The notes under the pieces are model-generated. The model worked only from the letters and a program-made list of their open reading frames with translations. It made no database searches and was not told where the DNA came from. 64,000 nt of DNA. It comes from Boswellia sacra. Its lineage: Eukaryota; Streptophyta; Magnoliopsida; Sapindales; Burseraceae. Made by a program: the position numbers and the translations under genes. Within the stretch, counting starts at the first letter, position 1. Every line of letters starts with the position of its first letter. Shown here one piece after another: positions 1 to 64,000 of the stretch. The DNA lies in assembly GCA_013180625.2 (NCBI GenBank), contig SNVD02008011.1, positions 1 through 64,000 of the forward strand. Reading direction: 5' to 3'.

Positions 1-1286
1 ATTGTCAATTACTTAGTTATGAAGAAGCTACCACATGACTTGACTCGAGCTCAAAGAGACAAGATCAAGAACATTGCCAAGTATTACATATGGGATGATC
101 CGTACTTATGAAGCATTGTTCTGACCAAGTGATAAGAAGGTGCGTTTCTGAATCTGAATTTAATTCAATTTTAACCTTCTGTCATTCTTATGCATGTGGA
201 GGTCACTTCGGACGAAAAAGAACGGCCCTCAAAGTTCTTGATTGTGGATTCTACTGGCCATCATTGTTCAAAGATGCATATCTCTTCTGCAAAGCTTGTG
301 ACCGTTGTCAAAGGACAGGTAATTTAAGTGCCAAAAATCAAATGCCACAAACTCCTATACTTATTGTCGAGATTTTTGATGTGTGGGGTATTGATTTCAT
401 GGGTCCTTTTCCTTCATCATTTGGTAATGTTTACATTATACTTGTTGTGGATTATGTTTCTAAATGGGTGGAAACAAAAGCTATGAGAACTAATGATTCT
501 AAAGTTGTTGTAGATTTTGTGAAATCTAATATTTTTGCGAGATTTGGAACACCAAGAGCCATGATTAGCCACAGAGGGACACACTTCTGCAACCGATCAT
601 TTGAAGCCTTGCTCAAGAAATACAACATCACTCACAAGGTGTCTACTGCATATCATCCATAAACTAGTGGTCAAGTTGAAGTTTCAAATCGAGAAGTCAA
701 GTCCATTCTCGAGAAGACAGTGAATCCGAATCGAAAAGATTGGAGCCTACGATTGAATGATGCACTTTGGGCATACCAGACTGCTTACAAGACACCTATT
801 GGTATGTCTCCGTACAGGTTAGTCTACGGTAAGCCATGCCACCTTCCAGTGGAGCTCGAAAATAAAGCATGGTGGGCAGTAAAGCTTTGTAACATGGAGA
901 TGGATGCTGCTGGAGAACAAAGGAAGCTTCAACTGCAAGAATTGAAAGAACTTAGAAATGATGCCTATGAGAATTCTAGAATTTACAAGGAGAGAACTAA
1001 GGCATTTCATGATAAAATGATCTCCAGGAAGAATTTTGAAGTGGGACAGAAAGTTTTTTTATTTCATTCTCGCCTCAAGTTATTTCCAGGTAAATTACGA
1101 TCTCGATGGGTTGGACCTTTTGTTATTACTAATGTCTTTCCCCATGGTGCAGTGGAAATCAAAAGCTTAAAAACGGATAAAGTATTCAAGGTGAATGGGC
1201 ACAGGTTGAAGCCTTATTATGAGAATTTAGTGATGCAGGACATCGATGAGGTACCTCTCTACGAGCCAACTTATCTTGATGGGTGA
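1..1286 (+). pseudogene. Ty3-gypsy integrase end of pol, broken
   Basis: Integrase inserts retrotransposon cDNA into host DNA. Bases 1-108 read open in one frame (ends ...YYIWDDPYL) and the homologous reading continues from 108 in another, so there is a frameshift near 106-110. From 108 the product shows the HHCC zinc-binding region (H26, H33, CDRC at 64-67), then GIDFMGP with the first catalytic Asp. The second catalytic Asp should be in a SDGGTHF-like motif but reads SHRGTHF, so it is lost. An in-frame TAA at 660-662 (CAA to TAA in YHPQTSGQ) interrupts the core. The reading resumes in frame to 1286 through [21 protein letters not shown] and a C-terminal [18 protein letters not shown] segment. 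A frameshift, a stop and a lost active-site residue make it non-functional. Confidence 0.9.
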
Positions 1287-1328
1287 GGACAGATAACGTC
1301 AGGCTGAGGACGTTAAACCAAGTGCTTA

Positions 1329-1344
1329 TTGGGAGGCAACCCAA
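1329..1344 (+). other. Conserved Athila/Tat post-pol motif
   Basis: TTGGGAGGCAACCCAA is a short stem-like motif directly after the pol reading frame. It recurs in Athila/Tat-lineage elements at the pol to 3' region boundary. Its function is unknown to me. It helps classify the element. Confidence 0.5.
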
Positions 1345-1600
1345 TGTTTTTGAAACATAAATAAAAAGAGACAAAGAAAAGAAGGTAGTAACAATCAGTT
1401 TTTGTGTTTCGAGGAGATTCCTCTCATGGGCCATTATAATTGATCAGGTTTTATCTCTCTTTGCCATCTGTCTCATTTGCTTTGTTGTTTGTTTTTGACT
1501 TTCGTTTGCTCTTGTGTTTTTATTTCTTTTCTGTGTCTCTATTTTCTTTTCTTTTCTTTTCTTGTGTTTAATTTGATTATTCCGTGCTTCGAGTTCAGTT

Positions 1601-1705
1601 ATGCAACAGCTTGAGGAAACATTCAAACGGGAGTTGAAGCCATTGTTCGAAGGTTTGAAACGTGCATATCTGGGAGAAGAACAAACTCAATCGCATTATC
1701 GGTAA
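1601..1705 (+). CDS. Small ORF (34 codons) before the zinc-finger ORF
   Basis: The ORF begins MQQLEETFKRELKPL and ends QSHYR. It is charged and probably helical, with no recognised family. It sits in a pyrimidine-rich stretch 24 bases upstream of the zinc-finger ORF at 1729. It may be an upstream ORF or the start of a split accessory gene, but it could equally be chance. Its non-repetitive composition next to low-complexity flanks is the only support. Confidence 0.25.
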   Translation: MQQLEETFKRELKPLFEGLKRAYLGEEQTQSHYR

Positions 1706-1728
1706 TATCTCTCCTTTTCTTCTCTTCA

Positions 1729-2359
1729 ATGGATGCTGATATCTTTCTATCGAACCTTCGTAAATATTTCCCTTCACTTCCTCAAAATGCTGTGTTTAAA
1801 ATTTATAAAGTACGGATGACTAGACTTTGGGCATTGATGCTCCTAAATGTGCCTGCTGATATCCGATTGCTTATCGAAGCCAAGGTGAGATTGTCCGGTG
1901 AGCCGGACATTAATCTCGCAAAATACATGCCTGGTCTAGGAAAGAGGTACTACGCCAAGAGGCGAAGAGCGAAAAGGTTACAAGTATGTTATAAATGTGC
2001 TAGATGGAATTGTAACCAGACTTGTCGTTCATAAGGTATTGCGTCCAGGAATAGAGAAGATAAACTTTCATTTATTAAGAATGGTTTGAGTAATGAGTCG
2101 CTGGATAATGTTTTGTTAACTCTCGAGTCACATTCTTGTGGACTTGTTCAGCGTGAAATTGCTTAATCTATGGACACAATTTCGTGATGAATTGCAATGT
2201 TATAGTCTAGGGAATCTGACTAAAAACGACCCTGTTTGCCAGTTTATAAGAAAACTGGATGGGAAGCAAATCCCCGACTCATAGAAGGCGTTTCAGCCCT
2301 TACTGGACGTAAAACCAGAGGAAGATGTGAGCCACAATCACAACTACTTGTATATTTGA
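1729..2359 (+). pseudogene. Accessory basic zinc-finger protein gene of the retroelement, broken
   Basis: The first open stretch (1729-2034) gives 101 codons: an N-terminal helical part, a basic cluster KRYYAKRRRAKR at residues 72-83, then Cys 87, 90, 95 and 99 in a CX2CX4CX3C arrangement, suggesting a small nucleic-acid-binding finger. After TAA at 2032-2034 the same frame stays open for 43 codons (ends LVQREIA). A shift of frame near 2160 then continues as LWTQFRDELQCYSLG and KNDPVCQFIRKLDGKQIP, with one more in-frame TAG at 2282, to TGA at 2357. The original protein was therefore probably about 200 residues. A basic stretch followed by a Cys cluster resembles the cysteine-rich nucleic-acid-binding proteins of carlaviruses, but Cys spacing differs and I regard that as unproven. 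It lies between pol and the LOG ORF. Confidence 0.55.
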
Positions 2360-2509
2360 ATGTGTGTTGTTGTCGTCGAATTTTTTTTCTTGTTTCGTTT
2401 GATCTGATTATCAATGTTGATTTTGTGTTGTTGTTGTTTGTTGATTTTGTTTGTTTTAATTTCAAGTTTTCTTTTTGACAAACCATATGACTACCCTATG
2501 GCATAAGTA

Positions 2510-2643
2510 CACGTGGGAGACAAGTGTGGAGGTTTTGTCAACCTCCGCCGAAAGTATATGTCCATTTTTCATGCTTCACGTGGGAGACAAGTGTGTAGGT
2601 TTTGTCAAACCCCGCCGAAAGCATATCTCATTTTTTCAAATCT
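2510..2643 (+). repeat. 67-bp tandem repeat, two copies, with G-boxes
   Basis: Two adjacent copies start at 2510 and 2577. Each begins CACGTGGGAGACAAGTGT, runs through GGTTTTGTCAA and a CCGCCGAAAG block, and ends in an AT-rich stretch. Each carries a CACGTG G-box. They lie 190-325 bp upstream of the LOG ORF, so they may form part of a promoter-like region; this is inference. Confidence 0.8.
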
Positions 2644-2720
2644 TGGGGCGATAAATATGCATCGAGCAACTCCCACCGAAATTATGTCCCCATGTGTCAA
2701 ATTTGAGAGTTTTACGTGTG

Positions 2721-2727
2721 TATATAT
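2721..2727 (+). promoter_or_regulatory. Possible TATA box upstream of the LOG ORF
   Basis: TATATAT occurs about 107 bp before the LOG ATG and about 80 bp after the G-box repeats. The spacing would suit a private promoter with a roughly 75-base leader. AT-rich context makes chance occurrence likely. Confidence 0.2.
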
Positions 2728-2833
2728 CCATTCTGCATATTTTCAAATGTCATTTTATAACCTGTCTTGCACTTGAATCGTATAATACCTAACGTGCATC
2801 ATTGTCTTACACAAGTTTAGAGCACTTTTAGAA

Positions 2834-3484
2834 ATGGAGAAAACACCAATTCGGCGATTCCAAAATATATGCGTATTTTGTGGATCGCGATTTGGTAAAG
2901 ATGGAGAGTTTACAACAGCAGCTCTTGATCTTGGTAGGACATTAGCTGCGAGGGGTATTCATTTGATTTATGGAAGGGGTAGTCTTGGGTTAATGGGGTG
3001 TGTGTCGACAGCTGCATCCTTGGGAGGGAGTAAAGTTCTCAGCATTATCCCTAAACCATTAGCTGTGCGAGATATCATAGGCAACACAATGGGGGAAGAG
3101 TTACAGGTCTCTAGCATGCATGAGCGTATTGCACATATGGTCATTAAATATGATGCATTTATAGCTTTGCCCGGTGGTTATGGTACATTAGAGGAGATAT
3201 TTCAAATCACCTCTTGGGCACAGCTAAACATCCATCGGAAACCCATTGGTTTGTTAAATGTCAATAATTTTTTTGATGGTTTGTTGTCTTTCCTTGATCA
3301 AGCAGTAGAAAAAAACTTCATCTCACAGTCAGCGAGGCAAATCCTGGTTACAGCTTCAACTGCAGGGGAGTTAATTGACAAATTGCAAGCATTCGTCTAT
3401 TCGCCTGATCCAACAATAGCTCGGATAGATTGGTTTACGGAGGGCAATAAAAGGCGTAAACTGGATTTAGCACTCCATCTGTAA
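2834..3484 (+). CDS. LOG: LOG-type cytokinin riboside 5'-monophosphate phosphoribohydrolase, intronless, inside a retroelement
   Basis: LOG enzymes release active cytokinin bases from their riboside monophosphates in the cytosol. The 216-residue ORF has CVFCGS (13-18), the phosphate-binding loop region YGRGSLGLMG (46-55), MHER with the family's catalytic Arg at 98, and PGGYGTLEE (113-121) with the catalytic Glu, then SWAQLNIHRKPIGLLNV. Length matches plant LOG proteins and wording is closest to the LOGL10-like subgroup. Two oddities: the usual GGGS loop reads GRGS, and the Lys usually following MHER is Ile. Plant LOG genes have several introns; this copy has none and no poly-A tail or direct repeats beside it, fitting capture of a spliced transcript by the retroelement. 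The ORF is fully open although pol and the zinc-finger gene around it are broken. Whether it is expressed or active cannot be told. Confidence 0.9.
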   Translation: MEKTPIRRFQNICVFCGSRFGKDGEFTTAALDLGRTLAARGIHLIYGRGSLGLMGCVSTAASLGGSKVLSIIPKPLAVRDIIGNTMGEELQVSSMHERIAHMVIKYDAFIALPGGYGTLEEIFQITSWAQLNIHRKPIGLLNVNNFFDGLLSFLDQAVEKNFISQSARQILVTASTAGELIDKLQAFVYSPDPTIARIDWFTEGNKRRKLDLALHL

Positions 3485-5473
3485 TCTTTATCTGCTGGTT
3501 TGCTTCACTGTTGTTTGCTTTCTTTTTATTGTGTTTATTTGAGATTTTTCATGTTATTTCTTTTGAGCTTTTTCAGGTTATTTCTTTCGTTCCAGGTAAT
3601 ATTTTCTAATCTTGTCTTTTAGAGTGGTGGCTTAAAAAGTTCAAGTTCTCTTGAAACGCATTCTGGATTTCTTTAATCCATAATGGCTGAATAAGGAGGC
3701 TAACTTCTAAATTTTTTAGACCCATTCTAACTGAATTGTTTGTGTTTGCTGGCTTGTTGGACTTTGTTATTTTATGAGTAAGTTTAGTTTTCTATAATTT
3801 AGGGTTGTTATGTGTTTTTGTCTTTATCAGTTTCGATTCGAAAAAAAAAATTGTGGAAAAACCTGAAAATGGCAGAATATAGGGTTTCTTTAACCCTTGA
3901 AACGCATTCTCTTTAAATAAATCTATAGTTTGTTTATTTCATGTTGTTTGAAGTGTCTTGTTTCTTGTTTTGTTCTTTCTAATAAAGGTATATAGGCTAG
4001 AAACCTTAAGTCTGCGGGCTACTGGTCCTAAGGATTGTTGAAATATACAATCTTGACTCAGGTGTAACAATGCCACATACCTCTTTTCTTGCATTTTGTG
4101 GGTCGATGATAAGATAGTGATTGAATTAAGAATAACTCTTGAAAAATGATAAATGATGCATGGATCTGTGTGCTTGAAATATTTATTGGTTTTCGCTTTG
4201 CCTTTGATTCCTTGCGCAACATTGAGCACTGAGCTAATATCACTGAGTTATTTGTTCACTTAGAGAAAGTTATGTAATTTAAATGTTTCTTCAGATTTCA
4301 ATGAATTCTAGAACTTGTTTGATGGTCACTCAAGGCGAAATCCTAGACTGTGCAACATTGGGGAAATGATTTAGGCCATCTTTGGACCGTTTGAGCCTTA
4401 ATAGCCAACCTTGACTGAAATTGATCCCTAGTTACCCCTTTGAGCCTCTGTAAGCCTTTTTCGTTGTTAACTCACTAAAAGATTTCCTAACCTCAAATGA
4501 ATTTTTTTTTCCAAACAGTTTATCCCTTTCCTATGAGCATGTAGATCATTCACGATCACATTTTGAGCTATGTTTGGGTTTTGGGAAGTTAGATGAGGTT
4601 GGGTTGTGTCATGAGCAATGCAAGTGAGTTCTATTGTGTTTGTAAAAAAAAAAAAAGAAAAAAAGAAAAAAGAAAAAAGCCAATCTGTACTTATTGTCCA
4701 CATACTTACACATTGGGGACAATGTGTTGTTTAAGTGTGGGGGAGGGGAAGTGTAATAAAAAGAAAAGAAAAAAAAGAAAAAAAAGAGAACAAAAGAAGA
4801 AGAATAAGAGATCTATACTATTAAGTGTTCTTAAAAAGAATGAAACAACAAAGTGTAGGAGTGTAGTTTTCTTTTGTTTTCTATAAAAAAAAAAAAAAGA
4901 TTGAGTGTTCTAAATAAGTTTGGGGGAGTAACTTGGTGAATTGAAATAAAGTTGTGTTATAGGGTTGAGCTCTACATAGTCTTGAATGATTTATGTGTTT
5001 GTGGGTGATTTGAGCCAAAATATTATCCTTTATCATACCTTCACCCAAGCCAAACGTTACAAGCTTAATAAAGTCCTACTTGATCCTTGGTGTTGTGCAT
5101 GTCTACATTAGTGGAGAGTGACTTGAAAAGCAAGCATATGGAGTTCATTTATACACACATCTTCAATATTAAATATGATTCATTTTTATGTATAAACTCA
5201 TCCGGGTTACAAGTGATTAGGTGAGAATGGCTCTACACACACGCACACTTGAGGAATTGAAGTGAAGCGAAACTAATCTTAGAGATAAAATTCTTAATCA
5301 AGTGCATTATTTTGAAGTTTTCCTTGGGTTATAATTATGTACAATCTTTGAGGCCTATTTGCAAGTTGAAGCATTTGTGTGTTTTAATTTTTCTACGATT
5401 CTGTTTCGGTTTAGTTTTGTTTCATATCGTTGTAATTGCTCGAGGACTAGCAAAGTCTAAGTGTGGGGGAATT
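3485..5473 (+). other. Non-coding post-pol region of the Athila/Tat element with polypurine-like blocks
   Basis: I see no credible gene. It holds pyrimidine-rich tracts, A-rich runs (4643-4680, 4756-4800, 4884-4900) and the conserved block CATTGGGGACAATG followed by AAGTGTGGGGGAGGGG (4711-4748). A second GTTTGGGGGAG lies near 4918, and the final polypurine tract GTGTGGGGGA ends three bases before the LTR. Segments near 4310-4480 and 5030-5250 match the Tat element at 34060-34240 and 34660-34860, so this is a conserved retroelement module and not random spacer. Confidence 0.7.
5459..5473 (+). promoter_or_regulatory. Polypurine tract (plus-strand primer) of the Athila/Tat element
   Basis: AAGTGTGGGGGAATT lies directly before the LTR start TGATAGG. 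A purine tract in this place primes plus-strand DNA synthesis in LTR retrotransposons. Confidence 0.7.
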
Positions 5474-6878
5474 TGATAGGTGTCTATTTATGTATTACTA
5501 TTATATCAATTCGTCCATGTTTCTTTGCTATATTCCGTGGTATTTTTATGTTTTTGTGTGTTTTGATGTTTGTAGGAGTTTTGGAGCAACTTGCACAAAA
5601 ATGGAGTAAAAACCTTCATTTTCACCTCTGCTAGTCAACCATCTTCTCGGATTTAATTGTATTGATATACAATGAACCCGATGACATATCATATACCGTT
5701 GAAAAGCTCTCGAAGTCTACTTTTTGGAGAAATTTACGGTTTATGAATCCATTCAGTGCACCGAAAGTTGTAATCAAAATAGTATGAGAAGTGTAGAAAT
5801 GTAATTCCACACATCACTGTAGCATGTATAATACGGGATACTGTAGCACGTTACTGTAGCAGAGTATTTAAACACATTTTAGGGTTTTATTTCATAATTT
5901 GAAGAGGGGAGAACGTGGTGGAGGCTTCAGCTCTAGAATTCTTTCATCTCTTGGAGTTCTTGAAGGGGAAAGAAAGCTTGGAAAGAGGAAGAACTACAAT
6001 CCAAAGAGAATTACATCAAATTTGCTAAGTTTTTCCCTTCCTTTTCATTTTCTGGAATGTCTCCATGTTGTATTGTATTTACCACGTTCTTAAACATGTG
6101 TAACTGAATCTGAATTGGTTGAGGGTGTTTCAAAGCCCCTGATATGGTTTTTGTAAGTTGATTGTGCAAGAAGTTGTTATCCAATTCTCTAATTGAAGTT
6201 GCTTGTATTTTCCCATGTCTAATGCTTATGATTGCTTGCTGTATTGTATTTGGGTGGCCAACTGAATATAATCTGGATATTGTCTATTGCTAGACTAGAA
6301 ATCTTGATCCGTACTTGTCTTGAATTTCTAATCATTAGTAGCAAAATGTGATCAGAGATTGCAATTGGAAAATACAACCTAGGTTAAATAATCCGAACCT
6401 GTGTGATTATTGCTTAGATCAACCTGTCTTTCTTTTCATAATGCTTCCATTGAATTAAACTCAGAGAGTTTATTCTAGGTTGTTTAATGGATAGAGATTA
6501 AATAAAGAGCTTGTTTTATTTAACAACAAAGTAAGGAAAGATTTGGGTAACAGAGCTTGTTGTTATCTACGGTTGATAACTTCAATGCTGTAATTGGATG
6601 ACAATTCTATGTTAATTCACAAATTCATATCTTGTGGTAGAGAAAGACCCTTAACCAAGTGTCTCTCATTGATTTTTCACTCCATTTTACTTTGTGTTTT
6701 GTTATTGTGCATTTACATTAATATTTCATGTAGTTAATCCATCAACAAAACCCCCCCATTTATTCTGTTGTTGCTTTTGAATAACAAATTCAATTAGAAT
6801 CAATCCTCGTGGGAACGATATCTACTTATCACTTTATTACTTGTGCGACTAGTATACTTGCTAGTTTTGAACGCATCA
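5474..6878 (+). repeat. 3' LTR of the Athila/Tat element
   Basis: The LTR begins TGATAGGTGTCTATTTATG just after the polypurine tract and ends GTTTTGAACGCATCA, giving TG...CA ends and 1405 bp. A TATA-like GTATTTAAAC near 5863 may be the promoter. The far end with CTTGTGCGACTAGTATACTTG is typical of plant gypsy LTR ends. No second copy is in the window, so the boundaries rest on motifs alone. Confidence 0.75.
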
Positions 6879-7202
6879 TTAACAATTACATTGATTGTAA
6901 TGTATGTCTTTGTAGTCTATGATAATTTGCAATTTTAAGTTTTAATGTCTTTTATGATGTTACATTTTTAGATTTAATGGCTGTTTATGATACTTTCCTT
7001 TTATATGTTGCCATGGCTCACTGAATAGTGCGAAAGTTTAAAAATTATAAAGGCACCTTTTAAAGGTTCCTGGGCCATTTGGATATCATATTGTTCATAT
7101 TCTTGTTCCCTATCTTTTGTCTGGCTCTAAGAAATGGTTGTTGGTATTGGTTGTTTAGTGATGCATTGATTAAATGTGTCTATTGGTGTTCTTCCTATGT
7201 AG

Positions 7203-7496
7203 AGATGAATTGGGTCGTTTTGTTGCTGATAAACGATGCTTGACAAGTCTTAAGATGGAAGGATGTACTAATTTAGGAGGATTTGTCCTCTGCTCATCAA
7301 GTCTTTCTACACTTTGGCTTTCAGATCTTTACTCCCTTTCTAAGATGGTAACTATTTCATTTTATTCCATCTTGATTGTTTAATTAGGTGAATTTCTTTT
7401 TAAACCGGTGTGCCCTTCGTGTAGATCTTTAACTGTCCCAATTTGAAAGAGATTTCTCTGGAATTTTCAAATTCCTACTCTACCACCCGTGAGCAG
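7203..7496 (+). pseudogene. Two-exon fragment of F-box/LRR-repeat protein FBL17-like gene
   Basis: Exon-like 7203-7347 reads DELGRFVADKRCLTSLKMEG and CTNLGGFVLCSSSLSTLWLS up to LSKM. A GT...AG intron (7348-7424) follows, and 7425-7496 continues IFNCPNLKEISLEF up to a GT donor at 7497. The leucine-rich pattern and the NLGGF..CSSSLSTLWLSDL wording match plant FBL17, the substrate receptor of an SCF ubiquitin ligase that targets CDK inhibitors. Only a small LRR segment is present, with no F-box and no further exons in the next kilobase. It is a captured or relict fragment, not a working gene. Confidence 0.7.
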
Positions 7497-8889
7497 GTTT
7501 TTGTTTTTGTTTTTTTAACGTTAAATTTTGGGCTTTTGTTATCTATATTTTTGTTATTGTTCTTATCTTTGTCTTATTGTGTGCAAGTTTATACTTTTCA
7601 TGACTTTATGCAATTTCTCATGTGGGTTTATTTGCTTTCATTTTGATTCTTACTTAGAAGTCTGAAAACATTGCTCGATGAGATTCTCCTTTGTTGAAAG
7701 CGTAGATTGCATTTTCCTTTTTTTTTGTGTTTTTCAATTTTCTTTTCAGAGAACAAATTTGAAATCTGTTTGCATTACTTGAAGTGGTAAATGATAATAC
7801 ATATCTCTCAGGAGGAGCAGCCATGGTTTAGTCTGCTTAGCATACTTGGTCTAGCTCATTGAATAACACAAGCTTGCTTGAATCAAGTGTTAATTTCTGG
7901 TAGAATTTGGTGTTTTTCTTGTGTTTAGTTTGAGTTCAATTGATCAAAACCTTTGACTTGATTGTCTTCAAAACGCATTGCGCACACACTAATTCACATA
8001 CTTATATATTTATTTATGTGTTGCTTCTCTTTGCTTGACATACTAATTAAGAGGCCTTCCATCTTTTCTTTTTAGACATAGATTTAAAATTAGCAGCACA
8101 ATCTTAAATGAAAAACAGCGAGCCTGAGTCTGACTCAATCTTAAATTCTGCTCGTTGAATTGTCAAGAGGACAAAATAGATATTAATTATATATTTCAAA
8201 ACTAGGGAATTAATGCTTGATTTATTAACGGGAAAATAATTTAGTACAATAAACTAAATTGAAATTAATGCTTGAATTCAAGTAGTGTACTGAGGAAAAA
8301 GTAAATCTCAGCTAGAACGGGAGAGTGGCTAATGGGCATTAAATAAAAATTATTTTGTGATTTAAGTTTTCTCCATTTCGTTTTATCCAGCTAAGTGAAA
8401 ATGATTCCTATTGTATCATTTCTATTGAGTCGTGGATGGCAAAGTGCTTCGTATAGTGACTACCACTTTCATGGTTTTAATTTTTTAATTTGTTGGTTTA
8501 TCTAATTCAAAGTGTGATTTGAAAAGTCAAGAACTTTGAGAATGTTGAAATGTGGGACCAAGTATAGGACTTGAATTCTTTGTTAGGATATATGCACTTT
8601 TTGCTTTATAACATCATGCAGTCTCTTTTTCATCTAACCCTTGTTTTCTAGACCAATATATATTTTGAGAATTGGGTCTCATCAACCTGTTCTTTTCATT
8701 TCTAATAATATACTAGGATACTACTTTCTCTTTTGTACTCTGTAATTAATGGAGGAATCCATGTATAAATTCTGTCAGCTGATTTTTGAATGGAAAAAAA
8801 AAAAGAGTCTGAGAAACGTTGTAATGAAGTTTTATGCTTTTTATTTCAAATTTTATGATATAAAAGCTTTGCTGATATTGTTACTTTAG
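7497..8889. other. Intron-like or filler sequence between exon fragments
   Basis: AT-rich sequence with T-runs. I see no coding segment, tRNA or clear transposon ends. It may be intronic or intergenic sequence carried along with the FBL17 and NUP155 fragments. Confidence 0.4.
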
Positions 8890-9110
8890 ATATGTCTGGA
8901 AATGCTTTACTTTGCAAACTATTCTGGGGATGCTGACAGTAGCATTGTGAGAGAAACCTGGGCTAGACTTATTGATCAAGCTCTTTCAAAGGGTGGCATT
9001 GCGGAAGCTTGTTCAGTACTAAAAAGGATTGGTTCCCATCTATATATCCTGGGGATGGAGCTATTTTACCCTTGGACACTTTATGTCTTCACCTTGAGAA
9101 GGCTGCTCTA
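8890..9110 (+). pseudogene. Exon of a NUP155-like nuclear pore gene, frameshifted
   Basis: After an AG acceptor the segment reads ICLEMLYFANYSGDADSSIV, then RETWARLIDQALSKGG and EACSVLKRIGSHLY. A 2-base insertion (TATAT near 9040-9046) shifts the frame. It then continues PGDGAILPLDTLCLHLEKAA to a GT donor at 9111. This wording is that of plant NUP155, a large inner-ring scaffold nucleoporin. One exon of a very large gene plus a frameshift means a dead fragment. It shares orientation with the FBL17 fragment, consistent with multi-gene capture. Confidence 0.8.
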
Positions 9111-9154
9111 GTACATTATCCGCTTTGTGCATGTTTAAGCATATGCTTTGTCTC

Positions 9155-9157
9155 ATA

Positions 9158-9190
<33 letters not shown>

Positions 9191-9191
9191 A
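9155..9191. repeat. (AT)n(GTAT)n microsatellite
   Basis: An AT dinucleotide run followed by about six GTAT units. Confidence 0.95.
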
Positions 9192-9760
9192 GGCATTTCT
9201 GTTTGCTTCTGTGGAATTCTCTTTTTCTAGAAACTTTCCTTCTACCTGGATTGGATTTGAACCATTTTTATTGGGAGACTATTAAAAGAAGTTTTAAATA
9301 TACCAATATTTAGTATTTTTCTCCTCACCTCTTCCTCTCAGCCACTTTTTTCTACATGATATATGCTAACTTCTTTTTACATGCAAGCAAAATCAAAGAG
9401 TTGGCAAGTTCTTAGATAAACTCAATCTTACATTAATTAGCAAAAAACTATTGGCATTTGATAGAGACAGGGCAAAGGAACAGAAATAAATGTAAAAGGG
9501 ACCTTTTAAGCAGATGTGTCTTATATGGATAATATTACCATTTCGTAGTGAGGACTGTAATGGCCATTATCTACCCTTAGATATTTATTTTCCTCAAAGA
9601 CATACCATTTCATTATGCAGTTTCATGGTGCTAATCTAACTGGGGGGATCCAAACTGTTGCTTGTATTAATGGCTTGAAATAACATCTACAGATAAATCA
9701 TGTTTTAGTCCAAGATTTAATTCTGTTCTCCTTGAATTTTGGGTACCAAGTATATGACAG

Positions 9761-9840
9761 AGGTACGAAGATTACCCCTTCTGCAGAGCCGGACGGAAGC
9801 TCTTTACAGAGGATTTCGAGAACTTGAAGAATCCTTGATA
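9761..9840 (+). pseudogene. Unidentified exon-like segment
   Basis: After ATGACAG the sequence reads EVRRLPLLQSRTEALYRGF and RELEESLI without stops and with protein-like codon use, then ends in AT-rich sequence. I do not recognise the gene. Its place between the NUP155 exon and the CACTA end suggests a third captured fragment. Confidence 0.35.
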
Positions 9841-10129
9841 ATACTGTATGATTAATTTTTTTCTTGTTTTCTTGTCACATTGCGATAAAAATATTATAGG
9901 TTCACCATTGGAAGTTCTCATGTAGCATTATGCTTAATACTTGACATTGCAATAAAAATATTATAGATTCACAAGCCCTCAATCCACAAGGACCGCCAAA
10001 AGTCAGAGCAACAATACCCCACACAGTTTGCAGGGTTTTAATTAGTTATATCCATATAATAATATTACTATTGCTATTGTTGGGTTTGGGAATTGTGAAC
10101 CAAAAATGGGTTGAAAAGCAAACCAAAAA

Positions 10130-10376
10130 TGGGTATAATCATTTACGGTGGGCAACCAGCCCGCAGTAAATACTTTCACAACAGACCACTAAATTTTACG
10201 GCGGTCATTGTGACTGCGGTAAAACTATTTTTACGGCGGGCCAAAACTGCGGTAAAAAGTAAAATTAGTTTTTACGGTGCCATTTTATACGGCGGGCTTA
10301 AACCGCCGTATGCCCATCGTAGAAGGCTTTTTACCGCGGTTTCGGCCCACCGTAAAAGACCGATTTTCTTGTAGTG
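10130..10376 (+). repeat. CACTA right terminus with subterminal repeat array
   Basis: Alternating TTTACGGCGG, ACTGCGGTAAA and related units in both orientations end at CTTGTAGTG (10368-10376). CACTA transposases bind such subterminal repeats. The matching CACTACAAG end is not seen in the window to the left. Confidence 0.75.
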
Positions 10377-11458
10377 TCTTGATGCAAAATCCTCCCCTTT
10401 AGCTCGATGATCCTCTCCTATTGCATATGGATAGTCATATACTATTTCATGACCGTCTCATGCTACTATGCTCTAGCTGTCTCAGCCTCGTTTAATATGT
10501 ATTGCAGATTCGCCATACCCTTTTCCTAATCGGCCATAATCGCCTTGGAATAACATGGAGAATGATCAATTAAAACAGAAAGTCGCAAGGGAAGTAGTCC
10601 ATGCATACATGAAATCATACTCACTCGGCGATCCTGTATGATCCGTATAGCAAAGAGTTAAAGCTAGACACACTGTCTGCTGAGTCATGCCATAGTAACT
10701 CTAAGAACCTGTATTTGTATTTTGTTAGTTTATGTGTTTGCAGATATAAAGTCAAAAGAAACAAAAGTATAGAGACTCCCAAAAGTGGTCCCGTCGGGAT
10801 CATAAGCAAACTCCTAACCATCAACAATGTCAAAGGTGTGTTGTACAGGGTGTCCAGCTCGATTAATGGTAACAATAACGGTACCTAAAAATTGTCGAAG
10901 GTCACCAAGGAAACATCTGCAGTCTCGATCATGGAATTGCTACTTGTACCAAAAAGAAAGGGGCCCCAGGGCCTTTTATGCTAACTACGCGAAGGCTTGG
11001 GTCTAGGTGACCGTTGAGCTGGAAATCGCCGTCTCGTGGATGTGGCAGAAGTAGTTTGAGGACGAAGATGAGGTACTACAATAGCAACTGGATGGCCTCA
11101 CCCACGCGATAATAGGAATGTACCACCCACTCCAAATAAGTCATGGTTGGGGCTGGGAAGAGAATCTCGCTGATGAACTCCCCCACAACTAGCTTAACAG
11201 CTCGCTCTACGAACATATCAAGAGTGATCACCATCTCAACTGATAGAGAAGGAGGAATGTGATGTTGATCCGGTCCCTTGCACCAGTCTTGCATGCGCTT
11301 ACCTAAGTAGAAAGATCTAGACTCCGATCCTAAAAGTAGTACCCTCTATTCTGACGGCTCACCCATCACAACCATGTCAGTAGGCCAAGGGTTTGCCCTA
11401 TCATTGGGCCAACTTGCCTAATTCACCTATAAAGAAAAGGCAAGAAGGGTTCGCCCTA
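10377..11458 (-). pseudogene. Unrecognised degenerate coding remnants
   Basis: On the minus strand 10920-10736 stays open for about 60 codons with one internal TAG (includes CFLGDLRQFLGTVIVTINRA and YDPDGTTFGSLYTFVSFDF). Near 11294-11076 another open piece includes LEWVVHSYYRVGEAI, followed in another frame by a proline- and arginine-rich stretch. GC content is higher than in the flanks, suggesting former coding sequence. I cannot name the family. A plant-mobile-domain transposon protein is a guess I do not rely on. The plus strand shows nothing. Confidence 0.35.
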
Positions 11459-12215
11459 TCATGCCAATGTTCCTATTTTCCTCATTTTCAAGCTTAACAC
11501 CAAGATTCCTGAAACTTGAAAAGTGTCAAATTTTTCTTTAATAAAATCAACCCAAGTATATCTAGAAAAGTCATCCACACAAACAAATATGTATCTCTTA
11601 CTTGTAATGCTTTCAATTTGCATAAGACCCATAAGATCCATGTGAAGCAAATCAAGTATCTTGGATGTGTTAAGATATGGAATGGATTTGTGTGCACTTC
11701 TAATTTGTTTTCCCATTTGACATGGTCCACAAATTTCATTTACTTTGTCATCAAATTTAGGAACTTCTTTTACAGCACCTAACTTAGTCAATCTAATCAA
11801 GTCTTTGTAATTTAAGTGTCCTAATTTTTTATGCCATAATTCTAAATCCGAAATCTTAGCTTGAAATGCAATGTTCACCAAATAACAATTATTTGAAGAT
11901 CTCCTTCCTTCTAAAATGCATTTACCACAATTATCTAAGACCATACATTTATTTTGTGTGAAATTAACAACATACTTGTCATCACATATTTGACTAATAC
12001 TAATTAGATTAGCTTTCAAACCTTCAACCAGCAAGACATTTTTGAAATTGGGTAGGCCTTTGACATTCAAAGTGCCTTTGCCAATGATCATACTCTTTGT
12101 TACCTTAAGTGACATTTCCTTCCCTGCATGCTTCAAAATTTTTCAAAAACTGTTTATTTTCAGTCATATGCTTGGAATAGACACTGTCAAAATACCACAA
12201 ATCGTTAGAAGAATG
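11459..12215 (-). pseudogene. Copia protease and integrase N-terminal region, truncated
   Basis: At the upstream end the minus strand reads WYFDSVYSKHMTENK, which is the copia protease active-site region. The usual DSG reads DSV. A frameshift follows; then 12136-11459 is open with GKGTLNVKGLPNF, LWHKKLGHLNYKDL, the CGPCQMGKQ part of the HHCC finger and HMDLMGLMQ with the first integrase Asp, ending just after VDDFSRYTWVDFIK. The rest of the integrase is missing. A protease with an altered active site and a truncated integrase cannot support transposition. Confidence 0.85.
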
Positions 12216-12313
12216 TTTAAGAGCAATAAGAGCAACATTGCTTACTGTCTTCTCTTTCTTAACCCACTGTAATTATGACTTTAATAACAGTTTGAACTGT
12301 TTTGATCTTTTAT

Positions 12314-12592
12314 TCAAAATTTTTTGGAGTTGCCTTTTCCAAGACTCAAGACCTGATCAAGTTTAACTGACCCAATTCTAAGTTGATCAACACATCTTTT
12401 GCTCTCCATTAGTTTTGTTGTAATTCTCTCAATATGTGCTATTTTGTCCTTCAAAGCAAGCTCCAATTCTGTGATACTGTTTTTAGCATATGATTTTTCA
12501 CAATTCAGCACTTCAATTTCTTTCTTCAAAGTTTTGATTTCCTCTTTTTGGCTCAGCCATTCACTGTAGAGTGCATTGTAAGTTTCTTGCAA
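12314..12592 (-). pseudogene. Copia gag C-terminal coiled-coil segment
   Basis: The product (LKKEIEVLNCEKSY, ITELELALKDKIAHIERI) has heptad-like leucine and charged spacing typical of a coiled coil. It lies between the zinc knuckle and the protease on the same strand. I read it as part of gag-pol and not a separate gene. Confidence 0.6.
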
Positions 12593-12807
12593 CTCTTCAT
12601 AGTATTCTGGATCATTTTTTTTTATCTGAATGATTAGTATTAGTTCTGAAGTGTTCTATTATGTCAGTCATAACAGCTTTCCCTTTATCAGCTACTGATG
12701 TTGTGAATGTAACAAAATTACTCATGCATTTTTTATCTTCCGAATCAGATTCGGATTCATCACTTCAAGTAGCTGTCAAACCTTTGTTCTTCTTCTTGAG
12801 ATTAGTA

Positions 12808-13831
12808 CATTCAGACTGAATATGCCCATAACCTGAACATTCATAACACTAAATCTGTCCTTTCTTATCAGGTTGCTTCAATTTCTTCTTGTCATTCTCC
12901 TTGTTGAATTTCCTAAACTTGTCTTCATTTGAGTTTGATGGCTTTCCTTGATTCTTTATCCTGAAATTCTTTTTTATGAACTTGACATAATTTTTCGTTA
13001 GAAAAGCAATCTGTTTAGAATCAGTTTCATCAAGTTCATCATTACTTTCATCATTAGATTTTTCAGTTTTAACATTGAATGCAATGCTTTTTCCTTTTTG
13101 CTTCCTAGTACTCTGATTAATTTCAAAGTTTTCAAGAATGCCAATCAGTTCATCAACCCTCATCTCATTAGTGTTTTTAACTTCCTCACTGGCTGAAATT
13201 TTAGGTTGATATTTATCTGGAATAGATCTGATAATTTTGCTAACAATTTCTGCATCAGTGAAAGTTTTGCCTATGATACTGCAGAAATTGTTAGCAAAAT
13301 TATCAGATCTATTCCAGATAAATATCAACCTAAAATTTGTGATGTAACTCAAAACATGTATGCAAAATTTGTGATGTGACATATCTTAGAGTAAAACTCA
13401 AAAATTGACTCATCCTCATGCATCATCAAATTTTAAAATTAAGAATCCAGTATCATCAATTTAGATCTGTTAACAAATGCAGTACCTTCATGTTTTACCT
13501 CAAGAATGTCCCAAGCTTCTTTGGCCACTTTGCACCTTGAAATCTGTCCAAAATTATTTAAATCCACAACAGCAAAAATTGCATTAAGAGCCTTTGAGTT
13601 CTAACTTGAACGTCGGTATTCTTCATCAGTCCATTCCTCCTCAGGTTTGGGTTTAGCATCACCAAAAGCATTCAACTTTGTTGGCGATGTCCATCCTTTA
13701 AGCACACTGGTCCATGCCATGTCATCAAGAGATTTGATATACATCATCATTCTTACCTTCCAATATGGATAATTACCATCATCAAGAATAGGTGGTTGTG
13801 TTCTGGATCCTCTATTGCGAATAAACTCCAT
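12808..13831 (-). pseudogene. Copia gag with CCHC zinc knuckle, rearranged
   Basis: Gag forms the particle that packages element RNA. The start at 13831 gives MEFIRNRGSRTQPPILDDGN, then YPYWKVRMMMYIKSLDDMAW, the usual copia gag N-terminus. Middle parts read AEIVSKIIRSIPDKYQPK and RVDELIGILENFEIN. The CCHC knuckle CYECSGYGHIQSEC lies at 12849-12808. A stop separates the knuckle from the preceding open stretch. A 59-bp inverted duplication (13196-13338) replaces normal gag sequence with its own reverse complement, which destroys the protein. Confidence 0.8.
13196..13338. repeat. Perfect 59-bp inverted repeat with 25-nt loop
   Basis: Left arm 13196-13254 (starts AAATTTTAGGTTGATATTTA, ends CAATTTCTGCA) is exactly repeated in reverse complement at 13280-13338. 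It lies within copia gag, and one arm is the real gag sequence. A template-switch or fold-back repair event explains it. Confidence 0.95.
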
Positions 13832-13879
13832 CCTTCCAAAACAATGTGATCTTTTCTTCACTTATATATCAGTGAACTT

Positions 13880-13891
13880 GCTCTGATACCA
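13880..13891 (-). promoter_or_regulatory. Primer-binding site of the copia element (initiator tRNA-Met type)
   Basis: GCTCTGATACCA is the reverse complement of TGGTATCAGAGC, the classic binding site for initiator tRNA-Met in plant copia elements. It lies two bases from the LTR end and fixes the orientation. Confidence 0.9.
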
Positions 13892-13893
13892 AT

Positions 13894-14427
13894 TGTTAGT
13901 TTTAGAAGTATGCAGTTATAAGTAATATAATAGTAAGCTGTAATGTAAATCGGTACAGGAGGATTTTACGTGGTTCGACTATAAAACATATATCCACGGA
14001 CGACTTTAAAGCTGAAATTCACCAAGTTCTTGTTTGTATAATCTTTAGGATCGTTTATAGTGTTGACTCACTCTCACACACTGACCTAATCTCTGTAAAA
14101 CAAAATCTCGCCAGGATCTTAAACTCTAGTGACACTGCTCACTCTCTGTCGTTGATAACTTAACAATATAGTGTTAAGTAAATCATAACCACGACGTCTG
14201 ACACTGAATTACATAGACACTTAACTCATAAGTTCTCTCAAGTGTATACTAACTCAGACAAACTTAATCAAAAATTCATGCATGATTATAACCTCTCATA
14301 CATGAATAAAACACTCATAAAATCAAATCAATGAGCATTCCAATTTGCGTTGAAGCTCGTCTTTCAATTCCTGGAATACCGTGACATAAAATCACACAAC
14401 CAACATATATGTTATGTAAACAAACCG

Positions 14428-14474
<47 letters not shown>

Positions 14475-14780
14475 TATGCCTGATTAAGATCTCCTTAAAA
14501 TCCTGTAAAAATTCTAATCAAACTCTTATTAGGATAAAGACAAATATGATAGGAAGTGATATAAATAACTCCTAAAGGAATTAGGACACAAATAAATATT
14601 CTCCTATTTTCACTAGGGTACATTAAATAATGTCCTAATCTAAGAATCAAATTCTTCCTATAATATACTTTTAGAAATAGTAAAATAATAAACAATATAC
14701 TATTCTTGTTTTATAACAAGTTGGTCCAAAAATCATCATGTGCATGGGACATGCAAGTGTAGTACACGTTGGCACTAACA
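13894..14780 (-). repeat. 5' LTR of the copia element
   Basis: Its inner end (CTAACA on the minus strand) abuts the primer-binding site. The outer end is placed at CTAACA 14775-14780 (plus reading), giving TG...CA ends and about 887 bp. A nearer end around 14717 is also possible. The LTR contains a (TA)n run at 14429-14471 that has probably expanded since insertion. Confidence 0.6.
14429..14471. repeat. (TA)n microsatellite
   Basis: An uninterrupted TA dinucleotide run of about 43 bases inside the copia LTR. Confidence 0.98.
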
Positions 14781-17700
14781 TGGTGTCGGGGTTCTGGTTA
14801 TTGAGAGTTGTGACGTGTATAAATGCTAGGTCAGATTTGTTTGAAGTTGTAGATTGAAGGGCAAAGCCTGGTAATTGTTAGTGAATTGGCATATGAGCAA
14901 TCTAACTCTCATAAACCAGGTATTTTCTATATATGATCTTCTCCATGTATTTCCTTAAGCTAGATTTTTGTGGGATGTTTGGACTTTAAAATGGAAATTT
15001 ATTATTATTTTCTTCATAACTTTCGCTAATTTAGAGTAAGTTTCTTCTTAACTCCGCACGAATGATTTGTTATAGCTATTCACATTGCAGTGTTTTGCGA
15101 TGGTTTTGTGTGTGGGATATTTGCTTGGTGAGTAATTGATTATTAAGAACTGCAAACACTTGAGAGTTAGTATTAATGGGGAATTGGAAATAAATGTTGT
15201 TTGGGCGTGCTTTGAACTTTAAGATAGCAGTTACTCTTAAATTAATATTCACGTCGCACAAGTTCAACTTTAGCATATTAATATTCCCAATTTCACATCT
15301 TTTTGGTTAAGTTTATGTATAATTTTCACAATTATGCCCAATTATGCCCCATTGTGCTTCATTCAAATCTTAGAGCCCACCCTAGCCAAGAAGGAAGGTC
15401 TCAATAAGTGATATCAACACTGGCAATTGAAGATCATATTAAGCCATTTAGTAATAAGAAGCCGATATATTAAAACCTTTAAGTTTTGAATAATATAAAT
15501 TAGTTTAATAGTTAACTTACATTGATTTGAATCTATAATTTATCATTATTATTGTTTCTTTATCATTAAGATCAAATTCACTTATAAGTTAATGGTTTAA
15601 TAATGTAATTTTATATGTTTTATCTTTCTTTCTTTCTGTCTCTCTTTCTCTCTCTTTATAATGTAAGTTAATAGTTTAATAGTTTAACAATGTAAGTTAA
15701 TAGTTTAATAGTTTAATTTTCTCTATGTTTTATCTTTCTTTCTTTCTGTCTTTTCATTCATAATAAGTTCACTTATAAGTTAATATTTGGGTAATTTTAT
15801 ATGTAATTTCTTTACCACACCATTGCCAATGCCAACCTCCCTGGAAATGATTTATTGCTTTGGCTGTTTAGTGGTTGCTTACTAAGCAATATTATTCTAT
15901 TTGGCTATTGGCTTTGTTAAACTTTAAAAAAAAAAATAGTTTTGTATTCTAAAGGTAGTTCTATTCAATCTCATCTAGATTCTGTTCTATTCAATCTCAT
16001 CTAGATTCTGGATCATACTTTTTCTTATAACTTTTCTTTTACCTTGTTTACTTCAACAGCACCCGATTCAGGTTAACAATGGCCCATCTCATACGCGTAG
16101 AAGAATGTTTAATTATTGAGCACATTAGTTGAATATATAGAATTATTTTACATTACTCATTCTAGTGTTTTATATCATATGCTAGAACCCACCATAAATT
16201 TGGGATGAAAATTAAGCTATATGTTTGGATAAATATGCAATGGTGCTACAAATGGAAGTGTACCAGTTACTTCGACGAAGAATTCTATTAAATTGATGAA
16301 CCTTGCCGTGAAAATTCCATGGCATGCTTGGTGTCTTAATAGGGAGGTATAAAAATATTTTCTTTGATCATTTTTCTAAATTGTGCCTTTTCTAACTATA
16401 TAATTTTTATGATTCTTCATCATTTATCAAAATCTTATAAATTATTTCATTTTACATATAGGCAGGCTTGCAAAGGAATTAATAGATACAGGAACAAAAG
16501 CTTATAAATTATTTCATTTCAATTTAAACATATGAGGTACAAACTTCTCTTAAGTGGCTTTTCGTAGTTTAAAACACTTTCTTCACTTAAATTACTTTTC
16601 TATATCTGCAAATTGCTTGACTACACACTACAACCCACTTATACTCAATTAGCAACAAAATATAGGTTTATATAATGCTTCGTTCATTGGTTGCTCTTTT
16701 TTTTTTTAGTTTTTTAAAATTTATTAGTTCCTTTTTAATATGAATTTAGAGGCTAAGTCTTTAGATATTTATTTTTTTATTGACAAAAGGATAAATCATT
16801 TTTTTATATATGTTTAATTCAACTAATTAATAGTTAATTCATGTTAATTTAGTATTAATAGATCTAGTTGATTTTGTATCTCTATAGAAGACATTTATGG
16901 AGGCGCAAGGAAAAATTACTGTCAATGTATAATTCTCACGCTGCAAAATCCATGTGACAATGACTTTTAACAATCATTTAAAATTAACTAACCAAGATCA
17001 TCATTACCTTGAGAGACAAAATTAATGACTTTTTTATTTATTATATTTTTAACACTAACCTTGAATGAAACTAGGCATCTAGTAATTATATTTATGGGAA
17101 GGGGCTTATATCTTTTTAGTAATTGAGTAAAATGCAACTAGTCATTGAAATAAGTGGGGGGCTTAAGTCTCAATGGATTGGATTGCTTAAATATATTTAT
17201 TAAATCAAATTGAGTAAATAAATTAAACTAAATCGAATTGAAATGAACACATGAAACTAAATTAATTAAACTAATCTATTGGTATTTAGTATCTAATGCC
17301 AAACCAAAGGATGAAGAGATAATACAATTAATTTTTGATTTATACAATTACTTCATTAAATTAGATTCATATTACTAACTTCATCTCATTATGTTGATCA
17401 AGTAGACCAAAATAAAATAAATAAGATAAATTGAATATATTATGTGACTAAAAATTAATATGAATTGCATCCAAGACTTGAAATTAAACAAATTAGTGGA
17501 AAAGTGGGCATGCTACTCCACTTTTCCATAAGAGTAATTGCGTATTCATACACATTAAATTAAGGAGACACCCATTACATCCTTTTATCTTCATTTGTTC
17601 ATAAAAACAAATTAAATTTATTTGAATTCCTAATAATTAGACCGATGTTGATGTTGCTATCTTCACTCTTTTTGTTTAAAAAGTGTGTGTACATACATAT

Positions 17701-18075
17701 AGATTATGAATCCGAATACAAATTGTTCTATGGACTATGTTCATGATATTTATACCAATAAGTATTAGTATCATAAATGCTATTTGGAATAATATGCATA
17801 TGTTGCCTTACATATTTACGAATTGAATTTCTGTTTGATTCCATTTATATTTCTGATTTCTTCAATACTTTCAGATACTTAACTGCTATAGTCTTTCATA
17901 CAGCACCATGGCGCTCTTCACAACTGAGGTTAGTATGGAAAGATGGAATTATAGTTCTAAGATGAGATTTGTGAAGGTAAAATAGATTACCTTAACTAAA
18001 TGTTGTGTGGCTATTACTTCAGGCCTAAAATAGATTAGATTTCTAATTATCATTTTGGTGTTTAACTGTGAATAG
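14781..18075. other. AT-rich intergenic sequence with short repeats
   Basis: I see no gene. It holds a diverged tandem pair around 15600-15780 (TTTTATCTTTCTTTCTTTCTG blocks separated by GTAAGTTAATAGTTTAATAG units), a perfect 26-bp tandem duplication at 15959-16010, and an 11-bp stem (TGGAAAAGTGG / CCACTTTTCCA) at 17497-17528. Part of it may be the left side of the CACTA relic that ends at 19388. Confidence 0.5.
15959..16010. repeat. 26-bp tandem duplication
   Basis: TTCTATTCAATCTCATCTAG plus ATTCTG occurs twice head to tail without mismatch. Confidence 0.95.
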
Positions 18076-18363
18076 ACCCTACAACATCTGAGAACCATGG
18101 ATTGTGGCTATTATGTCTTGAGATACATGAAGGACATCATAGCTGACAATAGTTTGCTAATAAATGATGTGAGTTACTGATGAATATAATATCATACGTT
18201 TGGTTTATACCAGATGTATGGCATTATTTTGGAAGTTTGACGACATTGATTTTGTAGTTATCAATTCAATGGAAAGACTGTATACACTTAGGCTGAAATA
18301 GAAGAGGCTCGTTTGGAGTGGGCTAACCATTGGTCCAAAATAATTAGCATATCAACAAAATAG
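18076..18363 (+). pseudogene. Ulp1-like (C48) cysteine protease C-terminal fragment
   Basis: Reading TMDCGYYVLRYMKDIIADN at 18097-18150 contains the DCG catalytic-cysteine motif of Ulp1/SENP SUMO proteases as found in plant transposons. About 110 bases later GKTVYT, a TAG stop, then AEIEEARLEWANHW follows; this is the usual C-terminal tail of these proteins. The His and Asp parts of the active site are not visible, and the tail has a nonsense codon. It probably belonged to the CACTA element ending at 19388, since plant CACTA and MULE elements often carry such genes. Confidence 0.6.
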
Positions 18364-19239
18364 TTAGTATAAATGCGATATTACACACCAACCTCATTAT
18401 TACTTCTTATTTGCTATAATTGATGAAATTTAAGTTGCAATTTGAAATTATAATTGTTTTGTTATATTTGAAATTTGGAGTTTTACTTTAATAGAGAATT
18501 TTTTTTTTAAATGATACTTTTGGGTATATTCATTGGTGTTGCATAGATTGAGTAATTGTTGGACTTGAGAGTTTTGTTGGGTATTTTGCTAAGAATGGAA
18601 GGAGTTATGTTGGGGATTTTGCTGAGAAGAGGGAAGGAGTTCTGCTGACTTAGCTAGTCAAATCTAAAATATTTGCTCGTGGTTGCTAGAATTTGTCATG
18701 TGAACCTCAAACTTGATTTGGTTGGCTATCATTTGCTGTTACTTTTGGATTTGAATTAGAATTATTGTTGTTGTTGATAGTTACTGATATGGTTTAGCTC
18801 ATGTATTGGTAATGATGTACTTGATCTATGGAACTTGTTCTATATTTTGTTATGTGGATGTTATAATATAAAGTATTTTTGGATTTAATTGGATGTGTAC
18901 TTTAATTTTTAGTTCATATTGAATTTGTAAATGAATTTCAAATACAAGAATACGCAAATTAAATAAAAAAATCACAACTTTACAAAACTAAATTTAAATA
19001 TTGTGACAAAAAATACCAATAATAAATTCTATCGCAAACAATATAATTTATCTGTAACAAATTAACCTAATACTAATTTTCAAGCCAAAATCAACTGCTA
19101 ACTTCCTCGCCAAAATTAAATTGAAATCCACAAAAAAAACAATTTTCCTGCTAAAAATTCAATTTAAAAAGTCATTTTTTCACCAAAAAAATCAATGAAA
19201 TTAATTAAAAAATTAGTTTCCTAATGTGATAGACGTATG

Positions 19240-19388
19240 ACTAATAAAAGCTATCATAAAGGTCATGACGGATTATTTCTCTATCATCGATGAGTGACAG
19301 TGACATAGATGACTGATAGATTCTCTATCATTCACCCCCGTTTATGACTATTTTTTTCATGTCATATATTACAATTTTTCTTATAGTG
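19240..19388 (+). mobile_element. CACTA-type right terminus
   Basis: Subterminal motifs (CTATCAT / ATGATAG and CATCGATGAG types) precede CAATTTTTCTTATAGTG, a CACTA-like end. The left end was not found between 14781 and 19240. Together with the Ulp1 fragment upstream this suggests a degraded CACTA element. Confidence 0.5.
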
Positions 19389-20929
19389 CCAACCTATTGT
19401 TCCTCCTGAAGATGCTTTTCAATCTCAAATTAGAAGAATGGAGAAGAAATCAAGCTGATAGATGTCTTCATAAGAGGTCTCGAAAGGATGAAGTTATGAA
19501 AAATGCAAAGTAGGCCTAGAAAATTCCTACTAAAACAACAAGAGTAGTTCTATTCAACCCTCACTTTTCATCTCATTAGCCCTCACTTCTTGTTTAGGGA
19601 GGACATAATTATAATTTTAAAATACTTTGAAAGAATATTTCATTAGATTCAATTTTTAATTTTGGATATTCTTATAATAACCTTATTTAAATTATCAGTT
19701 GATTTTGATGGTGTTTCACTTTTTTTTCCCTTTAATTTAACCTTTAATTAAATTATTATTTATTCTTAATGGTGTTTGACTTTTTTTTTCATTTTTTGTA
19801 TGCGGTTGCATTTTTTTTTTAAATTTAAACAATAATATCAACAATAGTAAAAAGATTTTGTTAATAATTTGAGCATTAATAAATTGTTTCCATATTATTT
19901 GATTATCTACTTTCATACCAACAAAATAATCAATAAAATATTTCTAAGTTTGATGTTTGAAAAGGGAGAGAGTAAGAAAGAAAAATAAATAGTTTGGTGT
20001 CAAGTAGATTTGAGGATTAGATTATGCGATTGAATGAAATTTAAGAGAAAGAAGATGAATAGATATTAATTAATTTGAGAGAAAAAAGCATAGAAACTGA
20101 AAATAGTGAGGTTAGCGTGGGAGGAAGATGAAGTCGGTGTTGTTTTGGGAGAAAATAGGTGAAGATTAGAGATATATTAGGAGAAAATAATAGTTTTTGT
20201 TAAGTTTAATCAACACTAATTATCTTATTTATTAATTTTTATTACAAATTTACCCTTATTTAATTGAAAAAATTCAAAAAATGACCCAAATTTATTGACC
20301 CCTTAAAAAAATGACCAACTCCTCTAAAACTTGCATGCTATGGGTCTTTCGACTGTAAAGTTACTTAAATACCCAAATGAGTTCAATTAATTCAATCTAT
20401 AAGAATTTCCTTCATTCCCTCCACTTCCATAACCATTATCTCCGTTACTCCAATCTTAACTCTGAAAAATTCTTGAGACAATACCCAATCAACCAACACA
20501 CATATAACCAACATCTTTCTAAGCGGCAAAAATCTCACATTGTCATCAAACAATTTAGGATTGGGAAAAAAAGCACTTAAGGAGGAGAAGGAAATATCAC
20601 GACACTGACAACTTGAAGGGCGAAATCACACTGGTTAGTTTCCTTTTTTTTCTTATTTTGTTGTTATTTTCTATTTATCTTACATGCAAATCCAAGTTAC
20701 ATGCATGTTAGTTGTAGAAACAGGCTAGAAATGGTATTGAAATTTTGAAAAATTTGAAATTTGAAAATTAGGGATTTTGTTGTATTTTGATGTTGAATGA
20801 ATGTGTTTTAGACGTATTCAAACGTTATTCGAGGTATATAGAAGTTATTTGATCGATTTAGTGAATATTGGATGCTTGGGGTGTGTGAAAATGACTGTTC
20901 TCAAAGTGTTTGATGACTAAGGTTGACAA

Positions 20930-21420
20930 TGCTAAGTGTCGAACTCGTTTTTTGGACATGTGCTTGACATCCGATAACGAATCAGTTACTACTATCGAGT
21001 GCGGATTCGTAACCTCGATACTTGATAACCCTTCGTTGTCTGGTCATCGAGTGTCAGATTCACTAAATCTGACAAACGACGCCCCTTTGTAGTCTGGGCA
21101 TCAAGTGTTGGTTCGACATTCTAATTCCATGTAACCGACACTCGACGTCCAGATTTCTGATGGATTTCGTTTATCAGTTGTAGGAAAATCCAATGCATGA
21201 TAGACGTGTTCGACAATGGGAATCTGGTAGTTTCACAAAACTGACCACCAACACACTGTCAAGAGTCAGTCTTGATGTTGGTTGTCGATTTAGGGAAATC
21301 CACATCCTACCTTTGTCAAACACTCGATGTATTAATTATCAGGTGTTAGTTTTAAAGTATCGTCAAGTGTCAAATTGTTTCTTTGTTGAGTGTTGTTAAG
21401 CGTTTTGGTAGTTTTACAGT
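20930..21420. repeat. MULE subterminal array of CGAGTGTC-like words (left)
   Basis: Many copies of CGAGTGTC, TCGACACTCG and near variants occur in both orientations. The same words recur on the other side at 25320-25530. Their placement just inside both arms suggests transposase-binding sites; this is inference. Confidence 0.55.
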
Positions 21421-21799
21421 TTTTTGACATTTTTGGTAAGTTTTTCTTAATCTAAATGCTTTTTGTGTTGTTATATGAAGGTTCAGACACGGCAAATGAG
21501 CATGGGCTTACAGTTAACTTGAAGGCAGGCAAGCATTACCACACCTTAAGTATTACCACACCTTAATCACGAATTTGGAGAGTTGGGACTATATTCACTA
21601 GATTCGTTCTCCTTTGACTAAGCACCAATAGGACATGTTTCATATAAGTTTTGGGTGCTACTTAGAGATTCAGGATCTAACATTTTTTATCACCCTCTTT
21701 CAAATAGTCCTCCACCAACTTGTCAGCCTAAGGAGTTAGATATAATTGTGAGGTAGCAAACATTTCCCTTCATTCATAGAACCATTTTTTAAGATTTGC

Positions 21800-24700
21800 C
21801 CAATAATAATCCACCAATAGCGTAATCGGAAGGAACTGTGTGCTTCTCAAACAGCTGTTCATAGACTCAGCAATATTGATTGTCATTATGTTATACTATC
21901 TTTTAGGGAATTGTGAACGTGTCCATTTCTCAACACCAACCTCTTAAAGATATGCTACAGCTTGAGATATATATGATTCGATTGTATGCATATGATAGTT
22001 GAAATCACTGTGGCGATATGTCCTCACAACTTGAGTGAATATGCCTAATGCATAGGACATGAAGTGCATTTGGGAAAATGGTGGACACAACTCTTTCAAA
22101 ACTAGCATGGTGGTCAAAAATGAACACTAAGTCTTGTACATTTCCAACTATCCGATCACGCAACTATGTCATGAACCAATTCCAGGAATCATCGTTTTCG
22201 AAATGACCAACTCTAAAGACCAATGGGTATATTTGTTCATTTCCGTCCATGCATGATGCCAAAAATATTGTACCTCTATATTTCCTTTTAGGTGAGAGCC
22301 ACCCACTACGACAACTGGCCTAATAGATATTGCAAAGCCTGCAATAGAAGCCCCCAAACTCATTAAAAGGTACTAGAAGTGATCATTACCATCAGTTTCT
22401 AGAGCCATTATTGCTCCAGGATTTACCTTCTCAACCATGTAAATATACAAAGGGAGAAGTGTGAATGATTTCTCATGAGATCCATGAAGTTCTTCCAAAG
22501 CTGCCTCTTTTGCTCTCTATGCCTTGTGGCATGTGATGCTAACACCCAATGCCTCTTAAGCGTCAAACATAATGTCTCTACGTCGATATATCCTAGATGC
22601 TTGAATGAATTTGCTCTTTATGTGTCTCTCAATAATAGTAGAATTAGTTTGTTTGTGATTTGGGTGCAGTTCAGTAGAAAACATGTGTGCTGATTGTTAA
22701 ACTTTCTCACCTAAAAGAAATTGGAATCTGCTATCTTGGTTGCCCGAATCCGCCACTTGCAATTTTCTGCACGATATACGGCCTCAAACCTGGTTGTGTT
22801 AGGCTTTTTCACCTTAAACAAAAAGTTCCATTATAATGCCAAATTTGATAGCTTCTCGCGAAGCTAGTTTTGCTATTAAAAATCTGACCAACCGTAACCT
22901 GAATTCTATCAACTATAAAGACGCAACTCATCGACTATTGATGTCAAATGCACAATAGAAGGCATCCTCTTCAATGTGTTTGCCCGATGATCATCACTTT
23001 CAAGATCTAAATTGGCATCATTTGCCACAAAATCTAATCTCAGCTCAACCTCTCTTATTTCAACCTCTTGTCTATCAAATGTAAGAGGAGGGGTAGACTG
23101 AATAGGAGTAGGAAAAATCAATGGCACTTCTTGGTTCAAATCTTCCATAACCTCTGTGCGACTATCGACATTATCATTTCCATCATCACCATTGCCATTT
23201 AAATCATCATTAAAAACGTCATTTAAGTTATGGCAAGATTCAAAAGCACGATCAACATTGTCATCATTATCTTTCTCATCATCATCTTCATCGTTATTGT
23301 CAACGTCACAATCCACATCATCACCATCACCATCACTATGGTTGGCTAAGCTCTCAAATTCTCTACAGCTATCAAGGTGTTGAACTAACCTCATTGGCAA
23401 TGATTGGTTCAATCCACCGTCTCCTAAAAGACCAACGGATTGATTCACTACATGCCTAGTAGATTGCTCAAAGTCAAGTCTGAACCCTTGATTAACTTAT
23501 GGTAGTGCACAAATAAGAGTGCGCTCACTTAATTGTTTGCTTTCCCTTGCTGAGCGAAAGAGAGACTGATGAGAGGAACTTCGCCTCTTCCGTAACGGAT
23601 CAGATCGTGAACTACTTGTTCTTTGCATGCCCCTATCTGCAACTGTGATGATTAGTGGTATATATGATTCTGGTCCTCTAACCTATGTTGTATTAAAAGG
23701 AAAACCTCTTCGTCAGTCTCAATAGGGGTCGGCAATCATGAAGTTCTTCCAAAGCTGCCTCTTTTGCTCTCTATGCCTTGTGGCATGTGATGCTAACACC
23801 CAATGCCTCTTAAGCGTCAAACATAATGTCTCTACGTCGATATATCCTAGATGCTTGAATGAATTTGCTCTTTATGTGTTTCCCAATAATAGTAGAATTA
23901 GTTTGTTTGTGATTTGGGTGCAGTTCATTAAAAACATGTGTGTTGATTGTTAAACTTTCTCACCTAAAAGAAATTGGAATCTGCTATCTTGGTTGCCCAA
24001 ATCCACCACTTGCAATTTTCTGCACGATATACAGCCTCAAACCTGGTTGTGTTAGGCTTTTTCACCTTAAACAGAAAGTTCCATTATAATGCCAAATTTG
24101 ATAGCTTCTCGCGAAGCTAGTTTTGCTATTAAAAATCTGATCAACCGTAACCTGAATTCTATCAACTATAAAAGACGCAACTCATCGACTATTGATGTCA
24201 AATGCACAATAGAAGGCATCCTCTTCAATGTGTTTGCCCGATGATCATCACTTTCAAGATCTAAATTGGCATCATTTGCCACAAAATCTAATCTCAGCTC
24301 AACCTCTCTTATTTCAACCTCTTGTCTATCAAATGTAAGAGGAGGGGTAGACTGAATAGGAGTAGGAAAAATCAATGGCACTTCTTGGTTCAAATCTTCC
24401 ATAACCTCTGTGCGACCATCGACATTATCATTTCCATCATCACCATTGCCATTTAAATCATCATTAAAAACGTCATTTAAGTTATGGCAAGATTCAAAAG
24501 CACGATCAACATTGTCATCATTATCTTTCTCATCATCATCTTCATCGTTATTGTCAACGTCACAATCCACATCATCACCATCACCATCACTATGGTTGGC
24601 TAAGCTCTCAAATTCTCTACAGCTATCAAGGTGTTGAACTAACCTCATTGGCAATGATTGGTTCAATCCACCGTCTCCTAAAAGACCAACGGATTGATTC

Positions 24701-25053
24701 ACTACATGCCTAGTAGATTGCTCAAAGTCAAGTCTGAACCCTTGATTAACTTATGGTAGTGCACAAATAAGAGTGCGCTCACTTAATTGGTTGCTTTCAC
24801 TTACTGAGCGAAAGAGAGACTGATGAGAGGAACTTCGCCTCTTCCGTAACGGATCAGATCGTGAACTACTTGTTCTTTGCATGCCCCTATCTGCAACTGT
24901 GATGATTAGTGGTATATATGATTGCTGGTCCTCTAACCTATGTTGTATTAAAAGGAAAACCTCTTCGTCAGTCTCAATAGGGGTCGGCAATGGCAGGAGA
25001 CTCTTGGAAGAGAATTGAACGGCTAATCTTATTTTTTTCTTACTTGATCCCAA
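21800..25053 (-). pseudogene. mudrA-like MULE transposase, broken and internally duplicated
   Basis: The N-terminal part (25053-24166 on minus, one in-frame stop at 24751) reads TDEEVFLLIQHRLEDQQSY, like the PB1-type start of plant mudrA proteins. An unusually acidic Asp/Asn-rich stretch (DGDGDDVDCDVDNNDEDDDE) follows. Then come the MuDR DNA-binding region (FKVKKPNTTRFEAVYRAENC, KWRIRATKIADSNFF) and the DDE core start, where the usual RPVVVVDG reads RPVVVVGG, losing the first catalytic Asp, followed by LKGNIEVQYFWHHAWTEMN. The remainder (VGNVQDLVFIFDHHASFE, NALHVLCIRHIHSSC) trails out with several stops to about 21800. The 1254-bp tandem copy repeats the acidic and DNA-binding parts. It is non-functional. 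Confidence 0.85.
22483..24990 (-). repeat. 1254-bp tandem duplication inside the MULE transposase
   Basis: Unit 1 (22483-23736) and unit 2 (23737-24990) run in parallel from CATGAAGTTCTTCCAAAGC to TAGGGGTCGGCAA, with only about 16 visible differences including single-base indels. The 179- and 178-codon acidic ORFs (23448-22909 and 24702-24166) are the two copies of one coding segment, not two genes. The duplication is much younger than the decay of the transposase. Confidence 0.97.
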
Positions 25054-25319
25054 CCAATTATGTAGTTAAACATCCCCAACTCATTGTAAGTAGTACACTG
25101 AGGAATTATCAAGGGCTTAGAACTCCCGCCTATGTATACATAAGCACCACTCTATTGCATCTTCCAAGAACCATTGTACAAGAACAAAATGTGCAAAGTT
25201 TCCATCCTGCATGTAATAAACATGTCAAAAAAACATCCCCCAATATAGAATTCATGGAAAAAAAAAATGCGTACAAGTCAAAGAAACAACAAATCTACCC
25301 ATATACTCGACAAGGCTCG

Positions 25320-25530
25320 ATAATAAATGTTGAGCAATTCGACACACAATGACACTCGACACTTGACACTAGATAGCCGTTATCAGTTTTCTTCAGATGC
25401 AGGAGCTCAATGTTAGACAAAATCTATCAAGCATTGTCGAGCAACCTTATCGGTCATAATCTAACAATGTGTATCTTATGTCAGACATGTAGCTCGACAC
25501 TCGACAATCGCAAGGATATTATCAAGTCGT
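25320..25530. repeat. MULE subterminal array (right)
   Basis: ACACTCGACACTTGACAC, GCTCGACACTCGACAAT and related words match the left array in type. Confidence 0.55.
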
Positions 25531-26067
25531 CATCTTCCTAAGACAACTATCCAGTTCTTCACTACAAATTTTGGTTTTTTTGCCACCTATAGTACTAAGA
25601 ACACTTCATCAAAGCTAGGTTCACTCTTTTCTAAGCTAATATGATTTTTTAATAGAAAAAATGGTTCAACAACACAAAATGTGTGAACTAAATCAAGAAA
25701 AAAATAAGTTAGAAGAGATTTCTTACCTTTTGTGGCTCAGATCTTCAAGATTGTTGATAAATATGATACAGTGAGATTTTACAATAATTTGAGCAAGATA
25801 GAGACTTATACAAGAGTTTTTGCACAAGGTGGGAGAATAAACGAAGGAGAGAAGAAAAAAGCCAAGAATAATTACTGTGTTTAAAGGAAATAGGTATTTG
25901 GGTAATTTCGCAACCAAAAAAGCTATAGTATTCAAATTTTGTAATAGTGGATCATTTTTGAAGGAGTCTCTAAATTTTCGTTATTTTTATAATTTTTCCT
26001 ATTTAATTTTGAGGTAAAGGCCAATCAGATTGAAAAAGAGGGTTGAATAGAATTACTCAAACAATAG

Positions 26068-26753
26068 AAGGATGATGAACAAGGCCTCTTGACTCTAGCC
26101 CAATCATCTTTATGAATTGTTGGGCCCTTTTTACTTTTGGTCATTTAGCCAATTGTAGCTCGTTAGGCCAAAAAGAAGAAGGTAAAAAAGCACATAACAA
26201 AAAAATCACAAGTATCCAAGAGAAAGAATCTCATTGTGGCAATTTCATGTTTTCAAGGCTTCAAAAATCAATCATCATTAAGAAATGCGTTTTAAGAATT
26301 TTCAAAATTACACCTTATTCAGTTGAAAGCGTTGCACACCTTTTCTTTTGATTCGTAACAAAGGCAAACAGAAAATCAATGTGTTGATCAAGAGTAATAG
26401 GAACAAAAATTAAAGACCTTGAAACAACCTTTTCATACTTTCTAGTTACCACGTCTTGTTAATCCCTCAAAAAAAAAAAAAACAATTAGCTTTGCTTATG
26501 CCTTATATCACCTAATTCATTACTAAATATCAATTAAAAAAATTCATGTACTAACATAGTCAAAAGAAATTTTGATTTGCTTTGAATATGCGCAAACAAA
26601 TGTTGAACATACATCCATTATTTGTTCTTAAATTCAAGTTTTCTAAAAGTACTTTGTAAGCATGAGTTTGGGGAAAAAAAACTAACTAAATTTGTCAAAT
26701 TCATTAAGAAAGGTAGTTATGAACTAGAATAGATAAAATTATTTCATCTTTTA
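26068..26753. other. Spacer between MULE and Tat element
   Basis: AT-rich sequence with A-runs. I see no gene, RNA or transposon end in it. Confidence 0.6.
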
Positions 26754-27670
26754 TATAGACACTAAATTTTTGAGGCTCGATGAAGCAATGAAGATGAATG
26801 TCGAGCAAAAAAATGACCAAAATGCCCTTGGAGGCCAAGAAAGGAAAGGTGAGAAGGAGTTGGTGAAAGGTCTCAAAAACTGACATATAACTTCAAAAAA
26901 TCACAGAAATTAATCTATGAGGCATCTGATGATGAATCATATATTGTCATAAAGCTACGGATATCTAGTTCCCATAGAAATTTACGAATCATGAATCGGA
27001 GTTGAACTCAAAAAGTCATAAGCAATTGAATAAACAAAGGTCAGAAGAGACTATATTACAAAATTATAAAATAAGAAGGGCCAACGGCCAAACTGTCAAA
27101 CAGTCGATGACACTGTTCACACGGTACTATTTATCTGAATCCCACATTGGTTTTTTATCACTTTTTCACTCCAAGAAAAGCCTATATAAACACATATTGG
27201 GCTTAATTTGAAGGACATCCAGAAATTCTCTCTCTCTCCCTCTAAGACATACTTGTGAGAAATTCAAGGAGTCCTTTCTGGTGTAATACTTTTTCAAGCA
27301 TTTTATATTACTCTAAAGCCAGAAAGGGTATGTCCTGAGAGCAATTTTCTCTTCTCCTTCACATTTTCTTCTTTATTTTTCTTGCTTAGAACTAAACATG
27401 TTTAGGTGTATTTATGCTTAGAATAAGCATGTTTAGGATTTATTTTGATGCTTAGAAGCATGTTTAGGATTTTATAGAATTATCTAATCCTTTATTTGTT
27501 TTGCAAGGTGAAAATGCTGGTCAAGGTAAGTCATCCTTCCTTTCTTTATTAGAATCATACTTAGGAATTTGATTTCTTTGTGAATGCTTAGAATGACGCT
27601 TAGGAGCGCATGATTAGAATCATGTTAAGAGAACTTATATTTGCTTTGATGTATGCTAGAAAATAACATA

Positions 27671-31023
<3,353 letters not shown>

Positions 31024-32042
31024 ATAGAATAGGTAAGAATTACCATTTTATCCTTGAATGCTATGATTGATGTTGATTGCTTGAATTAGGCTAGAATATG
31101 CCATGATTACTATGATTATGCTAGAATTGCCATGATTCTTAATAAATTGATATAAATTATGCTAGAAGAGCAATAGGCTAGAATGCCATGATAGAATTAT
31201 CAAATCTAGGCTAGAATGCCATGATTCTAGATTATGGCTTTGTATTTTGATTAATTGATTTATAAATGTATGAATATATTATGAATAGACTTTAATTAGA
31301 AGGATGCCATGAAGTGATGGCGGACTCACATTAATGGTATGGGACTGTCATTAAAAAATAATATATGTATGAATATGCACGTAGAGGTTTGATAAACATG
31401 GAACAGACTCACATATGGTGGTGAGGAAATCCTTATTTATCGAATCTCGAATTGATTGCTTATTAAATGTATAATTTGCATGAATATGCTTTTATTTTTG
31501 AATACTTGATTTATGTGAATGTTATATTTGAAGTGATTGTAGGTAGAATTACTTTATTTTATTATTGAAGAATAATGGATGTAATCATCTTCCTCTTTCC
31601 CCATATTTGAAAGGAATTGTAATTCTATTCTTCTCCCTATTTCTATGTATGAATATATTACTACTTTGATTGAATAATCACTTCACATGACTAACGAAGA
31701 TAAAATATGAAATGTGTGCATAAAACGGACAACACTAAGTGGACTAAGTAATGACATGAGATGTTATTATTTGGTAATTTCTAGTGGAGATTGGATTTCA
31801 ATCCGAGCTGGTCAAAAGACTCGTACCTAACTTCCCGAACCTGTCTCTGAAGGGATATAGGTAATTCAGGTCCTGAAGTAAGGTATCGGATTGCCCCCAT
31901 TCATTCCCAATTTAATAATTGGGTGGCGACTCCATTCTTCAGACGTGCACATGGATCGTTTGTGTTCCCTTACATCTCAAAAGAGGCTTTGAAACAATGT
32001 CGTGGTTGCAAACACTCTAGCAGGATGAAAGCTCTGATCACA

Positions 32043-32062
32043 GTCGCGACTCCACTGGGGAT
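32043..32062 (+). promoter_or_regulatory. Primer-binding site of the Tat element
   Basis: GTCGCGACTCCACTGGGGAT begins at the LTR end. GCGACTCC.CTGGGGA is the recurrent primer site of Tat/Ogre elements, usually assigned to tRNA-Arg. Confidence 0.75.
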
Positions 32063-32871
32063 AAGAGAAGTTGATTCCGATGGGAATACTAAATTCTAAT
32101 AGCTCATATCGGTATAATGAGTCCTTGCATCACTACACTTTTGCACACAATGAGCATGAGCTGCCTAAATCAACTGTGTGGCATTGGCATGAGACGTTTT
32201 GGCTCCATTTGACCTTTAGACAACTAATGTTGCTGTCATCACCTTTGAGCACGTACCATTGAATTGGTATTAAAAGAAACCAGCCTAATAGGGCATTTCT
32301 CTCTCGAAGGAGCCCCAGACCATTAGACCCTTAAAACTTAAGCCCATATAGACGACTTTAGAAATTTTTAACAGGATGAATATCCAAAACCCATGTTGAA
32401 ATGCATGTGTATGCATGTAAATTCCTTATGATCAAAATAACATCAACTCAAACCTCTTGGAACCATGAACGAATGCCACATGTCAAGTCACCCATAAGAA
32501 CAAAATAAGAACATGTGCCATGAGTTAAGGTTATCATGACATCTAGAGAACCATGTTATGATAATCATGAAGAATCCAACAACAACTTGAATGTTAGAAT
32601 GAGGACGGAGAATCTCGCATTCCTACATTCCTTGATGATGTCTTGGGAATGGGGCCAAAAATCCTAGGAAAAAAGACTTGACCTCACATGTGTGGGAGAA
32701 ATAAGGCTGGAAGGCTAAAAATGTGTCTATACCATTGAATGAACATGCATCATATCATGCATACATGCATGCATACATGCATGACATTAACATCTTTGTT
32801 TTGCAGCCATCATAGCTTGGGTTAGAGGAGGTGGTCATTTGACAAGGCAAGAAGAACCAATCGACAAAATG

Positions 32872-33775
32872 GTTGCACCCAACAACAACAATGCTGAAAT
32901 GGCACAATTGAGAGTTGATATGACTGCACTCTAACAACAAATGGCCAACTCATTGAAACACTCCAAAATAGGCCCAACCACATGAATTAGTTGCCACCCG
33001 AGGGTAATGGTGATGGTGAGGCTAGTCAAGATAGAGAAAGAGGGAAAAGCCCAGTCAACTAAGAGGAACCCAAATCAGTCAAGCAGTTGGCCAAAGACAT
33101 GAAGAAAGTCCAATCCTTCTTGAAGAAGAAAGGGCTAAAAGGGGTTGAAAACTAGATGACATCTTACTCATTGGAGAGAACAATTTACTACCAAAGTTTC
33201 GTCTGTCAGACTTACCTAAATTCTATGGAGAGGGCAATCCAAAGATACACTTGAGACAGTATGCAGCTATCATGGCCACCACTCCTTTGACGAAGGAATA
33301 TATCTTGAAGCATTTCGTGCTATCCATAGATGGTGATGCAGTAGTGTGGTATCACGATCTTCCCAAAAGAGTTCGAGAAGATTGAGAAGAGCTATCAAAA
33401 CAATTTGTAGAATAGTATCGCTACAACAGCCAACAGGGGTAACTTTAAGAGATTTAGAGACGATGCATCAAAAGCCCAAAGAAACCTTTTCAAAGTATTT
33501 AGTCCGTTCTAGGGCCAAGCTACCAAGATGACCACAAGGCCCATGGAGAAGGACCAAGTCTGTATGGTGATCAGTGGAGCCAATACCTTCATCAATAATA
33601 GGCTTATAGGCTTTCCAATTAAGACATTCAAAGATATGTGTGATTCAAGCATTCAAATAGAAGATTTGAAGGCTAGGTAGAGGAGAAGCAACAACAGAAA
33701 TCGAGGGCAGTATGACCAATCAGTAGGTCAGACAATGATGATACATAAACGCATGCTCGATAAAAGACTTGATCA
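32872..33775 (+). pseudogene. Ty3-gypsy (Tat) gag, broken
   Basis: A start region reads MVAPNNNNAEMAQLRVDMTA before a stop. From about 33160 it reads LLPKFRLSDLPKFYGEGNP, LRQYAAIMATTPLTKEYIL and VLSIDGDAVVWYHDLP, the retrotransposon gag core. In-frame stops at TGA near 33386 and TAG near 33413 and a frameshift near 33437 lead into VTLRDLETMHQKPKETFSKY in another frame. Decay continues to about 33775. No zinc knuckle or protease follows, so the pol part was lost. Confidence 0.8.
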
Positions 33776-33779
33776 ATAA

Positions 33780-35040
33780 TAGGAGAATTCCTAATTTAGA
33801 GAAAAAATAATGATGTTTTGAAATGTTGTCTTAAGAATGATACAAAAGTTGTGTATTCTTTTGATGATCATTGATAAAATCATGATACTTATTGGAATTA
33901 GATTTTTGGTAATACATGAGATTGTATCGTTTGCATGCTTGACACTTTTTGCTAGATGAGTTTCATTCTTGATTCTTCAATCATTTGAGCACAATAGCCA
34001 TGAATATGGAACCTAATACCACTACGAGAAACTTTATATGAATAAAGCTTGATGTTGAGATCTTATAAGACTCTAGAACCCATTTAATCACTGCTCGAGG
34101 CGAAATCTTAGCCTTCACAACATGAAGGAAGTTATTTAGGCCTTCTTTGGTGGATTGAGCCTTTTAAGCCCACCTAATCATGATTTATTGTTCCTAGTGT
34201 ACCCTATTGAGCCTAATCGAGCCTCTTCTTTGTCAAACCACAAAATTTATCATACCACAAAGCTTATCATAGCACTGAAAAAATTTTTCCTATATAGTAC
34301 CCTTCACTCATAGTATATGAACATTCTAGGAAATTAAAAAAAAAAAGCATTGAGAGCCATGCTTATAGGAGCACAAAAGGAATTTAAGAAGTTTTGTGCA
34401 ATTTTGAGTTTGAAGAAGAACAAAAGAGAAAAGAAAAAAAAAAGAGAAAAGAAATGAAAAGAGAAAAAAAGTGTTAATCCCATTACTTGTAAAGTTTTGC
34501 GGTGTAGGCACTCAAAATCAAAAGCAAAGCAAACATGGTGGATGAAAACTCAAAGTTTGGGGGTACAAAAGGAAGAAGTTGATGCTCTGAATTGAAACCT
34601 AGAATGGTTGTATGACTATGGGTAAGATAACCTTATAGTTTCCTTTATCATAGCTTTACCCTAGCCTATCATTACAAGCTTGATAAAGCCCTAATGATCC
34701 TTGATGTTATGATGAGCCTACATTAGTGGAGAATGATGTGAAAACGGGTTTATGGTAGTTCTTCTATCTTTATAGATTGATCACTAGTTTCTATTTACAT
34801 AAAGCTATCTAAGTCTTAACAAGTGAAGTATGATTGGCTATACACACACACGCGAAGAATCTCGAATGAAGTAATTCTAACATTAGAATAGAAATTGTGA
34901 ACAATCACAATGTCAATGTATTACCTTTGAGCTGTTGAACTTGAGAAATCTTTGAAGAATTTGAATTTGAATCAAATTAATACCCAACTCACATTTAGTA
35001 TTTCAACTTGATGTTAAAAGATATTGGGTGTGTTGAAAAC
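33780..35040 (+). other. 3' module shared with the Athila/Tat element at 4300-5250
   Basis: Segments at 34060-34240 (GGCGAAATC..AG, TTATTTAGGCC.TCTTTGG, TTGAGCC) and 34660-34860 (CATTACAAGCTT.ATAAAG, GATCCTTG.TGTT, CTACATTAGTGGAGA.TGA) align with 4330-4480 and 5040-5130 of the first element. AAAGTTTGGGGGTA (34553-34566) corresponds to a polypurine block. I see no gene. Confidence 0.65.
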
Positions 35041-35479
35041 ATGTCAAAAAGAAGAAAATCTATCAATAGTTCCTATCAATGGTATCAAAGATAGCAACTT
35101 TGCCACCAATAGTGAAGAAGCAAGATATATGGAAGAAGTTAGCCATTTCGTCTAGCATGGATGTTTACAAAGAAGGAGGAATAATGCCTTTAAATCTAGA
35201 TGAATAAATTCCTTAAGATAATACCAATATCTTCATACAAAGGGTAAGGAATTACCCATTCATCTTAAGGAGTGAAATGAAGCAAGCGAGAAAAAATTGT
35301 CCAATTATCTTGAGAAAGAAATGAAGCAAGAGGGCAAAGAATTGCCCTAACCATTTGGAAAATCATGTCAAATAGAATTATCTTAATCATCTTGAAGAAA
35401 GTGTAAGAAATGGTGCTAGAATGGACAGCCTCTCTTGTAACCAAATCTAAGAAAAAGAAACAAAGAAAAATAAGAAAAA

Positions 35480-35770
35480 GGAGCTTGCTAAGTCAAAAAC
35501 CTCAAAAGGCAGTTTAGGCAAAAATTAAGGCAAGCTCGCTAAGTTGAAAACCTGAAATGGCAGCTTAGGCAAAAGTTAGGGCAAGCTCGTTAAGTCAAAA
35601 ACCCGAAGAGGGCGGCTTAGGCAAAAAATTAGAGCATAAAAAAAAAGAGGAATGAAAAATGATTGAATCTACTGAGTCGAAAAGCTGAAAAGGCTTCTTA
35701 GGCAAAAGTTGGGGCAAGCTCGCTAAGTCAAAAACTTGAATAGGGCGACTTAGGCAAAATTTAGGGTTAA
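35480..35770 (+). repeat. Tandem repeat, roughly 60-70 bp unit
   Basis: About four imperfect copies, each containing GCAAGCTCGCTAAGTCAAAA, an ACC/CTTGAA block, GGC.GCTTAGGCAAAA and a TTAGGG-like end. Confidence 0.85.
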
Positions 35771-36954
35771 AAAGAAAAATAACTGAAGAAATAGAAAACC
35801 GCCACTGAATCTTTGACTCGGATCCATCTTGACACGATCCAATCCAATCACTATCTAAGCTAGAATCAAGAGAACAACTATGAAACTTAGGCCTATCTGA
35901 GGAATGATGATCAAGGTCACCAAGAATATTTGGAGAGACCAATAGAAACCACGTAAGAAGGAAGAATCGAAGAAGGGAAGTCAATTGGATGGGCTCCTTT
36001 CCATCATCTAAAGCAAAGACACGATAAAAGACAATGTCACTCTACTACTTTTAGTGTAAATGCTCATGGTAGAAATTAGAAAGTCAAAAGAGTTGGCAAG
36101 ACATCGATGACATTAGAATTGGATGAATAAGAAATGAATATGGCGGAGAATTCCTCATACAATGGGTAAAACTCTTACCTATTGAAGCAAAAGACACATT
36201 CATGAAAATCCCAAAAGTTCATGCAATCCTTGAGAAAGGGGATGTCGAGCTTTACATGTCAAAGGAATTTCAGATTGTAGAGACCGCTGGATTCGAGCTG
36301 CTTCCAATTGTCATCCTTTAGAAGCCTCAATAGAGGCTAGCAAGTCTTGGAAGAAACTTCAAACATGTTGAAATACGAGAAGAGGCATTGAAAAGTGTGA
36401 AATAGAAGGGAAAAGGAATAGCCGATGACAACAGTCTTCACTCATCATCACCATCAAGAAGTAGCCACTTGAGCCTAAAGGCATTTGATCCCTCGCTCCA
36501 AACAAGCATTTTCTTGACAACTTGTCTAATCCAAGCAAGAAGCATATAGTTGGAAAAGATTATTAAGATAAATATCATGCATACATGAAATGTCAAATAT
36601 TTTCTTGTAGAAAGCACAATCTCGAATGGTATACAGTCTAGAAATGACCAAGTTTTGTAGAACCATAATGAAGTATGAAATACTGGGGGTAACCACAAAA
36701 GAAAAGTGCTCAACACCTAGAGGAATAGAAGCAACATGATGAGCAAGCTGGTCTCGATGTAGGCGGGATGACATGCAAGTTACTTGGATCAAGCAGCTCA
36801 GTCTTGCTGAGACCTAATGATCACCTAAAGCAACATGATGTGTTTAAGCAATTCAAGTAGTGCCGTGTACAAGATGTCTAAAGCGAATGATAATCACCAT
36901 AAAAATAAAAACTGCCACAATTGAAGACAATCGAAATGGGACTATTATTTTGAA

Positions 36955-37330
36955 GAAGGAAGTTCAAGTTTGATGTTCACCTTGAAGAAGGCATCTTCCT
37001 TAAGAATGCATTCACTTTGAAGAAAGAATCTCCCATGAAGAAGTCATCTATCTTAGAGAAGGAATCTCTTTTGAAGAAGGCAACTACAATAAAGAAGGTA
37101 TCTCCTTTGAAGAAGGATGTTCACCTTGAAAAAAGAATCTCCCTCAAAGAAGGTATGTACCATGAAGAAGGCATCCACCTCGAAAATGCATCTCTTTTGA
37201 ATAAGGAAGTTCACCATGAAGAAGGAATTTGAAGTCTACCATAAAGAAGGGATTTTGAAGAAAAATTTTGATATTCACCTTAAAGAATGAAATCCGCCTT
37301 GAAGATGAAAAGTCATCTTAAGCAAAGGAT
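36955..37330 (+). repeat. Short purine-rich repeats (CTTGAAGAAGG-type)
   Basis: A dozen or more imperfect units of about 24-30 bases with TTGAAGAAGGAATCTCC and variants. The open frame across it (KKESPMKK...) is a by-product of the repeat. A GAAAAAGAAAAAGAAAAGAA tract follows at 37375-37470. Confidence 0.8.
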
Positions 37331-37859
37331 TTGAAAAGAGAAGAAGATTCATAGTCAGATCTATAAGAGGGCCAAGGAGAAAAGAAAGAAAAAGAAAAAG
37401 AAAAGAAAGAGGAAAAAGAAAAGAGCAAGAAAAGAGAGAGAAAAAGAGAAAAAGGGAAGAGAGAGAAGAAAAACTCTACATCGACCTTAAGACATCAAAA
37501 GAATTTTCGAACGAATCGATGACAAGCACCTTGACAATAGCTTAGCAACTCACAAGGAAAGAAGAGTAACATCAGTTGATAGAATCTTTGATCAGAATCA
37601 CATGGAAGAATTCTTCCCAATACTAGAAAGCAATTTGTTGAAAAACACACCGAACAAGGTAAAATTTTGAATTGATTTTACATCATCGAGAAATGTTTGA
37701 ATTTTACAAGAACTTGCAAAGACAATGGAAGAATCCCTATTAAGTCCAAAAATCAACAACATAATAAGGAACTCCCCAGTGAAGAGCATAATGAATGCAA
37801 CTGAAGTCGAGAACAAAAAATGTTAGAATATGATAAATTTCCCTAGTGGATTAGAAGGA

Positions 37860-38060
37860 ATCAGAAATAGAAGCAATAGTACTTTGGCATGAAACCCATT
37901 GAATACGAAATCTGGAACAGATTAAATAAGCTTGAAGAGTACTTAGAAGACAGGCATGAAACCCACTGAATACGAAATCTGGAGCAGATCAAAGAAGAAT
38001 GAAGAATACTTGGAAGAAGGGCATAAAACCCAATGAATACAGGGTTTGAAGAGATCAAAG
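37860..38060 (+). repeat. Tandem repeat, roughly 65-70 bp unit
   Basis: About three copies of GCATGAAACCCA.TGAATAC, GAAATCTGGA.CAGAT.A, A.GAAGA.TACTTGGAAGA. Confidence 0.8.
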
Positions 38061-38149
38061 AAGAATACTCAACTGAATGTATGAAGAATGAAAAGATCTA
38101 AAGATCGCAATGCAATGCACAATAGAAGTTTTCCTAGTGGGCATATATT

Positions 38150-38460
38150 AGAAAAAAACCCTAAGAAGTAGGTGCACTTAAGAGTGTTTAAAGCCCTTAG
38201 AATAGGAACAAGCCCTAAGAAGAGGCGCACTGAAGAGCGTTGAAAACTCTAAGAAGTAGATACACTGAAGAGTGTTAGAAACCTTAAGAAGTTAGTGCAC
38301 TGATGAGTGTTTTATCGTAACATCATAAGGATGCTTTCTAGCCCTTGAATAGGCACACCCACCCTTCGATGGGCACATCCGCCCTTAGATGGACGCACTA
38401 GCTCTCGAATGGCACATCTACCCTTAGAATGGGCATCTCAGCACTTGAGTGGATTCACCT
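38150..38460 (+). repeat. Two short tandem repeat families before the 3' LTR
   Basis: CCCTAAGAAG.GGTGCACT.AAGAGTGTT occurs about four times (38155-38310). It is followed by GGGCACATC.GCCCTTAGATG-type units about five times (38345-38455). Confidence 0.75.
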
Positions 38461-38613
38461 TTTTGTAAAAGTAAAAGAAGAGAGAGAGATAATGAGAAAA
38501 TCTAATAGAAAAATAATGAAGGCAAAGATGTCGAAAGCGAAAAAAGAAAGATGAAGATAGAGTACTTTGTCGACTTTTATGTCTCACAAACCTCTTCAAA
38601 GTAGGAGGTAAAT

Positions 38614-39150
38614 TATAGAAACTGAATTTTTGAGGTTCGATGAAGGAATGAAGTAGAATGTTGAGTAAATAAAATGACCAAAATGCCCTTGGAGGCCAAG
38701 AAAAGAAAGGTGAGAGGGAGTTGGTGAAAGATCTCAAAAACTGACATGTGACTTCAAAAAATCACAGAAATTAATCTAGGAGGAATCTGATGATGAGTCA
38801 TATACCGTTACAAAGCTACAGATATCTGGTTTTCATAGAAATTTATGGATCATAAATCGGCATTGAACTCAAAAAGTTATAAGCAATTGAATAGACAAAG
38901 GTCAAAAGAGACTGTGTTGTAAAATTGTAAAATAAAAAGGGTCGACGGCTGTTTGACAGTCGACCGACAGTTAAACAATCGGTTGATTGTCTAACAGCTG
39001 GCTAGCTATCAAACAGCCATTGGCATTGTTCACATGGTATTATTCACATGGTACTGTTTATCTGAATCCCACATTGGTTTTTTATCACTTTTTTACTCTA
39101 AGAAAAGCGTATATAAACACACCTTAGACACAATTTGAAGGACATCCAGA

Positions 39151-39191
<41 letters not shown>

Positions 39192-40633
39192 GGACACACT
39201 TATGAGAATTTCAAGGAGTCCTTTTTAGTCTAATACTTTTTTGGACGTTTTATATTGCTCTAAACTCGGAAAGGGTACGTCCTAAGAGCAGTTTTCTCTT
39301 CTCCCCCGTATTTTCTTTTTTATTTTTCTTGCTTAAAATTAAGCATGTTTAGGTTTATTTATGCTTAGAATAAGCATGTTTAGGATTTATTTTGATACTT
39401 AGAAGCATGTTTTGGATTTTATAGAATTGTCTAATCCTTTATTTGTTTCATAAAGTGGAAATGCTTGTCAAGGTAGGTCATCCTTCCTTTCTTTATTAGA
39501 ATCATGCTTAGGAATTTGATTTCTTTTTGAATGCTTAGAATGACGATTAGGAGCACATTATTAGAATCATACTAGGAGAACTTATATTTGCTTTGATGTA
39601 TGTTGATAGATAGCATAGAATAGATAAGAATTATCATTTTGCCATTGAATGTTATAATTGATGTTGATTGCTTGAATTAGGCTAGAATATGCCATGATTA
39701 CCATGATTAGGCTAGAAATGCCATGATTCTTAATAAATTGATATAAATTATGTTAGAATAGCAATAGGCTTGAATGCAGTGATAGAATTATCCAATCTAG
39801 GCTAGAATGCTATGATTCTAGATTATGCCTTTGTATTTTGATTAATTGATTTATGAATGTATGAATATATTATGAATAGACTTTAATTAGAAGGATGCCA
39901 TGAAGTGATGGTGGACTCACATTGATGGTGAGAGACCATCATTAAAGAATAATATATGTCTGAATATGCATGTAGAGATTTGATAAACATAGAATAGACT
40001 CACATATGGTAGTGAGAAATTCCTTATTTATCGAATCTCGAATTGATTGCTTATTAAATGTATGATATGCATGAATATGATTTTATTATTGAATACTTGA
40101 CTAATGTGAATGTTTTATTTGAAGTGATTGTCAGTAGAATTGCTTTTTATTATTATTGAAGAATAATATATGTAATCCTCTTCCCCTTTCCCCTTGTTTG
40201 AAAGGAATTGTAATTCTATTCTCGTCCCTCTTTCTATATATGAATATATAACTACTTTGATTAAATAATCACTTCACATGACTAACGAAGATAAAATATG
40301 AAATTTGTGCATAAAACAAACAACACTAAGTGGACTAACTAATGGCATGAGATGTTATTATTTGGTATTTCCTAATGGAGATCGGATTTTGATCCAGGCG
40401 AGTCAAAAGACTCGTACCTAACTTCCCAAGCCCGTCTCTGAAGGGATGAGAGTAGTTCAGGTCTTGAAGCAAGGGATCTGATTGCTCTTATTCATTTCAA
40501 ATTGAATAATTGGATGGCGACTCCATTCTCCAGACTTGCCCACGGCTCATTTGTGTTCCTTTAAGTCTCAAAAGAGGCTTTGACACATTATCGTGATCGC
40601 AAATGCTCTGGCGAGATGAAAGCCCCGTTTACA
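38614..40633 (+). repeat. 3' LTR of the Tat element
   Basis: An uninterrupted copy of the 5' LTR, visibly diverged from it, ending GTTTACA. It contains a (CT)n run at about 39155-39190 that is longer than in the 5' copy, and extra hairpin-forming sequence at 38940-39030 (GGCTGTTTGACAGTCGACC type). A purine stretch GTAGGAGG just upstream may be the polypurine tract. Confidence 0.85.
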
Positions 40634-40815
40634 GTTTACTAAGAGGAATAAAATGATTATTGCTTATATGTATAAACTCTTACTCAATCCGGGTCCTCTT
40701 CAATATCATTTCTTAACACAGTGAAAATAAATAAGGAAATGACTTTACTCCAATTTTTTGCTTAATAAAATAGTAATATTTCAAATTACTACATTAAGAG
40801 AAAATTGACATTCAT
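40634..40815. other. Short spacer between Tat element and CXE pseudogene A
   Basis: AT-rich. It probably includes the 3' flank of CXE A. I see no feature. Confidence 0.5.
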
Positions 40816-41228
40816 TTACTTAGTAGATTGCTGCTTTACGAAATCCTTCATTTCATTAATGAACAAATAAGACTCAGGTAGCTCAGTGTATGCATAGAAA
40901 GTGCGAACTGCATTAGGGTATTCAATCAAATAAGCTTCATTACCACTTCTCTTCGATCCCTCATAGTACCTATTTTGCCAGTCTTTCAATGGATCAAACC
41001 CTCCAACAAAAACAATCATCGTCGGATAGTTTGCACTAGAAATATCATCTAAGTTTGGCCCAAAAACGTTCGCCACTACGTGGTCCCGGTCTTTAAGCTC
41101 TACTGAAATCAATGGAGCTTTTGTATGCTTAATGTCTGATTCAGTCCATTCTTCTCATCCAAAAATGGTTGGATTGCTATAAATCCAACGAGGTTCAGTT
41201 TCCAAAAATCGAACTCGTTTGCTCGAAC

Positions 41229-42695
41229 AAGGGATGGCAAAACCAGAGGCCGGGGCCTTAGCCTTCAATTGCATACCTTTATCCTAGGAAATTCCTCAAA
41301 AAAATTTTTTGCCTGGGGTCGGGGCCGAGTTTCTAATAACCCGTGATTAAAACCTTGGTTGTTTATTTTTTTTTTAATTCTGATTCTTTTTTTGTCCTTT
41401 TTATATATATGTTGCATGCATACTTAACTACAAAGTGGGCTGTAGCCCAACGGTGGCCTAGCATGCTCACTGCCTTATGGTTTAGAATAAGGAATGGGTT
41501 TTAATAGCTTATATTACATTTCTTTAAAACTCATTTAATTTATTTAGAAAGGGTGGTTTCTAAAGCTTTCTATATTGCATCTTTATTGCAAAGTGGGTTG
41601 TACCAGTAGTGTCTTGCCTTGCTTAAGCCTTATGGTTTACAATGGGGTATGGGTTCGAATTTCTTCTATTGCAATTTTTTTAAAACTCATTTAATTTATT
41701 TTAAAAGGGTGATTTTTGGACTTTACTGTGGTTGGTTGCACTTGCAATGCAGCTTGCTGCCTCTTTTGGTTTATATTAGGTATTTATATAATAAAAAGTC
41801 CTCTTTTGGTTTTTTTATTAATTTGTGTATTCTAATTTCTAAATTCTAATGTATACTTGCTATATTTATTTTGACAAATATTATATTGTAATTTTGTTTT
41901 CAACTTTTTGTTTTTAAAACTCATTTAATTTATTTAGAAAGGGTGGTTTCTAAAGCTTTCTATAGTGCATCTTTTATTGCAAAGTGGGTTGTACCAGCAG
42001 TGTCTTGCCTTGCTTAAGCCTTATGGTTTACAATGGGGTATGGGTTCGAATCTCTTCTATTGCAATTTTTTTAAAACTCATTTAATTTATTTTACAAGGC
42101 TGATTTTTGGACTTTACCGTGGCTGGTTGCACTTGCAGTGCAGCTTGCTGCCTCTTTTGGTTTATATTAGGTATTTATATAATAAAAAGTCCTTTTTTGG
42201 TTTTTTTATTAATTTGTGTATTCTAATTTCTAAATTCTAATGTATACTTGCTATATTTATTTTGACAAATATTATATTGTAATTTTGTTTTTAACTTTTT
42301 GTTTTTAATTTGAAATTCAAAATCTAACACAAAAATTCTAATGCTAGAAATGAGGGAAAACCAATTTAGAACTGAGGTATAAAAATTATACACATTCCCA
42401 ATTTTGGTGGGCTGGATTGGGCCTGTCTTTGTGCATGAGTTGTTAGGCTTTTATGAGTTATTTTAGTAAAATGGTTTATGGGCTTAAGTAGTTATATTGA
42501 AGAATTGAAAATTGATGGATTAAATTGATGGAGTTTCTAATTTTAATTGCATGCCCTGGGTTCAATTTCGGGTCCTCAGCCCAAGCACCTCTACCCCCTC
42601 TACCCCGGCCTCAGCCAATTACCCTGGTTTTTTGTGCAATTAATGTCTAGGTTTTTTGGGTCCCTAACCCCGGCCGGGTTGTTTTGCCATTCCTA
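41229..42695. mobile_element. Non-autonomous hAT element in CXE A
   Basis: Ends AAGGGATGGCAAAAC and GTTTTGCCATTCCTA are inverted repeats. The 8-base target copies GCTCGAAC (41221-41228 and 42696-42703) are identical, diagnostic of hAT. Subterminal GGCCGGGGCC / CCCCGGCCGGG words lie at both ends. The interior consists largely of a 390-bp tandem duplication and has no transposase. Confidence 0.93.
41531..42300. repeat. 390-bp tandem duplication inside the hAT element
   Basis: 41531-41920 and 41921-42300 match nearly base for base (landmarks TCATTTAATTTATTTAGAAA and GGTTTACAATGGGGTATGGG). It explains two similar 76- and 91-codon open frames that I do not regard as genes. Confidence 0.95.
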
Positions 42696-43262
42696 GCTCG
42701 AACAGCTACATGATGCACAAAATTGCCACCCACGCTATCTCCAACGAGAAAACAATGGTTGAGATTTGCACAAGCAGGGAAGCTTTCACTGTTTATGCCT
42801 TCAATGAACTTAAGCACATCTACACCATCTTCATAGTGACACGGATATCGGTGCTTCGGGAAGAGATGGTAGCTAACAGAGACAATAACGATGTTAAGTT
42901 CCTTGGCCAACTTTCTGCAACAATCATCTACGGATTTTGAATTGGCAACCATGGAAATAAATCCTCCACCATGGAAGTAAACGACGACTGGCATGCTGCC
43001 ATCATCGCCACTGGAGGTGGCGGGCGTGGGCATGTAGATGCGGAGCCAAAGGTTGCAAGAGGAGTCAACTATGATATCATTGGTTGTAACACCATTGATG
43101 GGTTTATTTGAAGGAGAAGTTTTGAAGTCAAAGCGCTTTAAGGAAACAACAATTGATGGTGAAGTTGAGGCGGCAAGAAATGTCCACGACAAAGGAGATA
43201 GCGGACATGAAGAGCCGAGTCCTCCATGGAAGGCGTGGTGAAGTTACAGGCTTCTGATACAT

Positions 43263-43765
43263 CTGAAAGTGTTTAGGATGAAAATTTGATTGCATGCTTG
43301 ATCTTAATTTATAGATATATCAGGAGTAGAGTTGGATTCCATAGTGATTTTAATAGTCTTAAACTAATAAGAAATATGATAAACAATATTAATTTGAAAA
43401 TTACAACGTTGGTATATAATACTATTTAAATAAACTTTTTATGAATCTCAATTATTTCAAGTAATTAACAAGTATGTTAGTTTTGTTAGCAAATCATTTG
43501 AAGTAAATTAAATGAACTAAACTCGACATTGAGTTAGTTTTAAATTTGGACCTAGCAAGCTAGAAATAGATCTGGCAACGAATTGTATTGTCCTAGAGTG
43601 GGATTGTGTCTTTGTGTATTCGTGTAATTTTAACGATGCAATCTAATAAAAGTAGATCCAATACTATTTTTATTGAATCAATTTGAATATATTAATAGGT
43701 TGTGTAGGAATTTGTCAAGCCTAACCTTTCTAGAAGTCTCCTCTAAAAATGAATGTAAATACTTA
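43263..43765. other. Upstream spacer of CXE A, duplicated elsewhere
   Basis: 43270-43480 matches 51465-51660 and 43490-43765 matches 54080-54360 (for example TTTGGACCTAGC.AGCTAGAA and CTAGAAGTCTCCT). It is the promoter side of CXE A on minus. I see no gene. Confidence 0.75.
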
Positions 43766-45175
43766 GGGGCCGTTTGGTATGGGGATTACTAAGCATGGGA
43801 ATGGAAATCTGATGCCTAACCCTTGTTTGGTTGGCTTATTTAGCATTTTAAGCCATGGAATTGAGTTTTTCTATGGGTTTCAAATGCTCTTCTATTAGGA
43901 TAATGTGAAACCCTTTCAACACTTGAGTTTCATATTCTCAAGAATTCTAAACCCATCCTTATATAAATTTATTTATTTAATATGTATGTTTATAGCAATT
44001 TTAAAAAATACTACTAAATTATATATAAATTTTTATAAACTTATATACATATAATAAATAAACTTATATAAATTTATATAAATAAAAATATTAATTATTA
44101 AATTATTAAATAATATAATATAATATAAATCAATTAATATAAATATATTTATATATAATATATAATATATAAATTAATAAATATGTAAATAAATATATTT
44201 ATAAATAAATTTAAATTTAAAAATTAAATTTAATAAATAAAAATATAATATGTAAAAAATAATGTATATATAAATTAAATTTAAATTAAATTATATAAAT
44301 AATAAAATAATACCATATAAATATTTAAGATAGATATATTTATATAAATATAATATACATAATATAAATTAATAAATATTCATATAAATATATATATATA
44401 TATTTATAAATAATTAAAAATATATAAAAAATTAAGTTTATATGTAAATAAATAAAATAAAATTATATAAATTTTATATTTTATTTATATATAAATAAAT
44501 AAATGTAAATAAATAATATGATATATAAAAACTAAATTTATATGTAAACTAAAATTAAATTAAATTAAATTAAATAATTTTATTTTTAATATAATATAAA
44601 CTAATTAATATAAATATATTTATATATAATATATAATATATATAAATTAATAAATATGTAAATAAATATAGTTATTTATAAATAAATTTAAATTAAAAAT
44701 ATATAAAATATAATATATAAAAATTAAATTTATATGTAAATTAAATACAATTAAATTATATAAATTTTATATTTTATTTATTTATAAATAAATAATATGA
44801 TATATAAAAACTAAATTTATATGTAAACTAAATTTAAATTAAATTAAATTAAATATTTTTATTTTTATTTTTATTTTTATAATATATATATATTTAAAAA
44901 TCTTCAAAATTATTAATTTCATTAAAAATAGCATAAATATTTATGACATATGGAAAGAAAAATCATTATATAGTATTACTCACCTTTTGAATAAAATTAG
45001 TGCATTTCTTCGCACAACCAAACATAGTAATCTGATCCCGACAGGAATGAATAACAAGATTTCTATGGCTAATCAAACACAGTAATAATTCTCAAGAATT
45101 AGATTTCTATATTCCACTTTCTAAAAAATGTGAACTCCATTCCCATAAAACTAAATCCCCATACCAAACGACCCC
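43766..45175. mobile_element. PIF/Harbinger-type element with an A/T-only core
   Basis: Ends GGGGCCGTTTGGTATGGGGA and TCCCCATACCAAACGACCCC are inverted repeats flanked by TTA on both sides (43763-43765, 45176-45178). A 3-base TTA target and G/C-rich ends fit PIF/Harbinger. The duplicated spacer copy at 54360 is an empty site (TTTAATTCAATTTCTCAATT). The interior, about 43980-44930, is almost pure A/T made of AAATTTATAT-like words. No transposase is present. Confidence 0.88.
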
Positions 45176-45178
45176 TTA

Positions 45179-45285
45179 ATTCAATTTCTCAATTGAGACA
45201 ACCGGACGTTCTATGGCGGTTACATTCAAAAAACTTGTTCGTCTGGTAAAAAACGTTGTCCACCCAAGATAGTCTAAGTAACAGC
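45179..45285. other. Continuation of the CXE spacer
   Basis: ATTCAATTTCTCAATTGAGA and CTATGGCGGTTA match 54360-54408. Nothing else is visible. Confidence 0.6.
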
Positions 45286-45657
45286 GCCACCCCCATCTTT
45301 TGGATAGGAACACACAGCCCCTACTCTAACCATTCGGTTAAAAAAAATTAAGAGAGTACGAGTATTTTGGATATTTCAATTTTTGAAAAATATTAAACTC
45401 TAAAAATATTTGAAGATCAGAAAATATTTTAGGGTATGTTCTTTTATAAATTCAGTATTTTCGTTTTCAATTGAATTTCGGAATATGTGGTTGATTTTGA
45501 ATTATTTTGAATTTTGAAAAGAATATGTGGTTGATATTGAATGTAAATTACATTGAAAAATGTACAACACAGAAAACATGATTTAGATTCATAAAAGAAC
45601 ATAACTTTATTAATTTAATATTTTCTTCCATGCTCTTTCTCCTTGTTTAATTAATTA

Positions 45658-46981
45658 AAGGAATATTTCATTTCACCCCTTGAAAAAAGGTACCCTGTTT
45701 TCACTGAGTTTTTCGTAATTGCCATTTACCTCCTTGATTTCAAATCCTTCGTTAACTCAAACGTTACTGTGGCTACCGACGAAGCAGGAAGATAAGAAGT
45801 TTTTTACATTGTTACGAAAATGCCTGTATAACAAGTGTTATGGCTATTAAAAATAATAAAATCAACTTCCCATATAATAAAATAAATAATTTTAGAAAAT
45901 ATAAAATAATTAATTAATTTTACTATATTTAATGAAATTAATAATTAAAAATATAAAAACTCCATCTGCACCGCTTCCTCTTCAACACTTCTTCTCTCTA
46001 CTCCTCATTCTCCAACCAAAACCGCATCTCCACAATTTTACCCTATCAGCAAAAACCCTCTGGCTTCCTCCCAATTAAATTCGAATAAACTCCTTGCCAA
46101 ATCAATCTCACGTATCACACCCGATTGGAAAACCAAACTCCCCAAATCAATCCCACAAATCAAACACAATCGAAAAACCATTTGAATTAGAAATCAATTC
46201 TAGGAAGGTAATCTCTAATACGCTGCTATCTTGATTCTGCTTGTTCTCGACTCTCTCTTTCTCTGTTTGATAGGAAATACGATTCTACGTCGGCAGGATT
46301 GAAGATTTTCGCCCTCACCTCGTGGACTTGATTCGGGTAAATTCGTGTTGCTGAGCCTTTTGATTTGCTGTGAGGATCTTGATTGGGTTGGTTGCTGCCT
46401 GTTGTCGTCTCTCCAATGCATAACTCGCCTGCAAATTGTAGAATCCTTAATTGTGGTATGGCAGTGGGTTTGTGGGTGTGATAGTGGTGGTGAAATGGGT
46501 GATTGTGCAGTGGGTGTGGGTGCGGGTGCGATTGAGGTGGGGGTAATTCTGGTGGCAGAATAGGTGGCAGTGGTGGTTCTGGTGGTAGCAGTCGAGGTAG
46601 AGGAGGTGTTGGTGTCTGATTTGAGGCTATTGTTGGTGGCATATCTGAGGCTGTTGCTAGTGGCTTGTAGAGAGAGAGGAGCGTGAGGTACTAGTGGCTT
46701 GTAGAGAGAGAGGAGCGTGAGGTGTTGATGGCTTGTAGAGAGAGAAAGGAGTGTAAAGAGGGAGCGATTTTTACGATGGAGCTATGTGTAATTAGGGTCA
46801 AGGAGCATGTAAACATAAAGCTGATTTTTTTTTCTTTTATATTCCAACGTAATTTTGATTTCCATTCTGCCCTTACAGCGTTTGACTTAACGGAAGGATA
46901 TCCAGGAGATAAATTGTAATTATAAAAAATCCATAGGAAACAATGTTATGGCACCTTTACCTCAGGGGGTAAATAGTCCTT
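45658..46981. mobile_element. Non-autonomous inverted-repeat element (MULE-like?)
   Basis: AAGGAATATTTCATTTCACC at the left matches the reverse complement of GGGGGTAAATAGTCCTT at the right, and similarity continues inward for about 120 bases. Flanks AATTAATTA and AATTAAATG may be a worn 9-base duplication. The interior looks like a plant 5' UTR (pyrimidine-rich, 45960-46200) and holds a minus open frame very rich in Pro and His (46642-46226). A Pack-MULE is possible, but I cannot name a donor gene. Confidence 0.5.
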
Positions 46982-48228
46982 AATTAAATGGACGGTTTTG
47001 AGAACAGGGAACTTAGAAGAAGCTTTTAGAGAGCCAGCGGCTCGACGGCAGAAGCTTCAGTGGTGACCGGAGAAGATTTCTCAAAGTTGAAACATGTATG
47101 TGTTGTTGCTCTTTTGGAGAGAAAGGAAAAGGAAAAAGAACAAAAGTCAACACCTGTAAACATACCTTCTCAACTGCTGCACACACTTCAATTATCCAGC
47201 AAATCTCACTTCAACTTCACAACAATTCACGTCCATTTAATATCAACAATTATCAACTCAAACTTCTCAGTTAATCACAATAAAAAAAAAAAAGAATTAA
47301 GTTCAATCTCCAAATCAAATCTATAACAAATTCCAACCAAAACAAGACTATTTCTACCACAAACAAATTTGATCATTCAACAGACAAATGCCCCAATTTA
47401 TTTTGATTAATTTGTGGGACCTTTTTTTTCTATATATGGAAGTGTTTGGATCGGAGATGGAGAAGGTGGAACTCGGTTTTGAGGGGTGGATGTGGATTTG
47501 TGTGGATAATCGGCGCGAGAGGGGATGTTTCTCGGTTGAGCTATGATGGTGCAAGGTGGAGTTCTTGGTTGTCCAGTGAGAGAAGGTGGATGCAAATTGG
47601 AGGTGATGAAGGGTAGATCAGAAAGAATGGGGTCTGATAGATCGGAGATTGGGAGTTGTCGGTTTCATGAGAGGGAAGCTTGGTTGAAATGGGAAATGGA
47701 GGATGGGTGATGGCGGAGCAGATGGAGGGAGATGGTGTGGGACTCGGGTGAGCTAGTTGTAGATGGTGGTGAGTTTGATCAGAGTGAGTGGATGTGAAAT
47801 CGGAGAACGCTGCAGGAGGGTAGATCGGAAAGATGGAGTGGTAATCTCGCAAAGCTACGGTGTATCGGGGATGGGCTTCTCGGTTTTCCGATGAAGGTGG
47901 AAGCTGATCGAGAGAGGTCGGTGGCTGAATCGATGTAAAGATGGTTGAATTATTTGATAATCGAGTGTGGATGGGTGTAATGATTGAATTTGCAATTGGT
48001 TTGTCACCGTTAGATCATAGAAAGACGAAGGGTGGACAACAAGTGTTCCGAATTATGTCAAAAAATTGAGTCACCTTAGCCTCACCCGCAATTATTAAAT
48101 CATTTTATAACACAAAAAGGATAATATGGTCTTTATACTTAAAATTTCTTCTTCACTTAACTAACTTCATTAACGTCAGCTGACTTTGGGGGTCCTTGGT
48201 GTTCCTATCCAAAAGAAGGGGGTGGGTG
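46982..48228. other. Purine-rich stretch without a recognisable gene
   Basis: 47400-47950 is G/A-rich on plus with repeated GGAGATGG, GATCGGA words. Its minus-strand open frames are Pro/Ser/His-rich and look like by-products of composition. Confidence 0.5.
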
Positions 48229-48244
48229 TATAAGAGTATAAAAT

Positions 48245-48730
48245 GGAGGGTTTTGCATTACTCTTATTGTATCGGTACAACAATTATATCAAATATGTAA
48301 AAATTGTGAATAAGTGTATAAAAATTACAAATGAGTTTATAAATTTTATTGAGTCATTTACAACTTTATCATTTTTATTTATTCATTTACGACTTGTATA
48401 CATTTCTTTACGATTTTTACACAGTTTGTATATTTGACATAATTATTGTATCGGTACAACAACTATACGATAGCAATTCCCATGTAACGGAGGTGGCAGT
48501 GTTTTTTATCCCTTTTTCTTGAGTTGGAATATAGTACATCTGCTGTATATATACAGTAACTATTCACTTGTATAAAAGTCGTAAACGAATAAATAAAAGA
48601 TATATTTACAACTTTTATATACTTATTTATAACTTTAAAAATTTTATATACTTATTTATAACTTTTATATATGAAATTATGATTTTTATACAAAATAAAC
48701 AGTAACTATATAGGTATAACTGTTATACCC
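48245..48730. mobile_element. Two adjacent fold-back MITE-like elements
   Basis: 48245-48486 has TTATTGTATCGGTACAACAA near both ends, and its two halves are partly complementary. 48525-48725 begins TATAGTACATCTGCTGTATA and ends ACTATATAGGTATAACTGTT, with complementary AT-rich arms. Both are AT-rich, contain repeated ACTTATTTATAACTTT / AAATTACAAATG words and have no coding capacity. Superfamily not determined. Confidence 0.4.
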
Positions 48731-48845
48731 AAGCCATTTCCCTTTTTATTTGTAAGATTATTAAAGCCGTTTATCTATTCAGTTATCTTTTCTAGTTAAT
48801 GTCTCTTCCACACCCCGGAGAATCTTCCCTTGGAGTGCTCGAGTC
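48731..48845. other. Duplicated CXE spacer segment
   Basis: GCCGTTTATCTATTCAGTTA and GTCTCTTCCACACCCCGGAG match 60955-61020. The segment ends with the target copy CTCGAGTC of the next hAT. Confidence 0.7.
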
Positions 48846-49990
48846 TAGGGGTGTTCACAGGTCGGGTCGGGTCAGGTTTTCCCTTTCCTGACTCAACCCG
48901 ACCTTCTATCGGGTTATAAAATTTATATCCGACATCGGGTTTTTATAAAAATAATCCGATACTTAACCCGTCCTATTGGGTTGATCGGGTTTTCGGGTTA
49001 GTCGGGTTAAAAATTTCCGTTTTTTCTTCTCTCTTCTTCTTCTTCTTCTTCTTTATTTTCTCTTCTTTCTTTAGTTATGCGTCCAAAATTCTCTTCAATG
49101 CCAGGTTCAAAAATCCCACACTTATTTTATTATTCAAGTACTTTTAATAATGACAAATAACACCCAAATTTATTTGTCTTTTTTTTTTGTCAACACCCGT
49201 TTGAAATTATCAACATCATCACCACCTAACAAACCCAGATTTGTGTTGCACATCTTTGAGATCAAAGGGAAAAATATGAATCTCAACCACCATGGAATAA
49301 ATAGAACCCAAATAATCTAAATCACTACAATAATCATCTACCATGCAAAAACCAAAATCCTCCATGTCAACCATGATTGCCAAAAACAAAACTTTCCATG
49401 GCCGGATTACTTCCATCTCCTTGTCTTGCAAAAATAGGAAGATAGAGATATCATACTTGAAGAAAGGGAGAAGAAGAAGAAATCGGATGTAGAAGAAAGA
49501 AAGTGAGAGGAAGAAGATTAGAGAAGAAATAGTTTGAGAAGAAGTGAGAAGAGGAAGAAATCGGGTAGAGGAGAAAGAAAGGAGAGGAAGAAGATTAGAG
49601 AAAAAATAGTGGGAGATGAAGTGAGAAGAGGACGAAATCGGGTAGGAACAAAGAAAGGGAGAGCAAAAAGATCAGAGGCGGCTAGGTTTGATAGGTAAAA
49701 GAAAAAATTAGGTTTTATATTGGTTATAAGGTGTGGTAGGTTGTATTGTATTAGTATATAACAACTAATGAAGTTACGACACGTAGGATTTTTATAATTT
49801 TTTTGAATTATATGTCGGATCGGGTTTTAAGCGGGTTATAACTTAATAACCCGAAATCAACCCGAAATTATAAAAACCCGATAAAACCGACCCGTTTTCG
49901 GGTTATTTTTTAATGTAACCCGTATACAACCCGATCAACCCGATAAACCCGATCGGGTCGGATCGGATCGGATTTTTTTGAACACCCCTA
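48846..49990. mobile_element. Non-autonomous hAT element with CGGGTT arrays
   Basis: Ends TAGGGGTGTTCA and TGAACACCCCTA are perfect inverted repeats. The target copies CTCGAGTC (48838-48845, 49991-49998) are identical 8-mers. Dense GGGTCGGGT / AACCCGA words occupy both subterminal regions. The centre has TTCTTC and GAAGAA tracts able to pair, including about three copies of a 70-80-bp GAAGAAATCGGGTAGAGGAG-type repeat (49470-49670). No transposase. Confidence 0.93.
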
Positions 49991-49998
49991 CTCGAGTC

Positions 49999-51665
49999 CT
50001 TAACAGTTTTTTATCAATTATTGTAAGTAAAGAAAACTGTTTAAAGTATTATATTACTTCCAATGTCAACACAACATTATGGGATTATTGCTAAACAATA
50101 AATAATAAAAAGCAATGTTATATATACAAAATTGTGAATTAAACCACTCCCAAGCAACAGTTCTTATCAAAGAATTAACAAGCTAGAGAATAGAAACAAC
50201 AAACAATAAAATAAAACAAAGCAAACAAAACAATCAATACTAGATTTATAGTAGTGGCTCAGCTAATCAAACCAACATCTATTTTGGAGATCCCAATAAT
50301 AACTTTATTTAATTAATTATGAAGAAGAAGTACAAAGAATATGACCAGCTAGCAATTACAAGGATTTCCCCTTCAACGTCCCCTTCAACGTCAGACCACA
50401 AGCCTCTCACACACACACACACCCTTGCAAGGTAATCAAAACCTATGTTATATGCTCTCAAGGAAAGGCAAACATGAGACACTTTAGCAAAAGCTCTCTA
50501 TGTTATATGCTCTCAAGGAAAGGCAAACGTGAGACACTTTAGCAAAAGCTCTCTCTCTCACGTTTTTAGGCTATTACATATAGGCCTTAATCTACTTTCC
50601 TTATCTAGCCATTAGAATCTAAGCCTTTCCTATTGATAAATAAATCGCAACTAAACTTGCATTCATAGTTTAATAAATTCCCAATTTGTTTTATTCTCAA
50701 TCCTAAATTGCCAAATTTTCCTCATTACAGAAGACAAAATCCCCAACCACAGAAATTTATATAAAAAATTTATGTATAAAGTGATGTGATATCATTTCTT
50801 CTGTATTGCAATATCTATCTGCATTTACTGCTTTGACATTTTTATATTTACCCACCACTTGTTTGATGACACTTGCAAACATAGCGTTAGTTAATAGTAA
50901 ATCTATGTTAAAATTTCTAATAATGCTATGTTTACGAAGTCAAATATACAAATTTTATAAATAAATTTAATATGACATTAAGTGAATGAAAATATGAATA
51001 TAAAAAATATCGATGAATAATATTGTATTATATAAATGATATCACATCCATTTTGTATACAAATTTATACATATAACATTACTTTAAATTAAATTTAAAT
51101 TAAAATAATCTAAATTATACGATTTGTAACAAATATATATAGCCAATTATTAGTATTGGAGTTAATAGTAATAAAATGGAATCGTCTATGAACATAAAAA
51201 TTGATAGAATTTTACATGAACAAAGTTAAGACTTAAGATTGTTGTTTAAGTCTGTCCTATGGGATAAAAGAAATAGTTCATCAGATTAAGAACATTCTAA
51301 TAATAAATCGAATTCAGCTTTTATTTTTCTTCTTTTCTTTTTTAATGTTAAAATTGAAAAGATAATATTGTAATAGCAAGAGATGTAAACGAAAGTTTTA
51401 AAAATAATGTCAAAATTGAAAGTTTTACACAAACTAATTAATGTTATATCTCAAAGTATTTATGATGAAAATTTGATTGTACGCTTGATCATAATTTATA
51501 GATAAATCAGGAGTTGAGTTGAATTTCATAGTGATTTTTAATATTCGTAAAATAATAAGAAATGTGATAAGGAATCTTAATTTAAAAATTTCAACGTGGA
51601 TATATAAATACTATTTATATAAACTTTATATGAATCTCAATTATTTCTAATTAATTAACAAGTAT
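49999..51665. other. CXE spacer, second half, and start of its second copy
   Basis: 49999-50060 and 51120-51440 match 61030-61100 and 61650-61880, so they are the flank of a CXE-type gene. 51465-51660 matches 43270-43480. 50100-51080 is extra, with an (AC)n run at 50409-50422 and a 56-bp tandem repeat. No CXE coding sequence remains between the copies. Confidence 0.6.
50442..50555. repeat. 56-bp tandem duplication
   Basis: CTATGTTATATGCTCTCAAG through TTTAGCAAAAGCTCT occurs twice with one visible mismatch (ACATGAG / ACGTGAG). Confidence 0.95.
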
Positions 51666-51671
51666 GTCGTT

Positions 51672-54068
51672 GTGAACAAGGCTCTTAACCCGCTAGAGCG
51701 ATTACAACCACGACACTATGTCAAATCCCATTAAGGAATTAAGGGAAGATAGAACAAGCCACAAAGGCAAGTCTGCAGAATGAAATAGAGTCACCACGCA
51801 TGTTCTAACCATAGGAAAATAGAGAGTGATGGCAGTTGGAACCCTCGCTTTTGGACTTTAACTACATTCATTCCTTTAGAAATGAGTTCGGGAAGTTAGT
51901 TACGAGATTCTACTCGCGCAAATGTGAATCTGACATTCACTTCGGTTCGCTAAGTTTAGGGTTTTATTATATTAATGTTTACTCTAGTTGATCCTAATTC
52001 ATTTTATCAGACAACTTGTTTTGTCTTTTTTTAGCATGTGAGATGGGCATGTTGTACACATAAAGAAAGGAGGGAGGAGAATAGAGTTACGTATCCAACA
52101 AACATGGGGGAATGGGGAAAGGGATTATATCTATTTGTATAAATATGCAAAATAAAAGGGAAAAAGAAAGATATAGAAATCATCCACTTAAATCCTCCAA
52201 TTGACCACATCAATGAATAATATGAATGAAACGTATAATAGAGCATAACTTAGATATTAAAACAATTATTCATGAAATAAGACACAGCAAATAAGATGAA
52301 ACCTAATTTAGCAATAAATCTCTCATCACCAATTATGAGTCCATCTATTGCTTAATAGATCGCAACTCATAAAACATCAAGAAAAAAAAGAAGAAGAAGA
52401 AGAAGAAGAAGAAAATATGGCAATGATTCAAAAGAATTTCCTAAGCATGTAGTCTAAACATCGTATCATATTCATGTCATTTTCCTTCATACAAATGGAA
52501 TTAAGAAAAGAAGCAGAGAGACATGGCATCAACACAAGGAACACAATAAATAAGATACTATCAAAGTAATAGTCCCTTAACAACAATTATGAGTCTGTCA
52601 TTACTTATCAACTTTTATTAATCAATAATAGAAAAAGATAGAAGGAAAAGAGGCATACCTCTGTTAAGTTTAGCACTTTTTTAAAAACTTGAGTTTGTAA
52701 ATGTGGGCCTAACTTGAGTATTTTAATTCTCTAATATGCGTCTTCACGTGCAAGGGCTCATACACTCTCATATGCCACACCTCAGCGGGTCTTGCAGGAT
52801 TCAAACCTGTGGGCTAAATAATACTTTTTTTAATTAATATTTTTAAATGATATGGAGGGAATTCAAACCTGCGACCATTTGATCATGACGACTCTGATAT
52901 CATGTTAAGTTTGCCACTTTTCTAAAAGATTAAGCTTGTGGATGTGGGCTTAACTTGAGTATTTTAATTCTCTAACAACCTTAACTTAATCATGATTCTA
53001 ACAATCAAAGAAGAAGAATAAAACATGCACAATCAAGTCATAAATAAGTCTTTCCTAAATCATGTTTCTAACCACAAATTAAACATGGCATCTCACATGT
53101 TGGCATACTTTAAAGGAAAGAAAGAAAATGGCACATTCAATATAATTCATGTCAAAGCAATGGTCCCTCACCGTCAATTGTAAGTCCACCATTGCATAGA
53201 AATGAATAATAAAGAAAAGAATAAAGGAAGAAGAAGAGATTATAAAATATAGTAAGGTACATAAATAATATTCAATCTTAGCATGATTCTATATATCATG
53301 TTGTCACTCATAACCCTAGCTTGATTCTAACATACATAACATCAAAAACATAAATACTTCTAAGACATGCATTCCAGCATATCAAGCACATAAACAAACC
53401 GAAACCTATATTCTAACATATTAAACAAACAATCAAACAAACAAACATATAAGATGTCCTCAGGATTTACCCAGATTCTGGCACTACCAGAAGTAGAATC
53501 TTAACTTCAAAATGATGCCTTTGATCTCTCCGAAAGGCACCCAGGACTTTCAAGAAGCACCCGAAAGGAATGAGTTGGTCTGACTTCAAGAATGCCTCAA
53601 AGTCTCCTAGATTTCCTACTCTTTAGACTCTTTTTAAAGCTTTGTGTCAGAATCAATAAATTTTGAAGCATAATGAACAGTATCCACCCCCTTTTATAGT
53701 CTTTGATGTGGCACACAAATCGATGATTTAGCAATGTGGGATTCTGTACCAACATGTGTGCGCTTGTTGTACCCTAGTTGAATAGGCTCTTATATAAGTA
53801 CAAAACCCTACTTTTCCATGCATGCTCCCTTAAGAACATGACACACTAATAGACAGGCGTGTGCCTATCCCTAATTGAGGTGTGGGTCCTACTCATATCT
53901 TATTTTAACCTCCTTACAATGTTTGCATCCGTTTCCTATACTTTCCCTTCCTTCTGATGTTCCTTTTTGAGTTTTGATGTCTTTTTGGTCAGATTCTACA
54001 TCTAAATAGTGTATCTGCCTATTCATCATTAGACATCTAAGCTATAAGCTAAATTCTAGTGTTAGCAG
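51672..54068 (-). repeat. Solo or truncated LTR related to the Tat element
   Basis: Read on minus its end GCTCTAGCGGGTTAAGAGCC with GTCGTGGTTGTAATCGCTCT parallels the Tat LTR end (GTCGTGGTTGCAAACACTCT). Further landmarks (minus GACTCATAATTGGTGATGAG, plus CTCACCGTCAATTGTAAGTC) match its GGACTCACATT.ATGGT blocks. No primer site or coding region adjoins, so it is a solo LTR or fragment. It lies in a CXE spacer whose other copy (near 43480) is uninterrupted. Its outer ends are approximate. Confidence 0.6.
52662..52977 (-). mobile_element. TRIM (miniature LTR retrotransposon), 316 bp
   Basis: Two direct 75-bp repeats (52662-52736 and 52903-52977) start TGTTAAGTTT and end CTCTAA(T/C)A. On minus the right copy is followed at once by TGATATCAGAG, an initiator-tRNA-Met-like primer site (52892-52902). 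Flanks ACCTC (52657-52661) and ACCTT (52978-52982) look like a 5-base target duplication with one change. The internal part is about 166 bp and non-coding. These are the diagnostic traits of TRIM elements. Confidence 0.8.
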
Positions 54069-54416
54069 ATAGTTTCGTTTACAAAACATTTGAAGAAAAT
54101 TAAAACAAATTAGTAAACTAGATATTTAGTTAGCTTTAAATTTGGACCTAGCTAGCTAGAAATAGATTTGACAACAAGCTATGTTAGAGTGGGATTGTAT
54201 CTTTACGTATTCATGTAGTATTAACTATCCAATCTAATAAAAGTAGATCCTATACTATTTTTATCAATTTAATTGTATCGTATTAATAGGTTGTGTAGAA
54301 ATTTATCAGGTCTAACCAACTAGCTAGAAGTCTCCTATGTAAAAAGAATGTAATATTTAATTCAATTTCTCAATTGATACTATTGGAACTATACAAGTTC
54401 TATGGCAGCTAAATCT
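54069..54416. other. Second copy of the CXE upstream spacer
   Basis: Matches 43490-43765 joined to 45179-45230 without the PIF/Harbinger element. It ends with the target copy CTAAATCT of the following hAT. Confidence 0.75.
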
Positions 54417-55220
54417 AAGGGTGTCTGAAAAATTTTAATTGGATCGGGTTTGATCAGGTTGGTCAGGTCATGATCAGGGTTGTTTTGGAAAAAACCTGAA
54501 ATCAGGTTTTAAAAATATGTTTTAAATAATCGAGTTTTTGATCGATTTTATTGGCTACAACCCAACAGAACCCGATCTGATATATTTTTAAAAAATTTTA
54601 ATAATGCTACGTTCTATTTACAGAGGCAAGAACCACTAAAGCCTCTTGTTTAAGCCAATCACATTTGTCGGATGCTGAACCAATTGCATTTAGCCTCTCC
54701 ACTAACAAATTAGATGCTAACACTTAATTGAAGAGGTGGTGAGAATCCACCATGTGTTTCAACACTTTCCCTTGGATTCTACCATTGAAAATAATTGTAT
54801 TTGACGTTACTAAGTAAAAATCCGGTGGGATAAAAACCAAAGTAAAGAAATACAATTGTACAATAAATTATGAAATGGTGTTGGATGTGCTTCTATTACC
54901 TTGTTAAAAACCTTACTAGGAAAACCCAGTGGGACAAAACCTGGTCGAAGGGAGAAAAAAGTATAGTGCACGTGTCCATAATGCTTCCCCTGATGACTAC
55001 CACCCCTAATCATGACATAAGAGCTTTTGTTAATTTGATTACTTATTAAGCTGCCACATATTGATCTTGTACACAAGCTTCTCAAATGTTGATGTCCGTA
55101 AAGCCTTAGTGAGCAAATCTACAAGATTTTCATTGGAATGTATCTGCTTCACATCGATCTTTCAGCTTTCTTGAAGTTCATACGTGTAGAAGAACTTGGC
55201 TGAAATGTATTTCTGTCTCC

Positions 55221-56253
55221 TTAGATGTATCCTCCTCTGACTTGAGCAATACAAGCTGCATTATCTTTATATATAATTATTGGAGGATCTATGATAGGAT
55301 ATAACTTGCATGAACTTTGGATGTGTTGAATAACATATCGTAACCATATACATTCTCGACTGGCCTCATGCAATGCAAGCATTTCAGAGTGGTTAAAAGA
55401 TGTATTAACCAAACTTTGTTTAGTAGATTGCCATGAAATTCTAGTCCCATTATAAGTAAAAACATATCCAGTTTGAGATCAAGCTTTATAGGGATCAGAT
55501 AAATAACTAGCATAAGCATAACAAAACGAACTAGGATTTTCAAAAGGCTCATATAAAAAAAATAATTCCAAATCAATGGTTCCTTGAATATAATGAAAAT
55601 GTTTGATCTCATTCCAATGCTATCTAGTAGGTGCAGAACTAAAACTTGCAAATAAATTAACTAGAAATGTAATATCAAGTCTAGTACATTGTGCCAAATA
55701 CATTAATGCACCTATAGCGTTCAAATATGGTACTTTAGGACCAAGTAACTATTCATCATCCTCTGTAGGACGAAATGGATCCGTTTTAGGATCAAGAGAT
55801 ATAAGAACCATTGGGGTACTCAATTAATGAGCCTTATCTGTATTGAACTGTTTTAAAACCTTTTTTCTATATGCTGATAGATAAACAAATATGCTGTCAG
55901 AGCTTAATTTGCTCGATCTACAGGCCGAGACGGTGTTTTGTTTTACCCAAATCTTTCATTTCAAATTCTCTTTTCAAATATTCAGCAGCATCCTAGATCT
56001 CTTCAAGAGTTTTAATTAAATTAATGTCATCAACATATACTGCTATAATAGGAAAACCATATTCCGACTTCTTTTTAACACACAAGGGCATATGGGATCA
56101 TTAATGTCATTCTTTAATCAAGTATTCACTAAGGCGACTATACCATATTCTCCCTAATTGTTTCAACCCATAGAGGGATCTTTGCAATTTAAGTGTATAC
56201 ATGCTCATTGGTTGTGTTTTAATTGCTTCAGACAATTTATATCCTTCAAGGAG

Positions 56254-56296
<43 letters not shown>

Positions 56297-58650
56297 GACA
56301 ATTTATATCCTTAAAGGAGTTATATATATATATATATATCCAATTGATCATACAAGAAAGCAGTCACTACATTCATAAGGCGCATGTGAAGTTTTTTCGA
56401 GATTGCTAAACTGATCAAAGATCTAAAAGTGATAACATCTATTGCCGGGGCATAAGTTTCATCAAAGTCAATACCCGGTCTTTGAGAAAAACCCTGAGCT
56501 ATAAGTCAGGCTTTATATCTGGCAATCTCGTTATTCTTATTTAGTTTTTTAGTAAACACCCATTTATATCCAACATGTTTTTGTCATTAGGTGTTTGGAC
56601 TACAGTCCAAAAACTTCACGTTTGGGCAACAAAGCTAATTGCTTGAATTACTTCTTTCCATTTAGGCCACTCATGCCTTTGTCTGCATTTATCTACTATG
56701 CGTGGTTCAAAATCATCATTCATAATATTAGTGGCTATGTTATTGATGACAATTTCATCACGATTCAACATTTCCTTAGTATAAGCATAATTAATGGAGA
56801 TTTCCTCATTTTTAAATTCGTGTGTGACTTAATGGACATGTGTCTCATCAAGAACTTATATCTCTTCGAGGCAAGTGTCTCATTAGAAACATTTATTGCT
56901 TTAGGAGAGAAATGAGAGAATATGAATTCTTTAGTTTGATTATTATTTTCATTGGGACCGTTGTTAACCACTTTTCTTTTTTGAGGGATAGTTTCTGTTG
57001 ACCCAAGGGATTTGCCATGCTTCTAGTGTGCAACAGATTAATTATTCATTGTTGCTTCAAGAGTTTGGTTAATGGGGACCTCAATACGTTCCGGTGTACT
57101 AGTAACATGTATATGTGACTTTGTTATCTTAGTTGCGTCAGTAAAAGCATCCGGCATCTAATTACCAATATCCTGAAGATGTATCACCCTTCGCATTTCA
57201 TTTTCACATTGAGATGTGCAAGGATCAAGATGAGACAATGTTCTAACATTCCAAGAAAGTTCTTGCCTTACTTCAGGAGGCATTCTCTTTTCCCCTAAAG
57301 GTGGAAAAACTGTCTCACCAAAATGACAATCTGCAAAAGATGTAGTGAAAAGATCACCCGTCATGGGTTCTAAATATCTGATAATAGATGAAGAATTATA
57401 ACCCACATAAATTCCTAATCGACATTAAGGTCCCATTTTTGTTTACCTCGAGGGAGCAATGAGAACTTGTATGGCACAACCAAAAGTTCTCAAATAAGAT
57501 ATATTGGGTTGTTGGACAAGTATAAGTTGTAATGGAGAATATTTATGATAAGTAGTGGGGCTTAATTTGATCAATGATGCAACATGTAAAATAACATGGC
57601 CCCAAGCAGAGGTTGGCAACTGCATTCTTAAAAATAAAATACATGCATTTATCTGTAGTCGCTTTATGAGTGACTCTGCTAAACCATTTTGGGTACGAAC
57701 ATGTGAGACAGGGTGCTCAATATTAATTTCAACAGACATACAATTATCAGTAAAGACTTTTGATGTAAATTCACTAGCATTATCCAGACGTATTGACTTA
57801 ATAGGATGGTTTGGAATATGTGTCAGTAATTTTATAATCTGAGCGAGTAGTTCAGCAAATGTAATATTTCTAGTTGATAACAAATACACATGAGACCACC
57901 ATGCACAAGCATCAATTAGGACCATAAAACAATGAAAGAGTCCATTTGGTGGATGAATGGTTCCACATATATCCCCCTGGTTTCTTTATAAAAATGATGG
58001 GGATTCAAGACTAATCTTAGAAGGAGATGGTCTAACAATTGGTTTTCCTTGTGTCGAAGCAGTATAATTAGTTCATTGGACATAAGAATTTTCTGATTCT
58101 TTAGTGGATGTTCATTTTTATTCTCAATAATCCTGTGCATTATTATTGATCCTGGGTGACCAAGACAGTCATGCCATAACATAAAAGTCTTAGGATCATT
58201 GAACTTCTGGTTTATAACTGTGTATGTTTCAATGGATCTTATTTATGTATAATATAATCCAAAAGAGACAGCTTTAAGCTTCTCTAATATCAACTTCTGT
58301 CCTAAGACATTTGAAGGGATATAAAGAAACTCAATATTATTTTTACCAGATGTCTCAATATGATATCCATTATGCCTTATATCCTTAAAACTTAGCAAAT
58401 TTCTTCTGGATTGGCTTGAGTATAAGACATTATCAATAGATAACTTAATACTGTTTGCTAATATTATAGTGTCTCTTCCGAAGCCCTCAATTAAGTTAAC
58501 GGACCTCGATATAATATTAACTCTTACTTCCAGAAAAGTTAACTTTAGAAAATACTTCTTATCCTTCAGGATAATGTCTGTTGTTGCACTATCAACTAGA
58601 TATAAATCTTCGTCTCTTCTGGAGATGGATACCTTATTTTTCATGTTCAT
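55221..58650 (-). pseudogene. Copia pol: protease, integrase, reverse transcriptase, RNase H, multiply broken
   Basis: Protease: EDLYLVDSATTDIILKDKK (58650-58243), active-site DSA/TT type. Zinc-finger start of integrase: MLWHDCLGHPGSIIMHRIIE. Integrase core (57925-57443): VLIDACAWWSHVYLLSTRN, SIRLDNASEFTSKVF and TQNGLAESLIKRLQINA with D, D and E present. It continues SIIRYLEPMTGDLFTTSFAD. Reverse transcriptase is fragmented; PIIAVYVDDINLIKTLEE near 56060-56005 keeps the YVDD centre but stops surround it. RNase H tail: TSFNHSEMLALHEASRECIW and IYKDNAACIAQV. Stops, frameshifts and an AT microsatellite in RT make it inactive. Confidence 0.85.
56230..56345. repeat. Duplicated segment with (AT)n expansions in copia RT
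   Basis: CAGACAATTTATATCCTT.AAGGAGTTATAT occurs twice, each copy followed by an AT dinucleotide run (about 40 and 18 bases). The expansion breaks the RT frame. Confidence 0.9.
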
Positions 58651-58679
58651 ACCCTTTTAGTCGAGGAAGAGTACCTTAG

Positions 58680-60256
58680 ATACCATCATAAAAGATAATA
58701 TCAAGTTAAAATACCATATCAAATTAATATTCGTGGCCATATCACCAATCATAAATCAATCAACAAAAGAATCTGAATTATCATACTTTGTAGGATCCAC
58801 TGAATCATCAATAAAGGATTCTTACAACCCTTTCGAAAATTATTCCCGTCATATCACCAATTCCACTTCTAGTGGTTTAATTTAGTATTTATAATAACTA
58901 ATTCAATGTTAACAATCCTTTAGACAGCTTAACAACATTTATTATCATTATTGCAGCTGATAGTGGCATTCACTTTTGGGAATGTCACAATATCATATTT
59001 AAAGAAATGTAATAATGTCATTCACTTCAAGGAATGATGCCACTTACTTTTTAGGAATGGTTTGGTGACATTTACTTCAGGGAATGTATGAAATCAGTAG
59101 GGGAGTTCGTTAGTGTATCAAATACTCAGAGTTTAATGGTGATAACCTAATGGCCTTCAACTTTTCCTTCAAGGATGAATTTCAATTACATCATTTGGAT
59201 GTATATAAATAATATAATAATATTCAAAATAAAAGAAAATTAAAGATATAGTAAGAATTGCAATGAATATAAAGTGCAATAAATAATCAAATTTAAATAA
59301 TAATTTAAAGAAATAAATTCACATATAGAACTTCGGGTTCTAATCGTATAATCAGAAATGTAGCACAATAAGGTTATGCGCAACATTTTATCCGCTCACT
59401 TGGAGTTTTTGAATCAGAACTTCTGGTCTAATTATATCCAAAAGTCTGTAATTCCAGACGGTTCCATTGGAATCAGGCCTTTGGTAATGTTATTGTTAAT
59501 CGCTGAACAAATCTCTCCTTTAACTTATTAGAAATCAAAACTTCAAGTTCGGAGTAACATAACATAATGATAACAATAAATAAGATGTTATTGAAAATAA
59601 TGATAAACAAAGTAAATATAAGTTTAACTTATTGGCAATATCATATTAGGAACAATAAATGTAATATTTAATTGCCAGAAAAATTAAAGTCGCGGCTAAT
59701 TAAATTTAAACCAAAAAACTTTAAGTCACGACCAAATAAAAACAAATAAATTGAAAATGTAAAAAATAGTATCAACGCAATAAAATAAGATTGATAATGA
59801 GAATATCTATAGCTTTAGAACGTCAAGTTCTGATTTAAGATTTCATAACTCCAAAACTTTAGGTTTTGAAATGAATAAGAATCAAAACATCAGGATCAGA
59901 TTTATAAACTTCAGGTTGTAAAACATTTGCATCTAATGATAATGATACAATAATATTATAACTCAGAAAAATAAATGCGTCATTGAATTATAATCAATAA
60001 TAACAATATAAGATAAATATATTAATAATATTAGGTTAGATCGGTTAGTATAACAAATAAATAACAATACAATAAATAATATTTGAATCTAACCTTATTT
60101 TCTGATGTGAAAGATCCAATATAGTGGCAACTATAGAGTATACTAATAAGGATAGCCATATCAAACAAATAAAATATAATAAATAAATAATAAATAACAG
60201 GGTAATAATATCTTACTGGCTATCATATATCAGCAATCGTGCTGATAAAGTTTTAT
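58680..60256 (-). other. AT-rich internal region of the copia element
   Basis: No readable gag. It holds ACTTCGGGTTCTAA / AGAACTTCTGGTCTAA / AAACTTCAAGTTC-like words repeated at intervals (59330-59940), and an ATCAGCACGAT sequence (minus, near 60240) that may be the primer site. Confidence 0.5.
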
Positions 60257-60647
60257 GAAACTAAAATGTTAAATAGTCAAGGTAATAGTTTTGTTAGGGT
60301 GTAAATGAAAGAATATAAAGTATGAGGGATGAAATGTTATGTTATGCAAATGGTATTTAATAAAAGAGGTGGGGCCGTGGCTGTGTAAATGAAGGGAGAG
60401 AGATTACGAAATTATGAACAAAAGTGGAAAGGATAAAAAGAAGCTAATAAGAGAGATGAGAGACAAAATGAAAATGAGACAGTTTTTATTCCTATTCGTG
60501 TGTACGATTTATAGAGGCAAGAACCGCCTAAAGCCTCTTGTTTAAGAGAATCACATTTGCCGTATGCTGAACCAATTGCATTTAGCCTATCCACTAACAA
60601 ATTAGAAGCTAACACTTAATTAAAGAGGTGGCGGAAGTGTTTCAACA
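60257..60647 (-). repeat. 5' LTR of the copia element
   Basis: Minus reading starts TGTTGAAACACTTCC. It has a TATA-like CTCTATAAATCG near 60510 and ends about 60257, before a possible TTATCAGCACGA primer site. The right end is well supported by the partial second copy at 54764; the left end is approximate. Confidence 0.6.
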
Positions 60648-60915
60648 ATGAGCACGATTAATGCTTACTTAGATGGTCATAAATTGGGGCTGTATTCAAC
60701 ACTTCCATTTAACAAAAGTCTTTCATTTGTAAACGAGCTTCAATGCGCCTTCAACTCGAAATACCAGACAAACCCGAAGAGCGGTTTGTACATCGGGTAT
60801 TCTCTTTCAAAAACCCGATCACGGGTATATTTTTTAGAATTCGGGGATGCTTGGGATTGAGTCGGATCTGAAAAAATTGACCGGATCTGACCCGTGAACG
60901 CCCCTAACTAAATCT

Positions 60916-62000
60916 ATTCAACTTTGGATGACTTTTTCTTCATAAGATTATTTAAGTCGTTTATCCATTTAGCTCAGTTATCTTTCTAGTTAATTAATGT
61001 CTCTTCCATGCCCCGGAGAATGTGGTCTTGGAGTAACGAGTTGTTAGTTTTTCTATCCTTTGCAGCGCAATTGTTGTAACTTGTCAGTGGAGAAAATTGT
61101 TTAAAATGTTGTGAATATAGAAGTGGAAGCTTCGCCACTCTTCTTCGACTCAAATAAGCCACATGCCACAGCTAGCCTACTGGATCACTTAAGCAACATA
61201 GCCACTCGATTCTCCTTTTCCATGTCAGACACGGTCTTGAATATGGCTAGTTGGGAGCAAACAGAGTGAAGCTGTGGATTCTATCTATGTACATAACTAT
61301 ATATCTGTATATAAAAATTGAGTTGCGAAATGGAGCCGAAGTAATTAATATTAAATGGAGCTGGCTAGCATGGCTCACGGTTTGGCGGTGCATGAAGCCA
61401 ATATTAAGGCCTAGGCAGGACAACGTAATGCATTTTAAACCAAGCCCTTTGGAAGCTTAATGAGATCCTAGTGCTCTGTTGCACTTTCACCCATATATAT
61501 TTCACTCCTAGTTTTGTCTTCCTTATAGTTTTTATTAATCATATAATATATAAAATATTTTATTAATTCTAACGTAACACTATATACTATTGGATTATAG
61601 CTAAAAATAAATAAAATATCTATGTTAAAATTTGAACGTAAAATAACCTAACTTTGTATTAATTATTAGTAATCAAATGGGAGTTGTGTAAGAACAAAAA
61701 TGATAGAATATTTGGTGAATGAAGTTAAGGTTGTAGCCTAAATTTGTTATATTGGATAAAAACAGCTATTCAGTTTAAGGATATCCTAATCATTTAATCG
61801 AATTCAGCCTTTATTTTTTCCGTTAAAATATTGACTAATAGCAAGTGAAGTCAATGAAAGTTTTAAATCTGCAAAAGAGGTTGCTGATTGTTAGGAAAAG
61901 GTTAGGGCGTTGACGTAAATTATCTTAATGATATTTATCACTATTTATGAGAAGCTGATGCCCTACCTTGCATGTTCCTCTGCCTTCTAGTAGGCAAAAG
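60916..62000. other. Upstream spacer of CXE C
   Basis: 60955-61100 matches 48760-48845 plus 49999-50060, and 61650-61880 matches 51120-51440. It is the promoter side of CXE C. I see no gene; a plus open frame at 61251-61460 has no recognised similarity. Confidence 0.65.
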
Positions 62001-62547
62001 ATGACCCAGAAGCCTCAAACTTCACCAAAACTACCATGGAAGGTCCGGCTCTTGACATCCATCTTCTCCTTCTTCCAAGATGCCTCTCGCCGCCCCAATA
62101 TCACCGTCAACCGTCGTCTCTTTAACCTCGTTTACTTCAAATCTTCTCCTGCAAAGAAACCCATCAATGGTGTTACAATTAACCTCTGATTTCACAATCG
62201 ACGCCTCCCGCAATCTCTGGTTCCGACTTTATACACCAAGCACTGAAGGTGGCAGCGACGTCATTTTGCCCGTAATTGTCTACTTCCATGGTGGAGGGTT
62301 CCCTTTCACGGGTGCCAATACAAAATCCCACGATGATTATTGCAAAAGGCTCGCCAAGTAACTTAACACTGCTTTTTTTCCGTCAACTACCGTCTTTCGC
62401 CAGAGCATCCATATCCATGTCAATATGAAGATGGCTTTGACGTGTTGAAGTTCATTGACAGCACAAACATTGAAAGCTTTCCTGCTTGTGCTAATCTCAG
62501 ACACTGCTTTCTTGCTGGAGACAGTGCGGGTGCCGACATGGCACAAC
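62001..62547 (+). pseudogene. Carboxylesterase (CXE18-like) pseudogene C, truncated by a copia element
   Basis: The start MTQKPQTSPKLPWKVRLL parallels that of pseudogene A. After SSPAKKPINGVTINL a frameshift leads to FTIDASRNLWFRLYTPS and PVIVYFHGGGFPFTGANTK (HGGGF kept). A TAA after CKRLAK and a second frameshift lead to [20 protein letters not shown] and [14 protein letters not shown] (GDSAG nucleophile motif kept). It is then cut by the copia LTR at 62548. The downstream half with catalytic Asp and His is not in the window. Two frameshifts predict no enzyme. Confidence 0.9.
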
Positions 62548-62949
62548 TGATGAGCTCATGCATGACATGCATGAGTTCTAGAATTCTGATGAGCTCATGC
62601 ATGACATGCATGGCTTCTAGAATCCCTCCCATGTGAATGAATTGATAGTCAAATTAGTTAGGCACCTCCCATATTGAAAGTCAAAGGTAGGTGGCCAAAT
62701 TTGTTTGAAATTGTATACAGAATTTTTCCTATAAATATGGGACGAATTCTGCCTTGATTATGTACCAGAGTGACTCCAGAGAGAGTTAGGATTCCAGAAC
62801 CAGAGAGTTCTGAGAGTGTGAGAGAGCCAGGAGAGCTCCAGGATTAGTTTAAGGGAGTTTTTGTGTAATTCTTGTATATTAATTTTCTCTGTTAATACAA
62901 GTCATTTTTCTTCCAAATTCTGTTATGAGTTTGCATTGCATCCCCAACA
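62548..62949 (+). repeat. 5' LTR of copia element C
   Basis: It runs from TGATGAGCTCATGCATGACA to TGCATCCCCAACA, TG...CA, 402 bp. A 39-bp tandem pair (TGATGAGCTCATGCATGACA, at 62548 and 62587) opens it. CCTATAAATATGG near 62730 is a good TATA box. The 3' LTR lies outside. Confidence 0.75.
62729..62741 (+). promoter_or_regulatory. TATA box of copia LTR C
   Basis: CCTATAAATATGG matches the plant TATA consensus and lies at the proper place inside the LTR. Confidence 0.65.
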
Positions 62950-62951
62950 TA

Positions 62952-62963
62952 TGGTATCAGAGC
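62952..62963 (+). promoter_or_regulatory. Primer-binding site (initiator tRNA-Met) of copia C
   Basis: TGGTATCAGAGC lies two bases after the LTR end and is the standard plant copia primer site. Confidence 0.95.
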
Positions 62964-63158
62964 CTCGTTGAGCTCCTGGAACGTTAGAACAGAGAGAAAA
63001 AATTCAGAGAAAATTCGTCCCCTATTTCTGAAAAATTTTGATTTTTCGGAAAGTGTTCGAATTCCGAATTTGAAGTGTCCAGTGTGTTCGTGACGTCGTG
63101 CTGATCATTCTACAATTTTTTGGCGATCGATCCGACGTCCAGAGAAGCCGCAAGCGCC

Positions 63159-63237
63159 GCACGCTCCACCAGCCTGCACCGCGAGTGGGCTTCACTCGCA
63201 CGCTCCACCAGCCTGCACTGCGAGTGGGCTTCACTCG
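63159..63237 (+). repeat. 39-bp tandem duplication in the copia leader
   Basis: GCACGCTCCACCAGCCTGCA followed by CCGCGAGTGGGCTTCACTC occurs twice with one mismatch (ACCGCGAG / ACTGCGAG). Confidence 0.93.
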
Positions 63238-63277
63238 CCTCACGCGCTGCACGCGCGTCTCAAGGAAGAAGACAACA

Positions 63278-63391
63278 CACGTCAGCGCCACGTCATCACA
63301 CTTTTTTGCCACGTCAGCCTTGCCACGTCTTCAACACCACGTCAGCAAGTCCACGTCATCAGCCACGTGTCGCCACGTCAGAGCCACGTCA
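63278..63391 (+). promoter_or_regulatory. Array of CACGTCA (ACGT-core) motifs in the copia leader
   Basis: Eight CACGTC words, seven of them CACGTCA, and one CACGTG occur in 114 bases, mostly as GCCACGTCA. GCCACGTCA/TGACGTGGC is the classic high-affinity site for plant bZIP factors. The array lies between primer site and gag, i.e. in the transcribed leader. Regulatory action is inference. Confidence 0.6.
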
Positions 63392-63757
63392 TCACAGTGG
63401 ACCCCATCTGCCACATCAGCAAATCATTGAAAAATTTCATTTTGGCCCCTGTATTTTTAGGTAATTCTTTTGACCCCCTGAGTTTATGAATTTACATTTC
63501 AGTCCTTAGAAAATTTCAGTTTGGCCCCTGTGGTTCTGGTTAATGTCATTGTGCCCCCTTAAATTTTTCAAATTTCAGTTTAGCCCTTAAGAAATTTCAG
63601 TTTAGTCCTTAGAATTTCCAAGCTTAGTATTTATTGTATAAAAGAATTTTTGAGCCCCGGAAGAGGCTATTTCACCATTTTTTACCATTCCAGACGTAAC
63701 GGTGGGCTCAGATTTTTTGAAATTCAATTCCTATTTTAGTGAATTAATTATTCTAAA

Positions 63758-64000
63758 ATGGAAGAATCATCTGGAGCCATGATTAAATTGACTGCTACCA
63801 ATTACACACTATGGAGACCTAGGATGGACGATCTTCTTAGTTGTAAGGATCTATATGATCCTATAGAATTTCAAGGGCAGAGACCTGAGACAGAAAAAGA
63901 GGCAGAGTGGAAGAAAATTAACAAAAAATGCATCGGTCAGATCAGGCAATGGATCGACCACAGTGTCTTCCACCATGTAGCCAAGGAAACAGATGCATAT
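63758..64000 (+). CDS. Copia gag, N-terminal part (runs off the window)
   Basis: Gag is the capsid-like protein that packages element RNA. The start is MEESSGAMIKLTATNYTLWR, and PRMDDLLSCKDLYDPIEF continues with the LTATNYTLWRPRM pattern usual at the start of copia gag polyproteins. All 81 codons to the window edge are open. The start was chosen as the first ATG after the long leader and matches the family's N-terminus. Confidence 0.88.
   Translation, partial: MEESSGAMIKLTATNYTLWRPRMDDLLSCKDLYDPIEFQGQRPETEKEAEWKKINKKCIGQIRQWIDHSVFHHVAKETDAY

Follow-up and report, generated by a model that had tools for sequence, protein, structure and literature searches.

The LOG-family gene that lies between the broken integrase and the 3' LTR of this Boswellia sacra retrotransposon is an old component of the element lineage, where selection has maintained it. 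The explanation that best fits the evidence as a whole, to which we would give a probability of roughly 0.55, is an old two-gene accessory module in which the LOG protein now serves as a nuclear, EAR-tailed nucleotide-binding protein. In an Athila-type lineage, a processed LOG transcript would have been taken up at an early date. Together with the gene for a carlavirus-type protein, it would since have formed a pair of accessory genes located between pol and the 3' LTR. The LOG protein would still have its fold, the site that holds phosphate and ribose, and both catalytic residues, Arg and Glu, but a rebuilt base pocket and a newly gained tail with a basic stretch and an LxLxL motif. It would most likely act in the host nucleus, where the tail would recruit TOPLESS-type corepressors and the LOG domain would bind, and perhaps hydrolyse, some nucleotide that is not one of the customary cytokinin precursors, shifting host gene expression to the element's benefit. 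The protein of the neighbouring gene would bind nucleic acid and might blunt RNA silencing.

Layout of the element and its virus-type gene

The window, i.e. the whole stretch of 64,000 nucleotides analysed (C4056:1-64000), starts at a contig end, so that the 5' LTR is out of view; RT and RNase H of the element also lie beyond that end. Positions 1-6878 hold the 3' part of an element that we take to be of the Athila/Tat type from its sequence features, its H2C2 and rve integrase domains (108-662, profile match) being gypsy-type and not specific to Athila. The features are:

1..1286, + strand: 3' end of pol, broken, with the zinc-binding and core domains of integrase (sibling comparison by eye)
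1729..2284, + strand: accessory gene 1, for a cysteine-rich nucleic-acid-binding protein of the carlavirus type, interrupted after codon 101 (3' end by eye)
2510..2643, + strand: 67-bp tandem unit in two copies, starting with CACGTG (G-box core), 5' of LOG
2834..3484, + strand: accessory gene 2, LOG-family ORF of 216 codons, no introns (ORF, PF03641, structure model)
3125..3205, + strand: active-site stretch, which retains Arg98, Glu121 and PGGxGTxxE (motif at 3170-3196)
3128-3130 and 3203-3205, + strand: replaced pocket residues, Ile99 (for Lys) and Gln124 (for Glu), from alignment to cellular LOGs
3449..3481, + strand: tail KRRKLDLALHL, with a basic stretch (3449-3460) and an LxLxL EAR-type motif (3467-3481)
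5461..5473, + strand: polypurine tract GTGTGGGGGAATT, adjoining the LTR
5474..6878, + strand: 3' LTR (TG...CA), beginning TGATAGG and ending GCATCA, preceded by the purine-rich tract

Much of what the sequence-only reading had described in this part was recovered. By eye against the siblings L024 and L017, the integrase has the frameshift (near 105-110), the nonsense codon (TAA at 660-662, where L024 is open) and the lost second catalytic Asp (ISHRGTH in the window, ISDRGTH in L024) that had been attributed to it, and the 3' LTR was found at the same positions. The LOG ORF, reported there as intronless and open, indeed runs through 216 aa without stops or frameshifts and matches PF03641 with an E-value of 1.2e-36. 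Its closest solved relative is Arabidopsis At2g37210 (E 5e-63), and its AlphaFold model (pLDDT 87.2) is predicted to share the fold of AtLOG 2a33 (TM-score 0.96, normalised by target length); the window protein also has the PGGxGTxxE motif. A guessed coding frame 3' of the LTR was interrupted by stops and discarded. For the 67-bp array we claim no RNA structure (z -0.19, -3.35 and -0.65 over three stretches); CACGTG itself occurs in two to four copies in 17/18 sibling loci of the window's family (family A) and in neither of the two loci of family B.

The gene upstream of LOG had also been called broken, and the comparison with open sibling versions confirms an early stop at 2034 (ORF 1729-2034). 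The open version measures 184 aa, the gene is open (at least 180 aa) in 8/20 sibling loci, and its end at 2284 was set by eye from the conserved C-terminus. The stump in the window already matches PF05515 (E 2e-5). Open sibling versions match both PF05515 (E 1.7e-10; 41.7 and 35.7 bits against a gathering threshold of 23) and PF01623 (E 3e-5; 24.3 and 25.8 bits against 20.9), above the cut-off in each case, and by eye a basic stretch is followed by a zinc-finger-like Cys pattern. In the fold search, run with a model of pLDDT 65, the best match had an E-value of 0.073 and none fell below 0.001; ranks 1-5 were all small viral proteins, four of which carry names that refer to nucleic-acid binding or silencing suppression, from viruses that are presumably flexiviruses. 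As the fold match is weak and the model of low confidence, the assignment of this protein to the viral family rests on the profiles. Between the two element families the gene evolves with an omega of 0.13-0.14. Silencing suppression is among the properties reported for viral cysteine-rich members (PMC12172455).

Base pocket and tail of the LOG protein

The roles of the active-site residues follow the account in PMC4979012. Of the adenine/prenyl pocket formed by Met, His, Lys, Glu and Trp, the window protein has Met95, His96 and Trp128 but Ile99 and Gln124, at positions where Lys and Glu are invariant in the cellular set (109 plant LOGs, AtLOG8 and two bacterial LOGs). The same replacement runs through the element-type relatives: Lys99 has become Leu, Ile or Met in 104/116 and Glu124 has become His or Gln in 102/116, both residues being replaced in 106 and the Lys kept in 10. 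The catalytic Arg98 is kept in 110/116 and Glu121 in 114/116, the window copy having both, and this retention of the catalytic pair while the pocket changes argues for a specific replacement rather than decay. These alignments omit, by length, 4/120 element-type and 11/120 cellular proteins. Xanthoceras and P0025/29/31, which are basal members of the lineage, have a canonical pocket and no LxLxL, so that the derived features are not lineage-wide. At position 48 the window copy has lost a glycine found in 112/112 cellular and 114/116 element-type LOGs, in an alignment that took in the 31/40 sibling loci with a full LOG; given this change, the gene is 'intact' only in having an open frame. With its altered pocket, we file the product as a LOG-family protein rather than as a demonstrated LOG enzyme.

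These residues bear on the idea, put forward in the sequence-only reading, that the element carries a hormone-activating enzyme. What stands of it is the predicted fold and the catalytic pair; it is weakened because two pocket residues are replaced, the Lys among them being reported as needed for the activity of bacterial LOGs. If the element LOG were still cytokinin-activating, it would release free cytokinin and keep cells dividing, which would favour transposition. The PGGxGTxxE motif kept in nearly all relatives and the whole canonical pocket of the basal members would agree with this, as would the strong constraint on the domain, for which purifying selection is seen at an omega of 0.09 over codons 54-184, estimated from a single pair. 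Base-binding residues are, moreover, described as differing somewhat from one active LOG type to another, and alanine substitutions at three positions of the prenyl site are reported to leave CgLOGII active on AMP. Against it stand the joint replacement of Lys99 and Glu124, the changed glycine in the glycine-rich stretch of the window copy, and the reported mutants: Lys156Ala abolishes all activity of CgLOGII on AMP, and alanine at AMP-site residues of CgLOG, Lys100 being listed among them, almost abolishes activity (PMC4979012). We consider continued cytokinin activation unlikely.

The second derived feature is the tail. EAR motifs are defined as LxLxL or DLNxxP in the texts cited (PMC6283911, PMC9956375), and the window protein ends in LDLALHL. 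A C-terminal LxLxL was found in 100/120 element-type relatives and in 0/120 cellular LOGs, the latter being a LOG1/LOG3-like control set; elsewhere in the protein, LxLxL occurs in 6/120 cellular LOGs. The AtLOG8 chain compared ended before its C-terminus. After clustering, LxLxL is present in 15/18 clusters at 70% identity and in 28/34 at 80%, at the extreme C-terminus. The tail forms the low-confidence end of the AlphaFold model (mean pLDDT 51 and 54 for the last two blocks), and for codons 189-216 taken by themselves the signal of selection is weak (omega 0.21-0.33, 2dlnL 3.8-7.5). To judge from its sequence, the tail looks like the EAR-type repressor motif that silences host genes, with TOPLESS binding putative, and so short a motif may have another purpose than corepressor docking. 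One such alternative is a nucleotide phosphoribohydrolase of new specificity, acting on the nucleotide supply or the particles of the element, with the tail as a nuclear import signal or a dimer contact. The kept phosphate/ribose residues and catalytic pair, the consistently remodelled base pocket and the basic stretch ahead of the leucines would all suit it, but it leaves the LxLxL at the extreme C-terminus unexplained, and we regard it as distinctly improbable.

Sibling loci, relatives and selection

A genome search had been proposed, with a single LOG copy or neutral evolution in sibling elements as the opposing outcomes; both are excluded. LOG lies at the same place in 20 sibling loci, all with accessory gene 1 upstream and 16 with an LTR found downstream, which fall into two element families 70% alike (18 loci in family A, 2 in family B). 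The loci were selected by LOG score among 10198 candidates, a procedure that favours intact copies and makes the presence of LOG true by selection. Between families, LOG evolves under purifying selection (omega 0.16-0.19, 2dlnL 71-89), also at codons outside the HMM region by which the loci were picked (omega 0.30-0.32, 2dlnL 13.9 and 12.6); the estimate for the C part of the integrase was saturated (omega 0, t 3005) and is not counted. Of the two options left standing earlier, survival by selection is thus the one favoured, and recent acquisition is contradicted by a between-family dS of 1.18-1.33 and by the tree. There, the element-type LOGs of the host genome group with those of other plants in a single clade that excludes the tested cellular LOGs; its support is moderate (0.895, FastTree), and the grouping could be an effect of long-branch attraction. 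For this tree, 25 cellular proteins were drawn at random, and identical bodies were collapsed (116 to 114 element-type, 32 to 29 own-genome).

The element-type LOG is conserved among relatives from several plant genera. That these relatives lie in elements has a single line of support, the linkage of accessory gene 1 to LOG in a few cases: Rhamnella P0314 carries PF01623 and PF03641, P0241 and P0005 are assigned to the same 8723-bp ENA contig, and Gossypium P0355 has, by eye, a LOG-like remnant at its end. In Populus the relatives are annotated as LOG genes (LOGL10) despite their altered pocket and tail, a warning as to what such names cover.

Because element copies dominated both the LOG family search of the host genome and the full-length protein search, a 64-residue query was used for cellular-type exons. 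It gave three matches (82-84% identity, one with a stop) among the 150 scored, covering residues 8-62, and element copies cover nearly the whole query. The shorter exon matches are consistent with intron loss. The sequence-only reading had proposed capture of a spliced host mRNA; the intronless gene and the exon coverage fit, while the capture itself is something we infer.

Selection between families and conservation in several genera also contradict the view that LOG was captured once and is passenger cargo carried without function. Copies damaged by an indel or stop are frequent (12/41, and 3 among the 7 nearest siblings) and the window copy is decaying, as that view would have it; we think it very improbable. 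An independent LOG retrogene inserted by chance into the window element, for which the absence of introns, the separate reading frame of the ORF and a 10-base A run about 360 bases past the stop might speak, is contradicted by the same neighbours at 20 loci in two families and by the failure to find flanking repeats around LOG at a minimum searched length of 40 bases, and can practically be discounted.

Loss of RT, RNase H and integrase was seen in 12/18 family-A loci, which keep both accessory genes. This pol-less subfamily shares one deletion, has been amplified and retains the gag-protease region. Like the EAR-like tail and the viral identity of the gene next to LOG, it had escaped the sequence-only reading. 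More tentatively than the two-gene module itself, one may picture a virus-like cassette of a cysteine-rich silencing suppressor and a LOG acting as a nuclear, corepressor-docking nucleotide sensor, present in plants of several families and of such value that it goes on spreading with gag once pol is gone. If true, plant retrotransposons would possess a concrete accessory module of a kind known from viruses, and a hormone enzyme would have been remade inside a mobile element.

Comparison with known systems

LOG-type domains in gypsy elements are already known: PMC9289625 describes a LOG/YgdH domain in Citrus and Populus elements of the Ty3/gypsy type and points to Steinbauerova et al. 2011 as an earlier source. 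As in the window, a LOG-family domain sits inside a gypsy-type LTR retrotransposon; the brief section devoted to it there makes no mention of pocket changes, the tail, the virus-type partner, selection or pol-less copies. With plant type-I LOGs (AtLOG3, AtLOG8, OsLOG) the element LOG has in common the fold, the catalytic Arg and Glu and PGGxGTxxE, and it differs from them in the replaced pocket Lys and Glu, the basic and LxLxL tail and the missing introns. Accessory protein 1 shares PF05515, PF01623 and the basic and Cys pattern with the cysteine-rich proteins of carlaviruses and allied flexiviruses, but is encoded by an LTR retrotransposon, has a longer conserved C-terminus and gave no significant fold match.

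HaRxL21 and Jsi1, described as pathogen effectors that bind TOPLESS through an EAR motif, likewise place an EAR-type motif in the protein of a parasite, whereas here the motif is attached to a LOG domain that a retrotransposon encodes, and binding is putative. TR-GAG-type elements are non-autonomous LTR elements that lack pol, keep the gag-protease region and have been amplified; the pol-less subfamily resembles them and additionally keeps its two accessory genes.

The element and its copies in the genome

The LOG ORF is a trait of the element lineage and no accident. Base 1 of the window is the contig end (C4056:1), so the sequence starts partway through a gypsy-type element, in its 3' portion; its parts and two further domain matches are as follows.

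Start of window: integrase zinc-binding and core domains, broken (Pfam match)
1729-2034: stump of the partner, accessory gene 1
2834-3484 (+): LOG-family ORF (PF03641, E 1.2e-36)
Upstream of 5474: purine tract, adjoining the 3' LTR
5474-6878: 3' LTR, 1405 bp
11462-12136 (-): gag_pre-integrs domain fragment (E 6e-13), which we take to be of Ty1/copia type
42650-43192 (-): part of a carboxylesterase-like host gene (Abhydrolase_3, E 8e-30)

The integrase at the 3' end of pol is broken, as in the sequence-only reading. The nearest solved structure to the LOG ORF is Arabidopsis LOG At2g37210 (E 5e-63), on which the predicted model (pLDDT 87.2) gives a TM-score of 0.96 (target length) and an rmsd of 0.8. 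Only short ORFs, none above 100 aa, lie in the roughly 2 kb after LOG. Elsewhere in the window, an inverted repeat at 13196-13338 (59-nt arms, 100% complementary, 25-nt spacer) sits within a 177-aa minus-strand ORF without a Pfam match.

Across all 638.6 Mb of the genome, a PF03641 profile search yielded 10198 first-look candidates, and the 150 scored all match the full profile without stops; a DNA search gave 3852 candidates, the 40 scored, including the window's own copy, each having at least 97% identity. From the scored 150 we cut 20 sibling stretches, each 8.4 kb long with a LOG match inside and mostly on longer contigs, in which LOG is present by selection and its surroundings are the informative part. 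The partner lies upstream of LOG, in the same order, in 20/20 loci, an LTR was detected downstream in 16/20, and integrase, partial in some, is present in 7/20. Identity to the window LOG is 91.9-96.0% for 18 of the 20 LOGs (family A, the window's own) and about 70.7% for those of L011 and L017 (family B, another element family). Recurrence of LOG at the same place in several elements, the earlier proposed sign of a lineage trait, is seen in 20 LOG-picked loci of two families, and the lone copy that would have pointed to an independent retrogene is not what we found.

Upstream of LOG, at a distance of a few hundred bases, stand 67-bp tandem units, each beginning with CACGTG, the G-box core (2510-2643 in the window, 2888-3146 in sibling locus L018). 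This hexamer is present in 2-4 copies in 17/18 family-A sibling loci and absent from both family-B loci, and the units are a possible internal promoter for LOG.

Selection on LOG and loss of pol

When sequences of the two families were compared in pairs by maximum-likelihood codon analysis, LOG had an omega of 0.16-0.19 (2dlnL against neutrality 71-89), so that the copies, for which a dN/dS check had been suggested, are non-neutral between families; omega was 0.13-0.14 for the partner and 0.04 for the N part of the integrase core, whose C part was saturated. Because the choice of loci had depended on the HMM score across codons 54-184, the LOG estimate was repeated on the remaining 85 codons, with omega of 0.30 and 0.32 (2dlnL 13.9 and 12.6). 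Against three family-A relatives the window LOG gave 0.19-0.39, and it has a private change at a near-invariant glycine, as expected of a decaying copy. LOG is free of indels and stops in 29 of 41 copies compared (one of these 29 without ATG) and in four of the seven nearest siblings. Over the 20 sibling loci LOG is open for at least 210 aa in 15 and the partner for at least 180 aa in eight, a comparison that favours LOG because the loci were LOG-picked.

In 12 of the 18 family-A loci, the gag-protease region reaches the RT start, where it is fused to what normally follows integrase. A junction-sequence search found an identical deletion junction in seven of these 12, the other five having no pattern match, and the pol-less copies probably stem from amplification of one deleted ancestor, given this shared junction. 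L011 also lacks integrase within the stretch fetched. Sibling locus L020 has a 184-aa partner, a 216-aa LOG and an open frame of 576 aa that runs to the stretch edge, read as gag-protease, with gag named by eye and a protease match of 21.3 bits, below the Pfam cut-off of 24.3. Retention of gag-protease, partner and LOG despite lost RT, RNase H and integrase would fit a role in cis or on the host-facing side of the cycle.

Base pocket, tail and origin of the element LOG

Residue roles were taken from the parts consulted of the CgLOG paper PMC4979012 and of PMC5379747, the window numbering being one less. Of the 116 element-type relatives compared, 110 have Arg98, 114 have Glu121 and 114 have Thr118; Lys99 survives in 10, with Leu, Ile or Met in its place in 104, and Glu124 in nine, with His or Gln in its place in 102. 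Lys99 and Glu124 covary, with both kept in nine, neither in 106 and Lys alone in one, and both are present in 109/109 plant cellular LOGs, AtLOG8 and two bacterial LOGs. In the sections consulted, Lys156Ala abolished the AMP activity of CgLOGII (PMC5379747), and alanine at AMP-site residues of CgLOG, Lys100 listed among them, caused almost complete activity loss (PMC4979012); however, base-site residues vary among LOG types, and CgLOGII with alanine at three prenyl-site residues was still active on AMP (both PMC5379747, same sections). The element protein thus has a base site that is conserved yet rebuilt, and its substrate may or may not have changed.

A C-terminal LxLxL, the defining consensus of the EAR motif (PMC6283911, PMC9956375), which most often sits C-terminally (PMC9956375; all in excerpt), ends 100/120 element-type proteins versus 0/120 cellular LOGs, six of which have it elsewhere. 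When 116 element-type proteins, 31 sibling copies and the window were clustered at 90, 80 and 70% identity, it was present in 49/56, 28/34 and 15/18 clusters, and directly preceded by a basic pair in 46, 25 and 13. Across the 28 clusters with LxLxL at 80% identity, in which the three leucines are fixed by the choice of set, the six positions before them are mostly K-K-R-K-L-D (0.7-1.7 bits), and the linker preceding these is variable (2.1-3.3 bits). Eight of nine canonical-pocket element-type proteins lack LxLxL; the ninth, P0046, has it, which suggests, on the thin evidence of one sequence, that the tail arose before the pocket residues were lost.

In a FastTree phylogeny from which the tail was left out, with bacterial LOGs outside, a single clade (support 0.895) unites 114 element-type database proteins with 29 LOG sequences of this genome, and AtLOG8 groups separately with 25 cellular LOGs (0.988). 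This makes the capture of LOG old, barring an artefact of long-branch attraction in the tree. Named relatives, known as proteins alone, are from Xanthoceras, Melia, Diplodiscus, Reevesia, Pterospermum, Populus and Rehmannia. The Populus proteins P0037, P0049 and P0103, named 'probable ... LOGL10' in public databases, have the altered pocket and EAR tail and are possibly copies of the element that were taken for genes in annotation. The genome has few cellular-type LOG exons: a search with a 64-residue query gave three matches (82-84% identity) among 150 scored, each spanning residues 8-62 of the query.

The partner gene and known systems

The open sibling partner (184 aa) matches PF05515 (E 1.7e-10) and PF01623 (E 3e-5), both above cut-off. 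It has 151 database relatives, and the 120 listed include Xanthoceras, Populus, Rhamnella, Gossypium and Citrus proteins. Rhamnella P0314 has PF01623 and PF03641 in one protein, and the C-terminal end of Gossypium P0355 resembles, by eye, a LOG remnant. For both P0241 (partner) and P0005 (LOG) the ENA contig given is 8723 bp long, and the two presumably share it. A fold search with the partner gave no significant match; ranks 1-5 are all small plant-virus proteins, four of them, at this non-significant level, named nucleic-acid-binding or silencing suppressor. We take the viruses behind them to be flexiviruses. Viral proteins of the partner's kind are reported as silencing suppressors, one being a transcription factor that induces hyperplasia (PMC12172455, in excerpt).

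In the titles and abstract openings of literature on retrotransposons with LOG, carlavirus-type proteins or EAR motifs, we found no description of pocket, tail or partner. LOG in gypsy elements is already known: the portion consulted of PMC9289625, which cites Steinbauerova et al. 2011, describes a YgdH/LOG domain in the consensus sequences of gypsy elements from two Citrus species and, once the filter is relaxed, from Populus as well.
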